A stretch of 64,000 nt of DNA, from positions 682,001-746,000 of the forward strand of contig CANNDF010000001.1 of NCBI GenBank assembly GCA_947503305.1, written 5' to 3'. Under the pieces are notes generated by a model that saw only the letters and a program-made list of their open reading frames with translations, had not been told where the DNA came from and did not search any database. Numbering within the stretch: the first letter of the stretch is position 1; every line of letters begins with the position of its first letter. The stretch comes from an uncultured Dokdonia sp. GTDB lineage: Bacteria; Bacteroidota; Bacteroidia; Flavobacteriales; Flavobacteriaceae. Made by a program: the position numbers and the translations under genes. Positions 1 to 64,000 of this stretch are shown here, in pieces.

Positions 1-357
1 CGATTTGCTTTTAATAACAAGTTTGATAAGATAAGGGCAAGTCAAGGACATTCAATAAATATTGATTTAGGTTATTCAAATCAAAAACCACCCGAAATAC
101 TTTTTCACGGAACAAGTGAAAAATCAGTCCAATCAATTTTGGAAAAAGGACTTGAAAATAGGAACAGACAACATGTTCATTTGAGTAGTGATTTTGATAC
201 TGCAATCAAGGTTGGTCAACGTCACGGAAAGCCAATTGTGTTTATGGTTTTAGCGGAGAGAATGTACAATGACAATTTTCAATTCTACATTTCAGAAAAT
301 GAAGTTTGGCTGACTGATTATGTGCCGACAAAATATTTGAAAATAAAAGATGAATAA
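1..357 (+). CDS. kptA: RNA 2'-phosphotransferase, KptA/Tpt1 family (3' part, cut by window start)
   Basis: The reading frame is open from base 1, so the N-terminus lies outside the window. The family transfers the 2'-phosphate left at an RNA splice junction to NAD; in bacteria its physiological substrate is unclear. Visible signatures in order: IRASQGHSI near the left edge, PPEILFHGT (the NAD-site HGT), RQHVHLSSD, VGQRHGKPIV, then NEVWLTDYVP near the C-terminus. These are the conserved blocks of the KptA catalytic core, so the surviving part looks intact. A hairpin terminator follows. It stands alone beside other accessory genes, and I see no RNA-ligase partner in the window. Confidence 0.88.
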   Translation, partial: RFAFNNKFDKIRASQGHSINIDLGYSNQKPPEILFHGTSEKSVQSILEKGLENRNRQHVHLSSDFDTAIKVGQRHGKPIVFMVLAERMYNDNFQFYISENEVWLTDYVPTKYLKIKDE

Positions 358-389
358 AAAATAAAAGCAAATAAATAGTTTTATATGCT

Positions 390-430
390 AAAAAGCTAGG
401 GTGAACATTTTGAATTTATCCTAGCTTTTT
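390..430 (+). terminator. Rho-independent terminator after kptA
   Basis: An 11-bp inverted repeat, AAAAAGCTAGG and CCTAGCTTTTT, separated by a 19-base loop. It starts 32 bases after the kptA stop and is A-rich on the left and T-rich on the right, so it could work in both directions. Confidence 0.75.
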
Positions 431-454
431 AATTCAAAAGTTATTGATTATGAT

Positions 455-1210
455 ATGTTAAATAGAATAAAAACAGCGGTAATATCTGTATTAATCATCT
501 CATTAGGGTTGTTTTTATACTTTCTAAAAATTGAAAACAACTATACTCTCACTACGTATGAAAAAGAACTAATAAGCTATTTTAAAGAAATTGCCCTAAA
601 ATCAGAATATAATGATAACCCTCAAAACGTAATTAAGTGGGTTGAGCCAATGGTACTTTTTGTGAAAAAAGAAGAGGAATGTAAGCCACAAATGTTAGCA
701 ATCAAAAAAACTATTAATAAGATTAATCAACTGGCGACAGATGGATTTAACATAACACTGACCAACGATTTTTCGAAAAGCAATTCGGTGCTTTTTTTAT
801 GTGATAAAAATATGTTGGCTAAATTAGCACCATATTTTTATGAAATAGTAACTGATGGTATCGATTACGATATTTCAGGTTATGCGTATTCAGAATTTGT
901 TACGAAAACACATATCATAGATAAAGCTCTAATTTTTGTAAGTACGGAATATTCTCTGGATACCCAAGAATCCACAATCATAGAAGAAATAACACAAAGT
1001 TTAGGTTTGGCATTTGACTCAGAAAAATACGCCAATAGCATTTTTTATCAAAACAAATCAGAGCAAAAAGTTAGAGTAAAAGACTATTCAGAATTAGATG
1101 AAGATATTATTAGGTTATTGTATCATCCAAAAATGAAGCCAAGATTTAATTCTACAGAGTTGGAGAAAGTAATTACAGAAATTTTAAAATCGGAAAAAAC
1201 TAAATTTTAA
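455..1210 (+). CDS. DUF2927-like membrane-anchored protein
   Basis: 251 residues. Residues about 7-24 form one hydrophobic segment (signal anchor), so the rest is probably periplasmic. The C-terminal half carries EEITQSLGLAFDS, then NSIFYQN, then IIRLLYHPKMKP. This order resembles the DUF2927 family, whose members have a similar EExTQxLGLxxDS block and a late LLYxPxxxPGM block. No HExxH is present, so I do not claim protease activity. It is monocistronic after the kptA terminator. The assignment rests on remembered family motifs; the function is unknown. Confidence 0.6.
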   Translation: MLNRIKTAVISVLIISLGLFLYFLKIENNYTLTTYEKELISYFKEIALKSEYNDNPQNVIKWVEPMVLFVKKEEECKPQMLAIKKTINKINQLATDGFNITLTNDFSKSNSVLFLCDKNMLAKLAPYFYEIVTDGIDYDISGYAYSEFVTKTHIIDKALIFVSTEYSLDTQESTIIEEITQSLGLAFDSEKYANSIFYQNKSEQKVRVKDYSELDEDIIRLLYHPKMKPRFNSTELEKVITEILKSEKTKF

Positions 1211-1370
1211 AATTCATTTTCGAATCTTTTAATAGATTATTGTTGCTTTACAATTTTACGATTACGTCCTGAATTCGGTGATGTAGTAAACTGATGCTAT
1301 TGTTCATTGACATATCAAAAAAATGTAGTTGCTTTTCGCGAAAGCGTAAATAGAGAAATATGCGTTCCAG

Positions 1371-1660
1371 TACAAAGATCATCTGGGCAATGTACGTCTT
1401 ACCTATGCAGATAGTGATCTGAATAGTGCTATAAAAACTCCATGGCAGAGAGGTTTGCCTTTGGAGGAAAAGGATATGGAGAAGAATTAGGGTTGGATTG
1501 GTATGATATACAAGCACGTAATTATGATCCCGTAATTGGAAGATGGATGAGCCTTGATCCTCTTGCAGAAGCGATGCGTAGACACTCTCCGTATAACTAT
1601 GTGTTTAAGTCTTCCTTTTTTACAGATTTTATGGTCGCAGAGAGCTATAAAAACATATAA
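1371..1660 (+). pseudogene. Remnant of an Rhs-family protein (core 3' end)
   Basis: In one frame from 1371 the DNA reads YKDHLGNVRLTYADSDL, the classic Rhs repeat-associated core block. The next block, ARNYDPVIGRWMSLDPLAE followed by RRHSPYNYVF, is in another frame starting near 1442. A frameshift and deletion have therefore removed the segment normally between them. No upstream Rhs repeats and no toxin domain remain; the frame ends after about 18 unrelated residues. It is the scar of a large polymorphic-toxin gene. A degenerate copy of the GCTTTCGCGAAAGC palindrome lies about 30 bases upstream. Confidence 0.8.
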
Positions 1661-1754
1661 TTTATTTTGTTTATCATTTTTACATAATAGTTAAACATTT
1701 TGTATTTTTATAGAATAATTTTAAATGCAAGTCTCTAAAAATTAAATAAAAAAG

Positions 1755-1919
1755 ATGTTCAAATTATTTAAAAAGAAATCGGAGAAAGAAAAGCTAGAAA
1801 TTCAATATGCTAAACTTTTAAAAGAAGCGCATCAACTCTCTACTTCTAATAGAAAGTTAAGTGACCAAAAGACCTATGAGGCAGAAGAAATAATGAAGCA
1901 ATTAGAAAAATTGAGCTAA
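1755..1919 (+). CDS. Small Lacal_2735-family (DUF6435-like) protein
   Basis: 54 residues starting MFKLFKKKSEKEKL. It is charged and predicted helical, with the block KEAHQLSTSNRKLSD that I associate with the Flavobacteriia-specific Lacal_2735 family. It has no signal peptide or membrane segment. It ends one base before the start of the DUF2452 gene and begins the co-directional run that continues into the photolyase genes. The function is unknown. Confidence 0.75.
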   Translation: MFKLFKKKSEKEKLEIQYAKLLKEAHQLSTSNRKLSDQKTYEAEEIMKQLEKLS

Positions 1920-1920
1920 A

Positions 1921-2343
1921 ATGGGAGCTGATAAAAAGCCTGACAATGTTGTTTTTAATACCGAAAATCAAATCTATGATGCAGCATTAAAACCTTATGC
2001 CACAGATATAGGTGCTCCTGTAATCACTACAACAGATACCCTTGCTTGGAAAAATAGGAGTATCAATAAAATAAACCACAAGGTCAAAGCTAGGTATGAA
2101 GAACTAAAAATCGAGTATGAAAAAATGATAACCGAGTTTGAATACAACCAACTCATATTCAACGCTAAATTTTCATTCGAGCCTATCATTGGTAAAATAT
2201 ATCATCTGTACAAAAGAGAAAATGAAGAAGCCTTTCTTTCTATTATAGCTCCCGATCAATGCAATTTTAAATCTATGGGGAGTTTTTACCTTAATGCTGG
2301 ACAGATATGGCAAAAAGTAGAAGATACCAATGATCGAAAATAA
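1921..2343 (+). CDS. DUF2452 family protein
   Basis: 140 residues, cytosolic, no signal peptide. Family signatures seen are KPDNVVFNTEN near the N-terminus, YDAALKPYATDIGAP, and NAKFSFEPIIGKIYHLY in the middle. The family is common in Bacteroidota and has no known function. The gene begins one base after the preceding small gene and overlaps the next gene by 14 bases, which indicates translational coupling in one transcript leading into the photolyase cluster. Confidence 0.85.
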   Translation: MGADKKPDNVVFNTENQIYDAALKPYATDIGAPVITTTDTLAWKNRSINKINHKVKARYEELKIEYEKMITEFEYNQLIFNAKFSFEPIIGKIYHLYKRENEEAFLSIIAPDQCNFKSMGSFYLNAGQIWQKVEDTNDRK

Positions 2344-2617
2344 AACATTTACAGAAAGAGAACTAGACCGCATCATAGAGATGGCCTGGGAAGACCGTAC
2401 ACCTTTTGAAGCCATACTATTTCAGTTTGGATTGCCTGAAAAAGAAGTGATAAAATTAATGAGAGGTAATCTTAAAAGATCAAGTTTTAACCGTTGGCGA
2501 AAACGGGTGAATAGCGGAGTAAGCCAAAAACATCTAAAAAAGCGAAATCCAGAAATTAATCGCTTTAAATGCTCACGGCAAAAAGCTATTTCAGGAAATA
2601 AAATTAGTAAACGTTAA
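2330..2617 (+). CDS. DUF2805 / TIGR03643 family protein
   Basis: 95 residues. The N-terminal part, ELDRIIEMAWEDRTPFEAI, then FGLPEKEVIKLMR and SSFNRWRKRV, matches the TIGR03643 (DUF2805) signature; it looks like a small helix-turn-helix-type basic protein. The C-terminal 35 residues are very basic. It overlaps DUF2452 upstream and its stop shares a base with the next start (2617). Genes of this family are often found beside photolyase genes in Bacteroidota, as here. A DNA-binding role is inference only. Confidence 0.85.
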   Translation: MIENKTFTERELDRIIEMAWEDRTPFEAILFQFGLPEKEVIKLMRGNLKRSSFNRWRKRVNSGVSQKHLKKRNPEINRFKCSRQKAISGNKISKR

Positions 2618-3735
2618 TGAATGATTTGTTTAAAAATGACATCCCATTATTTCCAACTACCTATGACGAGATAACCCAGCGCATCCGTTCTGTAGACCCT
2701 GTAAAATATGGTAAAACCCGAAACTTTGTTAACGGAGCTGTTACGTATTTATCACCCTATATTTCAAGAGGAGTTATAACTACCCAGCATATTTTTTCTG
2801 AAGTAGTAAAGCGTGGTTACCAGCCTAGGCATATTGAAAAGTTCATACAAGAACTTGCTTGGAGGGACTATTGGCAGCAAATTTGGATAACCAAAGGCAA
2901 TGCCATTAATGATGATTTAAAACATAAACAAACTCCTATAGCCAATCTCTTAATTCCAAAAGCAATTGCAAACGCAACTACTGGAATTGAAGCCATAGAT
3001 ACCGCAATTGATTATTTCTACCAAACGGGCTATTTACACAATCACGTACGCATGTACATTGCTTCTATGGCTTGCAACATAGCGCAAAGCCACTGGAAAA
3101 TTCCTGCGCAATGGATGTATTATCATTTGTTAGATGCAGATTGGGCCAGTAATGCTCTCAGTTGGCAATGGGTGGCGGGAGCCAACAGCAACAAAAAGTA
3201 TTACGCCAATCAAGAAAACATTAACAAATACTGTCATACCCATCAAAAAAATACTTTTCTGGATGTTTCTTATGATGCATTTAATAAACTTCCAATTCCA
3301 AATGTATTGCAAGAAATTGCCTCATTACAATTAAAAACACCCTTACCAATAGCAACTTCAATTACAATAGATGAGTCTATACCTACACTACTTTACAATT
3401 TTTACAATCTAGACCCTCTTTGGAAAAAAGAGATGCCAGCCAATAGAATACTATTGCTAGAACCTTCTCATTTTAGAACGTATCCTATATCGCAAAAAAC
3501 GATTGATTTTATATGGGCACTTTCAGAAAATATTGAAGGTATTCAATACTATGTAGGAGAATTTGAAGAACTCATGCGTTCACATTCTTTTGGAGTTATT
3601 TATTATAAAGAACATCCACTTAACAAGCATTACAAGGGCATAGAAGAACCGAGGGATTGGATGTTTACCGTCACGGGTCATTACCCTTCTTTTTTTGCTT
3701 TTTGGAAAAAATGTAAAAAAGAACTCGCCTATTGA
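2617..3735 (+). CDS. Photolyase-type FAD-binding domain protein
   Basis: 372 residues. Residues about 25-210 are the helical FAD-binding domain of the photolyase/cryptochrome family: SPYISRG (46-52), [10 protein letters not shown] (81-90), YLHNHVRMY (139-147) and SWQWVAG (182-188). The usual N-terminal antenna-binding Rossmann domain is missing from the N-terminus. The C-terminal third (about 270-360, with [15 protein letters not shown]) resembles the 'deoxyribodipyrimidine photolyase-related' N-domain, so the order appears swapped. Its stop overlaps the start of the next photolyase (ATTGA). Lesion specificity cannot be read from the sequence. Confidence 0.82.
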
Positions 3736-5192
3736 AAAAACAAATTATAAATATTGTATGGCTTAAACGTGACCTTCGTTTACAGGACCACGAACCACTT
3801 TTTGAGGCAGAAAAAGCGGGCATTCCCTATTATATTATTTATGTGTTTGAACCTACATTATTACGTTATCCAGACACAAGTACAAGGCATTTACAATTTA
3901 TTTATCACTCCTTAAAAGCAATGAATGCTCAGCTAGACATTTTCCAGAGAAAAGTAGTTATTTTTTATGCAGAAGCTGTGGATGTATTTGCTTATCTCAA
4001 TGACTGCTTTACAGTAAAAAATCTGTTTAGCTTTCGCGAAAGCGGAATACAAACTACATGGCAACGTGATAAACAGGTATCCCTATTCTGTAAAACAAAT
4101 CATATCCTATGGCATGAATCTCAACGCGATGGGATTATACGAGGGATCAAAAATAGGGATACTTGGAATGCAGAATGGCATCGTACAATGCACCAGCCTT
4201 TGATACAAAATACCTATTCCCACGCTAAAATAGATGACTTAGAGCATCCGTTTAGTGTACCATTAAAGTTACTAAAACAACTACAGGTTTACCCCAAACA
4301 ATACCAACCCGCAGGAACACAAAATGCGTGGCGGTATTTAAAATCGTTTACCGAAAAAAGGGGGTTTAACTATCAACGACATATTTCAAAACCTACTGAA
4401 AGCAGAGTAGGATGTAGTAGATTATCGCCCTATATCGCTTGGGGAAATTTAAGTATTAAACAAGCATTCCAATACATAGGCACCCATGAAAATGGCACAC
4501 AACATAACCGTGCATTTTCAGCAATGCTCACCCGATTGCATTGGCATTGCCATTTTATACAAAAATTTGAAATGGAGTGTAGCTATGAAACACAATGCAT
4601 TAATAAAGGCTATGAACTACTACCACATCTCAAAAATGAAGATTTTATCAAGGCATGGAAAACAGGAATGACAGGATATCCTCTTATCGATGCCTGTATG
4701 CGAGCTGTTGAACAAACAGGGTGGATTAATTTTAGAATGCGAGCTATGGTAGTTTCGTTTTTAACACTTAATCTGGACCAAGACTGGAGAGATGGGGCAT
4801 ACCATTTGGCACGGCAATTTCTAGATTATGAACCAGGCATTCATTATCCTCAATTTCAAATGCAAGCAGGTACTACAGGTATTAATACAGTGCGCTTGTA
4901 TAACCCTGTAAAAAATTCTCAGGAACATGACCCTAAAGGAATTTTTATAAAAAAATGGATTCCTGAACTGGCAAATGTTCCCGAAGCCCATATCCACGAA
5001 CCGTGGAAAATGACAGTTATGGAACAAAGCTTTTGTAACGTGACTATAGGCATTGATTACCCATTGCCTATTGTGGATTTACAAGAAAGTGCACGAGTGG
5101 CAAGAGATAAAATATGGGGACATAAAAAACATCCATTGGTACAAAAGGAGAAAAAACGCTTATTACAAAAGCACGTAAATAAAAGAAGGTAA
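3732..5192 (+). CDS. Cryptochrome/deoxyribodipyrimidine photolyase family protein
   Basis: 486 residues; light-driven DNA repair or blue-light signalling is the family role. The start is TTG at 3732, overlapping the previous stop. N-terminal antenna domain: [18 protein letters not shown] domain: [15 protein letters not shown] (about 230-245), then [20 protein letters not shown] (about 315-335), then [19 protein letters not shown]. In classical CPD photolyases the segment after GW reads MHNR; here it is INFR, so the usual His-Asn pair is replaced. That suggests a divergent subgroup and makes the repaired lesion uncertain. A GCTTTCGCGAAAGC palindrome (4030-4043) is read here as SFRES. Confidence 0.85.
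4030..4043. repeat. GCTTTCGCGAAAGC palindrome, photolyase gene copy
   Basis: Perfect 14-bp palindrome in the frame reading SFRES. Other clear copies: 16104-16119, 24304-24317, 27256-27271, 35962-35981, 46431-46448, 52502-52525, 60089-60102; one-mismatch copies at 18674-18687, 40302-40315, 12196-12208 and 1331-1345. Confidence 0.9.
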
Positions 5193-5263
5193 TGCAATAC
5201 ACCAAACAAGATATCGCACAATACCCCTATGTAAAGGCTGATGAAGTCCCTGAATTTAAGTAA
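5192..5263 (+). CDS. Possible 23-residue peptide between photolyase and DUF2256 genes
   Basis: A short frame starting [15 protein letters not shown]. It overlaps the stop of the photolyase gene and shares one base with the start of the DUF2256 gene. The tight packing on both sides suggests translational coupling, or the remnant of a larger gene whose body was deleted. I do not recognise a family. Confidence 0.3.
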
Positions 5264-5394
5264 TGAAAAAACAGCATTTACCTCATAAGATATGCTTGGT
5301 CTGCAAACGTCCCTTTTCTTGGAGAAAGAAATGGGAAAAGAACTGGGAACGTGTAAAATATTGTAGTGAACGTTGCAGAAGGAATAAAATATAA
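5263..5394 (+). CDS. DUF2256 family small Cys-rich protein
   Basis: 43 residues: [18 protein letters not shown] followed by KYCSERCRR. The two Cys pairs (CxxC and CxxxC) form a likely zinc ribbon, and the RxFxWRKKWxxxW core is the DUF2256 signature. The gene sits directly before the next photolyase (its stop abuts the ATG at 5395). DUF2256 genes are regularly found beside photolyase and cryptochrome genes; a role in that pathway is inferred only from context. Confidence 0.88.
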
Positions 5395-6879
5395 ATGAAT
5401 CAGGCACACCTCATATTCCCCCATCAACTCTTTAAAGATACTCCGTTCTTTAAGGCGAATGCCCCTGTATATCTGGTTGAAGAATTTTTGTTTTTTAATC
5501 AATACCCTTTTCACAAACAAAAAATAGCTTTTCATAGAGCTACCATGAAAACCTATGAAGCCTATCTAAACACCAAATATGTAGAAGTACACTATATAGA
5601 AGCTATTGATACTATTTCAGATATCCGAAAACTTATCCCTCAGCTTAAGCAACAGGGAATTAAGCACATCAATTATATAGACCCTATTGACAACTGGTTG
5701 CAGAAACGTATTCAAAATTCTTGTGTAGAAAATGATATTACAACTACGGTTTTTGATTCGCCTTTATTTCTTAATACAAAAGAGGATTTGTCTGTATTTT
5801 TTAGAAGTAACAAAAAAAAATACCATCAAACTTCTTTTTATACGGAACAACGTAAACTGCAAAATATACTTATTGAATCTGATGGAAAACCCACAGGCGG
5901 AAAGTGGACTTTTGATACCGAAAACAGAAAGAAATACCCTGCAAAGAAAACACCTCCTTCTATTCAGTTTCCAGATGTTGACTCTTTTTATACTGAAGCA
6001 AAAAATTATATAGAGGCTCACTTTTCTAACCATTTGGGAAGCCTTACTCAACATTCTTTATACCCTACTAATTTTGAAGTTACCCAAACTTGGTTTCAAC
6101 AGTTTTTAGAGCAGCGTTTTATGGAATTTGGGGCGTATGAAGATGCGATTGTTTCAGAGCATTCCATACTTAATCATAGTTTATTAACTCCTATGTTGAA
6201 TGTAGGGTTAATTACGCCCCAAGAGATTGTAGAAAAAAGTTTAAAGTATGCACAAAAAAATGATATTCCCATTAATTCTACAGAAGGTTTTATACGACAA
6301 ATTATTGGTTGGCGAGAATTTATAAGAGGCATGTATGAAAGTAGAGGTAGTGACCAACGTATGCTTAACTATTGGAAGTTTACCAACAAAATTCCTCCTT
6401 CATTTTATGACGGTACTACGGGTATATATCCGATAGATCAAACCATCAAAAAAGTATTAAAAACTGGGTATTGTCATCACATAGAACGACTAATGGTATT
6501 GGGTAACTTTATGATGCTTTGCGAGTTCGATCCTAACGAAGTATATCGTTGGTTTATGGAACTGTTTATTGATGCCTATGATTGGGTTATGGTACCTAAT
6601 GTGTATGGAATGAGCCAGTTTGCTGATGGTGGTTTAATGGCAACAAAACCATACATAAGTGGTAGCAATTATTTAATGAAAATGAGTAATTATAAAAAGG
6701 GAGAATGGCAAGCTATATGGGACGGACTTTTTTGGCGATTTATGGATACCCACCGTTCCTTTTTTCTCCAAAACCCAAGATTGGGAATGCTTGTACGGAT
6801 GTTTGATAAAATGCCACAGGAAAAACGCCTAAAGCATATAAAAAGTGGAAATGATTACCTGGCAATTTTAAAAACATAG
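5395..6879 (+). CDS. PhrB/CryB-type photolyase-related protein lacking the Fe-S cysteines
   Basis: 494 residues. The N-terminal DPRP domain starts HLIFPHQLFKDTPFF. The FAD domain includes EGFIRQIIGWREFIRGMYE (about 301-319), YCHHIERLMVLGNFMML and NVYGMSQFADGGLMATKPY (about 403-421). This is the FeS-BCP (bacterial (6-4) photolyase) architecture. In the Fe-S members the segment after GGL...KPY carries CxxC plus a further Cys. Here the same segment reads MSNYKKGEWQAIWDGLFWRF with no cysteine, so a 4Fe-4S cluster cannot be bound in the usual way. It starts immediately after DUF2256 and ends two bases before the SDR gene. Confidence 0.85.
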   Translation: MNQAHLIFPHQLFKDTPFFKANAPVYLVEEFLFFNQYPFHKQKIAFHRATMKTYEAYLNTKYVEVHYIEAIDTISDIRKLIPQLKQQGIKHINYIDPIDNWLQKRIQNSCVENDITTTVFDSPLFLNTKEDLSVFFRSNKKKYHQTSFYTEQRKLQNILIESDGKPTGGKWTFDTENRKKYPAKKTPPSIQFPDVDSFYTEAKNYIEAHFSNHLGSLTQHSLYPTNFEVTQTWFQQFLEQRFMEFGAYEDAIVSEHSILNHSLLTPMLNVGLITPQEIVEKSLKYAQKNDIPINSTEGFIRQIIGWREFIRGMYESRGSDQRMLNYWKFTNKIPPSFYDGTTGIYPIDQTIKKVLKTGYCHHIERLMVLGNFMMLCEFDPNEVYRWFMELFIDAYDWVMVPNVYGMSQFADGGLMATKPYISGSNYLMKMSNYKKGEWQAIWDGLFWRFMDTHRSFFLQNPRLGMLVRMFDKMPQEKRLKHIKSGNDYLAILKT

Positions 6880-6881
6880 AA

Positions 6882-8309
6882 ATGGAGAAAAAAAAGAAAA
6901 TATTACTAACAGGAGCAACGGGATATATAGGCAAACGCTTGCTTCCTATCCTTATAGAAAATGGATACTATGTTATTTGTTGTGTAAGGGATTTAAATAG
7001 ATTTTCTCCTCCTAAAAATTTAGAAAAATACATTACTGTAATAAAAGTAGATTTATTAGATGCTAGCACTCTCAAAAACATTCCAAAAGATATAGATGCG
7101 GCTTATTATTTGGTACATTCTATGTCTAGTTCTGAAAGTTATGAAACTTTAGAATTAAAATGCGCAATTAATTTTAGAGAAGCACTTCAAAAAACAAACG
7201 TAAAACATCTTATTTATTTAAGCGGTATTATAAATGACAAAGAATTATCCAAGCATCTTTCTTCTAGAAAAAATGTTGAAAATGAGTTATCAAAAGGGAG
7301 CTATAATTGTACCACCCTAAGAGCTGGTATTATTATTGGCTCTGGTAGTGCATCATTTGAAATTATTAGAGATATCGTTGAAAAATTGCCTTTAATGATT
7401 ACTCCAAAATGGCTAAATACCAAATGCCAGCCTATAGGAATTATTGATGTTTTAGCCTTTTTATACAAATCTTTATTTTGTGAAGAAACATATAATCAAA
7501 GTTTTGACATAGGAGGCTCGGATATACTGACTTATAAAGAAATGTTGCTAGAGTTTGGACGAAAAAGAAATTTAAAACGCACCATAATCACTTTGCCTGT
7601 GATGACCCCAAAGTTATCCTCGTACTGGTTATATTTTGTTACTTCTACTTCATATAAACTGGCAACAGCGTTAGTAAGTAGTATGAAGGTTGAAGTAATA
7701 TGTAGAGATAATCGTTTAGCCAAAGCTTTAAATATCAAAACACTTTCATACAAAGAGTCTCTCGATAAGGCGTTTGTAAAAATAGAAAGTAATCAAATTG
7801 CATCTAGCTGGAAAGATGCCTTTATAAGTGGAGAAATGAATATAGAAATTTCCGATTTTATAGAAGTCCCAAGCTATGGTTGTTTTATTGACAAAAGGGT
7901 ACAAACTTATCAAAACAGGAAAGAGTGCATTTATAAAATATGGCGTATAGGTGGAGAAACTGGATGGTACTATGCTACCTGGTTATGGAAAATAAGAGGA
8001 TATATTGACAAGTTTTTTGGAGGTGTTGGACTGCGGAGAGGTCGTACGAATAAAAATTCACTGACAGCGGGAGATTCTGTAGATTTTTGGAGAGTATTAT
8101 ATGCCAATAAAAAAGAAGGAAGATTGTTATTACTAGCAGAAATGAAGCTTCCAGGTGAAGCTTGGTTAGAATTTAAGATTGAAAATGAACGATTGATACA
8201 AACTGCTACATTTAGACCTTTAGGCTTATCCGGGCGATTATATTGGTATGCTGTGCTACCATTTCACGGATTCATTTTTAAAGGAATGTTACGTAAATTA
8301 ACTCAATAA
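6882..8309 (+). CDS. SDR-family NAD(P)-binding protein with C-terminal DUF2867
   Basis: 475 residues. The N-terminal extended/atypical SDR fold has the dinucleotide motif TGATGYIGKR (about 9-18), then a YLVHSMSS block typical of the YbjT/NmrA-like group. From about residue 310 the C-terminal DUF2867 domain follows (RIGGETGWYYATWLW, FFGGVGLRRGR, and a late LGLSGRLYWYAVLPFHGFIF). It lies two bases behind the photolyase gene. SDR-DUF2867 proteins are recurrent photolyase neighbours; the substrate is unknown. No catalytic YxxxK is obvious, so it may act as a sensor or binding protein. Confidence 0.85.
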   Translation: MEKKKKILLTGATGYIGKRLLPILIENGYYVICCVRDLNRFSPPKNLEKYITVIKVDLLDASTLKNIPKDIDAAYYLVHSMSSSESYETLELKCAINFREALQKTNVKHLIYLSGIINDKELSKHLSSRKNVENELSKGSYNCTTLRAGIIIGSGSASFEIIRDIVEKLPLMITPKWLNTKCQPIGIIDVLAFLYKSLFCEETYNQSFDIGGSDILTYKEMLLEFGRKRNLKRTIITLPVMTPKLSSYWLYFVTSTSYKLATALVSSMKVEVICRDNRLAKALNIKTLSYKESLDKAFVKIESNQIASSWKDAFISGEMNIEISDFIEVPSYGCFIDKRVQTYQNRKECIYKIWRIGGETGWYYATWLWKIRGYIDKFFGGVGLRRGRTNKNSLTAGDSVDFWRVLYANKKEGRLLLLAEMKLPGEAWLEFKIENERLIQTATFRPLGLSGRLYWYAVLPFHGFIFKGMLRKLTQ

Positions 8310-8311
8310 TT

Positions 8312-8737
8312 ATGGTATTTAACACCACACATAAAAATGAAGATTACGATATAGAAAGTGCATCTATAGTAGGCAAACCATTTGGTTTGTTACAGCGTAT
8401 AAAACAAGGTGGTATAGGTTCTGGAAGATTCATGATTTGTAAAGTAAGCCCTAAATTGAATCTTGGTAAATTAAAATTTTCAGAAATCGATTATGGAAAT
8501 ATCGAATTGCGACCTAAAGGCATCATAGTACATTACACCAAAAAACTAGAACGTTTCTCTTGGATTATTCCCTACTATCGTCTGGCCTTCTACAATTCAC
8601 AATCTTTCAGTATTCATTCCAATGGAAACTTTATTCAGTTTTTGAAAAACAAAAACTATAAAGAGAACAAAAAGTTTATTGACAAGGTAGTACAGCTTAA
8701 AAATGATTTCTTAAATCTAGAATACTATGATTATTAA
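8312..8737 (+). CDS. Hypothetical protein at the end of the photolyase cluster
   Basis: 141 residues, no signal peptide or clear membrane segment. It has a mixed beta-rich composition with GLLQRIKQGGIGSGRFMICK near residue 30 and FSWIIPYYRLAFYNSQSFSI near 90. I do not recognise the family. It begins three bases after the SDR-DUF2867 stop, so it is probably the last gene of the same transcript; a hairpin terminator follows about 80 bases later. Confidence 0.7.
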   Translation: MVFNTTHKNEDYDIESASIVGKPFGLLQRIKQGGIGSGRFMICKVSPKLNLGKLKFSEIDYGNIELRPKGIIVHYTKKLERFSWIIPYYRLAFYNSQSFSIHSNGNFIQFLKNKNYKENKKFIDKVVQLKNDFLNLEYYDY

Positions 8738-9299
8738 TAGAATCATAGTAAAGACTTTCCAGTTTTCGGGTACCGGTTCAAACGAGGGCATAGCTTTAGA
8801 TTGGCATGTAGATAATTGAAAAGCAGTGATTCATATAAAGAGAGGTCACTGTTTTTCTTCGTTTATTGATATGTTTATAAAAGTAAAAATGCTAAGAACT
8901 CTTAAAACATGGGTTCCTCAAATCTTTATGTAGTAAATTAGGTCATGGATTTTTTTTGCGAAAGCAAGTATATTTAGAAGCACATTTGCGCATTTTTTTT
9001 TTGGAGTAAGGGGTTTGTGAGTTATCTGGGGAGTAATGTTTCGGTAGAAGTGGGTATGGTGGCAGTAAGCCCTGATGGAGAAGGCTTCAAAGCTATTTTT
9101 GAGGAATTCAGTATTACGCATTTACCTGACTTGAAAAGAATGGAGTGGTTAGAAAATAATAAAAAATAACTATTGTTTACAAAAGATAAAATGCATTAAA
9201 AAGTATTTTATCAAGACTTTAATCTCAATTAAGCCGGACCAGTAAAGTCTTTACACTTCAACACTGCTGAGTTTATATGAAACGTTTATCACACATTAA
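8738..9299. other. Gene-poor gap with decayed fragments and short inverted repeats
   Basis: 562 bases. Besides the terminator, a frame without a good start (about 8978-9169, + strand) reads SNVSVEVGMVAVSPDGEGF and ends in a stop; it looks like the C-terminus of a lost gene, family not recognised. GTAAAGACTTT (8747-8757) recurs inverted as AAAGTCTTTAC (9244-9254), about 500 bases apart, which might mark a decayed insertion. A partial palindrome copy (TTTTGCGAAAGC) is near 8953. Confidence 0.45.
8819..8856 (+). terminator. Likely terminator of the photolyase-cluster transcript
   Basis: The arms AAAAGCAGTGA and TCACTGTTTTT (one G-T pair) enclose a 16-base loop and are followed by a T-rich run. 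It is the first such structure after the tightly packed genes 1755-8737. Confidence 0.6.
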
Positions 9300-10766
9300 A
9301 TGAAAACAATCACCAAAATATTATTTATAATCTTCTTTTGCCCACTATTGGTTTCTGGTCAGGAACCGTTAACGAAAGATCAGGTAATAGAAGATTTCAC
9401 CATTTTAAAGAATGTCTTAACAAAAGGGTATCCAAGCTTGTATGAATATACTTCTAAGCCTATATGGGATAGCTTGTTTACAAACTTTGAAAAGGAAAAA
9501 GTAAAAACGCTCCACAATAAAAATGATTTATATAAGTCCATTACGGAGTTAACGGACTATACTAGAGACGGACATTTAATTATTATGCGCCCTCAACTCA
9601 ACTCGATACCCAAACTATTTCCATTATTACTAAAAATAATTGACGAAAAATTTTATACAGATACAGATGATTATGGAATTCCTATAGGTTCAGAAATAAT
9701 TTCTATAGATGGGATCAACGGGACAGAGTTAAGAAAACGATTACTTAAATATGCCCCTTCAGATGGATATAGTAAAAACAAAAAAGATAGACAGATAGAG
9801 CGAGAATTTGGTATTTTACACTTTTACGAATTTGGTAATAAAGATATATATCTGGTAAAATATAAAACACCTTCTAATGAGATATTTACAAAAAACATTA
9901 AATGTCAATCCTTTCAAAGTATAGGTAAAAGATTTGTAAATAGGAATTCTTACTTTTCAGAATACCATAATGCTGAGGACAAAGCTAAATTTGTAAAAAA
10001 TACAATAGGTAAAAAAGAACCCTACTTATATTTTACGGATTCTCTAAATACAGCCGTTTTGGTAATGAATTCCTTTAGACTGGATGTAGAGAAGTTTCAA
10101 CTAGAGCTTAAGGCAATTTTTAAAAAAATCAAACAAAAAAAGGTTGAACATCTCATTATTGATATAAGACAAAATGAAGGCGGTTATCCATTGAATAGTA
10201 TTAATGCCTTTTCATACATAGCAAATCAATCATTTAAACAACGAGAATCAACAAGTGTAATTACTTCTAGTCTTCCAGAAGAAGAATACAGCCAAAACTT
10301 GGTGAATGGATATACGTATAAAACGTTTTTTGAAAAGTATTACCAAAATGCTTTAAGGAAAGAAAACGAATGGTTATTAACTACAGATGAAAACGAGCCA
10401 TTTATGCTTCCAAGCAATAAAAGGTTTAAAGGCAAAGTATATATATTAATAGGAGGGAAAACTTTTTCGGCGGGTTCAAGTTTTGCACTATTTTGCAAAA
10501 ATCAAGGCATTACACTGGTTGGAGAAGAAACAGGTGGCGGATATTATATGCAAACGGGGGGGTATCCAATAATTTATACATTACCCAATTCTGGAATTAA
10601 AATTCTGATTTCCTTTGTAAAAATAAACCGATATGTAAAAGACAAAACGGTAAAGAAGGGAAGAGGTATACTACCAGATATAGAAATTCCACTTACGGTT
10701 CAAAGTTTAATCAAGGGAAGAGATAGTCAATTAGATTATATTATTAAACAAATTAATAATAAATGA
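9300..10766 (+). CDS. Secreted S41-family (C-terminal-processing-like) peptidase
   Basis: 488 residues with an N-terminal signal peptide (about 1-20, ending near SGQ). A helical N-terminal region with ELTDYTRDGHLIIM is followed by the tail-specific protease core: HLIIDIRQNEGGYPLNSINA, then GKVYILIGGKTFSAGSSFAL, where the Ser of TFSAGS (about residue 390) is the expected nucleophile, then VGEETGGGYY and GILPDIEIP. A PDZ domain is not obvious, as in other short S41 members of Bacteroidota. It is probably exported to the periplasm. It is monocistronic; no partner gene indicates the substrate. Confidence 0.88.
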   Translation: MKTITKILFIIFFCPLLVSGQEPLTKDQVIEDFTILKNVLTKGYPSLYEYTSKPIWDSLFTNFEKEKVKTLHNKNDLYKSITELTDYTRDGHLIIMRPQLNSIPKLFPLLLKIIDEKFYTDTDDYGIPIGSEIISIDGINGTELRKRLLKYAPSDGYSKNKKDRQIEREFGILHFYEFGNKDIYLVKYKTPSNEIFTKNIKCQSFQSIGKRFVNRNSYFSEYHNAEDKAKFVKNTIGKKEPYLYFTDSLNTAVLVMNSFRLDVEKFQLELKAIFKKIKQKKVEHLIIDIRQNEGGYPLNSINAFSYIANQSFKQRESTSVITSSLPEEEYSQNLVNGYTYKTFFEKYYQNALRKENEWLLTTDENEPFMLPSNKRFKGKVYILIGGKTFSAGSSFALFCKNQGITLVGEETGGGYYMQTGGYPIIYTLPNSGIKILISFVKINRYVKDKTVKKGRGILPDIEIPLTVQSLIKGRDSQLDYIIKQINNK

Positions 10767-10767
10767 A

Positions 10768-10923
10768 ATACCTGCTATAGGAGAGCATACGCTATGGGGG
10801 AGTACCAATGCAATCCCACCAGGAAATCCAAAACCTACTACAGCAATCCCAGAGTTTGTATATGCAATTACGAACAATGGAGGAGGAAACAACTATCAAG
10901 TAGAAGTTTCTTTTGCAAGTTAA
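10768..10923 (+). pseudogene. C-terminal remnant of an unidentified protein
   Basis: Directly behind the S41 peptidase an open frame without a start reads TLWGSTNAIPPGNPKPTTA and then YAITNNGGGNNYQVEVSFAS before a TAA. The composition looks like the end of a secreted or structural protein. It overlaps no other gene. Probably a leftover of a deleted gene; family unknown. Confidence 0.35.
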
Positions 10924-10973
10924 TATATCATGTGTGCTATGTGTAATACACCAAGGTATACTAACTAAAATCC

Positions 10974-11009
10974 GTACACCGATGTTCCAAGGTCGGGATA
11001 TCGGTGTAC
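10974..11009. terminator. Hairpin, probable terminator
   Basis: Perfect 10-bp arms GTACACCGAT and ATCGGTGTAC with a 16-base loop, followed on the + strand by ATAAAAAAAG. The A-run (T-run on the minus strand lies on the wrong side) makes its direction unclear. Confidence 0.4.
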
Positions 11010-11036
11010 ATAAAAAAAGATGCCTCTGGGATAAAA

Positions 11037-11071
11037 AAGAGAAGCCCACTTCATTGAAGTGGGCTTCTCTT
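11037..11071. terminator. Strong bidirectional terminator
   Basis: AAGAGAAGCCCACTT pairs with AAGTGGGCTTCTCTT around CATTG. It lies between the + strand peptidase remnant and the minus strand gene ending at 11154. Its 19-base core CCCACTTCATTGAAGTGGG is identical to the terminator behind ahcY. Confidence 0.8.
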
Positions 11072-11153
11072 ATGACGAAAGTGTAGAACGGGAGCTTATC
11101 TTTTTATACTTATAAAGTGTAGTTAACCTAGTTATACCGGTTTCTGAAGATTT

Positions 11154-11885
11154 TTAATTTATTTTAATAATCTCAATGTAGCTATCACTTGCTGTATCCA
11201 ATCGAATAGGTTTACTATTATCAGAATCGCTAGTACGCCGTCCTAGGAGTTCTATTTCATCATTAGTATTTAAGTTGAAGGTCTCGGAGAGATGAATGGA
11301 TTTTGGGACATCATCGTTTTGTACCGTATCTGCAATATAGGTAGAGCCTGTCGTACTGCCATTGATACCCACTCTCATCTCAAGCCCTACGTCATCACCC
11401 TGGATTAACCCTAAGTTGGCTCTGATTTGGTATCTGCCTGCGGTTTTGATACGGATTTTTGTAGTGGACACAAATTCAAATACGGATGTATCATCATTCC
11501 ATGACAGTGAGTTAAAAATTTGAATGGCTGTATAACCGCCTGTATTCAAATTTTGAGCATTACTATTGTTGGTATACTTTACCGAAAGAGTAGGGTTGGC
11601 ATCGTTAATGGCTTCCCATTGCAAACCATCCCAATAATGAAACCCCTTACTATATCCATAGGTAGTGTCATCTGCAGTTAAATAGACCAATTGTCCATTT
11701 ACTGATCCATCAACCCCTAGATTATTGATTCGTGGGACCAATATCCCATCGGTGGCTGTGACAGCCCCATTGTGATTTTGAGCTCTGATATCTAAAGTGG
11801 TCTCTGGCGAAGTGGTATTAATCCCTACCTGAGCGAAGGCAAAAGTGTATGCTAAGAGAAAGCATACAGTAATTGTAAACCTCAT
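11154..11885 (-). CDS. Secreted protein with C1q/TNF-like C-terminal domain
   Basis: 243 residues with a signal peptide (about 1-19, ...AFAQ). After it comes VGINTTSPETTLDI, the segment that begins many Bacteroidota surface and tail-fibre-like proteins, then VYLTADDTTYGYSKGFHYWD. The C-terminal 130 residues (FEFVSTTKIRIKTAGRYQI ... SYIEIIKIN) have the strand pattern of a C1q-like jelly roll. It is likely displayed or secreted; no T9SS tail is present. A -7-like TAGTTTTG is found about 85 bases upstream. Its ligand is unknown. Confidence 0.65.
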   Translation of the reverse strand: MRFTITVCFLLAYTFAFAQVGINTTSPETTLDIRAQNHNGAVTATDGILVPRINNLGVDGSVNGQLVYLTADDTTYGYSKGFHYWDGLQWEAINDANPTLSVKYTNNSNAQNLNTGGYTAIQIFNSLSWNDDTSVFEFVSTTKIRIKTAGRYQIRANLGLIQGDDVGLEMRVGINGSTTGSTYIADTVQNDDVPKSIHLSETFNLNTNDEIELLGRRTSDSDNSKPIRLDTASDSYIEIIKIN

Positions 11886-12448
11886 ACTATATTTAATTTA
11901 TAATTCTAAGTTATTTGTTAGTTAATTAAATACAATTGTTGAGGTCTAGGAATTCATAAGAATTTGTGCAAAACTATGTATTATAATCTAATCTCCTAGT
12001 AAAGTCAATGAATTATATTATATCTCAAACTAGCGCATCGCTTTGAGTTGACTCTATATTATTGGGAAACAGTCGTTCGTGATTATATAGCATGGATGTT
12101 TTTTTTGATTTGTCTGATATTCGTAAGGTGTATAAAGGACTGAATCCTTATTAGGAAGGGTTCGTTGAGGTATATCGGGAGTCTGGCAGTGTGTTTTTCG
12201 CGAAAGCGTAAACGCCTTATACAATGTGTAAACTAGGATCGTTCTCTTTCCTTATTGGGAACGAACAACAGCATCATACGGTTTCCAGATCTGGCATAAT
12301 GAGTGTATGCTTTTTGGGTTTATAGGAAAAGTACCCATCGATATTCTTTCTAAAGGAATGGGATACTTCAAATATGTGGATTATGCTAGGAAGAGGATGA
12401 CCGATCTTGTATAAAAATTGAGTTGTAGAAATACAAAAATGAGATGAT
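11886..12448. other. Intergenic region, no gene supported
   Basis: 563 bases. On the minus strand a -7-type box TAGTTTTG (plus-strand 11969-11976) could serve the C1q-like gene. A palindrome copy TTTCGCGAAAGCG is at 12196-12208. Short open frames exist on the minus strand but none has family-like composition; I see no other structure. Confidence 0.5.
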
Positions 12449-13471
12449 CTAAATAAAATGCTGTACGACACTACTGATAAGCGGAAGGACAATCGATAAG
12501 ATGATTTTAGCATCTTCAAGGGTGTCTTTACCTATATGCCAGAAGCCTCTGTTGTTATTTGATCCTGTTACTTCTTCTTTTTTTATAAGTACACTTTTTG
12601 AGTAATTAACATATAGTAAAGATGGAAGAAAAAATAAGGCTAAGATTAATGTAAATCCCATACCATAGGAGTAAATAAAACTATCGGGGTATATAATGTG
12701 TATGATCTCTTTTCCTTTATCAAAGTGCTCAGCAATCATATCTCGTTGTAATCGGGTACCTACAATAGAAACGCCTAACAACAATCCAGAAAACAGGGAA
12801 AAAATATTTAAACTGTCTTTTATAGTTTTAAAACTTCCTTCTAGATCATAATCCTTCTTTAAACGTAAGGTATGGAGATTGTGTATCGCGATGTTAATAA
12901 TCATCATCCCTACTAGTGGAATACATCCAAGAATCAAAAATGCTGCGACAAATCTTTGTATAAGAAGCTGAGGGTTTAAAAATATAATATCAAAATCGGC
13001 CATGATATCAGCACCTGAGACCAAACTTGTTATTTGTTGAGAAGAAATGGTAAAATAAAAAATAACGATTGCCAGGATCGTAGCTATCATGGGAAGGATG
13101 GCCAATTTAAAATCTATAGACTTGAAATTGACCTCAAATTTATTTTTTATTCTTATAATAAGAAGCACAATAAACAAGATAGAGGATGTGGCTAAAGAAA
13201 GAGCTACACAATGGAATACGGTCCAATTAAGCACTCCAGGAAAGACGTTTAAATAGTATTTTTTTACGGAGCCTTTTTTATCAATGAATACAGGTATTTT
13301 TTCAACTTTGGAAGATAATGATAGACTCTGATTTCCTATGACAATATCTTTACAGGGGATGTTTTCATCAAGGCGTAAATTTTTAAGTACTATGGTCGTA
13401 GAGAGAAGCATAGTGAGTAGCGCCACTAGTATTGATAAAGATAATAAAAGAGGTATATTTTTTTTCTTCAA
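12449..13471 (-). CDS. Hypothetical multi-pass membrane protein
   Basis: 340 residues. Hydrophobic segments lie at about 9-28, 82-107, 122-143, 171-192, 218-236, 263-288 and near the C-terminus, giving six to seven transmembrane helices. One soluble stretch (30-80) follows the first helix and probably lies in the periplasm. I recognise no catalytic motif and no family. It is monocistronic, with gene-poor DNA on both sides. Confidence 0.7.
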   Translation of the reverse strand: MKKKNIPLLLSLSILVALLTMLLSTTIVLKNLRLDENIPCKDIVIGNQSLSLSSKVEKIPVFIDKKGSVKKYYLNVFPGVLNWTVFHCVALSLATSSILFIVLLIIRIKNKFEVNFKSIDFKLAILPMIATILAIVIFYFTISSQQITSLVSGADIMADFDIIFLNPQLLIQRFVAAFLILGCIPLVGMMIINIAIHNLHTLRLKKDYDLEGSFKTIKDSLNIFSLFSGLLLGVSIVGTRLQRDMIAEHFDKGKEIIHIIYPDSFIYSYGMGFTLILALFFLPSLLYVNYSKSVLIKKEEVTGSNNNRGFWHIGKDTLEDAKIILSIVLPLISSVVQHFI

Positions 13472-13692
13472 AGTAATATGATCTTAGTTAAAAATAAATC
13501 TCCTTTAGATCATGTCATTTCCCGCTAGAGATTTCTATTTATTGAGTACGATGTTATATCTTTTTAGGTATCAAGTCTATTTTTTAGTAGTTATGTATAA
13601 AGCAAGATAAACACTGAAGTTTTTTATATAAAGTGATAGGGGATACTAGAAAATCAAAAAGTATTTATAAAGGCAAAGTAGTAGTAAGAAAA
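13472..13692. other. Intergenic region without recognised features
   Basis: 221 AT-rich bases between the membrane protein start and a small minus-strand frame. I find no hairpin, RNA gene or recognisable fragment. Confidence 0.4.
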
Positions 13693-13833
13693 TTATGGCT
13701 GTCTTCTGGCCTTTTTATTTCTACTACTTCGAAAACTCCTGCCATTTCTTGTAAAGTAACTAACACAAACCATTGCTACAGAAACTAAAATAACTGTAAT
13801 GATTATTTCGTATGATTCATTAGGTAAGTCCAT
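13693..13833 (-). CDS. Possible small single-span membrane peptide
   Basis: 46 residues if the ATG at 13833 is used (MDLPNESYEIIITVILVSVA...). It has one hydrophobic segment (about 8-25) followed by a strongly basic tail (FRSSRNKKARR), so it follows the positive-inside rule. A longer start exists 42 bases upstream. No homologue is recognised and the frame may be fortuitous. Confidence 0.35.
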   Translation of the reverse strand: MDLPNESYEIIITVILVSVAMVCVSYFTRNGRSFRSSRNKKARRQP

Positions 13834-13915
13834 AGTTATCAATATACAAAAAATATCTGACTTATGAGATAGCACTCTTTTTTACCACTATGAATTCTAT
13901 ATATACGTAATAATA

Positions 13916-13944
13916 AAAACCCACTTCATTGAAGTGGGTTTTTC
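13916..13944 (-). terminator. Terminator behind ahcY
   Basis: AAAACCCACTT and AAGTGGGTTTT around CATTG form a stable hairpin with A/T runs on both sides, 49 bases after the ahcY stop on the minus strand. The core is identical to the hairpin at 11045-11063. A GCTTTTGCGAAAAG-type palindrome copy overlaps its right side (13944-13957). Confidence 0.8.
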
Positions 13945-13992
13945 TTTTCGCAAAAGCGAAACAATTTGATTAAAGCTAACTATTTCTAGTTA

Positions 13993-15309
13993 CTAGTATC
14001 TGTAGTATTCTGGTTTAAAAGGCCCTTCTACAGTCACACCGATATACTCAGCTTGTTCTGGACGAAGTGTCTCTAGCTCTGCACCAAGACGTGCAAGATG
14101 CAAGGCTGCCACTTTTTCATCCAGATGCTTAGGAAGCATATATACTTCATTCTTATAGTTATCACTGTTATTCCATAACTCTATCTGTGCAAGAGTTTGG
14201 TTTGTAAATGAGTTACTCATTACAAAACTAGGATGACCCGTTGCACAACCTAAGTTTACGAGGCGACCTTCAGCAAGAACGATAATATCTTTTCCATCAA
14301 TCGTATACTTATCTACCTGAGGTTTGATCTCATCTTTGGTAGCTCCATGAGTTTCATTTAACCATGCCATATCAATCTCATTATCAAAATGCCCGATATT
14401 ACATACGATTACTTTATCACGCATTGCTTCAAAATGACGTGCTTGGATGATATCCTTATTCCCAGTAGTAGTAATCACAACATCTGCATTACTTACTACA
14501 TTTTCTAGTTTTTTTACTTCAAAACCGTCCATAGCTGCTTGTAACGCACAGATAGGATCGATTTCGGTCACAGTAACAATAGATCCGGCACCTTTAAAAG
14601 AAGCTGCCGTTCCTTTTCCTACGTCACCATATCCACAAACGACCACACGTTTTCCAGCAAGCATGGTATCTGTAGCACGACGTATAGCATCTACAGCACT
14701 CTCACGGCATCCATATTTGTTATCAAATTTTGACTTAGTAACAGAATCATTTACATTGATCGCAGGCATAGGAAGGGTTCCATTTTTCATACGCTCATAT
14801 AAACGATGTACTCCCGTTGTAGTTTCTTCAGAAAGTCCTTTGATATCTCCCACCAATTCTGGGAAACGATCCAATACCATGTTTGTTAAATCACCTCCAT
14901 CATCAAGAATCATGTTTAAAGGTTTACGATCTTCTCCAAAGAAAAGTGTCTGCTCGATACACCAATCAAATTCTTCTTCATTCATTCCTTTCCAGGCATA
15001 TACTGGAATTCCAGCATCTGCAATAGCCGCTGCAGCCTGATCTTGGGTAGAAAATATATTACAAGAACTCCAAGTTACCTCAGCTCCCAAGGCTTTAAGT
15101 GTTTCTATTAAAACGGCAGTCTGGATCGTCATATGAAGACATCCTGCAATACGCGCACCTTTAAGAGGTTGCTCATCTTTATACTCTTCACGTAGGGACA
15201 TCAAACCTGGCATTTCTGCTTCAGCAAGTTCGATTTCTTTACGGCCCCAAGCCGCTAGCGAAATATCTTTTACTTTGTACGGTACGTACGGAACTGTTTT
15301 AGTGCTCAT
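13993..15309 (-). CDS. ahcY: Adenosylhomocysteinase (S-adenosyl-L-homocysteine hydrolase)
   Basis: 438 residues, full length. It hydrolyses S-adenosylhomocysteine to adenosine and homocysteine in the activated methyl cycle. Visible signatures: [17 protein letters not shown] (N-terminal substrate region), [16 protein letters not shown], the NAD-binding loop [25 protein letters not shown], and the C-terminal [20 protein letters not shown] ending in KPEYYRY, where the penultimate-region Lys/Tyr contact NAD of the neighbouring subunit. It is divergent from the phosphopantetheinyl transferase gene with a 60-base shared promoter region. No SAH or SAM riboswitch is seen. Confidence 0.98.
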
Positions 15310-15315
15310 TTTTAG

Positions 15316-15323
15316 TATCTTTG
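15316..15323 (+). promoter_or_regulatory. -7 promoter box for the phosphopantetheinyl transferase gene
   Basis: TATCTTTG fits the Bacteroidota -7 consensus TAnnTTTG and lies 46 bases before the start at 15370, inside the divergent ahcY promoter region. The upstream -33 element is weak. Confidence 0.5.
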
Positions 15324-15369
15324 ATTATAGCAAATTGCGTGCAAAATTACGTAATATCTTACAGTTACC

Positions 15370-15993
15370 ATGCCTCTTTACAAAACAATAACAGTTAATG
15401 ATCATACAACAGCCTATATCTGGAAGATAGAAGAGGGTATTGACACCCTTTCTGAAGGGATATCTCTTACATCACATTGCCAGAAAAGAGTTGATGGAAT
15501 GAAATCTGAATTGCATCGCAGAGGGTTTATGAGTGTACGTCATCTACTAGCAGAAGCGGGATATACAGACTTTGACCTGTATTATGATACGTATGGCAAA
15601 CCACACCTTACAGATGGGAAGCATATTTCTATCACGCACTCTTATACCTTTTCTGCTATTATTATAAGTGATCAGGAAGTAGGGATAGATATAGAAAAAC
15701 AGCGTGATAAAATTCTTCGTATCGCACATAAATTTACTCCTTTTGAGCAATATAAAACCCTTGCAAATGTGGATGCTGTGATTCGTAAGTTAACCATTGT
15801 CTGGGGTGCTAAGGAATCTCTTTATAAACTATATGCTCAGGAAGGATTGAGTTTTTTAAAACATATAGATGTACAGGACTTTTATTTTGACCATGCGCAA
15901 ACCACAGCAACAATCACCTATAATAATAAACAATCTTCCTATACAATCCGTTTTATAGAATTTGAAGGGTTTACGTGTGTATATGGATATTAG
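15370..15993 (+). CDS. 4'-phosphopantetheinyl transferase superfamily protein
   Basis: 207 residues. It transfers phosphopantetheine from CoA to a carrier-protein serine. The core motifs are present: SITHSYTFSAII, VGIDIEKQRDKI (the Mg-binding Asp-x-Glu) and the downstream VWGAKESLYKLY (WxxKE-A block). The length fits the compact Sfp/HetI-like type. No PKS/NRPS genes lie nearby, so its partner could be the fatty-acid carrier protein or an ACP elsewhere. Its stop is 18 bases before the PcrB-like gene. Confidence 0.88.
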   Translation: MPLYKTITVNDHTTAYIWKIEEGIDTLSEGISLTSHCQKRVDGMKSELHRRGFMSVRHLLAEAGYTDFDLYYDTYGKPHLTDGKHISITHSYTFSAIIISDQEVGIDIEKQRDKILRIAHKFTPFEQYKTLANVDAVIRKLTIVWGAKESLYKLYAQEGLSFLKHIDVQDFYFDHAQTTATITYNNKQSSYTIRFIEFEGFTCVYGY

Positions 15994-16011
15994 TATAAAA
16001 AAAAGGCTATA

Positions 16012-16722
16012 ATGAGTTATTATCAAGACATTATAGCGGCAAAGCATCAAAAACGATCACTTCTTGCAATTCTTATTGATCCAGAAAAATTTAAAGTTGA
16101 AAACGCTTTCGCGAAAGCGTACCTGAAAAAAATCCCTTCCCAAACCACTCATATTCTTGTAGGAGGAAGTACTGATGAACGGGGTATGACTGACGCTGTT
16201 GTCAACATAATAAAAAAGCATAGTACACTTCCTGTCTTTTTATTTCCAGGGAATTATACTCACATTACTCCAGCTGCAGATGGAATTCTTTTTTTATCAG
16301 TACTCTCGGGACGTAATCCAGAATACTTAATAGGGCAGCAAGTAAAAGGAGCAAAAAAAATACAGCAGAGTAATCTGGAAGTGATTCCTACAGGATATAT
16401 CCTTATAGATGGGGGAAAAATAACAACAGTACAGCGGGTAAGTAATACATTGCCTATAGATCAAAATGCAATAGATACCATTGTATCAACAGCCCTGGCC
16501 GGACAGTATCTAGGGAAAAAATGTATCTATCTGGAAGCAGGGAGCGGGGCATTATATCCTGTATCGACTCCTATTATAAAAGCAGTAACCGAAGCTCTGG
16601 ATATTCCAGTAATCGTAGGAGGGGGTATACGATCTGTAGATGTAATGGAAAAAGCTTATCTCGCAGGAGCTACCATGGTGGTTGTAGGAACAGCTTTTGA
16701 AGAAGATCACTGGAGCTCTTAA
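16012..16722 (+). CDS. Geranylgeranylglyceryl/heptaprenylglyceryl phosphate synthase family (PcrB-like)
   Basis: 236 residues, TIM-barrel prenyltransferase that joins a polyprenyl diphosphate to glycerol-1-phosphate. Signatures: LLAILIDPEKF, THILVGGSTDERG, PVFLFPGNYTHI, YLEAGSGALYPV and VIVGGGIRSVDVMEKAYLAGA (split across the phosphate-binding loop). It corresponds to the large Bacteroidota group of this family; chain length cannot be predicted. A perfect 16-bp palindrome CGCTTTCGCGAAAGCG (16104-16119) is read in frame as AFAKA, in a surface-helix position near residue 34. Confidence 0.9.
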   Translation: MSYYQDIIAAKHQKRSLLAILIDPEKFKVENAFAKAYLKKIPSQTTHILVGGSTDERGMTDAVVNIIKKHSTLPVFLFPGNYTHITPAADGILFLSVLSGRNPEYLIGQQVKGAKKIQQSNLEVIPTGYILIDGGKITTVQRVSNTLPIDQNAIDTIVSTALAGQYLGKKCIYLEAGSGALYPVSTPIIKAVTEALDIPVIVGGGIRSVDVMEKAYLAGATMVVVGTAFEEDHWSS

Positions 16723-16751
16723 TTAATCGTAGAAAGTCTTACTTTTGGAAT

Positions 16752-17711
16752 ATGAAAACCCAAATCCCGTTTTTATTCCTATTGTTATCTGCAACCGTTT
16801 TTTGTCAAAAAACAATAGTTGTTGATACTAGTTCAAATACTCCTGTCTCTTTTGCAACAATTTCTTTTGGCGATGGACGAGGAACGTTTGCTAGTGAAGA
16901 TGGAGGGTTTGATTTTTCAAAAAAAAAATATCCAGATATAGATTCGCTCTTTATCTCTTCTGTAGGATATAAACAAGTTGGGATTGCTACAGCAAACCTT
17001 CCTAAAACAGTATTCCTATCACCAGAAACGAGTCAGTTATCTGAAGTAATTGTAACGGCTCCCAAGCTTGGAAAGTTTAAAATTAAAAAACAGAAACCTA
17101 CTACGCATACGGATATTTTTACATGCTGGTTACCTACAGTAGAGAGTGAAGTAGCCGTGCGGTTTGATAGATATGAAGGGAAGTCTACACAGATTGAAAA
17201 ATTAAAACTCCCTATTAATGCAGAGTCCCAATACAAAACAAAAGGCAAAGGGAAATATGCGACTATTTTTAGAATACAGTTTTATGAAAATAATAATGGC
17301 CTACCAGGAAAGGCTATTTCACATGAAAAAATTGTATTTCCTATAAGTGAAAAAGAAGATAAAATCTTTGAACTGGACATTACTTCTCAACGAATTTTTA
17401 TTCCTAAAACTGGAATATTTGCATCTTTACAAGTACTAGGATATGCAGATACACAGGGACATTTACTACAATCTAAAAAATATAGAGAAGTAAAAACACG
17501 TAAAGGAATTCAAAAAATATCTACCTCTTTCCGACCACTATTACCCTTTTCTAATGAACTTTCTGGACAACAAACATTTGTGAGACGTATATTTTTTAAT
17601 CGTAGAAGGTGGCAAGTATTTAATAAAAAGTACAATCAGAATTCAAAATTAATACAAACGGGACATCGCAATTATGGGATGGGAGCGACCTTTCGTGTCT
17701 ATCAAGAATAG
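16752..17711 (+). CDS. Secreted carboxypeptidase-regulatory-like domain protein
   Basis: 319 residues with a signal peptide (about 1-18, ...VFCQ). The first 80 residues form the CarboxypepD-reg-like beta domain found at the start of SusC-type receptors (VVDTSSNTPVSFATISFGDG ... ISSVGYKQVGI, then SEVIVTAP). The remainder is an uncharacterised beta-rich domain with FRIQFYENNNGLPGKAIS and a basic C-terminal region. No TonB barrel follows. It is an envelope protein of unknown function, commonly annotated as carboxypeptidase-like regulatory domain protein. Confidence 0.75.
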   Translation: MKTQIPFLFLLLSATVFCQKTIVVDTSSNTPVSFATISFGDGRGTFASEDGGFDFSKKKYPDIDSLFISSVGYKQVGIATANLPKTVFLSPETSQLSEVIVTAPKLGKFKIKKQKPTTHTDIFTCWLPTVESEVAVRFDRYEGKSTQIEKLKLPINAESQYKTKGKGKYATIFRIQFYENNNGLPGKAISHEKIVFPISEKEDKIFELDITSQRIFIPKTGIFASLQVLGYADTQGHLLQSKKYREVKTRKGIQKISTSFRPLLPFSNELSGQQTFVRRIFFNRRRWQVFNKKYNQNSKLIQTGHRNYGMGATFRVYQE

Positions 17712-17756
17712 AAAAAGAAATTATCAAAAAAACACGTACTTAAGAGAGCATTAAAA

Positions 17757-18017
17757 ATGAATATATCTGTAGAGCTTACCTTAACGCCATTACAAGATGA
17801 TTTTGAACCTCCTATTCAGGCGTTTATAAAACAATTAAGAGTTTCTGGCTATACCATTCTAGAAAACCCTCTAGCTACTCAAATTTATGGAGATTATGAT
17901 GGAATTATGTCGCTACTCACTCGAGAGATAAAAGAGAGCCTCACAACAGTAGAGCATGGATTAATTACTTTAAAAATCGTGAAGTCTGATCGTAGTCATT
18001 ATGAACCAAATTTTTGA
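17757..18017 (+). CDS. Thiamine-binding-protein-like (YkoF/DUF77, MTH1187 fold)
   Basis: 86 residues, no signal peptide: VELTLTPLQDDFEPPIQAFI, LRVSGYTILENPLATQIYGD and a late LITLKIVKSDRSHY. This is the pattern of the small ferredoxin-like thiamin-binding family. Its last 17 bases overlap the PnuC-family transporter start, which couples the two. With the PnuC-like carrier, the NadR-like kinase and the downstream TPP-riboswitch receptor it supports a vitamin B1 uptake role. Confidence 0.75.
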   Translation: MNISVELTLTPLQDDFEPPIQAFIKQLRVSGYTILENPLATQIYGDYDGIMSLLTREIKESLTTVEHGLITLKIVKSDRSHYEPNF

Positions 18018-18633
18018 TTTTTTTATAGATGCTTACAGAGCAACACCCACATGGATGATTGTTCTGGAAGGAATTGCTTTTGTCTTTGGAATTCTTAGTG
18101 TTATTTATGCTAAAAAAGCAAACATACTAGTGTACCCAACGGGGCTTATTGCTACGGTTATTACAGTATACTTACTATGGAAAGCAGGATATCTGGGAGA
18201 TATGATGATGAATTTTTATTACTCTGTTATGAGTATTTATGGCTGGTGGAATTGGTCTCGAAAAAAGAATGATAAACTAGTAGTCCCCATTTCTAGAACA
18301 AACACTAAAGAAAAACTCATAGGGATTGGTCTTTTTGTAGTTACAATGATGGTAACTTATATGGTATACCTTTGGGATGGAAGGACAATGGGAATTCCTA
18401 GTTATATAGACACATTTACGTCGGGCATTTTTTTTACAGCTATGTGGTACATGGCAACAAAAAAACTGGAAAATTGGACCTTATGGATTTTTGCAGATTT
18501 AATCACGGTACCTTTATATGCCTATAGAGGGTTAGGGATGTTATCGTTACAATATTTAATTTTTACAATCCTTGCCATTCAAGGATATCTCGCATGGAAG
18601 AAGCACTTAAACAAGAACCTAGCCGTTGCCTAA
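18001..18633 (+). CDS. PnuC-family vitamin transporter (probable thiamine carrier, PnuT type)
   Basis: 210 residues with about seven transmembrane segments. PnuC-family signatures are seen: VLEGIAFVFGILSVIYAKK, LVYPTGLIATVITVYLL, NFYYSVMSIYGWWNW and TSGIFFTAMWYMATKKLENW. The family moves nicotinamide riboside, riboflavin or thiamine by facilitated diffusion coupled to intracellular phosphorylation. Overlap with the thiamine-binding-like gene and the nearby TPP riboswitch favour thiamine, whereas the NadR-like kinase downstream would also suit nicotinamide riboside. The specificity is inference. Confidence 0.85.
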   Translation: MNQIFDFFIDAYRATPTWMIVLEGIAFVFGILSVIYAKKANILVYPTGLIATVITVYLLWKAGYLGDMMMNFYYSVMSIYGWWNWSRKKNDKLVVPISRTNTKEKLIGIGLFVVTMMVTYMVYLWDGRTMGIPSYIDTFTSGIFFTAMWYMATKKLENWTLWIFADLITVPLYAYRGLGMLSLQYLIFTILAIQGYLAWKKHLNKNLAVA

Positions 18634-19154
18634 AAGTCTGCCTTTTTGGACCAGAGAGTAGTGGAAAAAGTACGCTTTCGCAAAAGCTTTCTGAATATTA
18701 TAATGCTCCTTTTGTTCCAGAATATGCACGTGATTATTTGCAGAATCTATGGGAACAAGAACAAAAAATTTGCAGACCTATGGACTTACTCCCCATTGCA
18801 GCAGGACAAATATCACTAGAAAACTCGTTTGCCAAAACGACTAAAAACCTATTGATATGTGATACAGATTTACTCACTACAAAAGTCTATAGTGAGGCTT
18901 ATTATCATGGGTGGTCACCAGAATTACTTACAAAATATGCATTAAAAAACACCTACGATTTGTATCTTTTGACCTATATAGATACACCTTGGGAAGCAGA
19001 CGATTTAAGAGATCGTCCAGAACGAAGGCAAGAAATGTTTGATTATTTTAAAAAAGCACTTTTGGATACAGATCGACCATATATAGAATTAAAAGGATCT
19101 GTAGAAGAACGTATGAAACTAGCTACAAAAACCATAAACCTACTACTACATTGA
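18594..19154 (+). CDS. NadR-like AAA/P-loop kinase
   Basis: 186 residues. The Walker A motif FGPESSGKSTLSQKL is followed by FVPEYARDYLQ and LLICDTDLLTTKVYSEAYY, and later DDLRDRPERRQEMF. This is the ribosylnicotinamide-kinase half of NadR, without the NMN adenylyltransferase half or a DNA-binding domain. It overlaps the PnuC-family gene by 40 bases, so import and trapping by phosphorylation are probably coupled. The substrate may be nicotinamide riboside or thiamine. A palindrome variant (18674-18687) is read as LSQKL just after Walker A. Confidence 0.8.
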   Translation: MEEALKQEPSRCLKVCLFGPESSGKSTLSQKLSEYYNAPFVPEYARDYLQNLWEQEQKICRPMDLLPIAAGQISLENSFAKTTKNLLICDTDLLTTKVYSEAYYHGWSPELLTKYALKNTYDLYLLTYIDTPWEADDLRDRPERRQEMFDYFKKALLDTDRPYIELKGSVEERMKLATKTINLLLH

Positions 19155-20704
19155 ATTTTACCCAAAAAGATAAAGAACAGCTATTAGAAAAAGGGATCTC
19201 AGAAGACCAGGTACGTCACCAACTTGCAATTTTCAAACAAGGGATACCCTTTGTAGATATTAGAGAGCCTGCAACTATAGGCAATGGAATCTATGTGTAT
19301 AATAAAGAAGAACAAGCATCATTAATCGCCTATTTTGAGTCTCAAAGGGATCATTTAAGTCTTCTTAAGTTTACTCCATCTTCTGGAGCAGCAACACGTA
19401 TGTTCAAGTTTTTATTTGAATATTTAGAGAGCTATAATCCCGAAAAAGAAACCGTAAATGCCTATATAAATAGGAAAGATGCACAAGATTTACGTCTTTT
19501 CTTTGTAGGGATAGACAGCTTCCCTTTTTATAAAAAAATTAGAAAAAAGCTTAAGAAAGTATATGGTAAAAAGGACATGACCAACGTGAATATAAATAGG
19601 CTTAGGTTTGTCAAAATGATGCTAGAAAAAGAAGGATATAATTTTGGGGCTAAGCCTAAAGGCCTCTTCCCTTTTCATAAATATAAGGCTCATAACGCTT
19701 CTGCATTTGAAGAACATTTATTTGAAGCGGCACTATATGCTAAGACAAAAGACAAAGCCAGATTACATTTTACAATATCTAAAGAGCATTTTGATACCTT
19801 TAAATCTCAATTTGAAAAAACACAGCATAAAATAGAAGAAAAGACCCATACTACCTTTGATATTTCGTATTCATTTCAATCAACTACAACAGATACAATT
19901 GCTGTTACAAAAAACAATACGATTTTTAGAAAAGAGGATGGAAGTATGCTTTTTAGGCCAGGAGGGCATGGTGCTTTAATTACAAACTTAAATGAACAAG
20001 ATGCAGATATCATATTTATAAAAAATATAGACAATGTTGTTGTATTTAAGTATGAAGAAGTGGTTGCTCATCATAAAAAAGTATTGGCAGGAAAATTATT
20101 AAAACTCCAACAAGCCTCATTTGCATATCTTAAAAAAATAGATACAGAGACTATTACAGAGACTACAATTCTTGAGATTGTTCAATTTTTACAAAATGAA
20201 TTTAGTATAAAGCTGGCACAAGATTTTGAAAAATTCTCACAGAATTATCAAATCGAGTACTTAAGAGAGCAATTGGACAAGCCTATCAGAGTTTGTGGGA
20301 TGGTTGAAAATGAAGGAGAACCTGGAGGTGGACCTTTTTGGGTAAAACATGAAAGTGGGCGTATAAGTCTACAGATAGTAGAGAGTGTCCAGATAGATCC
20401 TGCAAATAAAAGACATCAAAAAATAGTACAACAGTCTACACATTTTAATCCTGTAGATATTGTATGTGGCGTAAAAAATTATAAAGGAGAAAAATACGAT
20501 CTTGAAAAATTTGTAGATACCAAAGCAAGTTTTATTGCATCAAAAACAATTGCTGGAAAAGCAATAAAAGCGCTAGAGCACCCAGGACTTTGGAATGGGG
20601 CAATGGCTTTTTGGAACACAGTATTTGTTGAGGTTCCATTAATTACATTTAACCCAGTAAAAACCGTAAATGACCTTTTAAAACCTGCTCATCAAGTGCA
20701 GTAA
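19151..20704 (+). CDS. DUF4301 family protein
   Basis: 517 residues, start TTG at 19151 overlapping the kinase stop. Family blocks: FKQGIPFVDIREPATIGNG, LKFTPSSGAATRMFKFLFEY (about 75-95), KPKGLFPFHKY, MLFRPGGHGALITNLNEQDA and CGMVENEGEPGGGPFWVK. The SGAATRMFK and GLFPFHKY segments recall sugar-nucleotidyltransferase-like folds, as reported for DUF4301. It is cytosolic, of unknown function, and probably co-transcribed with the vitamin-uptake genes. Confidence 0.85.
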   Translation: MNFTQKDKEQLLEKGISEDQVRHQLAIFKQGIPFVDIREPATIGNGIYVYNKEEQASLIAYFESQRDHLSLLKFTPSSGAATRMFKFLFEYLESYNPEKETVNAYINRKDAQDLRLFFVGIDSFPFYKKIRKKLKKVYGKKDMTNVNINRLRFVKMMLEKEGYNFGAKPKGLFPFHKYKAHNASAFEEHLFEAALYAKTKDKARLHFTISKEHFDTFKSQFEKTQHKIEEKTHTTFDISYSFQSTTTDTIAVTKNNTIFRKEDGSMLFRPGGHGALITNLNEQDADIIFIKNIDNVVVFKYEEVVAHHKKVLAGKLLKLQQASFAYLKKIDTETITETTILEIVQFLQNEFSIKLAQDFEKFSQNYQIEYLREQLDKPIRVCGMVENEGEPGGGPFWVKHESGRISLQIVESVQIDPANKRHQKIVQQSTHFNPVDIVCGVKNYKGEKYDLEKFVDTKASFIASKTIAGKAIKALEHPGLWNGAMAFWNTVFVEVPLITFNPVKTVNDLLKPAHQVQ

Positions 20705-20732
20705 ATAAGTTTATAAAACACCTACCTCTTTA

Positions 20733-21137
20733 ATGTTTGATAAGGCACTTCTTATATCAGAGCTTCATTTTAAGGCAACCAGGAGTAGTGGCCCTGGAGG
20801 GCAACACGTTAATAAAACGAGTACACGTGTAGAATTGCTATGGTCACTAGATGACTCAAAAGTGTTTTCTGAAGAAGAAAAATTACGCATTCGCAAAAAG
20901 CTAGCCCATAGACTTACAAAAGAAAATAAACTACAGCTGGCTTCTAGTCAAACCCGTAGCCAAGTAAAAAATAAAGAAGATGTTATTTGTCGATTTTTTG
21001 CTTTATTAGAAGTTGCTATTCAAGTGCCTAAAATCAGGAAAAAACGCCGAATCTCACGTGCATCCCATTTAAAACGTTTGCAATCTAAAAAGGTACAGTC
21101 TCAAAAAAAGGCAAATAGAAAAAAACCAGAAAGCTAA
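20733..21137 (+). CDS. arfB: Alternative ribosome-rescue factor ArfB (peptidyl-tRNA hydrolase)
   Basis: 134 residues. The catalytic GGQ (22-24) lies in RSSGPGGQHVNKTSTRVEL, and the C-terminus is a lysine/arginine-rich tail (KIRKKRRISRASHLKRLQSK) that enters the mRNA tunnel of stalled ribosomes. The length and absence of a codon-recognition domain separate it from RF1/RF2. It hydrolyses peptidyl-tRNA on non-stop complexes. It lies 28 bases downstream of DUF4301. Confidence 0.93.
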   Translation: MFDKALLISELHFKATRSSGPGGQHVNKTSTRVELLWSLDDSKVFSEEEKLRIRKKLAHRLTKENKLQLASSQTRSQVKNKEDVICRFFALLEVAIQVPKIRKKRRISRASHLKRLQSKKVQSQKKANRKKPES

Positions 21138-21232
21138 TTGTCTATACGATAATACGTCAATAAAGTATAATAAGGGTTTTATGACTTATTATTTTTTTGA
21201 AATATCATTGCATATAACTCGTATCTCCTATG

Positions 21233-21240
21233 TATCTTTG
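21233..21240 (+). promoter_or_regulatory. Promoter -7 box upstream of the TPP riboswitch
   Basis: TATCTTTG matches TAnnTTTG; ATTG at 21207-21210 can act as the -33 element with a 22-base spacer. The expected transcript start is just before the riboswitch P1 stem. Confidence 0.6.
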
Positions 21241-21243
21241 TAC

Positions 21244-21381
21244 CCTCTCTAAAGGGGGTGCTTCTAGATATGAGATTGAAATAGTGATTAATAATTAAAA
21301 AATAATTACTCTTAAAATCAAGAATTTCGAGGCTGAGATTATACCCATTGAACCTAGAACAGATAATGCTGTTTAGGGACG
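21244..21381 (+). promoter_or_regulatory. TPP riboswitch (THI element)
   Basis: The conserved thi-box blocks appear in order: AAAGGGGGTGC, GGCTGAGAT, ACCCATTGAACCTAG, ACAGATAATGCTG and AGGGA. P1 pairs TCTCTAAA (21246-21253) with TTTAGGGA (21372-21379, one G-T pair). A long AT-rich insertion occupies the P3 arm. Downstream, TCCTAAGAGGA and CTATAC/GTATAG hairpins between 21455 and 21510 could form the expression platform. It is about 190 bases before the TonB-dependent receptor start. Confidence 0.93.
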
Positions 21382-21570
21382 ACCAAGAGTAAATAAATGT
21401 ATGAGAACGTTATATATAATACGGTTCTTTTACGATACCTTGTGTCGGTGAGATACTTCTCCTAAGAGGAGTTACTCTTCAATTTTCTATACTTTTTTGT
21501 ATAGGGGTATTACTATAAAACTATTCTGAATAATTACTCCTTTTTATTCGTAACTTAAAACCAATTACGG

Positions 21571-23748
21571 ATGAAAAAGATCCTTTTTAGTGTATTTGTA
21601 TTCATAGTAACACAAACATTTGCACAGCAACAAACCCCTATAGACACTACTAGTGTAGAAAAATTAGACGAAGTTCTTGTACGTTCAGTAAGAGTTGCTG
21701 CAGATTCTCCTATTACCCATTCAAATTTAGATAAAGAAAAATTAGCTGAGCGTAACTTAGGGCAAGATATTGCAACACAACTTAATTTCCTTCCTGGTGT
21801 AGTTACCACCTCAGATGCAGGAGCAGGGATAGGATATACAGGATTTCGAGTTCGAGGGACAGGAAATCAAGGAATTAATGTTACAATCAATGGAATTCCA
21901 TATAATGATGCAGAGAGTCTCACGACATTTTTTGTAAACCTTCAGGACTTTACATCATCTATAGAAAGTTTACAACTTCAAAGAGGTGTAGGATCTTCTA
22001 CAAATGGTCCAGGCGCATTTGGCGCAAGTTTAAATATCCTTACCGATGCAATTACTGATGAAGCCTATGGAGAAATCTCAAACTCCTTTGGATCTTTTAA
22101 TACCCGTAGACATAATGTAAAATTTAGTACAGGTTTACTCAACAATCATATCGAATTTTCAGGGCGATTATCTCAAATAAAATCAGATGGATATATAGAT
22201 CGCGCATCCTCAGATTTAAAATCATATTTCCTTCAGGCAGCATATAAGGATGAAAATACACTTATAAAAGCCATTCATTTTGCAGGATCTGAAGTAACGT
22301 ATCAATCTTGGTTTGGAGTAGAAGAAGAGGTTGCAGAAAATGATCCTACATTCAACCCCGCTGGACAGTTTACTGATGAGGAGGGTAATATCCGTTTTCA
22401 TGATAATCAAGTAGATGATTATAAACAGGATCACTATCAGTTACATTGGAACCAAAAATACAATAACAATTGGAGTACAAATCTTAGTTTAAATTATACC
22501 TATGGGCGAGGTTTTTTTGAAGAATATAAAGAAGATGAGGATTTTAGTTTTTATGATTTTACACCTATAGTTATAGGCGATGAGACAATAACAACAACAG
22601 ACCTTATCCGTCGTAGATGGTTAGACAATGACTTTTATGTAGTAAATGCTACTGTAAATTATAAAGACAATAGCCTAGATGTTATCTCAGGAATCTATGC
22701 TAGTCATTATGAAGGAGATCATTTTGGAGAAGTGATTTGGGCACGATTTGCAAGTGACTCAGAAATAAGAGATAGATATTATGACGGAGATGGTAAAAAA
22801 AGTGAATTTTCAGCATTTGCAAAAGCTACTTATAGAATCAACTCGCAATGGAGTATTTATGGAGACCTTCAAGGTAGGTTTATAGATTATTCTACATCAG
22901 GTATTAATTCGGATCGCCTTGAGTTTATTATTGATGAAACATATAGTTTTTTTAATCCCAAAGCAGGAGTAACGTATAAACTTAATGATACAAATCAATT
23001 CTATGCCTCATATGCACGTGCAAATCGTGAACCTAACCGGACAGATTTTGAAAACGGAACTCCTAAACCAGAACGTCTTAATGATTTTGAATTAGGATGG
23101 AGGCATAATACATCTAAGATCAATCTTAATGTAAATGCCTATTATATGGGCTTTAGAGATCAGTTAGTTCTTACAGGAGCACTAGATGATGTAGGAGCAC
23201 CTATACGTGCAAATAGTGGCGAAAGCTATAGAGCAGGTATTGAGGTAGATGCTGCCATTAAGATAAGCGAAAAATTTACAGTAGCTCCAAATATTGCATT
23301 GAGTTCTAATAAAAATCGAGACTTCTTTTTTCAGAGAGATGGAGTTTTAACAAATCTTGGAAATACAAATATTTCCTTCTCTCCAGAAGTAGTAGCAGGA
23401 AATACAATACAATACAGACCTATAAAAGGATTAAGAATTGGGTTTTTATCAAAGTTTGTAGGAGAACAATACTTAGGAAATATTGATAGCGAAACCTCTA
23501 AGCTGGATAGCTATTTTACAAGTGATTTAAACATATCATATGAGCTGAAGAATATTTCCGTTTTTAAGTCTATTGTTTTTAACGCACTCGTCAATAATGT
23601 TTTTGATGAACGCTTTATTTCTAATGGCTTTTTCTTCACGTTTGATGATGATTTTAGTGTGCCAGGAGAAGTAACTACTGTAGAAGGAGCTGGATTTTAT
23701 CCACAGGCGGGGACCAACTTTTTAGTAGGAGTAACAGCAAGATTTTAA
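21571..23748 (+). CDS. TonB-dependent receptor, probable thiamine/TPP uptake
   Basis: 725 residues. Signal peptide 1-18 (...TFAQ); plug domain about 40-165 with TQLNFLPGVVTTSDAGAG, GFRVRGTGNQGINVTINGIP and ESLQLQRGVGSSTNGPGAFG; then a 22-strand barrel ending in the aromatic terminus GVTARF. There is no N-terminal carboxypeptidase-like domain, so it is not SusC-type. The TPP riboswitch directly upstream makes vitamin B1 or its phosphates the probable ligand, taken up with energy from TonB-ExbBD. A terminator follows. Confidence 0.92.
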   Translation: MKKILFSVFVFIVTQTFAQQQTPIDTTSVEKLDEVLVRSVRVAADSPITHSNLDKEKLAERNLGQDIATQLNFLPGVVTTSDAGAGIGYTGFRVRGTGNQGINVTINGIPYNDAESLTTFFVNLQDFTSSIESLQLQRGVGSSTNGPGAFGASLNILTDAITDEAYGEISNSFGSFNTRRHNVKFSTGLLNNHIEFSGRLSQIKSDGYIDRASSDLKSYFLQAAYKDENTLIKAIHFAGSEVTYQSWFGVEEEVAENDPTFNPAGQFTDEEGNIRFHDNQVDDYKQDHYQLHWNQKYNNNWSTNLSLNYTYGRGFFEEYKEDEDFSFYDFTPIVIGDETITTTDLIRRRWLDNDFYVVNATVNYKDNSLDVISGIYASHYEGDHFGEVIWARFASDSEIRDRYYDGDGKKSEFSAFAKATYRINSQWSIYGDLQGRFIDYSTSGINSDRLEFIIDETYSFFNPKAGVTYKLNDTNQFYASYARANREPNRTDFENGTPKPERLNDFELGWRHNTSKINLNVNAYYMGFRDQLVLTGALDDVGAPIRANSGESYRAGIEVDAAIKISEKFTVAPNIALSSNKNRDFFFQRDGVLTNLGNTNISFSPEVVAGNTIQYRPIKGLRIGFLSKFVGEQYLGNIDSETSKLDSYFTSDLNISYELKNISVFKSIVFNALVNNVFDERFISNGFFFTFDDDFSVPGEVTTVEGAGFYPQAGTNFLVGVTARF

Positions 23749-23797
23749 TGCATAGATATTTGTATAAGTTGGGGGACTTATAGATAGTATCTTAATT

Positions 23798-23827
23798 AAG
23801 GCCATTCTTTTAAGAATGGCCTTTTTA
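23798..23827. terminator. Terminator after the TonB-dependent receptor
   Basis: AAGGCCATTCTT and AAGAATGGCC form a perfect hairpin followed by TTTTTATT. It is about 50 bases past the receptor stop and also lies behind the convergent minus-strand lipoprotein gene. Confidence 0.85.
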
Positions 23828-23846
23828 TTATAAAAATAAAATTTAT

Positions 23847-24269
23847 CTAATTAGAAACAGTAATCGTACCCCCACTTGTATCTACACGATACGGAAGCAT
23901 AGCAAAGTCAAGTACTTCTCCAGACGATTGCCCCGTAAAAAGATTATAGATATTGGCATCTTCACACTGACATTGTGCCTCAATACCACCAACCTCAACC
24001 ATTGTAGAACATTCATTAGGAGTATGGTTAGGATCTGTAGCTTCCCAAGCAAGAATACCACTTCCGGTATTAATCACAAAAAAACCACGTATCCCACCAT
24101 TATTAACATAAATAGCATCACCTGGAAATTCGAGATCCAACATATTTATAGTACTTAATTGAACACTAAAATTTGTATCAAAAAGGAAAGGATTGTTGGA
24201 ATTGCCATTATCGTCTGAGGAACATCCTAAAAGACATAAAGAAAACGTAAGAATAAGAAATAAACGCAT
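23847..24269 (-). CDS. Lipoprotein with a Rieske-like fold and altered ligands
   Basis: 140 residues. Lipobox LCLLGC (Cys 16) followed by SSDDNGNSNN. The remainder has Rieske-like spacing, GGIRGFFVINTGSGILAWEA, then NECSTMVEVGGIEAQCQCED and LFTGQSSGEVL ... LPYRV. A true Rieske centre needs two CxH-type ligand pairs; here the first pair reads CST and the second CQCED, so a standard 2Fe-2S site is unlikely. It is probably an outer-membrane or periplasmic lipoprotein of unknown role. Confidence 0.65.
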   Translation of the reverse strand: MRLFLILTFSLCLLGCSSDDNGNSNNPFLFDTNFSVQLSTINMLDLEFPGDAIYVNNGGIRGFFVINTGSGILAWEATDPNHTPNECSTMVEVGGIEAQCQCEDANIYNLFTGQSSGEVLDFAMLPYRVDTSGGTITVSN

Positions 24270-24303
24270 ATATAATAATTAAGATTTTGAGTAATGTCTG
24301 TCC

Positions 24304-24317
24304 GCTTTCGCGAAAGC
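24304..24317. repeat. GCTTTCGCGAAAGC palindrome, intergenic copy
   Basis: Perfect copy in the divergent region between the Rieske-like lipoprotein and greA, where it could overlap promoters of either. Confidence 0.85.
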
Positions 24318-24463
24318 AAACGCACACTATATAATACCGTGCAATTTACTACAAAACGAAGGACTGATTGATATATTTTGTATATTCGTAAGACAAATCC
24401 CGTGCAAATGGGATTTTTTGTGTTTAATAAGCTAGTAGAGCGAGATAATTAATATATGTAGCC

Positions 24464-24940
24464 ATGAGTAAAGTAAACTACTACACAGCCGAAGGGTTAA
24501 AAAAGCTAAAGGATGAGTTGGATCAATTACGAGATATTGAGCGACCTAAAGCTTCACAAGCCATTGCAGAAGCTAGAGATAAAGGAGATTTAAGTGAAAA
24601 TGCAGAATATGATGCCGCAAAGGAGGCCCAAGGAATGCTGGAAATGCGTATTTCTAAAATGGAAGAACTAGTGTCTAATGCACGTATCATAGACGAGTCA
24701 CAACTAGATACCAGCAAGGTATTGGTACATTCTACAGTAAAGATAAAAAACCAAGTTAACGGTATGGAAATGAGTTACAAATTGGTAGCTCAAAATGAAG
24801 CCGATGTAAAAACGGGTAAAATATCTGTAGATTCTCCTATAGGGAAGGGGCTTCTAGGAAAAAAAGTAGGAGAAATTGCAGAAATTCAAGTACCTAGCGG
24901 TATTATGAAATTTGATATTATAGAAATTTCAAGAGATTAA
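24464..24940 (+). CDS. greA: Transcription elongation factor GreA
   Basis: 158 residues. It rescues backtracked RNA polymerase by stimulating transcript cleavage. The N-terminal coiled coil ends in the acidic tip GDLSENAEYDAAKEAQG (about 42-58), followed by the C-terminal FKBP-like domain with SPIGKGLLGKKVGEIAEI. The length is standard. A HIT-family gene follows after four bases. Confidence 0.97.
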   Translation: MSKVNYYTAEGLKKLKDELDQLRDIERPKASQAIAEARDKGDLSENAEYDAAKEAQGMLEMRISKMEELVSNARIIDESQLDTSKVLVHSTVKIKNQVNGMEMSYKLVAQNEADVKTGKISVDSPIGKGLLGKKVGEIAEIQVPSGIMKFDIIEISRD

Positions 24941-24944
24941 AACC

Positions 24945-25334
24945 ATGCCTAGTATTTTTACAAAAATTATCAATCGTGAGATTCCAGGATATATAGTCCA
25001 TGAAGATAATCGTCATATTGCAATATTAGATATAAATCCCAATTCTAAAGGACATACGCTGTGTATTCCTAAAAAAGAAGTTAACCGAATTTTTGAGCTT
25101 CCCGAAGAAGAATATTTGGCATTAATGGCTTTTTCTCGTAAAGTAGCTATAGCCCTTGAGAAAGTTGTCTCTTGTGAACGAATTGGAGTTTCTGTGATAG
25201 GATTAGAAGTCCCTCATGTGCATGTACATCTGATACCACTTCAAAATATGGAAGATGCGCGATTTATAAAAAAAGAAACACTAAGTGAAGATGAATTCTC
25301 GGGTTTAATTGAAGCAATTAAAGAACATCTATAA
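24945..25334 (+). CDS. HIT-family nucleotide-binding hydrolase
   Basis: 129 residues. The histidine triad HVHVHLIP lies at 91-98, with the upstream IINREIPGYIVHED and GHTLCIPKKEV blocks. The family hydrolyses nucleoside phosphoramidates or dinucleoside polyphosphates. It is co-transcribed with greA and converges on the Nudix gene, whose 3' end overlaps it by six bases. Confidence 0.93.
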   Translation: MPSIFTKIINREIPGYIVHEDNRHIAILDINPNSKGHTLCIPKKEVNRIFELPEEEYLALMAFSRKVAIALEKVVSCERIGVSVIGLEVPHVHVHLIPLQNMEDARFIKKETLSEDEFSGLIEAIKEHL

Positions 25335-25919
25335 ACTAGAAGATAAGATGTTATGTAATTGTAAGTATTGTAGTAAAATTACGGTTTTTGCATCTTTTAT
25401 TTCTCCATTTGCAATTGCTTCCATAGCTTCATAAAATGAATATTCACGTACGATAATATCTTCACTTTCGGTGGCTACACCCCCCCCTTCACTAACCTTA
25501 TCTTTTGGTGCATATGCTGCGATAAATAGATGTAAGATTTCAGTAACAGAACCAGGAGACATGTACAATTCCATGACTTTTTTTACTTCAGATATTTGAT
25601 ATCCAGTCTCTTCTTCTATTTCTTTTTTTATAGCAGTTTCAGGATCATCATCATCCAGAAGTCCAGCACATACTTCAACAAGCATTCCCTTCGGATTCCC
25701 ATTAAAATAGGTAGGGATACGGAGTTGTTCTGTGAGTAAAACGGTTCCTTTTTCTATATTATAAAGTACAACAGCAGCACCATTACCTCGATCATAAACT
25801 TCTCGTATTTGGGATTCCCAGTGCCCTTTTGAATTTTGATAATCATACGTGACTTTATGTAATGTCGCCCAGTTATCAGAAAGTAATTTTTTTTGGATGT
25901 TTTTTATTCGATCAGACAT
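25329..25919 (-). CDS. Nudix hydrolase, ADP-ribose/GDP-mannose pyrophosphatase type
   Basis: 196 residues. The Nudix box runs from AGLLDDDDPETAIKKEIEEE to TGY (about 84-106). The first glycine is Ala and one Glu is Asp, as is common in the ADP-ribose pyrophosphatase/NudK group, while the catalytic EEETG remains. MYYMSPGSVTEILHLFIA-type residues follow (MSPGSVTE seen). It cleaves nucleoside diphosphate sugars. The gene begins directly after the histidine kinase stop, so the two form an operon. Confidence 0.9.
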   Translation of the reverse strand: MSDRIKNIQKKLLSDNWATLHKVTYDYQNSKGHWESQIREVYDRGNGAAVVLYNIEKGTVLLTEQLRIPTYFNGNPKGMLVEVCAGLLDDDDPETAIKKEIEEETGYQISEVKKVMELYMSPGSVTEILHLFIAAYAPKDKVSEGGGVATESEDIIVREYSFYEAMEAIANGEIKDAKTVILLQYLQLHNILSSSL

Positions 25920-27110
25920 TTATATAAGTTTTAAAGCAATTTGCAGGGTTGTTCCTTGGTCTATTTCACTTTTTAAAACTTTAATCTGACCATTATGATA
26001 TTCTTCTATTATACGTCTAGCTAGCGATAAGCCTAAACCCCAACCTCTTTTTTTAGTAGTATACCCTGGTTCAAAAATGGTTTGAAACTTCCCCTTGGGA
26101 ATTCCTTTTCCAGTATCTGTAATCTGTATTTTTGCAAACCTTGAATCTCTAGTAATTGCTACGGTGAGGTTTCCCTTCCCTTTCATAGCATCTATAGCAT
26201 TCTTAACTACGTTTTCTATAGTCCACCCGAACAACTCTCTGTTGAGCATTACAGGAAGTTCTCCCTGAGGGATGTCTAAGGTGAAATGAATCAGTTTAGA
26301 ACTTCGTTTAGAGAGATAGTCATAAGCATGCTGGGTCTCTGTAATGATATCTAACTTTTCTAGATCAGGAGCAGAACCTATCTTACTAAAGCGATTTGTA
26401 ATCGTTTCTAGGCGATCTATATCCTTAGTCATTTCCTGAATATATTCAGGATTGATGCGCTCTTCTTTAAGAATTTCTGTCCAACCTACTAGTGATGATA
26501 AAGGTGTTCCTATTTGATGTGCAGTTTCCTTAGCCATTCCTGCCCACAATAGGTTTTGAGCAGAAGCCTTAGAGGTAAGATAATAGAAATAGATTAATGC
26601 AATAAATAAAATAACAATTACAATAAGCGCAATGGGGAAATAACGAAGTTGACTTATAGCAGGAGAGTTTCCATAATACATGACATCAAACTGGACTCCA
26701 TCATATGATATAGGAATAGGCTCATTAATTAATGCAAACTCTTCGGCCATTTGAGCAAAATCCTCTTGCGTCATATTCTCAGAGTTAGGAATATTTACAG
26801 GTTCATAAGCCTCATTTTCAAGGTTATATTTTAAAACAGGAATGGTCTTATTTTCTCTTAAAATTAGCAGTTGGATGTTGGTGAGGGTATTTGTCAATGC
26901 TTTTGCATCGGGATCTTTAGGGTTAGGAGGGACATCGCTTACTTCCTGAAAAGAACGTTGTGCTCCTGCATATACATTCATTCTACTACGTTCGGCATCT
27001 TTAAGCTGATCAAAAAATAACGATACATTCCATAGGATAAGCGTTGTAATTATCAAAGAAGAAATAATGATAAACCATCGAGTAAATTTTGGTCTAGCGC
27101 TAAAGTTCAT
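25920..27110 (-). CDS. Membrane sensor histidine kinase
   Basis: 396 residues. Transmembrane helices at about 12-32 and 160-182 flank a periplasmic sensor domain. The dimerisation/phosphoacceptor box AKETAHQIGTPLSSL has its His at about 198. The ATPase domain has ENVVKNAIDAM (N box), DTGKGIP (G1), and GWGLGLSLARRII (G2). No HAMP domain is evident. No response regulator gene is adjacent, so it is an orphan kinase. It is transcribed together with the Nudix gene. Confidence 0.93.
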   Translation of the reverse strand: MNFSARPKFTRWFIIISSLIITTLILWNVSLFFDQLKDAERSRMNVYAGAQRSFQEVSDVPPNPKDPDAKALTNTLTNIQLLILRENKTIPVLKYNLENEAYEPVNIPNSENMTQEDFAQMAEEFALINEPIPISYDGVQFDVMYYGNSPAISQLRYFPIALIVIVILFIALIYFYYLTSKASAQNLLWAGMAKETAHQIGTPLSSLVGWTEILKEERINPEYIQEMTKDIDRLETITNRFSKIGSAPDLEKLDIITETQHAYDYLSKRSSKLIHFTLDIPQGELPVMLNRELFGWTIENVVKNAIDAMKGKGNLTVAITRDSRFAKIQITDTGKGIPKGKFQTIFEPGYTTKKRGWGLGLSLARRIIEEYHNGQIKVLKSEIDQGTTLQIALKLI

Positions 27111-27280
27111 AGATGGGTTGTTTTATTAAATATACTGCTCTTTTGTCAAAGCAAAAAAGCATGCATCTTTATTTGAGATAAAGATAACGCAAAGGGTCTT
27201 TTAAAAGTATCTTATTTTACAGAAGCTCTACGCATTAAGAGGTTCTTTCTTTTCTCGCTTTCGCGAAAGCGTAACTTCCC

Positions 27281-27288
27281 TACCTTTG
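27281..27288 (+). promoter_or_regulatory. Promoter -7 box of the flavin reductase gene; palindrome at -33
   Basis: TACCTTTG fits TAnnTTTG and lies 18 bases before the TTG start. The region where the -33 element should be (about 27257-27262) is occupied by CTTTCG from a perfect CGCTTTCGCGAAAGCG palindrome (27256-27271). Confidence 0.55.
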
Positions 27289-27306
27289 TACTAAAATCTA
27301 GAAATT

Positions 27307-28182
27307 TTGCATACAATAGATCCTAAAGAAATGCCTATTCCTGAGTTGTTTGGGTATTTAACAGCAAGTGTAGGTCCTAGACCTATAGCTTTTGCTAGTA
27401 CCATTGATCGTGACGGAGCCATTAATCTTGCCCCTTTTAGCTTTTTTAATGTATTTGGCGCAAACCCACCTATCCTCGTATTTTCACCTTCCAGAAGTGG
27501 ACGAGATAATAGCACAAAAAATACATTAGACAATGTATTACAAGTCCCAGAAGTGAGTATCAATATGGTTAACTATGCAATGGTTCAACAAATGAGTCTT
27601 GCCAGTACTGCCTATCCAAAAGGGGTAAATGAATTTATAAAATCAGGACTTGAACCTATTCCATCAGAAACCATACAACCACCTCGTGTAGCATCATCTC
27701 CTGTACAGTTTGAATGTATCGTTACAGAAGTAAAAGCGCTTGGAGATCAAGGAGGGGCTGGAAACTTAGTGATATGTGAGATATTACGTATACATATAGA
27801 TAACTCTATACTCGATGATACAGGGCATATAGACCCGCTTAAAATAGATCAGGTTGCTCGCATGGGAGGAAATTGGTATAGTCGCGCAAACAAAGGCTTG
27901 TTTGAAGTTCCTAAACCTATCATGCAAAAAGGAATTGGGGTAGATCAAATACCTGAGCATATAAGACAGAGTACAATTTTAACGGGAAATGACTTAGGAA
28001 TGTTAGGTAATATAGAAAGATTACCAACGGAAGATGAAATCAATTCTTTTATAGAAAAAAATCCAGATATACAATTACTGTTAAGTACACAAAATCCAGA
28101 CAAACTACATCAAAAAGCACAAGAATACCTGATTCAAAAAAATGTGGATAATGCTTGGAAAATTCTGCTTGCTCTCCATTAA
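27307..28182 (+). CDS. Flavin reductase-like FMN-binding split-barrel protein
   Basis: 291 residues from a TTG start; the next ATG (27331) would remove the conserved IDPKE segment, so the TTG is preferred. Core: SVGPRPIAFASTIDRDG, NLAPFSFFNVF, SRSGRDNSTKNT and STAYPKGVNEF, typical of the flavin reductase-like domain that binds FMN. The C-terminal 70 residues are an extra helical extension. Role: NAD(P)H-flavin reduction or a related oxidoreductase; the partner is unknown. Confidence 0.88.
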   Translation: MHTIDPKEMPIPELFGYLTASVGPRPIAFASTIDRDGAINLAPFSFFNVFGANPPILVFSPSRSGRDNSTKNTLDNVLQVPEVSINMVNYAMVQQMSLASTAYPKGVNEFIKSGLEPIPSETIQPPRVASSPVQFECIVTEVKALGDQGGAGNLVICEILRIHIDNSILDDTGHIDPLKIDQVARMGGNWYSRANKGLFEVPKPIMQKGIGVDQIPEHIRQSTILTGNDLGMLGNIERLPTEDEINSFIEKNPDIQLLLSTQNPDKLHQKAQEYLIQKNVDNAWKILLALH

Positions 28183-28190
28183 ATTTTCAT

Positions 28191-28198
28191 TATTTTTG
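28191..28198 (+). promoter_or_regulatory. Promoter of the DUF3127 gene
   Basis: TATTTTTG (-7) with TTG at 28169-28171 (-33), spacer 19. The -33 box lies inside the end of the flavin reductase gene. The ATG at 28219 is 21 bases downstream. Confidence 0.65.
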
Positions 28199-28218
28199 TA
28201 AAATATCAAAATTTGAAG

Positions 28219-28602
28219 ATGGAAGTACAAGGAAAAGTAAAAATGATTGGAGAAACGCAGACCTTCGGAAATAACGGGTTTAGAAAGCGTGAGATCGTAA
28301 TTACTACAGAAGAACAATACCCTCAACATATTATGGTTGAGTTTGTTCAGGATAAAACCGAATTACTAAATAACTACCAAATAGGTCAAGATATAAAAAT
28401 AAGTATTAACTTGCGTGGTAGAGAGTGGGTTAACCCACAAGGAGAAACAAAATATTTTAATAGTATTCAAGGATGGCGTATAGAGCACTTACAAGCAGCT
28501 GTCCCTCAAGGAGCACCAGATATGCCTCCAGTACCACCAGCAGATGCATTTGAGCCTGCTAGTAACTTGAATACTGAAGAGCACGATGACTTGCCTTTTT
28601 AG
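28219..28602 (+). CDS. DUF3127 family protein (OB-fold-like)
   Basis: 127 residues from the ATG at 28219 (MEVQGKVKMIGETQTFGNNG); a TTG six bases upstream is in frame but less likely. REIVITTEEQYPQHIMVEFV and FNSIQGWRIE are the DUF3127 blocks, which resemble a single-stranded-DNA-binding OB fold. The tail is Pro/Ala-rich and acidic (ending DDLPF), strikingly like the protein-interaction tail of SSB. I infer a nucleic-acid-binding role. A terminator follows. Confidence 0.85.
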   Translation: MEVQGKVKMIGETQTFGNNGFRKREIVITTEEQYPQHIMVEFVQDKTELLNNYQIGQDIKISINLRGREWVNPQGETKYFNSIQGWRIEHLQAAVPQGAPDMPPVPPADAFEPASNLNTEEHDDLPF

Positions 28603-28636
28603 GTAAGTATCTAGGAACCCCTAATAGTTCCGATGT

Positions 28637-28670
28637 GCCCGTAGTTAACCCCTTAGCTACGGGCTTTTTT
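28637..28670 (+). terminator. Rho-independent terminator after DUF3127
   Basis: GCCCGTAG and CTACGGGC form an 8-bp stem with a 12-base loop, followed by TTTTTT. Confidence 0.85.
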
Positions 28671-28788
28671 ATGGTTATATTTTTACAAAAATGACAAAAC
28701 ATAATCTAGAGCTGTAAATCATCTCTAGAATTAAGTATCTTTCTACTCCTGACTTAAATGCCCTAGGAAAGAATAAAGCCATCATACT

Positions 28789-30147
28789 ATGTCTATAACA
28801 AAAACGATAGAAACTCTTTTCCAAAAATACATCCCTTCTCCGTTTGTTATCGCTGTTTTATTGACATGTATTACCATGATACTAGCACTGTTGTTTACAG
28901 AAAACACAACGGAACAGAATCACCCTACCGCTATCCTAACTTTTTGGGAAGAGGGGATTTGGAATAATAGCCTACTTGTTTTTGCTTATCAAATGATGCT
29001 TATTTTGGTATTAGGTCATGTACTTGTGTTGAGTACTCCAGTAAGTTGGCTTATTGATAAGATCATTATCTATGCAAAAGATACGGTAAGTGCTGTCATT
29101 TTAATAAGCATAACAACAATGCTTGTCGCTTTTTTTAATTGGGGATTAGGATTAATTTTTGGAGCAATTATGGCTCGCAAAGTAGGAGAAGCTTCTTTAC
29201 AAAGAGGTTTCCCAATAAACTATCCATTAATAGGTGCTTCAGGATATATAGGACTTATGGTGTGGCATGGAGGAATGAGTGGATCTGCCCCTCTTAAAGT
29301 TGCCGAAGAAGGGCATCTTTCTTCACTAATGGACGGTATTACAAACCCAGAAATTCTAAGCCAAATCCCTGAGAGTATAACAGATGGACAAACCATTTTT
29401 AGTTGGTGGAATCTCCTTATTTTTGGAGTATTACTAGTTGTTGTACCGCTTACATTTTATATGTTAGCCCATAAAAGCAAACCTACGCAACTTCCTGATT
29501 TTAAATTAAATGCTCAAATAGACACGTCAAATGAGAAAAAGAATCCTCTAGATGTCTCAATACTTCTTGCTATAGGTTTTGGGAGTATTCTTCTGGCTGC
29601 ATTCTTTATACAATATTATGGTAAATCACTCACGCCAAATATGCTTAATTTTCTCATGCTGGGATTAGGAATTCTATTTCATGGAAATTTTAAAAACTTT
29701 TTGAAAGCTCTGGAAGAAGCGATAGGAGGTGCGAGCGGTATATTAATTCAGTTTCCATTATATTTTGGGATTATGGGAATTATGAAAAGCACAGGAATGG
29801 TAACTATGATCAGTGATACATTTATAGCTGTAGCAACAGAGACCACACTTCCTATTTTTACATTTTTTAGTGCAGGGCTCGTTAATATTTTTGTTCCTAG
29901 CGGAGGGGGGCAATGGGCCATACAAGGTCCCATTATAATAGAAAGCGCACTATCATTAGGAGTCCCATTACCTAAAGCGATTATGGCACTCGCATATGGG
30001 GATCAAATTACAAATATGCTACAACCTTTCTGGGCGCTCCCTTTATTAGGGATTACAAAATTAAAAGCCAAAGAAATCCTCCCCTATACCTTAGTGCTTA
30101 TGGTGGTAGGAAGTGCCGTATATATACTAGGACTTTTAATATTTTAA
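28789..30147 (+). CDS. Short-chain fatty acid transporter, AtoE family
   Basis: 452 residues, around 12 transmembrane segments. Recognisable blocks are FQKYIPSPFVIAVLLTCITM at the N-terminus, FFNWGLGLIFGAIMARKVG, YIGLMVWHGGMSGSAPL and NIFVPSGGGQWAIQGPII. This is the AtoE/TIGR00366 family that imports short-chain fatty acids. It is monocistronic here, 33 bases before aat, with no acetoacetate genes nearby. Confidence 0.9.
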   Translation: MSITKTIETLFQKYIPSPFVIAVLLTCITMILALLFTENTTEQNHPTAILTFWEEGIWNNSLLVFAYQMMLILVLGHVLVLSTPVSWLIDKIIIYAKDTVSAVILISITTMLVAFFNWGLGLIFGAIMARKVGEASLQRGFPINYPLIGASGYIGLMVWHGGMSGSAPLKVAEEGHLSSLMDGITNPEILSQIPESITDGQTIFSWWNLLIFGVLLVVVPLTFYMLAHKSKPTQLPDFKLNAQIDTSNEKKNPLDVSILLAIGFGSILLAAFFIQYYGKSLTPNMLNFLMLGLGILFHGNFKNFLKALEEAIGGASGILIQFPLYFGIMGIMKSTGMVTMISDTFIAVATETTLPIFTFFSAGLVNIFVPSGGGQWAIQGPIIIESALSLGVPLPKAIMALAYGDQITNMLQPFWALPLLGITKLKAKEILPYTLVLMVVGSAVYILGLLIF

Positions 30148-30179
30148 ATAGGGTATACTTTAAAACCAGTAAAGAAAAC

Positions 30180-30818
30180 ATGCATATCCTTACAGAAGAT
30201 ATAACTTTCCCTCATCCTTCTCAGGCAGAAGAAGATGGCTTATTGGCAGTAGGAGGTGATTTAAGTCCTGAGCGATTATTGCTAGCATATCACTCAGGTA
30301 TTTTCCCATGGTTTAATGAAGGTCAGATGGCTCTATGGTGGAGTCCGGATCCAAGAATGGTTTTAAAGCCAGAAGATATATATGTCTCAAAATCTATGTA
30401 TAAAATTTTAAATCAAAACCTTTTTAAAGTTACTTATAATCAAAATTTTCTCGATGTTATTCTAGCCTGTAAACGTATAAAACGAGAAGGTCAAAATGAT
30501 ACGTGGATTACAAATGCGATGGTAGAAGCATATCTTACATTGCATGACATGGGACATTGTACATCTGTAGAAGTATGGCAAGAAGATCAACTCGTAGGAG
30601 GTTTGTATGGGATAGATTTAAAAGAAAAAGGAATTTTTTGCGGAGAGAGTATGTTTACACATGTGAGTAATGCTAGTAAAGTAGGCCTTATTATGCTTTC
30701 TCAAAAGCTACATCAACAACAATATCACCTCATCGATTGTCAGGTATATACCAATCATCTCGCAAGTCTTGGAGCCTATGAAATTCCTAGAGAAGAGTTT
30801 TTAAAATATTTAGAGTAA
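30180..30818 (+). CDS. aat: Leucyl/phenylalanyl-tRNA-protein transferase
   Basis: 212 residues. It adds Leu or Phe to N-terminal Lys/Arg and so marks proteins for ClpS/ClpAP degradation. Motifs: DGLLAVGGDLSPERLL, GIFPWFN (40-46), WWSPDPR (53-59), DTWITNAMVEAY, SVEVWQEDQLVGGLYGI and GESMFTHVSNASKVGL. The length is normal. It is convergent with tag (5 bases between stops). Confidence 0.96.
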   Translation: MHILTEDITFPHPSQAEEDGLLAVGGDLSPERLLLAYHSGIFPWFNEGQMALWWSPDPRMVLKPEDIYVSKSMYKILNQNLFKVTYNQNFLDVILACKRIKREGQNDTWITNAMVEAYLTLHDMGHCTSVEVWQEDQLVGGLYGIDLKEKGIFCGESMFTHVSNASKVGLIMLSQKLHQQQYHLIDCQVYTNHLASLGAYEIPREEFLKYLE

Positions 30819-30823
30819 TCTTA

Positions 30824-31399
30824 TTAAGAAAGCACTTGCACTTCTTTATAACGATAACATCCAACGGCATGGTCGTTTACCATTCCTATGGCTTGCATAA
30901 AAGCATAGATTACAGTAGATCCCACAAATTTAAAACCCCGTTTCTTTAAGTCTTTACTTATTTGATCACTCAAAGGTGTATTTGCAGGACAGTCTTTATA
31001 ATGCTTCCAGCTATTTTGAATAGGGACATTATCTACATAGTCCCAAAGATATTTTGAAAAACTACCAAATTCCTCCTGAATCTTCATATATAATTTAGCA
31101 TTAGTCACCGTAGCACGTACTTTTAATTTATTACGTATAATTCCTGCATCCTGAAGAAGCGACGCTATTTTTACTTCATCATACTGAGCGATACGCTTGT
31201 AATCAAAATGGTCAAAAGCCACTCTGAAATTTTCGCGCTTACGCAAAATAGTAATCCAACTTAGTCCAGCCTGAAAAGTCTCAAGTACTAAAAATTCAAA
31301 CAATAGATCTTCATCTCGTAAGGGCGTTCCCCATTCATTATCGTGATAGGCTTCATAAAGATCATCACCTACACACCATCCGCATTTCTGTTTTGTCAT
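30824..31399 (-). CDS. tag: DNA-3-methyladenine glycosylase I
   Basis: 191 residues. It removes 3-methyladenine from DNA. The zinc-snap ligands are in place: Cys 6 (KCGWC), His 19 (AYHDNEWG), and the late HAVGC pair. FEFLVLETFQAGLSW is the conserved helix of the base-binding pocket. Full length. It is monocistronic and convergent with aat. Confidence 0.96.
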   Translation of the reverse strand: MTKQKCGWCVGDDLYEAYHDNEWGTPLRDEDLLFEFLVLETFQAGLSWITILRKRENFRVAFDHFDYKRIAQYDEVKIASLLQDAGIIRNKLKVRATVTNAKLYMKIQEEFGSFSKYLWDYVDNVPIQNSWKHYKDCPANTPLSDQISKDLKKRGFKFVGSTVIYAFMQAIGMVNDHAVGCYRYKEVQVLS

Positions 31400-31551
31400 A
31401 AGTAATCCTTTGTTGGAGGGATCTTATAAAGATATAAGCTTCTCTACTTTTAAAAAAGGAAACGAATAGAAACCATCAAAACAAAAAAATAAATATCTGT
31501 AAAGCAACCCTTTATAGATATTTTAGTCTTGTTTATATACAATCAGTTATC

Positions 31552-34068
31552 ATGAAAAAAATTACACTCCTGCTATTTCTATTCATATTTGGAGCAGTTC
31601 AAGCCCAAATCATTGACTTTCCTGATGAAAATTTAAAAAATGCATTGCTAGATCATTCTACGACCATAGATACTAATAATAATGGAGAAATTGAAGTAAG
31701 TGAGGCTACTAACTTTAATGGTGACTATTTGTTTTTACCAAACAAAGGCATTACAGACATTTCTGGCTTAGAAAATTTTACATCTACAGAGCGTTTTATT
31801 CTTGGTAATAACGACATCATTTCTGTCGATATAGGTATCCTATTTTGGGCTAAAAACATAAGTCTAAATGGTAATCAATTAACAGAAATTGACCTGTCAT
31901 CAAATGTCGATTTAGAAATAATCACTTTAGGGAATAATAATTTATCAACTATAGATATATCTACTAATGAGAATCTACGATCTCTGAATATTGGAGGAAA
32001 TAACATAACAACATTAGATACTTCTAACAATCTTTTATTAGAAGATTTAAATATTTGGGGTCTAAATATCAATACACTGAATCTTTCATCAAACAATCTT
32101 AAAGCGATTAATATATCGGACACATTATTTACTACGTTTGATGATTTTAATTCACAAACTGAGTTAGAAAATATTAATATTGCTACTACACAAATTTCAA
32201 CACTTGACACGAGTATCTTTCCTAACTTAAATTACCTTAACATACGTTTTTCAGATATAGAAAATATTGATTTGTCACAAAATCTAGAACTATGGTCTTT
32301 GATTGTTGGGTATTCTGGGATGACAACTGTTGATATTAGTAATAATGTAGATTTACGGCAACTACTCATTTCAGCTGGATTAACATCAATAGATGTTTCT
32401 CAAAACCTTGAATTAAGATCTATTCAACTAACTAACTCTGATATAACAGCTTTAGATCTTAGTGCTAACAATAAACTCTGCTTTGTTTCTGCTTCAGATA
32501 CAGCTTTAGAATATATCAACATTAAAAATGGGAATAATACAAATCTAGATCCAAGCATCCCATGTTCTCTCGATGATTCTGGAGGTGGCCTTGGAGGCAT
32601 AAAATTTAAAGTTGAAGACAATGATGATCTCGCTATTATATGTGTAGATGATATAGACTATGCGCTTGAAAATTTTGAAGTTCCAGAGAATGTAACGCTA
32701 TTAGAGTCTTGTCCAGGAAGTCTAGAAGAAACGAATCAAATAACGGGTATCCTATCTTATGATGAGAACAGTGATGGTTGTGATCCAGATGATCAACCTA
32801 TTCCTGCTTTGGTATATAGCACAGATGGCGTAAGTGATTTTGCAACCATGTCTACACTTACTGAAGGTTTTAATTTACACGTTTTCGAGGGCGACTATGA
32901 AACACGTCTTATAGGATTACCAGTGTATTTTTCGATTGACCCTATGATACATCAAAATACATTTACAGGTTTTAATCAAACAGAAACTATAGATTTTTGT
33001 GTAACTCCTACTGCTACAATAAACGATCTTTCTGTTACAGTCATTCCGGTAAATGAAGCTAGACCAGGATTTGTAGCCCATTATCAAATTGTATATAGTA
33101 ATACGGGAACAACTATATTATCTGGATCGGTAGATCTCAGTTTTGATGATGCTCTTGTTAGTCTCGAAACTTCTACTCCAACTCCTACTAGTAGTACAAC
33201 AAATACCCTTTCTTGGGATTATGAAAGCTTGGCTCCTTTCACAAGTAGAACTATTAATTTTATAATGCTTGTTGAGCAGCCCCCTATAGTAGAGGGTGAT
33301 GATATCTTACAATATGTAGCATCTATCTCTCCAAATAGTGATGATCAAACACCTAATGATAACACCTTTGAATTAAATCAAACGGTAGTCAACTCTTTTG
33401 ATCCAAATGATAAAAAATGTTTGGAAGGTGATCAAGTGCTTATTGAAAATGCAGATGAATACTTACATTATTTGATTCGTTTTCAAAATACAGGAACTGC
33501 TTCTGCTATAAATGTTAGAGTAGCAGATCAGCTTGATGAAAAATTAGATTGGACCACACTTGTTGTTGAATCATTAAGTCACCCTGGAAGAATAGAAATA
33601 GAAAACGGGCGTGATATTTCATTCATCTTTGATGATATTAACCTACCTCATGAAGATGCAGATTCTGAAGGAAGTAACGGTTTTATTGCATTTAAAATAA
33701 AACCAACCCAAGATGTAATATTGGGAGATACAATAGAAAATACAGCATATATTTTCTTTGACTTCAACCCTCCTATAATTACAAATACAACCGAAACTAC
33801 TTTTGTAGAAACATTAGCTATAGATGACATTTCTACAATAACTATTGAGATATATCCAAACCCTACATCTGACATTTTATATATTCAAAGTGATCAATCC
33901 TTAGAAAAACTAACGGTATATAACAGTCTTGGACAGACTATACAAATAGTAGAATTGCAAGGCACAAATAGTCAAATAGACATGAATAGTTTAGACACAG
34001 GAATATACTTTATCTCATTACAAACATTTTCTGGAGTATCTGAATATAAACAAATCATTAAAAAGTAA
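31552..34068 (+). CDS. Secreted leucine-rich-repeat protein with T9SS sorting domain
   Basis: 838 residues. Signal peptide 1-18. An EF-hand-like start (DTNNNGEIEVSEA) precedes about ten BspA-type leucine-rich repeats of roughly 21 residues with the LxxLxIxxNxLTxIDxSxN rhythm (about 60-330). After a linker with conserved Cys come DUF11/DUF7619-like beta domains (SFDPNDKKCLEGDQVL near 620, FFDFNPPIITN near 740), then the type A sorting domain from IYPNPTSDILYIQS to the KQIIKK end. It is probably exported by the type IX secretion system and attached to the cell surface, as adhesin or binding protein. Confidence 0.92.
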   Translation: MKKITLLLFLFIFGAVQAQIIDFPDENLKNALLDHSTTIDTNNNGEIEVSEATNFNGDYLFLPNKGITDISGLENFTSTERFILGNNDIISVDIGILFWAKNISLNGNQLTEIDLSSNVDLEIITLGNNNLSTIDISTNENLRSLNIGGNNITTLDTSNNLLLEDLNIWGLNINTLNLSSNNLKAINISDTLFTTFDDFNSQTELENINIATTQISTLDTSIFPNLNYLNIRFSDIENIDLSQNLELWSLIVGYSGMTTVDISNNVDLRQLLISAGLTSIDVSQNLELRSIQLTNSDITALDLSANNKLCFVSASDTALEYINIKNGNNTNLDPSIPCSLDDSGGGLGGIKFKVEDNDDLAIICVDDIDYALENFEVPENVTLLESCPGSLEETNQITGILSYDENSDGCDPDDQPIPALVYSTDGVSDFATMSTLTEGFNLHVFEGDYETRLIGLPVYFSIDPMIHQNTFTGFNQTETIDFCVTPTATINDLSVTVIPVNEARPGFVAHYQIVYSNTGTTILSGSVDLSFDDALVSLETSTPTPTSSTTNTLSWDYESLAPFTSRTINFIMLVEQPPIVEGDDILQYVASISPNSDDQTPNDNTFELNQTVVNSFDPNDKKCLEGDQVLIENADEYLHYLIRFQNTGTASAINVRVADQLDEKLDWTTLVVESLSHPGRIEIENGRDISFIFDDINLPHEDADSEGSNGFIAFKIKPTQDVILGDTIENTAYIFFDFNPPIITNTTETTFVETLAIDDISTITIEIYPNPTSDILYIQSDQSLEKLTVYNSLGQTIQIVELQGTNSQIDMNSLDTGIYFISLQTFSGVSEYKQIIKK

Positions 34069-34200
34069 GCAAATCTCCCATTGCACTTGATCATTCTGTG
34101 AGACATTCTCATTTTGATATCAAAAAATGTATTTTTGACAATTTTATAATGTAAGTAATTTATTTATTTGCGACCTAGCTAGTATCAAAATATAGCTACA

Positions 34201-34827
34201 ATGGAAATTATGGAATTTATAAGCAATCAAGAAAAAGAAGTTATTGTTCAACAGAGTTTGTTAAAAGCAATGACGTATGAAACATATCGTGTACTAGTAG
34301 ATGAACATACTACCCGCGGGACAAGTACAGGGCCTAACCAGACTGAGGCACTTACAAATTATACCATGCTCAATCAACGTCGTATGAAACGTTTGGATAA
34401 AACCACAAAATTACATCCAGATGATATTGCTACGATAGAAGGATTTAAAGGAGATGTTACTTGGCTCGTAGTTACTGAGAGTTGGTGTGGTGATGCAGCG
34501 CAAACAATGCCAGTAATGCAAAAAATAGCAGAACTTTCGGAGGGAATTACACTTAGAGTTGTGTTACGAGATGAAAATCTGGAATTAATAGACGCTTTTT
34601 TATACAATGGAGGGCGCTCTATCCCTAAGCTCATTGTTGTAGATAATAAAACAGGAGCGATCATAGGAGACTGGGGACCTAGACCTTCGGTAGCAACACA
34701 ACTTGTAGATGATTATAAAAAAGAATACGGAAAATTAACCCCTGAGTTTAAGCAAGATTTACAGGTTTGGTATAACAAAGATAAAGGGCAAAATACGGTC
34801 GAAGATTTATTAGAATTTATAAAGTAA
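34201..34827 (+). CDS. Thioredoxin-family protein with a single active-site cysteine
   Basis: 208 residues. The thioredoxin fold covers about 75-165: TWLVVTESWCGDAAQTMPVM, LRVVLRDENLELIDAFL, GRSIPKLIVVD (the cis-Pro loop). The CxxC position reads CGDA, so only the N-terminal cysteine is present and the protein cannot act as an ordinary dithiol reductase. This is the 'thioredoxin_9' type frequent in Bacteroidota. A second Met at residue 4 is an alternative start. Cytosolic. Confidence 0.85.
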   Translation: MEIMEFISNQEKEVIVQQSLLKAMTYETYRVLVDEHTTRGTSTGPNQTEALTNYTMLNQRRMKRLDKTTKLHPDDIATIEGFKGDVTWLVVTESWCGDAAQTMPVMQKIAELSEGITLRVVLRDENLELIDAFLYNGGRSIPKLIVVDNKTGAIIGDWGPRPSVATQLVDDYKKEYGKLTPEFKQDLQVWYNKDKGQNTVEDLLEFIK

Positions 34828-34836
34828 TTACTTCAT

Positions 34837-35562
34837 TTATCCCTGAAAATAAAAAGTAATAGTTCCAGATTGCACCTCACTTGTAGAAGAATTAAACAAC
34901 GCATTCTCAGCATATTTTAATGCTTGATCCAATAAGCATCCATTAGAAGAAGTGGATGCTTTTTTATTAAATTCCATTTTAGAAATACTTCCCGTGCTAC
35001 GTACTTCTATATCAAGAACAATAGACCCTTGTGCATCACAGGTATATACAGGATTAGGAATTACAATAGCATCACGCCCTTCTAAGTTATAGGAGACAGT
35101 ACTCGTACGATTTCCTTTTTTACTATTACGCTCCAATTCACGAGCTTCAATCTGCGATTTGATAAGTTCTCTGCGTTCAGCCATTGCGAGCTCGCGAGAT
35201 TTTTTATTCTCTTCTAGAGTTTTTTCATTTTCAGAAAGTAACTCTTCAACACTTCCTAGTTGTTGTTGCTCGATAGCTTCTCGGATAGGGTCTTTCTCTT
35301 CAAAAAGGGTACGACTCTCGTTACGTAATTCACGAGAGTTGTAGACTAAATTGGATTTTATTTTCTGTTGGTTTTCAGTAGATTTTTCATTTTCAACTTC
35401 AGGATTTTCTGTAATATCTTCTTCAATCATCGGGATTTCAAAAAAAGCTTCGGGAATAGGATCTTCATAGGGTTTAACACCTAGAAAGAAGAAAATAAGC
35501 ACCAAAAAACTAGCACCTGTAAAGGTGATTAACATAGATTTATCTTGTGGACTTAGTTTCAT
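34837..35562 (-). CDS. Membrane-anchored protein with coiled coil and TonB-like C-terminus
   Basis: 241 residues. One transmembrane helix (about 11-27) follows a short cytoplasmic N-terminus. Residues 40-150 are strongly charged and helical (EELLSENEKTLEENKKSREL). The C-terminal 80 residues (CDAQGSIVLDIEVRSTGSIS ... SGTITFYFQG) match the TonB/TolA C-terminal strand pattern. The N-terminus resembles TonB-like energy transducers, but no proline-rich spacer is present. Perhaps the end of the ftsX-DUF3098-uppP-truB transcript, 65 bases behind truB. Confidence 0.7.
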   Translation of the reverse strand: MKLSPQDKSMLITFTGASFLVLIFFFLGVKPYEDPIPEAFFEIPMIEEDITENPEVENEKSTENQQKIKSNLVYNSRELRNESRTLFEEKDPIREAIEQQQLGSVEELLSENEKTLEENKKSRELAMAERRELIKSQIEARELERNSKKGNRTSTVSYNLEGRDAIVIPNPVYTCDAQGSIVLDIEVRSTGSISKMEFNKKASTSSNGCLLDQALKYAENALFNSSTSEVQSGTITFYFQG

Positions 35563-35627
35563 AAAGTGCCTAAAATAACCAAAATCTACCGTATTTATTG
35601 TCTTATTAACAGTGTTTTGCCTTTCTA

Positions 35628-36320
35628 TTATGTAGTAAATAGCGCTTCAAAAGTAGTAAGATCTTGTGCATCATTTACGGTTAGATCTCCTATTTTGGTT
35701 CTTCGTAAGGTCGAAAGATGAGCACCACTACCAAGTTGTTTCCCAAAATCATTGGCAAGCGATCGGATATAAGTCCCTTTACTACAATGTACTCTAAAAT
35801 CTACTTCAGGGAGTGCAATACGGGTAATCTCAAAATCATAAATTGTAATTTCTCGTGTGGGAATTTCTACTTTCTCCCCTTTTCGGGCATATTCATACAA
35901 TCGCTTTCCATCTTTTTTTAATGCCGAAAAGACAGGAGGTTGTTGCTGGATTTTTCCTTGGTATGCTTTCGCGAAAGCATAAATAGCATCTTCCGTAATA
36001 TGATCAATAGGAAATGTCTGATCGATTTCGGTTTCTAGATCATAGGAAGGCGTGGTACTGCCCAATATAAAAGTGCCGATGTATTCTTTGGGGTGTCCCA
36101 TAAACTCATTGATACGCTTGGTAAACTTCCCCGTACAGATAATCATCAATCCTGTTGCTAACGGATCTAAAGTACCCGCATGTCCCACTTTGATCTTCTT
36201 TATATCTAGATTTTTTCGGATCAACCAACGCACTTTATTCACCAGTTGAAATGAAGTCCACTCCAGAGGTTTATCAAACAGTAGTACCTGTCCATCTTTA
36301 TACGCTTGATCTGTAAGCAT
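35628..36320 (-). CDS. truB: tRNA pseudouridine(55) synthase TruB
   Basis: 230 residues. The catalytic Asp 52 is in HAGTLDPLATG, with KPLEWTSFQLVNKV at the N-terminus and GTYIRSLANDFG as the later motif. It makes the T-loop pseudouridine. Its start overlaps the uppP stop by one base. A 20-bp perfect palindrome, TATGCTTTCGCGAAAGCATA (35962-35981), lies in the coding region and is read as YAFAKAY around residue 117. Confidence 0.95.
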   Translation of the reverse strand: MLTDQAYKDGQVLLFDKPLEWTSFQLVNKVRWLIRKNLDIKKIKVGHAGTLDPLATGLMIICTGKFTKRINEFMGHPKEYIGTFILGSTTPSYDLETEIDQTFPIDHITEDAIYAFAKAYQGKIQQQPPVFSALKKDGKRLYEYARKGEKVEIPTREITIYDFEITRIALPEVDFRVHCSKGTYIRSLANDFGKQLGSGAHLSTLRRTKIGDLTVNDAQDLTTFEALFTT

Positions 36321-37117
36321 TATCGATTATATAATGTAAACCCTATAGCGATGAGTCCTACAATGAAACAATAAATAGCAAACCAAGATAGCTTACTTTT
36401 CTTTACGAGTTTGATCATCCAGGTACAGGCAACAAGCCCTGCTACAAAGGCAGCTATAAACCCTATTATGAGTACAGAGATATTTCCTCCTTCTGTAGTG
36501 ATGTCTCCTCCTAAAATATCTTTGGCAATCTTTCCTAAAATCAATGGGATAACCATTAAAAACGAAAAACGCGCTGCTTTGCTTTTATCATTACCTAATA
36601 AAACGGATGTAGATATTGTAGCACCACTACGAGAAATACCAGGAATCATCGCAATGGCTTGAGAGATTCCTATCACAAATGCATTAGAAAAAGAGACCTT
36701 TTTTTCTGTATTTTTTGCTTTATCTGCTAGCCATAATAACACTGCAGTTACTATAAGCATACAACCCACCAAAAGAATATTTCCTCCAAATAGCGCTTCT
36801 AACTGTTCCTCAAAAAACAATCCCACAATGACTGCCGGAATCATAGATAAAATAATTTTTGCAGAAAATTGTGTCTCATCATTCCACGTAAAAGAAAGCA
36901 ATCCTCTTATAATTTCCCATATATCTTTTCTGAAAACAACAATGGTGCTGAGTGCTGTTGCAAAATGCACAACGACGGTAAACATCAGACTTTCTTCAGG
37001 AACAGAAGTATCTCCAAGAATGGCCTTTCCTAGTTCAAGGTGGCCGCTGGATGAAACAGGTAAAAATTCTGTAAGACCTTGGATGATTCCAAGTACTAAC
37101 GCATCTAGATTATTCAT
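36320..37117 (-). CDS. uppP: Undecaprenyl-diphosphate phosphatase (bacitracin resistance)
   Basis: 265 residues, about eight transmembrane segments. It recycles the peptidoglycan lipid carrier. Motifs: GLTEFLPVSSSGHLEL (14-29) and the second box IPGISRSGATIST. It overlaps truB by one base and follows the DUF3098 gene by 39 bases, the usual Bacteroidota order. Confidence 0.97.
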   Translation of the reverse strand: MNNLDALVLGIIQGLTEFLPVSSSGHLELGKAILGDTSVPEESLMFTVVVHFATALSTIVVFRKDIWEIIRGLLSFTWNDETQFSAKIILSMIPAVIVGLFFEEQLEALFGGNILLVGCMLIVTAVLLWLADKAKNTEKKVSFSNAFVIGISQAIAMIPGISRSGATISTSVLLGNDKSKAARFSFLMVIPLILGKIAKDILGGDITTEGGNISVLIIGFIAAFVAGLVACTWMIKLVKKSKLSWFAIYCFIVGLIAIGFTLYNR

Positions 37118-37156
37118 GAGTGCAAAGATACTCTAGTCCTTGAAAGTGGCAAGCCG

Positions 37157-37423
37157 TTACTTCCCTTTATTGGGGTTTAATAAAATGGCATATATCTCAA
37201 TTCCAAAACCTATAAGAACTACAGCTGGAGCAAGCCGTATACGCCTCCATGAATAAATTTCTGGGTTAAAAACATTGGGGTCATCACTTCCTCCACCAGA
37301 CATTAAAATAAAACCTAACGCAATCACACCTAATCCTATGAGCATCCATTGGTAGTTCTTTTTTCCAAAGATAAATTCAGTCTGATTTGCTTTTGCTTCT
37401 GATTTCCGTTTTTGCTCTCCCAT
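37157..37423 (-). CDS. DUF3098 family small membrane protein
   Basis: 88 residues with two transmembrane helices (about 29-45 and 65-83) and the signature EFIFGKKNYQWMLIG followed by MSGGGSDDPNVFN. In Bacteroidota the gene normally follows ftsX and precedes uppP; here ftsX is separated from it by two genes. A role in cell division or envelope assembly is inferred from that synteny only. Confidence 0.9.
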   Translation of the reverse strand: MGEQKRKSEAKANQTEFIFGKKNYQWMLIGLGVIALGFILMSGGGSDDPNVFNPEIYSWRRIRLAPAVVLIGFGIEIYAILLNPNKGK

Positions 37424-37472
37424 AGTTGCTATACTGTATGCGTAGGTGTCTTTTTGTCTAAAAACTAACTGC

Positions 37473-37829
37473 TTATTGATTTAATTCTGTGTAGACAATC
37501 GTATCCTCATACGCAAGTTGATTGATATGACTGGATACGCCTGCAAGCATATGTCTTAAATGCAAAGTTACGTTTTTATTTAAAAGTTGGGCTTCTAATT
37601 CTTCAAGAGTATAATCTTGTTCTAAACCTCTATTGATATAATAGAAATTTCCATTATCCTCTTCAAAAACAATATCCTTCACACCCCCTTCATAAATCTT
37701 GGTGATTTTGACAGTCTTAATGACATATTCATTGGAACGGGGAATATTATGAGCAGCTAGGTATACAATCAGAACCAAAAATAACATACTTATACTGATC
37801 CATAAAAAGTTAAATATCTTCTTAATCAT
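37473..37829 (-). CDS. Hypothetical membrane-anchored protein
   Basis: 118 residues from the ATG at 37829 (MIKKIFNFLW...); an in-frame ATG seven codons upstream is possible. One N-terminal hydrophobic segment (about 7-25) is followed by a soluble domain with YVIKTVKITKIYEGGVKDIV. I recognise no family. It lies between DUF3098 and the oppositely oriented rhodanese gene, in a place where most relatives have nothing. Confidence 0.6.
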   Translation of the reverse strand: MIKKIFNFLWISISMLFLVLIVYLAAHNIPRSNEYVIKTVKITKIYEGGVKDIVFEEDNGNFYYINRGLEQDYTLEELEAQLLNKNVTLHLRHMLAGVSSHINQLAYEDTIVYTELNQ

Positions 37830-37917
37830 AATGGGAAGTTTTATTCTCAAACGAATAAGATAAAGAAATATTTTAAGTATCTACCAGTAAACAGATTATG
37901 AAGATGGAAAAGCGATG

Positions 37918-37925
37918 TATATTTG
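37918..37925 (+). promoter_or_regulatory. -7 box almost abutting the rhodanese start codon
   Basis: TATATTTG fits TAnnTTTG and ends six bases before the ATG at 37932. Transcription from it would begin at or next to the start codon, so the mRNA would be leaderless or nearly so. Confidence 0.45.
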
Positions 37926-37931
37926 TGAAGT

Positions 37932-38306
37932 ATGTTACAAAAAGGGATTTTTTTTATTTTGATATGTATGATACTTCCCGCTTGCGCACAAGAGCATAAG
38001 GGGGTAGAAGTTATAGATATACATACGATTCAAAAAGAGGTCATAGGAAAAGAGGTACAACTTATTGATATCCGAACCCCAAAAGAATATGAAAACGGAT
38101 ATATAGATGACGCTATTAACATCCCTATTGCAGATAAGCAAGCTTTTGTAAAGGCGTTTTCTAACCTTCAAAAAGACAAACCTGTATATATTTATTGTTA
38201 TTCAGGAATCCGAAGCCATCGTGCAGGAAAATTACTTTCTGAACTTGGATTTACAAAGATCTACGATTTTAAAGGAGGTTGGAAAGTGTGGAGTACTAGA
38301 AAATAA
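37932..38306 (+). CDS. Secreted rhodanese-like lipoprotein
   Basis: 124 residues. The signal sequence has a lipobox-like ILPAC (Cys about 17). Rhodanese domain: VQLIDIRTPKEYENGYIDDA and the active loop CYSGIRSHRAG, which keeps the catalytic Cys. It probably handles sulfur transfer or thiol sensing in the periplasm. It sits on the + strand inside the minus-strand ftsX-DUF3098 synteny block. Confidence 0.88.
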   Translation: MLQKGIFFILICMILPACAQEHKGVEVIDIHTIQKEVIGKEVQLIDIRTPKEYENGYIDDAINIPIADKQAFVKAFSNLQKDKPVYIYCYSGIRSHRAGKLLSELGFTKIYDFKGGWKVWSTRK

Positions 38307-38332
38307 ACAGTGCGATAGTATTTAAGAATGAA

Positions 38333-39211
38333 TCAATAGTATAATTCATCTGTACGCAAGTTTAAGAAGCGTTGTGTGGCAAAAAACGTACTGACCCATG
38401 TAATAACAACTCCAATAATAAATACTCCCAGAAATAAGAGGCCTAGTAGCAATGTATCATCTAGTAATGTCAATTCTGGAAAAGAGATATCAAGGTAATA
38501 TAAGACAGTAGCCATGCCTATTAATGCAAGAAAGGCACCCAGCATTCCCAAACGGACACTTTTCCATACAAAAGGGCGACGTATAAACCGTTTGGTAGCA
38601 CCCACCATTTGCATGGTTTTGATAGTAAATCGTTTGGCATAAACAGAAAGACGTATAGAGCTATTGATCAACAATACAGCAATACAAGTAAATACACCAC
38701 TAATGATCAGGGCCCATAGACTAATCCTTTTGATATTATCATTAAGAAGTGTAATTAATGGTTGATCATAAGTTACTTCTTCTACAAAATCTTTAACAGA
38801 CAATTCGTCTGAGATTTCTTTTACTTGAACAGCCGAAACATAATCTGCTTTTAAGTATACATCAATACTATTTTGTAAGGGGTTATACCCAAGAAAATCC
38901 ATAAAATTCTCTCCAATTTCTTGGCTATGCGCTTCGGCAGCAGCATCTTTAGATACAAACGTAGATGATTTTGTATACTCGGCAAGGGCAAGCGATTTTT
39001 CTAATTGTTTGATTTCTACCTCTTTTGCAGCATCTTTAAAGTATACTGTAAGAACTATTTTTTCTTTAAAATGATCGGCTACTTTTTTGGTGTTCAGGAC
39101 TAACATCCCTAGTAAACCTAGCAAAAACAAGACCAACGCAATACTTATCACTACAGAAAAATAGGATGAGATTAAGCGACGTTTTTGGTAACGTTCAAAT
39201 GAAGATGCCAT
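38333..39211 (-). CDS. ftsX: Cell-division ABC-transporter-like permease FtsX
   Basis: 292 residues, four transmembrane helices with a large extracellular loop between the first two. N-terminal FERYQKRRLISSYFSVVISI, extracellular KKVADHFKEKIVLTVYF ... STFVSKDAAA, and the FtsX domain with FTIKTMQMVGATKRFIRRPF. With FtsE it activates peptidoglycan hydrolases at the septum; ftsE is not adjacent here. Confidence 0.94.
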   Translation of the reverse strand: MASSFERYQKRRLISSYFSVVISIALVLFLLGLLGMLVLNTKKVADHFKEKIVLTVYFKDAAKEVEIKQLEKSLALAEYTKSSTFVSKDAAAEAHSQEIGENFMDFLGYNPLQNSIDVYLKADYVSAVQVKEISDELSVKDFVEEVTYDQPLITLLNDNIKRISLWALIISGVFTCIAVLLINSSIRLSVYAKRFTIKTMQMVGATKRFIRRPFVWKSVRLGMLGAFLALIGMATVLYYLDISFPELTLLDDTLLLGLLFLGVFIIGVVITWVSTFFATQRFLNLRTDELYY

Positions 39212-39316
39212 TCGGGTAAGTTTTTGGTAAAAATAACATAATTATTTGGAGAACGTATGGCTTTTTGCTTTCGTACAATAGGTGTACATTTAATAAAAAC
39301 TTCAAAGGGTGAGATT

Positions 39317-40243
39317 ATGAAAATTTTAATATACGGGACGGGAGGCGTAGGAGGCTTTTTTGGTGCAAAACTAGCCCAAACAAAACATCAGGTAACGATG
39401 ATCGCTAGGGGAGAACATCTCCGGGCAATCCAAGAAAACGGTATCACGATAAAGAGTATTACAGGCAATTTTACAGTACATCCCTACGTAGTGACAGACA
39501 ATCTTGAAGCAATTGACACCCCAGACTTGGTCATTTTTGGAATAAAATCCTGGCAATTAAGCAAAGCTATAAAAGATATATTGCAATATACAAATGAAGA
39601 TACATTATTTCTTCCTTTACAAAATGGTGCAAACAATACAGAGCAGCTCAATGAAGTCGTGTCAAAAACCCAAGTACTTTCAGGTTTGTGTAGGATGATA
39701 AGCTATATAGAAAGCCCTGGGGTCATTTCTAATCCTGATATTGCACCCTCCTTACTTTTTGGAGAGCAGGACAATACACGAACCGAACGAGTAGAAACGA
39801 TTTTACATGTATTTAAAGAAGCAGGAATTAATGCTGCTATTCCTGAAAATATTCAAGTAGCCATCTGGCAAAAATTTCTATTTATAACTACGGTAAGTGC
39901 TATAGGAGGTCTTACAAGAGTACCTATAGGAATCATGCGTAACAATAAGTACATCAAAGAGTTAATGCTTAAAACGGCAGAAGAAATTTATGCAGTAGCA
40001 AGGGCAAAAGAGATTCATTTACCAGAAGACACCATAGAAAAGGCTTTTGCTGCCATTGCCCGCCAGGCACCAGATACGACTGCTTCTACTCAACGAGATC
40101 TTATGGAAGGTAAACCCAGCGAACTCGAAAACTTCAATGGATATATTATAAAAGAAGGAAAAAAGAGGAATGTGGCGACCCCAATAAATGAGATGATTTA
40201 TGAGCTTTTAATTCCACAAGAAGAGTTGGCAAGAAAGCAGTAA
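39317..40243 (+). CDS. Ketopantoate reductase family protein
   Basis: 308 residues from the ATG at 39317; an upstream in-frame ATG at 39257 would add a 20-residue non-conserved leader. NADPH site GTGGVGGFFGAKLA (about 7-20), then PLQNGANNTEQL, IWQKFLFITTVSAIGGLTR (catalytic Lys region) and TTASTQRDLMEGKPSELENF (split over the substrate-binding Asn/Ser block). It reduces 2-dehydropantoate to pantoate or a related keto acid; panE is likely but paralogues are common. Confidence 0.88.
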   Translation: MKILIYGTGGVGGFFGAKLAQTKHQVTMIARGEHLRAIQENGITIKSITGNFTVHPYVVTDNLEAIDTPDLVIFGIKSWQLSKAIKDILQYTNEDTLFLPLQNGANNTEQLNEVVSKTQVLSGLCRMISYIESPGVISNPDIAPSLLFGEQDNTRTERVETILHVFKEAGINAAIPENIQVAIWQKFLFITTVSAIGGLTRVPIGIMRNNKYIKELMLKTAEEIYAVARAKEIHLPEDTIEKAFAAIARQAPDTTASTQRDLMEGKPSELENFNGYIIKEGKKRNVATPINEMIYELLIPQEELARKQ

Positions 40244-40348
40244 TTACTGATGAAATAATCTTAAATTTGCGCCTTTAAATGATGTAAGTCATGCTGGTTC
40301 TGCTTTCGCAAAAGCGAACTTACATGTACAAACCCGTGAGCAGTAATT

Positions 40349-43300
40349 ATGAAATACCATTTTAACGAGATCGAAGCCAAATGGCAAAAATATTGGGCAG
40401 ACAAAGGCACTTTTCATGCAAAAAATGACAGTGATAAACCTAAATATTATGTCCTCGATATGTTTCCATATCCATCGGGAGCAGGGCTACATGTAGGACA
40501 TCCCTTAGGCTATATTGCCAGTGATGTCTATGCACGTTATAAGCGTTTAAAAGGGTTTAATGTATTACATCCACAAGGGTATGATTCTTTTGGATTACCT
40601 GCAGAGCAATATGCAATTCAGACAGGACAGCACCCAGCTACAACGACCAGAGTAAACATAGAAGGAGGGGTTGATAATCAAGGAAGTGTCATTGCAGGAT
40701 ACCGTAACCAGTTGGATAAAATAGGATTTTCTTTTGACTGGAGTCGTGAAGTACGCACGTCAGATCCTGCCTATTACAAATGGACGCAATGGATTTTTAC
40801 CGAGTTATATAACTCTTGGTACAATAATGATAGTAATAAAGCTGAAGGCATTGATACGTTGGTATCCGCTTTCGCTAAAACGGGGAATGGAACCATAAAT
40901 GCAGCCTGTGACGATACTACAGAAATCTTTACAGCCCATGAGTGGAACGCCTATTCTGAAAAAGAACAACAAGCCATTCTTTTAAAATATAGATTGACCT
41001 ACCTGGCCGAAACCGAAGTAAACTGGTGCCCTGCCTTAGGAACCGTATTGGCTAATGATGAGATTGTAAACGGCGTTTCCGAACGCGGAGGGCATCCCGT
41101 AGTCCGTAAAAAAATGACCCAATGGTCCATGCGTATTTCTGCTTATGCCGAGCGTTTATTACAAGGACTGGAAACCATTGATTGGAGTGAGTCTATCAAA
41201 GAAACACAGCGCAACTGGATCGGAAAATCGGTAGGGGCCATGGTCACATTCCCCTTAATCCCCCAAAGGGGGACTACGCCTGGCTATATGACGGGTGGGA
41301 ATAATTCACATATTTTGATTGAAAGAGCAAAAGAAATGCGTGAAAACCCTACGCCAGCTGAAGCTGCTTTATGGGAATCTTTAAAAGAAAAAAACTTAGA
41401 ATATAAATTTAGAAGACAGCATCTTATCGATAATTTTATTGTTGATTTTGTCTGTCTTTCTAAAAAATTAGTCATCGAAGTAGATGGAGCTATTCACGAT
41501 CACCAAAAAGAGGAAGACCAAGCTCGTACAGAAGTTTTAGAAGAATTAGGGTATAAAGTTATCCGTTTTAGAAATGAAGAAGTACTAGGAAACCTCGAAT
41601 CTGTTTTATCAAAAATAAAACAGACATTAGACAATCGTGAGATTCCCCCTTCGGGGGCTAGGGGGATTAGTGTATTTACCACCCGCCCTGATACTATTTT
41701 TGGGGTGAGTTTTATGACATTGGCACCAGAACATGAATTGGTGGCAAAAATCACCACTCCTGAACAAAAAGAAGCAGTAGATGCGTATATCGAAGCGACC
41801 TCAAAACGTTCTGAACGGGAGCGTATGGCCGATGTAAAAAAGATTTCTGGAGTATTTACAGGAGCCTATGCCGAGCATCCATTTACCAAAGAACCCGTTC
41901 CCGTATGGATCGGAGATTATGTATTGGCAGGCTATGGAACAGGAGCTGTAATGGCCGTACCCTGTGGCGATCAACGTGATTATGATTTTGCTAAGAAATT
42001 TGGGATTCCAATACCTAATGTATTTGAAGGCGTAGATATCTCAGAAGAAGCCTTTGCAGATAAGGCAGGTACCGTAATTGCAAATAGTGATTTCTTAAAC
42101 GGATTAAAATATAAGAAAGCTGTAAAGCTTGCGATTTATGAGCTGGAAAAAATAGGTGCAGGAACAGGAAAAACCAACTACCGTTTACGAGATGCGGTAT
42201 TTAGTCGTCAGCGGTATTGGGGAGAACCATTTCCAGTATACTATGTAGACGGAATGCCACAGATGATTGACACAAAACATTTACCCATCCATCTTCCGGA
42301 AATAGAAAAATACCTACCTACCGAAGATGGGGAGCCACCTTTAGGTCGCGCCGATGTTTGGGCGTGGGATACCAACACCAATACGGTTGTTTCTAACGAC
42401 TTGGTGGATGGAAAAACAATATTCCCGTTAGAGTTAAATACCATGCCCGGATGGGCAGGGAGTAGCTGGTACTTCTTCAGGTATATGGAGAAGGCACAAC
42501 GTGATGAAGTGTTTGCTTCCAAAGAAGCCTTGGACTATTGGAGAAATGTAGATTTATACATCGGAGGTTCTGAGCACGGGACAGGTCACTTGTTATACTC
42601 ACGTTTCTGGGTAAAATTCTTATACGATCGTGGTCACGTAGGAGTAGATGAACCCTTCCAAAAAATGATCAATCAAGGGATGATTTTGGGAACGAGTGCT
42701 ATTGCTTATAGAGTAAGTGGTACTAATACATATGTGTCTGCTGGTTTAAAAAATCAACATGAAACAGAAGGCATTCATATTGATGTAAACATTGTTAATG
42801 CTTCTGATGAAATTGATGTTGAGACATTAAGAAATTGGCAACCTCAATTTAAAGATGCGGAATTCATTCTTGAAGAAGACAAATTTATTGTTGGACGTGA
42901 AGTAGAAAAAATGTCTAAACGTTGGTACAACGTAGTCAATCCAGATGACATTTGCAATCATTACGGAGCAGATACCTTACGTCTGTATGAGATGTTCTTA
43001 GGGCCGCTGGAGCAAGCAAAACCATGGAATACGGCGGGGATTACAGGGGTCCATAATTTCCTTAAGAAATTGTGGAAATTATATCATTCTGGAGCAGAAG
43101 AAGCGTTTAACGTAACAGATGCTGAGCCTACAAAAGACAACTTAAAAACACTTCATAAAACGATCAAGAAAGTAGAAGAAGATATCGAGAACTTTAGTTT
43201 TAATACCTCCGTATCTACGTTTATGATTGCAGGAAATGAGTTGGCTGCACAAAAGTGTACGTCTAGAGCGATTTTAGAACCGCTTTTGATCTTAATTGCA

Positions 43301-43594
43301 CCCTATGCACCACATATTGCAGAAGAGCTATGGAGCAAGCTAGGACATACAGAAAGTATCTCTGAAACACCCTTTCCTGTATTTGAAGAAAAGCACCTGG
43401 TCGAGAGTTCAAAAAACTATCCGATCTCGTTTAATGGAAAAATGAAGTTTACCTTAGAACTTCCATTAGACTATAGCAAAGATCAGATAGAAGAAGTCGT
43501 AATGGCACACGAAAAAACACAACAATATCTTAATGGTCGTACCCCTAAAAAAGTAATTGTCGTTCCAGGAAAGATTGTCAATATCGTAGGATAA
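40349..43594 (+). CDS. leuS: Leucyl-tRNA synthetase with an inserted DUF559 nuclease-like domain
   Basis: 1081 residues, about 140 longer than the flavobacterial norm. HIGH motif HVGH (48-51); catalytic KMSKR near 854-858; editing-domain TTRPDTIFG near residue 445. Residues about 303-440 do not belong to LeuRS: they form a complete DUF559 domain (ENPTPAEAALWESLKEKNLE, FRRQHLIDNFIVDFVC, KLVIEVDGAIHDHQ, GYKVIRFRNEEVL). It sits in the loop between the strand GAMVTF and the strand leading into TTRPDT, at the start of the CP1 editing domain. The remaining LeuRS, including the Bacteroidota-specific MILGTSAIAYRVSG insert, looks intact, so the enzyme is probably active. Confidence 0.96.
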   Translation: MKYHFNEIEAKWQKYWADKGTFHAKNDSDKPKYYVLDMFPYPSGAGLHVGHPLGYIASDVYARYKRLKGFNVLHPQGYDSFGLPAEQYAIQTGQHPATTTRVNIEGGVDNQGSVIAGYRNQLDKIGFSFDWSREVRTSDPAYYKWTQWIFTELYNSWYNNDSNKAEGIDTLVSAFAKTGNGTINAACDDTTEIFTAHEWNAYSEKEQQAILLKYRLTYLAETEVNWCPALGTVLANDEIVNGVSERGGHPVVRKKMTQWSMRISAYAERLLQGLETIDWSESIKETQRNWIGKSVGAMVTFPLIPQRGTTPGYMTGGNNSHILIERAKEMRENPTPAEAALWESLKEKNLEYKFRRQHLIDNFIVDFVCLSKKLVIEVDGAIHDHQKEEDQARTEVLEELGYKVIRFRNEEVLGNLESVLSKIKQTLDNREIPPSGARGISVFTTRPDTIFGVSFMTLAPEHELVAKITTPEQKEAVDAYIEATSKRSERERMADVKKISGVFTGAYAEHPFTKEPVPVWIGDYVLAGYGTGAVMAVPCGDQRDYDFAKKFGIPIPNVFEGVDISEEAFADKAGTVIANSDFLNGLKYKKAVKLAIYELEKIGAGTGKTNYRLRDAVFSRQRYWGEPFPVYYVDGMPQMIDTKHLPIHLPEIEKYLPTEDGEPPLGRADVWAWDTNTNTVVSNDLVDGKTIFPLELNTMPGWAGSSWYFFRYMEKAQRDEVFASKEALDYWRNVDLYIGGSEHGTGHLLYSRFWVKFLYDRGHVGVDEPFQKMINQGMILGTSAIAYRVSGTNTYVSAGLKNQHETEGIHIDVNIVNASDEIDVETLRNWQPQFKDAEFILEEDKFIVGREVEKMSKRWYNVVNPDDICNHYGADTLRLYEMFLGPLEQAKPWNTAGITGVHNFLKKLWKLYHSGAEEAFNVTDAEPTKDNLKTLHKTIKKVEEDIENFSFNTSVSTFMIAGNELAAQKCTSRAILEPLLILIAPYAPHIAEELWSKLGHTESISETPFPVFEEKHLVESSKNYPISFNGKMKFTLELPLDYSKDQIEEVVMAHEKTQQYLNGRTPKKVIVVPGKIVNIVG
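41256..41669 (+). mobile_element. In-frame DUF559-encoding element inside leuS
   Basis: 414 bases (138 codons) bounded by TAATCCCCC (41256-41264) and its inverse GGGGGATTA (41661-41669). Each end also has an internal hairpin, CCCCCaaaGGGGG (41260-41272) and CCCCCttcGGGGG (41645-41657). No stop interrupts the leuS frame; internal in-frame ATGs at 41288 and 41336 could start a separate product, but no stop ends it. The encoded domain has the VDF...IEVDG acidic residues of DUF559/Vsr-like nucleases. I infer mobility from ends, length and position; no transposase-like gene is present. Confidence 0.7.
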
Positions 43595-43597
43595 ATC

Positions 43598-43625
43598 TTC
43601 CCCTTACCCCTCCAGAGGAGGGGAA
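43598..43625. repeat. GC-rich hairpin repeat behind leuS, similar to the element ends
   Basis: TTCCCCTTACCCCTCC followed by AGAGGAGGGGAA: a CCCCTCC/GGAGGGG stem. The layout (CCCCTTA, then a C-run, short loop, G-run) closely parallels the left end of the insertion in leuS (CCCCTTAATCCCCC, AAA, GGGGG). It may also terminate leuS. Confidence 0.6.
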
Positions 43626-43691
43626 ATTACATTGGGAGTTTAGGTACCACATAATTAAAAAACGAGGTGACACTTTAGTAAAACAAAAATC

Positions 43692-43958
43692 ATGGAGGGT
43701 ATAGAAATCATAGGCCTTATAGCAGCCACACTTACAACAGCTTCTTTTTTACCTCAAGTATATAAAACTTGGAAGACCAAAGATGTTTCTGGGCTATCAC
43801 TCCCCATGTTTTCTATGTTCTTTGTCGGCGTAGCTCTATGGATTGTTTATGGATTTTATAAAGATAGTATCTCACTTATTATAGGAAATAGTATTGCGGT
43901 TATCAATTCGTTTCTTTTGATATTTTTTAAAATTAAATACCACAATAAGAAGCACTAG
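43692..43958 (+). CDS. SemiSWEET sugar transporter (PQ-loop)
   Basis: 88 residues with three transmembrane helices; a dimer forms the transporter. The PQ motif is in TTASFLPQVYKTWKTKDVSG, followed by MFFVGVALWIVYGFYKDS. Usual length for SemiSWEET. Sugars or sucrose are the typical substrates. It stands alone between leuS and the zinc protease gene. Confidence 0.92.
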   Translation: MEGIEIIGLIAATLTTASFLPQVYKTWKTKDVSGLSLPMFSMFFVGVALWIVYGFYKDSISLIIGNSIAVINSFLLIFFKIKYHNKKH

Positions 43959-44027
43959 CCTGCCAAAAATTCATTCTCTGCAAACTGGCGTAATTTTTGT
44001 AATTTTAATTACATAAAACTAGAAATT

Positions 44028-44729
44028 ATGTTAGGAGGATATATGGGTTACTACATTATTGTAGGAGCGATAGGACTTATAAGTATGCTGGTAAGTTCAA
44101 AACTTAAGAGTAAGTTTAATCACTATTCAAAAATACAATTGCGCAATGGAATGTCTGGAGCAGAGATTGCAGAGAAGATGCTACGTGATAATGGCATTTC
44201 AGATGTGCAGGTAGTTTCTGTAGCAGGAATGCTTACCGATCATTATAACCCGAGAAATAAAACGGTCAATTTAAGTGAGGGGGTATACCATAAACGCAAT
44301 GCCGCCGCCGCTGCCGTAGCAGCACATGAGTGCGGTCATGCAATACAGCATGCTACAGCCTATAGCTGGCTTACCATGAGATCGCAGCTTGTTCCTTTGG
44401 TCAATATATCATCCAAAATGAGTATGTGGGTGATCATTGGAGGAGTAGGGCTCATGGCCAGTACACAAATAGGAGGGACCATCGCACTTATAGGACTGGC
44501 GCTATATGCGGTAGGAACTTTATTTAGCTTTATTACCCTTCCAGTAGAGTATGATGCAAGCAATCGTGCCCTCGCCTGGCTCAAAGCTGAGAATGTAGTG
44601 ACACAAGATGAATATGCAGGATCTCAAGATGCCTTAAAGTGGGCGGCCCGAACCTATGTTGTTGCCGCAGTAGGATCGCTGGCAACCCTGCTGTATTTTG
44701 CATTACAAGTATTTGGAGGAAGACGATAA
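44028..44729 (+). CDS. Membrane zinc metallopeptidase (DUF2/YugP family)
   Basis: 233 residues. N-terminal transmembrane helix (about 5-22), then MSGAEIAEKMLRDNGISDV, and the zinc site HECGH at 100-104 within AAHECGHAIQHA. Two further helices lie at about 130-175, and another near the C-terminus. The third ligand is probably in ITLPVEYDASNRALAWL. It is an inner-membrane protease of unknown substrate. Confidence 0.92.
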   Translation: MLGGYMGYYIIVGAIGLISMLVSSKLKSKFNHYSKIQLRNGMSGAEIAEKMLRDNGISDVQVVSVAGMLTDHYNPRNKTVNLSEGVYHKRNAAAAAVAAHECGHAIQHATAYSWLTMRSQLVPLVNISSKMSMWVIIGGVGLMASTQIGGTIALIGLALYAVGTLFSFITLPVEYDASNRALAWLKAENVVTQDEYAGSQDALKWAARTYVVAAVGSLATLLYFALQVFGGRR

Positions 44730-44893
44730 TAGCCCATATGAATGTGCGCTATAAGAACAGAAAACACTACAGAAAGTATCAGATCTGTAAATGGTTACAT
44801 AAAGAAAGCTGATACGTTGACTGTAAGCTTTGGAAAATTAATTGACTAAGTTTGCATAACAAATTAGAATTACAACTTTAAAAAAATATAATT

Positions 44894-45214
44894 ATGGCAT
44901 TAGAAATCACAGATGCAACGTTTGAAGAAACAGTATTAAAAAGCGAAAAACCTGTACTAGTAGACTTTTGGGCTGCTTGGTGTGGACCATGTCGTATGGT
45001 AGGACCTGTAATCGAAGAGATCTCAGGAGAATATGACGGAAAAGCAATCGTAGGAAAAGTAGACGTAGATGCAAATCAAGAGTTTGCTGCAAAATATGGA
45101 GTACGTAATATCCCTACAGTTCTTGTATTTCAAAATGGAGAAGTCGTAGGACGTCAAGTAGGCGTTGCACCTAAAAATGTATATACAGAAGCAATAGACA
45201 GTCTTTTAAACTAA
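44894..45214 (+). CDS. trxA: Thioredoxin
   Basis: 106 residues, classical cytosolic thioredoxin: active site AAWCGPCRM (WCGPC 29-33), cis-Pro loop RNIPTVLVF. It reduces disulfides of ribonucleotide reductase, peroxiredoxins and others. A -7-like TAAGTTTG lies at 44847-44854. A terminator follows. Confidence 0.97.
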   Translation: MALEITDATFEETVLKSEKPVLVDFWAAWCGPCRMVGPVIEEISGEYDGKAIVGKVDVDANQEFAAKYGVRNIPTVLVFQNGEVVGRQVGVAPKNVYTEAIDSLLN

Positions 45215-45240
45215 GAAAAATAGTTTCCTAAGATTATACA

Positions 45241-45270
45241 AAAGGTTTGGTGTAATGCCAAACCTTTTTT
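45241..45270 (+). terminator. Rho-independent terminator after trxA
   Basis: AAAGGTTTGG and CCAAACCTTT with a 7-base loop, followed by a TTTATTTTT run. Confidence 0.88.
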
Positions 45271-45358
45271 ATTTTTAACTACTGTGATGAATGTATTTGC
45301 TTATGTAAAAACAAACCATCACTACACTTTTAATCAAAATGACTTCCCAATACATTTT

Positions 45359-45907
45359 ATGGAAAAAAAAGCCAAAGTACAAGACGCAATAGACACCTCT
45401 CTTCTGGAACAACGTAAGATCTTCCTGTGGGGAATGGTAGAAGATAAAACGGCAAAGCATGTCATAGACCGTTTGTTATATCTAGATGCAATAAACCATG
45501 AAGAAATTCAATTATTCATTAACAGTCCGGGAGGCTATGTCACTTCTGGATTTGCAATGTATGATACCATTAAACAAATCAAAAGTCCAGTCGCTACTAT
45601 ATGTACAGGACTGGCAGCAAGTATGGGGTCACTATTACTCTCTGTAGGAGAAAAAGGACGCCGTTTTATACAGCCTCATGCCCGTGTAATGATACATCAA
45701 CCTTCGGGAGGGGCACAAGGACAAGCCAGTGATATCGAAATTACCGCTCAGGAAATTATCAAAACCAAAGAATTAAGTGCACAGATCCTCGCAGATAACT
45801 GTGGACAGCCTTTTGAAAAAATAATGAAGGACTTTCAAAGAGATCACTGGATGGGAGCACAGGAGTCTGTCGACTATGGGATCGTAGATGGGGTATATAA
45901 AGGATAA
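45359..45907 (+). CDS. ClpP-like ATP-dependent protease proteolytic subunit
   Basis: 182 residues from the ATG at 45359; an in-frame GTG/ATG pair at 45284/45287 would add about 25 residues that do not look conserved. Catalytic Ser in GLAASMGSLLLS, catalytic His in ARVMIHQPSGG, and the third-residue Asp region in DFQRDHWMGAQESVDYG. The family forms barrel-shaped peptidases driven by Clp ATPases. It starts RKIFLWGMVEDKTAKHVIDR like the second, shorter ClpP paralogue of Flavobacteriia. It is followed by DUF58 after 30 bases. Confidence 0.9.
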   Translation: MEKKAKVQDAIDTSLLEQRKIFLWGMVEDKTAKHVIDRLLYLDAINHEEIQLFINSPGGYVTSGFAMYDTIKQIKSPVATICTGLAASMGSLLLSVGEKGRRFIQPHARVMIHQPSGGAQGQASDIEITAQEIIKTKELSAQILADNCGQPFEKIMKDFQRDHWMGAQESVDYGIVDGVYKG

Positions 45908-45937
45908 CTCACTTATTTTTTTAATAGTATTTGCTTC

Positions 45938-46876
45938 ATGGTAGATATAAAATCAGAATTACATAAAACCCAGGGCTTTGGTAACTTAGAATTACTCGCT
46001 AGACAAGTTGTCGAAGGGTTTATTTCTGGGATGCATAAAAGCCCGTTTCATGGGTTTTCTGCCGAGTTTGCAGAACATAAGATTTATAACCCTGGAGAAA
46101 GTACAAAACATATCGACTGGAAGCTATATGCCAAGACAGATCGGTTGTATACAAAGCGATATGAAGAAGAGACCAATCTACGATGCCATTTGATTGTAGA
46201 TAATAGTAGTTCTATGCATTACCCTGAGGTAGAGCATTACGGATTGGATACCCTTAATAAGATTAGTTTTTCTGCATTGGCTTCGGCAGCGATTATGAAT
46301 CTTATGAAAAAACAGCGAGATGCAGTAGGGTTAAGTATCTATGGAGAAGCGTATGAGTTTTATGCTTCAGAAAAAGGAAGTGATCGACATCATCATATGC
46401 TGCTAGATCAATTAGGAGGGGTTCTGGATCCCGCTTTCGCGAAAGCGGAAAAGAAAACAGCAACATACACCCACCTACATCTTATTGCCGAAAAATTAAA
46501 GCGACGATCGCTAGTCTTTCTATTTTCTGATATGTTTCAGGATGACGTAGCACAAGAAGCGCTTTTTGAAGCCTTACAACATTTAAAATATAACAAACAT
46601 GAAGTGATTCTTTTTCATACCTACAGTTCAGAAAAGGAATACAATTTTGAGTTTTCTAATGCTCCTAAGCGCTTTGTAGATCTAGAGACAGGAGAGCATA
46701 TCAATTTATATGCAGACGCAATACGGGATATCTATAAAGCGTCTGTAGAGACGTATTTTAAAAACCTGCAATTGCGATGTGCACAATATAGGATCAAATA
46801 TATTCCTGCTATTATAGAGAAAGGTTTTAGTCCTATTCTGACTACCTTTTTGGTAGAACGTCAGAAATTTGTATAA
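45938..46876 (+). CDS. DUF58 domain protein (MoxR-associated)
   Basis: 312 residues, no transmembrane helix. The DUF58 block HGFSAEFAEHKIYNPGEST, then HIDWKLYAKTDRLYTKRYEE, and a von Willebrand A-like VDNSSSMHY. Such proteins normally act with MoxR-type AAA ATPases, which are not adjacent. An 18-bp palindrome CCGCTTTCGCGAAAGCGG (46431-46448) is read as PAFAKAE near residue 168. It is the last gene before the tRNA-Asp attachment region. Confidence 0.9.
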   Translation: MVDIKSELHKTQGFGNLELLARQVVEGFISGMHKSPFHGFSAEFAEHKIYNPGESTKHIDWKLYAKTDRLYTKRYEEETNLRCHLIVDNSSSMHYPEVEHYGLDTLNKISFSALASAAIMNLMKKQRDAVGLSIYGEAYEFYASEKGSDRHHHMLLDQLGGVLDPAFAKAEKKTATYTHLHLIAEKLKRRSLVFLFSDMFQDDVAQEALFEALQHLKYNKHEVILFHTYSSEKEYNFEFSNAPKRFVDLETGEHINLYADAIRDIYKASVETYFKNLQLRCAQYRIKYIPAIIEKGFSPILTTFLVERQKFV

Positions 46877-46891
46877 TTTTTTAATTTTTTG

Positions 46892-46922
46892 TTTGTACAA
46901 ATAAAAAGAGCATGTATATTTG
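46892..46922 (+). promoter_or_regulatory. Promoter of tRNA-Asp
   Basis: TTTG (46892-46895), 19-base spacer, TATATTTG (46915-46922): an exact Bacteroidota consensus promoter, 18 bases upstream of the mature tRNA end. Confidence 0.8.
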
Positions 46923-46940
46923 CACCCGCAACAGCGCAAC

Positions 46941-47014
46941 GGTCTGGTAGTTCAGCTGGTTAGAATATCTGCCTGTCACGCAGGGGGTCGCGGGTTCGAG
47001 TCCCGTCCAGACCG
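46941..47014 (+). tRNA. tRNA-Asp (GTC)
   Basis: The acceptor stem GGTCTGG pairs with CCAGACC, followed by discriminator G. The anticodon GTC (46975-46977) sits in the loop CTGTCAC; the T-arm is GCGGG TTCGAGT CCCGT. CCA is not encoded. It is the presumed integration site of the island to its right, since a tyrosine recombinase gene starts 220 bases downstream. Confidence 0.97.
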
Positions 47015-47037
47015 CTAAATGGGAAATCAAAATCCCT

Positions 47038-47072
47038 CAAAACCTTGTAAATCTAATGATTTGCAAGGTTTT
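47038..47072 (+). terminator. Terminator after tRNA-Asp
   Basis: AAAACCTTG and CAAGGTTTT with inner AAAT/ATTT pairing and a T-rich tail. It probably ends the tRNA transcript before the integrase promoter. Confidence 0.7.
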
Positions 47073-47236
47073 CTAGTTTTAGGGGAATCATAGAATTTGG
47101 TTCTATTTGATTCTAAAAGGTCACAAATCGTCAACATATCTTAATTGTTACCTAGAATGTTGACAGATTGATGTAACTTGTTCATTATTAGTATAGTTGA
47201 TTTGACTTTCGTCTATTAATTTCAAAGACAACAACT

Positions 47237-48463
47237 ATGCGTACTTCATCTACATTCTCCATCCTGTTCTGGATATATGCGTCCCGTGCAGTGAACAATC
47301 AAACAGGCCTCTACTTAAGACTAACCTTAAATGGTCAACGTGTCAACATAAGTTTAAAACGGAAGGTTTGTGTTGATACTTGGAATTCTAAAACTCAAAG
47401 AGCAAATGGTTCTAGCAAAGTATCCAAGAATCTGAACATTTACTTGAATAATATACAGTCGGATATTTACAAATTGTACGAAGAACTTCACTCTAAAGAA
47501 ACTTTGCTAGATGTTCAAACTTTGAAGGCACACTTTTTAGGAGAGGCTAAGAAGCGTTTTTCTTTTCGAGAGATTATTAATTACCACAATGAGAAAATGC
47601 AACACAAGTTGCATAAAAACACCTTGGGTCATTATAAAACAAGCCAGCGTTATATGCTTTCCTATATTCTGTCGGAGTATGGCAAAAGTGACGTTGAACT
47701 AAGCGACTTAAGTTTTGAGTTTGTGATTGGCTTTGAAAGCTACCTGAGGTCATATATTCCTGAGGGCGGGCTAAAAACGATGGGGAACAATACAGCAATG
47801 AAGCATATCAAAAGGTTAAAGCGAATGGTCACCTTAGCATACAGGATGGGGTGGATTAACCGTGACCCTTTTGCCAATTATCAAATCAAAATTGAAAAGA
47901 AAGAACGCGAGTTTCTGTCTAAAGAGGAACTAAAAAACATTGAGAGTTTACATTTTAATGTAGAGCGACTAAATGTGGTTCGTGATATATTTATTTTCAG
48001 TTGTTACACAGGCATATCATATAGCGATATTATTAACTTGAAATTTTCAAATATCACCATAGGAATTGATAATAAATATTGGATAATGGCTGAAAGGGTA
48101 AAAACAGGAACGCCATTTAAAATACCACTTCTGCCAAAGGCCTCTCTAATAATTGAGAAGTATTCAGAGCATCCAAAAGTTATTTATTCTGGAAGTCTTT
48201 TGCCCAAACTTTCAAATCAGAAATTGAATAGCTACTTAAAGGAAATTGCGGATTTAAGTGGTATTGCCAAGAATCTTACCTTTCATATGGCTCGGCATAC
48301 TTTCGCTACTACAGTAACGCTTAGCAATGGGGTTCCAATAGAAACTGTATCTAAACTTTTAGGTCATACCAGACTGGCTACAACGCAGATTTATGCTAGA
48401 GTTGTGGAAAGAAAAGTTAGTGATGATATGAACTTACTGAGACAAAAACTTAATACAATATAA
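47237..48463 (+). CDS. Tyrosine recombinase/integrase of an integrative element
   Basis: 408 residues. Order: N-terminal arm-binding domain (LYLRLTLNGQRVNISLKRKV), SAM-like core-binding domain (about 110-205), catalytic domain (about 225-400). The HxxR box is HMARHTFATT, followed by LLGHTRLATTQIYARV with the catalytic Tyr. The position of the first catalytic Arg reads YTGISYSDI instead of TGLR, so Arg I is missing there, as in CTnDOT-type integrases. Placed beside tRNA-Asp, it is the likely integrase of the island. Its frame begins MRTSSTFSILFWIYASRA. Confidence 0.94.
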   Translation: MRTSSTFSILFWIYASRAVNNQTGLYLRLTLNGQRVNISLKRKVCVDTWNSKTQRANGSSKVSKNLNIYLNNIQSDIYKLYEELHSKETLLDVQTLKAHFLGEAKKRFSFREIINYHNEKMQHKLHKNTLGHYKTSQRYMLSYILSEYGKSDVELSDLSFEFVIGFESYLRSYIPEGGLKTMGNNTAMKHIKRLKRMVTLAYRMGWINRDPFANYQIKIEKKEREFLSKEELKNIESLHFNVERLNVVRDIFIFSCYTGISYSDIINLKFSNITIGIDNKYWIMAERVKTGTPFKIPLLPKASLIIEKYSEHPKVIYSGSLLPKLSNQKLNSYLKEIADLSGIAKNLTFHMARHTFATTVTLSNGVPIETVSKLLGHTRLATTQIYARVVERKVSDDMNLLRQKLNTI

Positions 48464-48489
48464 GAACAAGATAATTTTTTAATGCTGAA

Positions 48490-50061
48490 TCAGATTTCCT
48501 GATAATACATTCTTTCAACAGAACCACCGTTTTCCTCAATCCACTCATACAATTCATCTTTTTGTTCCTTATCGTATTGAGTAACCTGTTTTCGATGTCG
48601 TATCAATTGGTCAAATGAAATTTCATAGAAAGATTCAATGATTTGATTTTCATTTTCTGCAGATGAAAATAGTTTCCATTTAATAGCACCTGCGCGGTAT
48701 CGCTTGTTTTTAATCTTTCGTATTCTCTTTATCGCTTCGCTTCTAAATTGTTCGTTCACCTTGTAAATTATATGTACTAATACCCAACCACCATTATCAT
48801 TTTCCCTTGAAATTGATAATTCAGGTAGGTCGGTAGCCATATTGAAATTGCCATCCTTGGCTAGGTCTAAGGGAAATCTGTAAGCTAATATTCCTATAAG
48901 AGCACTTGCGATACCTGCGCCGTAAAGTCCATACTGAAGACTGGTTTGCTCAGCGAACAAACCCCATATTGCACTACCGATTCCCATACTGCCTGACATC
49001 GCCATTAAAAAATAACCCATACCTCTTGCTACATACCATTTTGGTAAGGCATATTGAGCGGAAGTCATTATACTGGTGAACGAAAGTTGCCAACATATAC
49101 CGGCAACAAAGCAGATGGCTATTGCAACGTATTTTGAAGCAACAAGGCCTAGGAAAAACAAACAAGCCCCAAGTATTATTGAAACAATAATAGTCAATTT
49201 ACTTGCGCCTAACTTGTTGCTGACATAATTAGAAAATAATACACTACTCACAGCACCAAAACCGGCTGCTCCTAATAAATAACCGTACAAATCCGCTCCT
49301 CCATTGAACTGTTCCTTTGCAACTAAAGGCATTAGCGCCCAAAGTGCAGCCGCAGGAAAAAAGAACAAAGTGGCTCTTATAATACTATGATATAAAGCAG
49401 GAGTATAACGCAAGAAACGAATGGAATCACTCATTGCCCAAGATAGTTTTTGATTTGGCAACTTAGTTTCCCTTTTTTCCTGTTTCCAAAAAAGTATTAC
49501 GAGTACCACAGCTCCGAATGAAATACCATCAATCCAAAAAGGCATATCCAACGCAAAAATGGTAATCAAACTTCCGGCTAAAATCGGACCTAAAGCTCGA
49601 CTTAGATTATATGCAATTCCAGTAAGATTAATGGCCGTTCTCAAATGAGATCTTTGTACCAATTGTGGAGTAAGTGCAGCAAGTACGGGTCTAGAGAATG
49701 CAGCGCCAACTCCGTTCAATAACGTAAAAAGAAGCAACAGAAATACACTGGCCTTGTCCAGATATACGATATAAGCAAATACCAATGTATTTACTATAAG
49801 TAGGCTTTGGGATATGACTACAATCTTTTTTTGATTATAAATATCACCGATAGCACCAGTAGGTAGTGCAAGAATAAACAAGGGTATCAAAGTTGCTGTT
49901 TGAACTAACGATACCATAAAGGGTGAAGAATTCAACTCCGTCATCAACCATCCGGAACCCACGGCAAAAAGCCACGTACCTACATTGGAAATAAAGGTAG
50001 CGGTGACAAATAATAAAAAGAAGGTGTTTCTATAAGGGTTAGGCGGTTTTTCTTTACTCAT
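48490..50061 (-). CDS. MFS_3-family exporter (EntS-like) with C-terminal cytoplasmic domain
   Basis: 523 residues from the ATG at 50061 (MSKEKPPNPYRN); the longer frame would overlap the cupin gene. About twelve transmembrane helices with LFAVGSGWLMTELNSSPFMV, PTGAIGDIYNQKKIVVI and NGVGAAFSRPVLAALTPQLV. The last 100 residues are soluble, with AIKRIRKIKNKRYRAGAIKW and SFDQLIRHRKQV, which is usual for this MFS group. Substrates are unknown. It is probably co-transcribed with the upstream cupin gene (16 bases). Confidence 0.9.
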   Translation of the reverse strand: MSKEKPPNPYRNTFFLLFVTATFISNVGTWLFAVGSGWLMTELNSSPFMVSLVQTATLIPLFILALPTGAIGDIYNQKKIVVISQSLLIVNTLVFAYIVYLDKASVFLLLLFTLLNGVGAAFSRPVLAALTPQLVQRSHLRTAINLTGIAYNLSRALGPILAGSLITIFALDMPFWIDGISFGAVVLVILFWKQEKRETKLPNQKLSWAMSDSIRFLRYTPALYHSIIRATLFFFPAAALWALMPLVAKEQFNGGADLYGYLLGAAGFGAVSSVLFSNYVSNKLGASKLTIIVSIILGACLFFLGLVASKYVAIAICFVAGICWQLSFTSIMTSAQYALPKWYVARGMGYFLMAMSGSMGIGSAIWGLFAEQTSLQYGLYGAGIASALIGILAYRFPLDLAKDGNFNMATDLPELSISRENDNGGWVLVHIIYKVNEQFRSEAIKRIRKIKNKRYRAGAIKWKLFSSAENENQIIESFYEISFDQLIRHRKQVTQYDKEQKDELYEWIEENGGSVERMYYQEI

Positions 50062-50077
50062 AAAGTTTTGGGAAGAG

Positions 50078-50479
50078 TTAGGACAATTCGGGTGCGCTAA
50101 GTGTTTCGCCTTCTCGGGGTAAATCGTACTGAATCCATTCATCGTTTAAATGAATATCTAATGAATCTAAACGACCTGGCCCAATATTTTTATAGGTGTG
50201 GGGAATATTGGCCGGACCAAAGACGATGGCTCCTTCCTCGGCGATAAACTTTTCCTCCCCAACGGTGAATTCGGCCGTACCTTCTAGAATGTGAAATACT
50301 TCATCATAAGGATGGACGTGCATATTTGGACCTTCACCGATATTGTCCACACTGTAGCGAATGGACACACAGTTGTATCCATACTGTTTTCCTTCTATAA
50401 CTCCTTTTGGGGGATTCTCCTTCTTTATCCAGTCTTCTTTTTTTACTGTAAATGGTTTTACTCGTGATGCTTTTGGCAT
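50078..50479 (-). CDS. Cupin-domain protein
   Basis: 133 residues. Cupin motif 1 is seen as MHVHPYDEVFHILEGTAEF (metal-binding HxH...E), and motif 2 as GPANIPHTYKNIG. It is a small single-domain cupin that may bind a metal and a small ligand. On the minus strand it is followed by the MFS gene; together they may handle one compound. A TATCTTTG-like -7 box (plus-strand 50605-50612) lies about 125 bases upstream. Confidence 0.88.
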   Translation of the reverse strand: MPKASRVKPFTVKKEDWIKKENPPKGVIEGKQYGYNCVSIRYSVDNIGEGPNMHVHPYDEVFHILEGTAEFTVGEEKFIAEEGAIVFGPANIPHTYKNIGPGRLDSLDIHLNDEWIQYDLPREGETLSAPELS

Positions 50480-50684
50480 ATAATGTTGTTTTTAATTAGA
50501 TAATCTCTTTAATCACAAAACATCATATTACCATAAAAACCTGTTTCTAAATACCTCATTTGAACAAATTTTGAATGGTAACAATAAGCATTTTGTGAAC
50601 TGTGCAAAGATAATAAACTAAACCAACCAGTCTATTTTATAAATTTGTTTTATCTTCATCTTAACATGTAATTTCATCATAATT

Positions 50685-51785
50685 TTGATAGGTTCAAAAT
50701 CGCTCATATATATTCCGGATATTTCTGGTTTCACTCATTTTGTCCAGACTACGGAAGTGGAACATAGTGAGCACGTCATTGCAGAGCTACTGTAAGTTCT
50801 GATTAGTGCCAACACCCAATCATTGCGCCTCGCTGAAGTGGAAGGTGATGCTTTATTTTTTTATAAGGAATGGCAGATACCATCCCAAGAAAAATTGCTT
50901 GCACAGATTGAGACAATGTATACTGCATTCTACAGTCATTTGAAAATGATGGAGACCAATCGAATATGCCCTTGTAGAGCTTGTGCGTCTGCGCCTAATT
51001 TGCAACTGAAAATTGTTCTCCACTGCGGCGAACTTCAATTTATGACGGTTCAAAGCAATAGAAAACCTTTCGGTGAAACCGTAATACAAGCACATCGACT
51101 TTTGAAGAACAATATTGAAAGTGACAATTATGTGCTTATCAGTAAATCTCTTGCCAATGAAGTAGGCTTGCTTCCTACTTATCAAAGTATGCTTTTCAGC
51201 TTTCTTGAAAGCTCTGAAACATATGATGGTAAAGAAGTACCTTTCCTTTATACAGAAATGGAGGTACAAAAGCTTAAGCTTTACGGCTTTGAACCACCAG
51301 AAATAGTGATTACTAATAGACCGCCCAATTTTGTAACGGAACGCATACTGAATGCGAATGCTTATGATCTTTTTGAAATGATAACCAATTACCGTTACCG
51401 ACATACTTGGGTGGAAGGTGTAGAAGAATTTAAATTTAATGAAAATGAAGTGACACGCACAGGAACTGAACACGTCTGTGTTATCAATGGAAAGCACTTC
51501 AATTTTACTACGGTAATAAAAGACGTACCTGTTCACCAATTGGTCTATGGAGAACTCACTACCGACCCACCACCTGTGGATAAATTGTATCAATTCTATA
51601 TTATCGAACCCATAAACGAAAAACAGTCCCGCCTTCGGGTTGAGCAATACTGGGTAACTCAAAACCTATGGCAAAAATTCCTTATGGCCGTAACTGGTAA
51701 AAATAATTTTATCAAAGGACTTACTTCTTCTTTGGACAAGCTTAAAAGAATAATGGAAAAACATACATTGCACGTTGTCCAATAG
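50685..51785 (+). pseudogene. DUF2652 (cyclase-like) plus SRPBCC protein interrupted by a TAA
   Basis: Reading from a TTG at 50685, the frame gives SLIYIPDISGFTHFVQTTEV then HVIAELL, a TAA (50793-50795), and continues in the same frame VLISANTQSLRLAEVEGDAL. The stop replaces a codon that should be Glu (GAA to TAA). After the stop, 320 residues are open from a TTG at 50823: the rest of DUF2652 (CPCRACASA, FGETVIQAHRLLKNNI) and a C-terminal SRPBCC domain (ITNRPPNFVTERILNAN ... WQKFLMAVTGKNNF). DUF2652 resembles class III cyclase domains. Either a broken gene, a recent mutation, or a base error. Confidence 0.75.
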
Positions 51786-51901
51786 GCATCCTCATACGTT
51801 TCTTTTGGTCTAATTGTCCAAGGTATTGACCCAATAATCAAATCGTTTCGGCATCGTCACCGCTACTTTTGAACTATCAATAAAAATAGACAAGAGTAGT
51901 A

Positions 51902-52432
51902 ATGAAGACTAAAAACCCAAATGTAAATGCGGCTTCAGAAATAAGCATTAATGCATCTGCCGAAAAGATATGGCAAGTACTCGCGGTAGAATTCGGTGAT
52001 ATAGGTAAATGGGCATCAGGCGTAGACGCTTCAGAAGGTTCAGGAGATTCAATTAACGGTAGTACCTGTTCAGAAAGAGCTTGTAAAATCAGTGCGACCG
52101 GTTTTAGTGACACTAAAGAAAGAATAACCATTTATGATAAAAAAGGATATCTATTGAGATATACCCTTTTTCACGGTCTTCCCGGTTTTGTAAAAGATGC
52201 GTATAACACCTGGCAGCTTATTCCCAAAACTGATTCTGAAACATTAGTAAAAGCACATACCGAAATGCGCGCAACGGGCATTATGGGTACTCTTATGAAA
52301 GGCTTTATGACTAGAAGCACACAAAAAGTACTCGTTGCGATGTGTGAAGAACTAAAGCATTATGTGGAGAATGGAGAACCGCACCCTAATAAGGTTAAGG
52401 CAATAGCAAAGTATCATCGTAAAAAGAAATAA
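51902..52432 (+). CDS. SRPBCC (START/polyketide-cyclase-like) protein A
   Basis: 176 residues, no signal peptide. INASAEKIWQVLAVEFGDIG starts the helix-grip fold; GLPGFVKDAYNTWQ and MRATGIMGTLMKGFM follow. It closely resembles the first domain of the next gene (same GLPGFVKDA and MRATGIMG blocks and the ELKHYVE..GE.HP end), so the two are tandem duplicates. The fold binds hydrophobic ligands in a central cavity. It starts the tight run 51902-54463. Confidence 0.85.
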   Translation: MKTKNPNVNAASEISINASAEKIWQVLAVEFGDIGKWASGVDASEGSGDSINGSTCSERACKISATGFSDTKERITIYDKKGYLLRYTLFHGLPGFVKDAYNTWQLIPKTDSETLVKAHTEMRATGIMGTLMKGFMTRSTQKVLVAMCEELKHYVENGEPHPNKVKAIAKYHRKKK

Positions 52433-52452
52433 AACCCTAAATAAAACAGGAA

Positions 52453-53586
52453 ATGAAAAAGTTACTTCAAAATAATATCTTACTACTACTGGTGGTATGT
52501 TTTTCCGCTTTCGCGAAAGCGGAAACAAAAGAATCTATTACAAATGAAAAAGAACCTAATGTCGTCGCAACGGCAGAAACGGTAATCAATGCACCCATAA
52601 ATGACGTATGGGCAATACTTGCCGAAGACTGGGCAGGCATCGGTAAATGGTCGTCGGGTGTATCACATTCCCAAGGTTTTGGAGACCCTATAGGTGGCTC
52701 AGACTACACCATAAGAGCTTGCGAAATTACTGCTGCTGGTTTTGACGACACAAAGGAGCAAATCTTAGAGTATGATGCTGAAAACCATTTGATACGCTAT
52801 GAGCTTGCCGATGGTCTACCTGGTTTTGTAAAAGACGCTATCAATGTATGGACATTGGAGGAAACCGCTGACGGGACGCTTATAAAAGGAAAAACCACAA
52901 TGCGTGCTACCGGCATTATGGGTGGTATGATGAAAGGTATTATGAAAGGGGCCACGCGAAAGGCACTTGAAAGTATGGCCCGGGAGCTAAAGCATTATGT
53001 CGAGACCGGTGAACTGCATCCTGATAAAATTGCGTCAAACGAAAAAGTCGCAAAGAAAGATGCCAAAATGCGGAAGAAAGTGGTCACCGTTGAAGTCGAG
53101 CAAGAAATAGGTGCATCAGTCGATAAAGTATGGAGTATTATAGGAGAAGACTTCGCCAAAATTTCAGATAGTAATCCTGACTGTCCTCATTCGGAATGGG
53201 CGGAAGGTTTTGATACCGCAGAAGTTGGAGCTAAACGGATTATGTATATGACCGATAAACGCGATAATAAATACTTTGTTGATGAGATAGCAAAATACGA
53301 TCCTGAGAACCATCATATCACTATTGAGGTGGTCAACAAAGAAGGATTTCCCCTGAATGTGGAATATACCTGGGTAAATATGGACGCCATTGAAATTTCA
53401 GAAAACAAAACGCTCTTAAAAATTCGTTTTAACTATCTTACAAAACCGCGTTTTCTTAAGGGTTTTGCCAAAGGTAGTATGCGAAAGGCATTCCAGAAAT
53501 ATGCCTATGGTATTGATTATCACGCCAAAACCGGCGAAGTTGTTGACGAAGAAAAGTGGAAGGAGATTAAGCATTTATATAAGTAA
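52453..53586 (+). CDS. Exported protein with two SRPBCC domains
   Basis: 377 residues. Signal peptide about 1-23, then two helix-grip domains: about 35-190 (INAPINDVWAILAEDWAGIG ... HYVETGELHPDKI), similar to protein A, and about 210-375 (IGASVDKVWSIIGEDFAKIS ... YHAKTGEVVDEEKW), similar to the SRPBCC protein at 60569. A 24-bp perfect palindrome, TTTCCGCTTT and inverse (52502-52525), encodes the end of the signal peptide (FSAFAKAE). The pair may be a periplasmic ligand carrier. It lies 20 bases behind protein A. Confidence 0.88.
   Translation: MKKLLQNNILLLLVVCFSAFAKAETKESITNEKEPNVVATAETVINAPINDVWAILAEDWAGIGKWSSGVSHSQGFGDPIGGSDYTIRACEITAAGFDDTKEQILEYDAENHLIRYELADGLPGFVKDAINVWTLEETADGTLIKGKTTMRATGIMGGMMKGIMKGATRKALESMARELKHYVETGELHPDKIASNEKVAKKDAKMRKKVVTVEVEQEIGASVDKVWSIIGEDFAKISDSNPDCPHSEWAEGFDTAEVGAKRIMYMTDKRDNKYFVDEIAKYDPENHHITIEVVNKEGFPLNVEYTWVNMDAIEISENKTLLKIRFNYLTKPRFLKGFAKGSMRKAFQKYAYGIDYHAKTGEVVDEEKWKEIKHLYK
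52502..52525. repeat. Longest palindrome copy (24 bp)
   Basis: TTTCCGCTTTCG followed by its exact inverse complement, in the signal-peptide region of the two-domain SRPBCC gene. Confidence 0.9.
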
Positions 53587-53590
53587 GACT

Positions 53591-54463
53591 GTGATTTTAA
53601 CACAACGACATTTGGAATTAGGTGGAAAGGCCGTTATCAGCCATTTCACCTTTACGCCTCCATTGATTGCTGCAGCTGAATTGGATAATATGGCCTGTTT
53701 TATATTTCCCATACAGACCCAAGGGAATCTCTATCGTGCTGATGGAAAGACCCAAGTATCAAATTCACAAGGCGTTCTTATGAAATGTGGTACGTATGTA
53801 AATAAATGGGAAGGCATCGATGAAAAAAAGGTAAGCGAGGTCGTCATATTAAGACTGCATCCTGAACTTATGCAAAAAGTGCTGGAATCCACACCAGTAC
53901 CTACAATACATAACAAAGTGGAGGTTGGACCAACGAATGCAGTTGTCGAGTTGGATGTGTTGCTCTCAAAATACTTGGACGGGCTCTTCTTTTACTTTGA
54001 TAACCAAGAATTAGCCACCGAAGAATTGATTCGACTTAAAATCAAGGAACTTACGTTACTGCTGATTAACAGCCGAAATCCCAACCCGATTATCGAATTG
54101 CTCTCTTCGCTTTTTAGAAAAGAGAAATATACCTTAAAGCAAATGGTCGACGCCAATTTTTTAGAAGACCTGTCGCTCGATGAAATGGCATCGATAGCCA
54201 ATATGAGTGCTTCTACATTTAAGCGAAAATTTAAAACCGAATTCAACACTACGTTCTCAAGATATATAATGGCCAAACGCTTAGAGAAAGCAAGTGATTT
54301 ACTCATCAGAAAATCCAAAGCTACTATAGCCGAAATCGCCTATGACTGCGGTTTTAATGACCCGGCGTACTTTACCAAATCCTTTAAAAAACATTACGGA
54401 AAATCGCCTACGGTTTACCGAGAGGCGAAATTAAAACAGACTATATTGAACTGGAAGAACTAA
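53591..54463 (+). CDS. AraC-family transcriptional regulator
   Basis: 290 residues from a GTG at 53591 (VILTQRHLELGG), four bases past the previous stop; the ATG further upstream lies within the SRPBCC gene. The N-terminal ligand domain is of the Bacteroidota ExsA-like type (HFTFTPPLIAAAELDNMACF ... GVLMKCGTYVNKW). The C-terminal AraC domain has two helix-turn-helix motifs: LSLDEMASIANMSASTFKRK and ATIAEIAYDCGFNDPAYFTK. It is expected to control the surrounding SRPBCC genes. Confidence 0.92.
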   Translation: MILTQRHLELGGKAVISHFTFTPPLIAAAELDNMACFIFPIQTQGNLYRADGKTQVSNSQGVLMKCGTYVNKWEGIDEKKVSEVVILRLHPELMQKVLESTPVPTIHNKVEVGPTNAVVELDVLLSKYLDGLFFYFDNQELATEELIRLKIKELTLLLINSRNPNPIIELLSSLFRKEKYTLKQMVDANFLEDLSLDEMASIANMSASTFKRKFKTEFNTTFSRYIMAKRLEKASDLLIRKSKATIAEIAYDCGFNDPAYFTKSFKKHYGKSPTVYREAKLKQTILNWKN

Positions 54464-54556
54464 TCTCAATTTATTTAAAAATTCCATCCATACCAATAAC
54501 TTCCTAAAGAAACCAATAATCCAAAATACAGGAATTTTAAGCTCGTATTTTAAAGT

Positions 54557-55210
54557 ATGATTATTTTAAAGTACATAAGGATTATAATACCCATTTTGAG
54601 TATTACCTTAATTGGATGTGCCACAACAAAACAAACTTCGTACAAAGGTACTGATATTCATAACCCTGCTTCCAATACATATTTGACTGCATTTATGAAA
54701 ATGAGTCGAGTTCATTTGTTGCATAATAAAAAACTCTACGACGTAATTTCTCGGGAGCACTTCGGAGATAGCTTGATACTTCAATTACAGACTTATGCAC
54801 ATAAACAAAAAGAGTTAAAAGGAAACATTATTAATAATATTTTTTACGGCAAATCAAACGGTGTACCAGTACATTTTAAATTTTCAGAAGAGGGTTTTGC
54901 TTTAGATGAGAACTGGCAAGCATCAATCCTTCCTGGAGCGATGATTGACCAAAAGGATTTGGCATTTTATCTCAAAATGTCGGGCACAAAAATGATATTT
55001 AATCGGTTGTGGACCCATCCACAATCAAACCTTTTGTCAGATTACAAGATACTATGGTATACCTCTAATTACGGTACTCGAATGCGTATCACTTTTATAC
55101 ATCGAAGTCACACCTTCTACACAGTGTTATTTCTTGATAAAAAAGTAAACGGGACTTGGTCAGGCAGAAAAAAGAATTTTGAACTTCCCATTCATAACAA
55201 TATTTATTAA
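54557..55210 (+). CDS. Hypothetical lipoprotein
   Basis: 217 residues. The signal peptide carries lipobox TLIGC (Cys about 22) followed by ATTKQTS. The remainder is a soluble beta-rich domain with VPVHFKFSEEGFALDENWQA. No family recognised. It lies between the AraC gene and the TPR-LytTR regulator in the island. Confidence 0.7.
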   Translation: MIILKYIRIIIPILSITLIGCATTKQTSYKGTDIHNPASNTYLTAFMKMSRVHLLHNKKLYDVISREHFGDSLILQLQTYAHKQKELKGNIINNIFYGKSNGVPVHFKFSEEGFALDENWQASILPGAMIDQKDLAFYLKMSGTKMIFNRLWTHPQSNLLSDYKILWYTSNYGTRMRITFIHRSHTFYTVLFLDKKVNGTWSGRKKNFELPIHNNIY

Positions 55211-55278
55211 ACCATACCAAAGCCAATAGGGAAGACAAATAGTTCTTACTATCTTTATAGTTTAACTTTTCATTGTAT

Positions 55279-56973
55279 ATGAAATCAACAGAACTGTGTA
55301 TAGTACCATTTACAAACCTCAATTCAAAGGATGACTATTTACGCAAAATTCTGTCCGGCTTTCGCTCAAGTCTGCTCTCCAAACTTGCCACTAACCCAAA
55401 GTTAAAAGTATACTCTGAGAATTTTGACCCTTATCGTGATATAATTTTTAAGGGGTTTATTGTAACTGGTGCTTTTGCAATGGTCAAAAATAAGATTACC
55501 GTTACTCTAGCCATTCTCAGAAGGGAAAAAACGGTAAAAGTGATAGTAATTGAAGAAAATAATGCCAGCTTTCCCAATTTGGAGGAAAAATTTTTAACTA
55601 CTATAAGCACCTACGTAATCGGTCAGCGAGTTACTGGATTTTTAACTCAAAAGAATCAACGTCTTTCACAGAAATCCTATGAAAAATTACTCTTGGCTCA
55701 ATATTACTTCAAAAAATACACGCCAAGTGATAATGACAAAGCTATTGCGCTTTATCAGAAAGTTCTTGAAGAAAATCCGAATCATTCGTTGGCACTTTCT
55801 GGAATGGCTGCCACGGAGTTCCAACAATTTCGTTATGGGGTTCATAACATTAGTATTGCTGTCAAATTAAGGGATTGGCTAAAAAGGGCATTGGAAATCA
55901 ATCCCGAAAATGTACAGGCCCACACCATTCAAGCATTGGTGGCTATGTATATGGACAAGGATTTTTACGCGGCCGGACTCTCCTTTCAAAATGCGCTTCA
56001 ACTTAAGCGTGACTTTGTGGACACTTTAAGGGAATATGTGTGGTATCTTCTGGCCATAGGTCAAGATGAAAAAGCGTTTGAAGCTATAAACAAGGCCCTT
56101 ACCTATGACCCCGTTTCCTTGGATTTAATTTGCACGAGAGCGGATATACATCGTTATCGTTCTGAATATGCTATGGCCCTGAAACTGTATGAACGTGCTT
56201 ATCAACTTGATAAAACCTATTCCAGAGCCGTTGAAGGCATAACAGCGGCAAATACGTATCTAAATAATGAAAAAGAAGCAAAACGCTATTTAGAAATATA
56301 TTCCAGACGTAGTGACAATCAATTTTTCATCCATAGACTAGCCTGCGAACTGGCCCAGCATTTTGATGACAGGAAAAGTTGGGAACATTCCTTAGAAAAA
56401 TTGATGACGTATAAACAGAATCACAAAGAAGTCGATATCTCATCCGACCTAATGGGCATATATGTAAAATATGAGCCAGAAATGGCTCTGACCAATCTTC
56501 AGAAAGCCTATGAAAACGGAATTGGTCTTGTCTCCGTCCTTCGATATCCTGTTATAGAGCCCTTACGTAAAACAAACACCTACAAAATACTCGTTGCACA
56601 ATTAGATGTAGCTGTAAATCCTGAAGAATTGGAAAAATCCCAATCTACATTGCTTCACATTAAGTCAGAATTGAATGAATCGTTGACCATCTCAAAAGGT
56701 TTTTTTGTGTTCGCTAAGGCCGAAGGAAACTATACCACTATCCACTATCTTAAGGATGCTAAGCTTACGACAAAGTTACTCCGTCTGAAAATCAATGCGC
56801 TTACCTCCCAACTCTCCGACCCAGCTTTTATGAGGGTCCACAATTCGTATTTGGTCAATTTAGAGCATCCGGGCCTAGAATTAATAGGTAATGCTCACAA
56901 GGCCAAGTTGGTTTTTGAAAGATATGATATTGAACTTCCCATATCTAGAAGTGTGTACCCTTTGCTAAAATAA
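55279..56973 (+). CDS. TolB-like/TPR/LytTR regulator
   Basis: 564 residues from the ATG at 55279 (a TTG two codons upstream is also in frame). The N-terminal about 115 residues (CIVPFTNLNSKDDYLRKILS ... LTTISTYVIGQ) resemble the TolB-N-like domain found in adenylate-cyclase/TPR regulators. Six to seven TPR units follow (about 150-420: IALYQKVLEENPNHSLALSG, LYERAYQLDKTYSRA). A C-terminal LytTR DNA-binding domain (about 465-564: FFVFAKAEGNYTTIHYL ... FMRVHNSYLVNL) completes it. It is a one-component transcription factor without a receiver domain. Confidence 0.88.
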   Translation: MKSTELCIVPFTNLNSKDDYLRKILSGFRSSLLSKLATNPKLKVYSENFDPYRDIIFKGFIVTGAFAMVKNKITVTLAILRREKTVKVIVIEENNASFPNLEEKFLTTISTYVIGQRVTGFLTQKNQRLSQKSYEKLLLAQYYFKKYTPSDNDKAIALYQKVLEENPNHSLALSGMAATEFQQFRYGVHNISIAVKLRDWLKRALEINPENVQAHTIQALVAMYMDKDFYAAGLSFQNALQLKRDFVDTLREYVWYLLAIGQDEKAFEAINKALTYDPVSLDLICTRADIHRYRSEYAMALKLYERAYQLDKTYSRAVEGITAANTYLNNEKEAKRYLEIYSRRSDNQFFIHRLACELAQHFDDRKSWEHSLEKLMTYKQNHKEVDISSDLMGIYVKYEPEMALTNLQKAYENGIGLVSVLRYPVIEPLRKTNTYKILVAQLDVAVNPEELEKSQSTLLHIKSELNESLTISKGFFVFAKAEGNYTTIHYLKDAKLTTKLLRLKINALTSQLSDPAFMRVHNSYLVNLEHPGLELIGNAHKAKLVFERYDIELPISRSVYPLLK

Positions 56974-57070
56974 TTCCTGTCCGTACCAAGCTTTTCCCTT
57001 TTAAAACAAATAAGACTTGGAAGGAGGTAGATTGACCTTCATTTGTACCTGAACTCTAAAAATCATACAA

Positions 57071-58066
57071 ATGAAAAGATACCTTACCGCCTTAGCAATG
57101 GGCATCACGTTAATTGCATCAAACCTTAACGCTCAAAGTATTTACCCAGGTAAAGCAGCTCCGCCAGAGGAAAATGTCTCCGCCGATTTTAACTACGAAT
57201 CAAAGTTCGTTTCCGTCAACAATAATGAGATACATTATGTGGAATCGGGTCAAGGTGAACCCATTCTATTTCTACACGGTATACCCACCTGGTCCTATCT
57301 ATGGCGCAATGTCATTGACGAAGTAGATTACAACAAACGAGCAATAGCCCTTGATTTTCTGGGTTATGGAAAATCAGAGCTTCCCCAAGACGGTGATGTT
57401 TCCTTTGAAGCACAATTGGCGATGTTGGAAGGCTTTATTGAAAAAATGAATCTGGATAAGGTCACGCTGGTCGTAAATGATTTAGGGTCTTTGGTCGGAT
57501 TGTACTATGCCACAAAACATCCAGAAAAGATAAAGGGTGTCGTAATGATTGAAGCTGCCTTTATGCCTTCACGGGATTGGTTTAAGCAACTGACCACAAA
57601 GCAGAAAATGATGATTTGGATGATGCGTGGCGATAAAATGGCCAATAAATTTCTGATAAAGAGAAATCCTACTGCTATGATGATGAAACAGTTTACCAAA
57701 CGTAAACTATCCGAAGAGGAATTCGCAGCGTATGCCGAACCTTTTGAAGATGTAAACAGACGACCTGTAATAATGAACGGTCCCGGACCAAGAACCTTTC
57801 CGAAGAAAATGAAATCCAAAGCACCCGGGGATATGGCCGATATCATTAATACCTATGCCCCAAAACTCACAGAAGTGACCTATCCAATCCATCTTATCTA
57901 TGCCAAAAAGGGATTGATTACCCGAAAGAAAGCGGTCAAATACGCAAGGGAGAATTTCAAGAATTACAGTGAACAGTACATTGGTCAAGGAAAACACTTC
58001 TTACCAGAAAGTCATCCTAAAGCCATTGGTGCTTCCATTAATGATTGGTATAAGACAATACGATAA
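57071..58066 (+). CDS. Exported alpha/beta hydrolase, haloalkane dehalogenase-like
   Basis: 331 residues with a signal peptide (about 1-21). Hydrolase motifs: FLHGIPTWSYLWRNVI (oxyanion loop), VVNDLGSLVGLYYA (nucleophile elbow with Asp, as in haloalkane dehalogenases), and a late GQGKHFLPES with the catalytic His. In dehalogenases the halide-binding residues are an Asn in HGN and a Trp next to the nucleophile; here they are Ile and Leu. True dehalogenase activity is therefore doubtful. A terminator follows. Confidence 0.85.
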   Translation: MKRYLTALAMGITLIASNLNAQSIYPGKAAPPEENVSADFNYESKFVSVNNNEIHYVESGQGEPILFLHGIPTWSYLWRNVIDEVDYNKRAIALDFLGYGKSELPQDGDVSFEAQLAMLEGFIEKMNLDKVTLVVNDLGSLVGLYYATKHPEKIKGVVMIEAAFMPSRDWFKQLTTKQKMMIWMMRGDKMANKFLIKRNPTAMMMKQFTKRKLSEEEFAAYAEPFEDVNRRPVIMNGPGPRTFPKKMKSKAPGDMADIINTYAPKLTEVTYPIHLIYAKKGLITRKKAVKYARENFKNYSEQYIGQGKHFLPESHPKAIGASINDWYKTIR

Positions 58067-58092
58067 GTTGTTTTGATGGTTGGTGTTTAGAG

Positions 58093-58131
58093 CGCCTTTG
58101 CCACAACATAAATGTGCAAGGGCGTTTTCTT
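58093..58131 (+). terminator. Terminator behind the dehalogenase-like gene
   Basis: CGCCTTTGC pairs with GCAAGGGCG (one G-T pair), 14-base loop, then TTTTCTTC. Confidence 0.75.
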
Positions 58132-58223
58132 CCCATACATACCAACACATTCCTGTACAAAACAAATAATAATAGGAAAGCCTTTCTAAGTAATTCCTTT
58201 GTATCACAAATAAAATAAGAAAG

Positions 58224-58646
58224 ATGAAAAAAACAATAGAGACATCGCATTACATCAATGCACCACTATCAAAAGTTTGGGAGAACGTAAAATCAGGTGA
58301 GAACTGGGAAAATTGGGTAGTGCTCATTGAGAGCAGTACAATGAACGGTGAAGGTGAAGGTGCAACCCGTGTATGCAACACACACGAAAACGGCGTTTTG
58401 CACGAAACCATCACGAAAATTGATGAGGAAAACAAGGTATTCCAATACCGCATCGATAAGCAAGAAATGGTTCCTGCATCGTCTGTCTTGGGCACGCTTA
58501 CTTTTTCTGAAGAAGGAGAAGGCACTCGCTTGGAATGGATTGCGGAATTAGACCTTTTGGACGAAGAACCATTTCCTCAAATCAAAGAGATGACCTCACA
58601 GATGTATGCCGCTTCAGCACAACAATTAGAAACCATTTCCGCGTAA
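58224..58646 (+). CDS. SRPBCC family protein (short)
   Basis: 140 residues, cytosolic: HYINAPLSKVWENVKSGENW, TRVCNTHENGVLHETITKID and a C-terminal helix SQMYAASAQQLETISA. It has the length of the MxaD/polyketide-cyclase-2 group. The next gene, an MDR oxidoreductase, starts four bases after the stop. Confidence 0.88.
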   Translation: MKKTIETSHYINAPLSKVWENVKSGENWENWVVLIESSTMNGEGEGATRVCNTHENGVLHETITKIDEENKVFQYRIDKQEMVPASSVLGTLTFSEEGEGTRLEWIAELDLLDEEPFPQIKEMTSQMYAASAQQLETISA

Positions 58647-58650
58647 CAAG

Positions 58651-59652
58651 ATGAAAGCAATTCGATTTAATGCAATAGGCGGTCCTGAGGTCTTGGAACT
58701 TCAAGAGCTCGACATACCCAATGCTAAAGAAAATGAAATCATCGTTCAGGTGAAAGCGTGTGGTATTAATAGGGCCGAACTTTTGTACTTTCAAGGACAA
58801 TACCTCTTTCAACCAGAGTTTCCCGCAAAAGTCGGGCTGGAAGCTTCTGGAATAATTCACGCCGTAGGTAAGAACGTTGAGGACTATGAAGTAGGACAAG
58901 AAGTGTGTCTTACCCCTAACGTGATGCCAACCGAATATGGCTTTATCGGAGAGTATGTCGCTGCACCTATAGAAGCCGTAATCCCTAAACCTGAAAATAT
59001 CGGTTTTGAAGAAGCCGCTGCCGTTTGGATGTCATACGCTACCGCTTATGGTGGACTAGTTTTTAGGGGTGGACTTCAAGACAATGCAGGTCAAATCGTA
59101 CTAATTTCCGCTGCAAGTTCAAGTGTGGGTCTTTCAGCAATTCAAGTAGCAAAGAACCACGGAGCTATTGTAATAGCGACCACCCGAACTACAGACAAGA
59201 AAGACTACCTGCTTGAACAAGGTGCGGATTATGCCATAGCGACCCAAGAAGAAAACCTTGCCGAAAGGGTGATGGAAATTACAGGTGGTAAAGGATTTGA
59301 TATTGCCTTTGACCCAGTTGCGGGTACTTTTGTAAACGAGCTGGCGGAAGCCGCTGCCAATGAATCCACAATAGTTATTTATGGTATCCTCTCCCTAGAA
59401 GATACGCCGTTACCATTGTTTCCCCTATTGATTAAAGGTATCAGAATCGAAGCTGTCCATTTGGTGTTCCACATACTGCAACACCCCGAACGGTTTGCAC
59501 AGACGCGTGACCATATTTTAAAAGGCTTAGCAGAAGGAAAATATCAACCCGTCATCGACCGTATTTTTTCATTGGAAGAAGCAAAGGATGCCTTCAGCTA
59601 TATGGAAAGCAACAAACAAAAAGGAAAAATTTTAATCACTATCAATAATTAA
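58651..59652 (+). CDS. Zinc-free MDR oxidoreductase (quinone oxidoreductase-like)
   Basis: 333 residues. N-terminal GroES-like domain (AIGGPEVLELQELDIPNAKE, CGINRAELLYFQGQY), nucleotide-binding domain with VLISAASSSVGLSAIQVAKN and GADYAIATQEENL. The zinc ligands of alcohol dehydrogenases are not seen. It reduces quinones, enones or aldehydes with NADPH; substrate unknown. Operon with the SRPBCC gene upstream and the lipoprotein downstream. Confidence 0.92.
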   Translation: MKAIRFNAIGGPEVLELQELDIPNAKENEIIVQVKACGINRAELLYFQGQYLFQPEFPAKVGLEASGIIHAVGKNVEDYEVGQEVCLTPNVMPTEYGFIGEYVAAPIEAVIPKPENIGFEEAAAVWMSYATAYGGLVFRGGLQDNAGQIVLISAASSSVGLSAIQVAKNHGAIVIATTRTTDKKDYLLEQGADYAIATQEENLAERVMEITGGKGFDIAFDPVAGTFVNELAEAAANESTIVIYGILSLEDTPLPLFPLLIKGIRIEAVHLVFHILQHPERFAQTRDHILKGLAEGKYQPVIDRIFSLEEAKDAFSYMESNKQKGKILITINN

Positions 59653-59668
59653 TATAAATCATAGAAAA

Positions 59669-60502
59669 ATGAAAAGAGTAAATCAAATTTTGAGTATTGT
59701 AGCCTTGGGCCTATTTACGATAACCGCTCAAGCCTGTAATGAAAAAAACACGAAAAAGGAAACGGCAACCGCAAGTACAGAGGTTACCGAAAATAAATTA
59801 CCCGACCATTCGTCAGGTGTAGAACAAACGGAAACTATTCCGGCAGATGTTAAAACAGGGGAGTTTACCATTAAGGCAGGTGCCGTGCTAGAGACCTTAT
59901 ACTTTAATACGGATGCCAAGAACTTTGCATCTGTCACAAAAGAATATGGGAAAGAAGTTGCTAAAAACGGCGGTCAACTTGTTGCGAAGTTTGAAGTGGT
60001 GAAGAAGGATACGGAAAGACCGGTTACACACATTGCCATTGTACAATGGACCAACCCGGCCGGTTATGCAAAGGCAGCAGCAAGTTCCGCTTTCGCGAAA
60101 GCAAAAAAGAGCTTAATTGATGTTGGCTTCTTTGGAGCACAACAAGATACCCCAGTGGTGTTGAGAGATGATAAAATCTACGATTTTACCAGTGCGTGGA
60201 CAATAGCAACGGCTCCTGAGCAAATGCCCGTGATTATGCAAGTGATGCAAACCTATTTTGGAAAAATCGGGCCTGTAATGGGTAAATATGGCATTGCGCA
60301 GACGGCTTTTGTAGGGCCACATCCAGGAGCTCCACAAACTTCTGCTACTGCGTATACCCCTCAAATGATGGGTATCTTTCAATGGAACGATGTTAATGAC
60401 CCTAAGAAATTTCAAAACGACCCAGACTTTACCGCTCACGTGGATATTCGCGATGCCGTAATGAGTAAGATGGAGTTTATTTACACCAAGGCAATTTTGT
60501 AA
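59669..60502 (+). CDS. Lipoprotein with two dimeric-alpha/beta-barrel-like repeats
   Basis: 277 residues. The signal peptide ends in ITAQAC (Cys about 23), followed by a Thr/Glu-rich linker. Two similar halves (about 90-165 and 190-275) carry HIAIVQWTNPAGYAKAAASS and MMGIFQWNDVNDPKKFQNDP, the pattern of DUF1330/ABM-like barrels. A palindrome copy (60089-60102) is read as AFAKA within the first half. It is probably a periplasmic binding protein; the ligand is unknown. Confidence 0.7.
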   Translation: MKRVNQILSIVALGLFTITAQACNEKNTKKETATASTEVTENKLPDHSSGVEQTETIPADVKTGEFTIKAGAVLETLYFNTDAKNFASVTKEYGKEVAKNGGQLVAKFEVVKKDTERPVTHIAIVQWTNPAGYAKAAASSAFAKAKKSLIDVGFFGAQQDTPVVLRDDKIYDFTSAWTIATAPEQMPVIMQVMQTYFGKIGPVMGKYGIAQTAFVGPHPGAPQTSATAYTPQMMGIFQWNDVNDPKKFQNDPDFTAHVDIRDAVMSKMEFIYTKAIL

Positions 60503-60520
60503 CAATTCCCCCTAATGAAG

Positions 60521-60556
60521 TTCCCCATCCGCCTTTTGCGGATAGGGAGCTTTTTA
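60521..60556 (+). terminator. Hairpin between lipoprotein and SRPBCC gene
   Basis: ATCCGC and GCGGAT with flanking TTCCCC/GGGAGC, followed by TTTTTAAATTT. It may attenuate transcription within the cluster. Confidence 0.7.
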
Positions 60557-60568
60557 AATTTAAAAACA

Positions 60569-61096
60569 ATGGCAAAACAGAAAAAAGTACAAGTCGTAGA
60601 AATGACTTTCGATATCAATGCGTCCGCCGAAAAAGTATGGCAGATAACGGGTGAGGATTATGGCAACACCTATAAATCACATCCCCAAATTATCAATTCC
60701 CATTATATAAATGGCTCTACCGAAGGTTGCGAAGGAGCCGAACGTAAGTGCCTTTTTAATGAAAAAGGAACAAAGTTTCTCCAAGAAGTGCAAAAAAACT
60801 TTGACAGGGAAAACAAATCTTTTCGAAACCAATTGGTACACGTGGGCAAGTTTCCGATGGTACCCGAGTACAGTTTTGCAGATTATCGCGTGGAGCCCAT
60901 TAATGATACTAAATCCCGAATGCACGTGAGAATGCAGTTCCGTACCAAACCAGCCTTCTTGGGGGCTTTGGCAAAAGGACAATTAGCAGGATTAATTAAG
61001 GATTATGCCATATCGGTCAATCACTTTGCCACCACAGGAGAAGAAGTGACCGCAAAAAATTTCAAAACCATTAAAAAGAACTACAAAGCGGCCTAA
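60569..61096 (+). CDS. SRPBCC family protein B
   Basis: 175 residues from the ATG at 60569 (MAKQKKVQVVEMTFDINA); the longer frame from 60515 crosses a terminator hairpin. The helix-grip fold shows INASAEKVWQITGEDYGNTY, GTKFLQEVQKNFDRENKSF and FRTKPAFLGALAKGQLAGLI. It is most like the second domain of the double-SRPBCC protein at 52453 (same KP.FL...AKG block and the ATTGEEV end), so it is a paralogue. Cytosolic. Confidence 0.87.
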   Translation: MAKQKKVQVVEMTFDINASAEKVWQITGEDYGNTYKSHPQIINSHYINGSTEGCEGAERKCLFNEKGTKFLQEVQKNFDRENKSFRNQLVHVGKFPMVPEYSFADYRVEPINDTKSRMHVRMQFRTKPAFLGALAKGQLAGLIKDYAISVNHFATTGEEVTAKNFKTIKKNYKAA

Positions 61097-61110
61097 TCAC
61101 TTCTCAAGAG

Positions 61111-61647
61111 ATGAAAAAGTACCTTAATTACATACTATTTCTGCTGGCAATATCTCTTTGTGGTTCTTGCAATTCTCAAACAAAACGTATGGAATCAATC
61201 GATGGTCAATACCTAGTTGAAGACTATATCAAAAAATGGAAAGCCAATAAACGATATACTTTAAAAGTATTGGAGGCTATGCCCGAAGAAGATTTTGACT
61301 TTAAACCAGCCGATGGTATGAAAACCTTCAAAAGCCAAGCAACCCATATCGCCAGTTGGTTAAACAACCATATCAAAAAAGTTGGCTTGACAGGTCTTAC
61401 TAAAGTGGATGCATCCTCAAAAAATTCGCTTATGGCATCCCTAGAAAAGAACTTTGATGAATTGCTTGCCTATATTGAAACTATTGACGCAACAAAATTA
61501 GGTGATACCACACGAATGTGGTATGGGCAATCCACAAAAAGCAGGTTGATGAACTTAATGGACAACCATTTGACCCACCATAGAGGACAAATGGTTGTTT
61601 ATCTAAGGTTAAAAGGCATAAAAGCTCCCAGCTATGTTGGGTGGTAA
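61111..61647 (+). CDS. DinB-family lipoprotein
   Basis: 178 residues. Signal peptide with a Cys-rich lipobox (LCGSCN). DinB four-helix fold: YTLKVLEAMPEEDFDFKPAD, then FKSQATHIASWLNNHI (first metal His) and NHLTHHRGQMVVYLRLKGI with two more His. The metal triad is thus complete. DinB proteins are thiol-dependent or metal-dependent hydrolases/transferases; the substrate is unknown. It lies 14 bases behind SRPBCC protein B. Confidence 0.9.
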   Translation: MKKYLNYILFLLAISLCGSCNSQTKRMESIDGQYLVEDYIKKWKANKRYTLKVLEAMPEEDFDFKPADGMKTFKSQATHIASWLNNHIKKVGLTGLTKVDASSKNSLMASLEKNFDELLAYIETIDATKLGDTTRMWYGQSTKSRLMNLMDNHLTHHRGQMVVYLRLKGIKAPSYVGW

Positions 61648-61661
61648 AACTTCTTGGACGT

Positions 61662-62042
61662 ATGCAAACTTCGATTACTATTATTGAACTTATAAAACAA
61701 CCCAAATCAAGGGTTTTTGAAGCGCTTCACGAGTTAGTCAAAGTATACACCGAAATGGGGATTCTGTTTTCCACATCGAGTTGTAAAAGAATGAAATTGA
61801 TTAGTGGCCAGATTTTATCATCACATCATTCTTGGAAAAATTTGAGAACCATAACTATGGTTAATCTTAAGCAAACTAATGGTGGTAAGCACACCATACT
61901 TGAGGTCGTAATTAACCTTTGGGTAAAGTGTCATACGTTCACAAGCTATATCAAGCTTAAAATATATCATCGGCCGATGGCCAAGTATATGGCAAAAGAA
62001 CAGCTGTTTTTCTTTAAGAGAAAAGCAGACAAATGGCTTTGA
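61662..62042 (+). CDS. Hypothetical protein
   Basis: 126 residues from the ATG at 61662 (MQTSITIIELIKQPKSRVFE). The N-terminus has the look of an SRPBCC beginning (IKQPKSRVFEALHEL), but the remainder is not convincing. It is very basic and Lys/Ser-rich, unlike its neighbours. It may be a decayed sixth SRPBCC gene. It lies 14 bases behind the DinB gene and six before the esterase. Confidence 0.45.
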   Translation: MQTSITIIELIKQPKSRVFEALHELVKVYTEMGILFSTSSCKRMKLISGQILSSHHSWKNLRTITMVNLKQTNGGKHTILEVVINLWVKCHTFTSYIKLKIYHRPMAKYMAKEQLFFFKRKADKWL

Positions 62043-62048
62043 AAAACT

Positions 62049-62792
62049 ATGGGAATTATTAAAATTTTAATGTTAACGATGGTTATGGTGTATTCTTCCC
62101 AAGGGTTGTGTCAAATCAAAAGACATACCCTTTCCAGTAAAAAGATGGGATATGCCATAGACTATTCTGTGGTGTTACCAAATCAATATGATAATTCAAA
62201 AACCTATCCGGTTGTTTATATGACCGATGGCCCTACTGTTGAAAACAAGAGCAAGTTTTTAAACGTGGCAAGTGATTTTCAGCAAAAAAATCAAAAACCA
62301 TTCATAATTGTTTTGGTAAGTCCTGAGCACCCAGAGACTGGTCGTAACCGTAGAAATGCTGAATTATTGGCAAATCCGAACTATTTCCAATTCTTTATTT
62401 CCGAATTACTTCCGCAAGTTGAGAAAGAATATGCAGTTGCAACGACGTCATCAGAAAGGTATTTAAATGGTGTCTCTTTTGGGGGATTAAATTCACTCTA
62501 TTTTGGATTGGAAGACCAGGGAAAAACTTTTGGCAATATCGCAGTGATGTCTCCCGCCATACATCCTAAACCCTATTTTAAAAAAGCCTATCAAGAGAAT
62601 CCTAAATTGTCCATACGGTTTTTTTTAAGTACTGGTACTTTTTTGGACGGTGAAAGTACGACAAGAAAATTATTAGAGATACTAAAGTCCAAAGATTATG
62701 AAGTTGGATACAATGAAGTACCACACGGTCATACAATGAAGAACTGGGATAAGAATTGGTTGCCGATGTTACAGTTCTTTTTTAATAATTAA
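62049..62792 (+). CDS. Exported esterase, enterochelin-esterase/esterase D-like
   Basis: 247 residues. Signal peptide about 1-21 (...SQGLCQ). The alpha/beta-hydrolase elbow is NGVSFGGLNSLYFGLEDQ (GxSxGG, catalytic Ser), and the late HGHTMKNWDKNW supplies the His. Earlier YPVVYMTDGPTVEN is the usual second strand. It hydrolyses esters; the substrate is unknown. It belongs to the island gene run. Confidence 0.88.
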   Translation: MGIIKILMLTMVMVYSSQGLCQIKRHTLSSKKMGYAIDYSVVLPNQYDNSKTYPVVYMTDGPTVENKSKFLNVASDFQQKNQKPFIIVLVSPEHPETGRNRRNAELLANPNYFQFFISELLPQVEKEYAVATTSSERYLNGVSFGGLNSLYFGLEDQGKTFGNIAVMSPAIHPKPYFKKAYQENPKLSIRFFLSTGTFLDGESTTRKLLEILKSKDYEVGYNEVPHGHTMKNWDKNWLPMLQFFFNN

Positions 62793-62957
62793 AGTAATTA
62801 TGATGGACTATTTTTCCAAATCAATGACCTTATTATACAGTATTGATAAAATGAAAAAATGGATATTCTAAAATACTCTTATCAGAATAGAGGTCCGATA
62901 TTTTAATTAGACCGATGAAATTAACTGCATTATATAGAGGCTTCTAAAAAAGGTTTT

Positions 62958-63449
62958 ATGATAAATATTTTGACTACAGGAGGCACTATAGAAGGTTTAG
63001 ACTATGAATCTTCGCAATCACCACTTGATACACCTGTGAGTATTGAGAAGCTTTTAGCTGATATTAAAGATATTCCCAAATACTCTATAAAAAGACTGTT
63101 CTCAAAAGACAGCAGATTTATAACAGACAATGATAGAAAGCTTTTAATTCAAGAAATTCACAATTCACCTTCAAATCAAATCCTAATTACCCACGGGACC
63201 TACTCAATGGTAGAAACCGCGCAGTATGTTGCACAATTTGAGCTAAACAGAACCATCATTTTTACTGGTGCATTCATTCTAGGTGACAAACCGAATACTG
63301 ACGCGAAGTTCAATCTCTATTATGCCATTAGTCAGTTTAAAAAAGTTAGTTCAGGGGTCTTCATTGCTATCCATAATGAAACCTTTCACTGGGATAATGT
63401 GGTGAAAAACGAAAGCAAAAACAGATTCGAAAGAGTTACAAAATGGTAA
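62958..63449 (+). CDS. Short asparaginase-like domain protein
   Basis: 163 residues, half the length of a type I asparaginase. It keeps the N-terminal catalytic blocks: LTTGGTIEGLDYESSQ (first Thr), FSKDSRFITDNDR, and ILITHGTYSMVETAQYV (second Thr-Asp-like box), ending after IIFTGAFILGD. The C-terminal domain of asparaginases is missing, which is a known subfamily of short proteins. Amidase activity is plausible but not certain. Confidence 0.85.
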   Translation: MINILTTGGTIEGLDYESSQSPLDTPVSIEKLLADIKDIPKYSIKRLFSKDSRFITDNDRKLLIQEIHNSPSNQILITHGTYSMVETAQYVAQFELNRTIIFTGAFILGDKPNTDAKFNLYYAISQFKKVSSGVFIAIHNETFHWDNVVKNESKNRFERVTKW

Positions 63450-63452
63450 ACT

Positions 63453-64000
63453 ATGTTTGGCACATCAATTCATTGGACGACTTTCTTCTATCTATTGGTA
63501 GATACGTTCATTGTACTTTTTGCTGTCATACAAGCCACTCGTCTTAAAAGAAACAGCCTATGGAGATTCATTCTCTTAGGAGTGCTCTTTTTGCTTTACA
63601 ATATTACGGGTGGATTTCTTCCATTCGATTCTTTCCCAGGTCCTTTCATCCTCCAATATGTGATTACCTACTCAGTAGCAATCGTTTTGGTTACGTATAT
63701 CGTATTCTATCTCTACAAAGAGTATGACATTGTTATACTAAGTACCTATTTATCTGTAAACAATATTGCTGCTATTTTGGTTGGAGGGCTTATCTGCTTA
63801 TTTCTTGTACCTTTTTACTTCACCCAATCGCTCGATATCTCAAGAAAGATATTTACTATACCCATTGCAGTTATAGCATTCTACTTTCTATGGGCGTTTT
63901 ACCAGAGAATCAAAAAATTACCAAAACAAAGTACCTTTATTAGAAGAAGGGCGCTGCTCTCACTTATAAGTGCTAGCGGTGTCGTTTTGCTACCGATAAT
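63453..64000 (+). CDS. Multi-pass membrane sensor-like protein (5' part, cut by window end)
   Basis: The ATG at 63453 begins a frame open to the window end (182 codons). It has about six hydrophobic segments (near 9-24, 33-50, 64-87, 100-122, 132-150, 170-182) without a signal peptide: MFGTSIHWTTFFYLLVDTF, LYNITGGFLPFDSFPGPF. The layout resembles the membrane sensor part of flavobacterial hybrid kinases or LuxR-type regulators, but the catalytic part is outside the window. Confidence 0.7.
   Translation, partial: MFGTSIHWTTFFYLLVDTFIVLFAVIQATRLKRNSLWRFILLGVLFLLYNITGGFLPFDSFPGPFILQYVITYSVAIVLVTYIVFYLYKEYDIVILSTYLSVNNIAAILVGGLICLFLVPFYFTQSLDISRKIFTIPIAVIAFYFLWAFYQRIKKLPKQSTFIRRRALLSLISASGVVLLPI

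Follow-up and report, generated by a model that had tools for sequence, protein, structure and literature searches.

The leuS gene and its in-frame insert

The features recognised at the leuS locus of the 64,000-nucleotide stretch of DNA from an uncultured Dokdonia sp. analysed here (the window) are listed in Table 1.

Table 1. Features of leuS, of its insert and of the adjoining palindrome (positions in the window)
Feature	Position	Strand	Remarks
leuS, leucyl-tRNA synthetase with in-frame insert	40349..43594	+	1081 aa ORF
Inserted element	41250..41669	+	limits inferred from empty relatives and G016
Left end, an imperfect triplex-type palindrome	41251..41273	-	C-block, C-block, G-block on the + strand
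Linker between left palindrome and nuclease	41274..41320	+	Y.T......LL.E, partly common to inserts of other hosts
DUF559 (PF04480) nuclease domain	41321..41629	+	aa 325-427; Pfam, invariant residues, PDB relatives
Right end, CCCCCTTCGGGGGCTAGGGGG	41645..41665	+	inverted relative to left end
Solitary triplex-type palindrome	43597..43623	-	immediately past the leuS stop codon; not assigned to the element

According to a sequence-only reading of this DNA, leuS contains 138 extra codons encoding a DUF559 domain, without an introduced stop. We found this stretch to begin at 41256 with TAATCCCCC and to end at 41669 with GGGGGATTA (414 bp, 138 codons) in a single frame of 1081 codons with no internal stop. 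The identity of the domain was confirmed in a Pfam scan, too, where a complete DUF559 reached 124.9 bits (curated cut-off 20.6, E 1.6e-36). The only other Pfam model on the insert is the overlapping MTES_1575, and the unit has no transposase gene. DUF559 is located just upstream of the TTRPDT motif and is directly followed by the rest of the LeuRS editing domain (aa 438-595). As had been stated before, the LeuRS motifs are intact, with HVGH, KMSK and TTRPDT all in the translation.

In a search of the whole genome this insert was the sole DUF559 match. There is one full match to the LeuRS editing domain; the other one is weak, covers positions 85-145 and lies in a 903-aa frame. Since the genome has no second full match, the fused 1081-aa protein is presumably its working LeuRS. 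Ahead of the KMSK motif, at about 42690-42890, LeuRS is highly variable in length and sequence within the genus.

A nuclease family related to homing enzymes, inserted in frame at a conserved site, would be expected of an intein or intron that is spliced to give a mature LeuRS without the insert. However, Pfam detected no intein or other protein-splicing domain in this LeuRS or in 30 other proteins, and no Rfam family was matched at E up to 1 across 40300-43900, a region including leuS, whose frame stays open. Besides the nuclease only about 35 codons of the insert are left, some of them palindrome. Splicing is thus extremely improbable, and both intein and intron were rejected as no Pfam or Rfam family supports them. 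The description of the element as non-splicing is upheld to this extent, on a sequence basis.

Distribution and history of the DUF559 inserts

A LeuRS editing domain was recognisable in 16 of the 18 genomes in our genus set (own genome: G000). In the remaining two, the match was weak and partial (G006) or missing (G013). The insert is present in five of the 16 leuS genes (G000, G007, G011, G015, G016) and absent from 11. A fixed ancestral LeuRS domain is ruled out by these relatives without the insert. In the alignment, the empty alleles read WIGKSVGAxVxF-xLKDH....-VFTTRPDT at the insert site. The insert thus stands in for a short loop (about 6-8 codons) instead of simply adding to the protein. 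The supposed insertion into loops therefore holds for leuS with this amendment, but not for HemD, HisF, guanylate kinase and HisD, where the domain lies at the protein end.

The LeuRS tree comprises 32 rows, 11 without and 21 with insert (21 of the 22 LeuRS carriers, L087 being left out; L005 is short upstream); the duplicates L042-L046 were left out of the trees. Its well-supported branches cannot be reconciled with fewer than five gains or losses of the insert. G016 (insert) is the sister of G002 (empty), and G011 (insert) that of G010, which has a short palindrome and no nuclease (100/99 in both cases). Such another short palindrome occupies the same LeuRS loop in three of the 11 alleles lacking DUF559 (G003, G010, G014). 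Short palindromes with a peptide like SSAVEN were seen in frame in this loop (L039, L040, L041), at a second LeuRS place (L003) and at the second site of MetH (L002), as if these sites, holding DUF559 inserts elsewhere, were shared hot spots.

Between G000 and G016, 408 of the 414 insert bases are identical (98.6%), compared to 333 of 392 bases in the leuS flank upstream and 794 of 926 in the one downstream (about 85%). The dS values are 0.04 for the insert and 0.72 for the flank. This shift in identity falls at the palindromes, and the unit with a history unlike its flanks extends from about 41249 to 41673. As the tree sister of G016 is empty, these values indicate that the insert moved on its own. 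No co-conversion of the leuS flank accompanied this transfer, the nearest flank mismatches being at 41248 (last upstream) and 41674 (first downstream), which fits transposition better than classical homing.

Furthermore, one MetH of G231 carries two inserts, which are sisters in the domain tree (100/96). The DNA alignment of the two starts at the left palindrome and stops at the right one, which defines the mobile unit. The RecG pair L183/L184 shows 99.4% identity in the insert and 93.0% in the flank; the values for L247/L252 are less clear (93.6% and 87.9%). Both pairs come from 27 preselected at an insert identity of at least 0.78, and the host trees are for leuS, not RecG. Insert identity exceeded flank identity in 20 of the 27 pairs, mostly slightly. 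The mobility proposed from the sequence alone gains support from the G000/G016 discordance, the double MetH insert and the similar inserts in many other genes.

At least 143 of 299 genomes of the family have a DUF559 match, many of them in frames of 346-1282 aa, and the insert profile has hits with E up to 1e-30 in 80 of 395 genomes of the phylum. Forty DUF559 loci were read at family level and 40 more at phylum level (36 from the phylum list, four from the family list). Pfam placed DUF559 in, or at the end of, members of 22 protein families besides LeuRS among 30 proteins, in line with the claimed colonisation of further genes. The hosts include IleRS, ValRS, RecG, RecJ and UvrD-like helicases as well as HsdR, HsdM and Eco57I-type and type ISP enzymes of restriction type. 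Metabolic hosts are MetH, methylmalonyl-CoA mutase, histidinol dehydrogenase, HisF, HemD, coproporphyrinogen oxidase, a PurL-type amidotransferase, guanylate kinase, CoA-transferase III and a DegT aminotransferase. The remaining ones are UDP-GlcNAc 2-epimerase, an M23 peptidase and N-formylglutamate amidohydrolase. L220 had DUF559 alone in the Pfam scan.

LeuRS inserts at the place described here occur in many genera and, unless it is misbinned, in a Paceibacterota MAG (L277); L191 has a second LeuRS insertion site. The inserts of LeuRS, MetH, RecG, IleRS and ValRS adjoin conserved motifs, and the TTRPDT site of LeuRS corresponds to the TTRPET site of ValRS. In HemD proteins with an N-terminal DUF559 (L006, L007, L009, L015, L016), short palindrome-derived peptides (e.g. 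LPSPSGEELGMR) were seen further inside the protein.

Compared with PDB, the insert profile matched 3hrl (E 5.6e-31) and 3r3p, named 'Mobile intron protein' (E 9.7e-8), which we take to be I-Bth0305I. Across 34 inserts, 17 positions show no variation, including D63, E74, D76 and H80, with E74 and D76 as the presumed residues of the active site. The median dN/dS is 0.24 for the insert (131 of 210 pairs) and 0.14 for the flank; the nuclease of the inserts is under purifying selection.

In a tree of 71 domains, the inserts of LeuRS, MetH, RecG, IleRS and HisD form one clade (100/97); the LeuRS carrier L087 is labelled 'free' in this tree. The free-standing genes branch apart from it, as do the HemD fusions (100/99), whose position indicates a separate lineage. 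A quick tree of 181 domains, based on few columns, with identical domains counted once and rows containing X dropped, required 36 changes among 15 site labels ('other' and 'free' being mixed ones), compared to 121.6 in shuffled data and a possible minimum of 14. DUF559 lineages largely keep to their site, with occasional jumps.

The recurrence at the same LeuRS place in many genera and the one Paceibacterota MAG, the purifying selection and the restriction and repair enzymes among the other hosts might also point to an old useful LeuRS domain, e.g. for repair or defence, inherited vertically and lost many times. This already disfavoured explanation is very unlikely in view of the G000/G016 dS values, the sister genomes without the insert, the occurrence in 22 unrelated protein families and the two copies in one MetH.

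The palindromic ends

The inverted repeat-like ends reported earlier were both found as inverted imperfect palindromes around the insert. Our detector for triplex motifs (C-block, complementary G-block, mirrored G-block) recognised both of them at stem 5 and the left one alone at stem 6. With up to three mismatches, the right-end palindrome CCCCCTTCGGGGGCTAGGGGG has one match in the window and none in 100 shuffles. Triplex motifs over the whole window number three (mean 1.4, maximum 4 in 30 shuffles), which is not significant; their placement is informative, their count is not.

A search for the ends elsewhere in the genome, as suggested with the sequence-only reading, yielded three matches to a looser form of the right-end palindrome, one in the leuS insert and two at one place in metH. 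At this metH locus outside the window (L103, C1:1124955-1125000), nuclease-less ends stand back to back in frame, at the spot of the second full insert in the MetH of G231. Within the genus, 10 of 18 genomes have between one and 32 matches. The four genomes without DUF559 have none; the same applies for the DUF559-bearing G003, G004, G005 and G009.

For a broader view we used 80 loci from named genomes, chosen out of 586 solely on nuclease similarity and coming in part from genomes already sampled. Cultured carriers include Cellulophaga baltica DSM 24729 (L226) and Gillisia mitskevichiae DSM 19839 (L229). Palindromes lie within 250 bp of DUF559 on both sides in 69 loci, on one side in 10 and on neither in one. 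Their density falls from 5.49 per kb (218 in 39.7 kb) within 250 bp to 0.137 per kb (57 in 417 kb) at distances above 1 kb, a difference of about 40-fold. The nearest palindromes of the 69 loci are oriented (-,+) in 30 cases, (+,+) in 17, (-,-) in 15 and (+,-) in seven. Among 23 free-standing DUF559 genes, nine have palindromes on both sides, nine on one and five on none (4.01 versus 0.08 per kb).

The median inverted-end score is 31.5 for LeuRS inserts (n=22), 33 for free-standing genes (n=19) and 22.5 for shuffled sequences (95th percentile 31). Scores of 33 or more occur in 10 of the 19 free-standing DUF559 genes, which include near-copies, and in 6 of 80 control ORFs (p 3.5e-4). Across the family, 30 of 105 genomes with DUF559 (E up to 1e-20) have a palindrome excess of at least 5, compared to 7 of the other 194 (p 1.2e-9), a comparison that ignores kinship and includes overlapping matches and the inserts' own ends. 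The other 75 DUF559-bearing genomes have no such excess.

It might be that the palindromes themselves are the mobile units, recombining or replicating at their hairpins, with DUF559 trapped between two of them as a passenger that has no part in movement. The palindromes do occur alone, also in frame in genes and with up to 32 matches in one genus member; the moving unit stops at them; and G266 has 24 pattern matches and zero DUF559 matches. A mere passenger would, however, hardly be under purifying selection with invariant residues, its lineages track the insertion site, and the palindrome excess is commoner in genomes with strong DUF559 matches, kinship again ignored. We therefore regard this explanation as unlikely, though less so than an old LeuRS domain.

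Lone palindrome copies were also seen in frame within, or at the end of, further genes (L133, L147, L138, L141, L144), by eye at the start of HisH, in a later part of LeuRS, in a dehydrogenase E1 and at the end of a ketopantoate-reductase-like gene. Intergenic regions of G013 and G014 (L131, L132, L136) are packed with several other palindrome families.

A proposed nuclease element without splicing and its relation to known systems

We put the probability at roughly 65% that the insert is a mobile, selfish nuclease element with palindromes as its bounds, resembles homing endonuclease genes and stays unspliced, as an additional in-frame domain of a functional host protein. Judged by sequence comparison, it is patchy at one exact site, was transferred between two genomes as a palindrome-ended unit and has such units as counterparts in other genes. 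The DUF559 nuclease, which is related to a mobile-intron endonuclease, would cut empty alleles beside a conserved motif, and repair of the cut allele would copy the element in, i.e. homing. Rare copying to other sites may found new lineages, and the ends may persist as nuclease-less copies, too. With a short loop exchanged for the insert and the frame preserved, the host enzyme presumably remains active, so that neither intron nor intein would be needed.

Homing, with a nuclease step that we infer, is the leading candidate for the spread within a given site; the sharply defined ends and the occupation of new sites are more reminiscent of transposition. Counted against a mobile nuclease element is that only two further close pairs had an insert clearly more alike than the flank, and that the LeuRS inserts do not form one clean clade (13 changes on the quick 181-domain tree). 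Furthermore, inverted (-,+) ends are the largest class and not the rule, and several inserts (e.g. L071, L091) score no higher than shuffled sequences for inverted ends.

A close parallel is offered by EDxHD or Vsr-like homing endonucleases of the I-Bth0305I type. They share a related nuclease (the 3r3p profile match), the conserved sites of essential genes and the recurrence at one exact site that is empty in sister alleles, but no intron or intein was found in the DUF559 insert, which is presumably translated within the host protein and is bounded by palindromes. A DUF559 gene has been placed in the EDxHD homing family in the part of the literature source used here (PMC9403480). Inteins with homing endonuclease domains likewise bring a nuclease in frame into conserved parts of essential proteins with a patchy distribution, whereas the DUF559 insert lacks a protein-splicing domain. 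According to the excerpt used of PMC3943268, homing genes inhabit conserved, essential genes by means of introns or inteins.

Palindromic repeats in frame in coding genes are known from the Rickettsia palindromic elements (PMC3733652, in part). The nuclease-less metH end pair, a short palindrome in frame in a gene, is comparable to these by description; unlike the elements found here, they are short repeats, and no nuclease-coding form is mentioned in the portion of that article used. Insertion sequences also have inverted ends delimiting a mobile unit (orientation not being uniform over our 80 loci), but the leuS unit has no transposase gene. REP sequences with RAYT are similar in that palindromes, found also on their own, flank a gene. 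RAYT is an HUH tyrosine transposase (cf. PMC2817692); here, instead, a Vsr-like DUF559 nuclease is present, often in frame in genes, and the unit contains no HUH transposase.

Homing nucleases, in-frame palindromes and triplex repeats are thus already known as parts. We found no report of DUF559 inserts in LeuRS, of DUF559 with palindromes, or of these parts combined in an element that inhabits essential genes unspliced in the accessible open-access literature, a scope outside which most subscription journals lie. In tRNA synthetases, methionine synthase, helicases and restriction enzymes, a related nuclease appears to have settled permanently as a domain. If our interpretation as a mobile nuclease element is right, this would be another solution, beside introns and inteins, to living in essential genes, would account for the unusual domains inserted into many proteins of Bacteroidota and would provide a testable partner for triplex motifs, a widespread repeat class.

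In their sequence pattern (C-block, G-block, mirrored G-block), the palindromes of the inserts agree with the intrastrand triplex motif known from E. coli. In the part of the paper used here, 23 such motifs are described for E. coli K-12, always intergenic and with no tie to mobile elements (Holder et al. 2015, PMC4666352); those in our study, by contrast, bound nuclease units inside genes. Copy no. 9 (1351239-1351204, PMC4666352, in part) is located 168 bp from the DUF559-annotated gene ycjD (L221 5205-5761), a name missing from the main text of that paper as far as it was covered. The chance of such proximity is about 0.4% (23 copies, a target of about 850 bp, 4.64 Mb), for a single case picked because of the hypothesis. 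Tentatively, and with somewhat less than even odds, DUF559 nucleases may mobilise bacterial triplex-forming repeats in general. The in-frame elements would then be the autonomous form of a class of selfish DNA residing unspliced in essential genes, and the solitary repeats, those of E. coli among them, would be its nuclease-less offspring. Two E. coli strains lacking the fabI-ycjD-sapF stretch have efflux genes beside sapF and no clean empty site; at least 80% of the length of a 1201-bp query of this stretch is held by 3330 of 5426 E. coli genomes.
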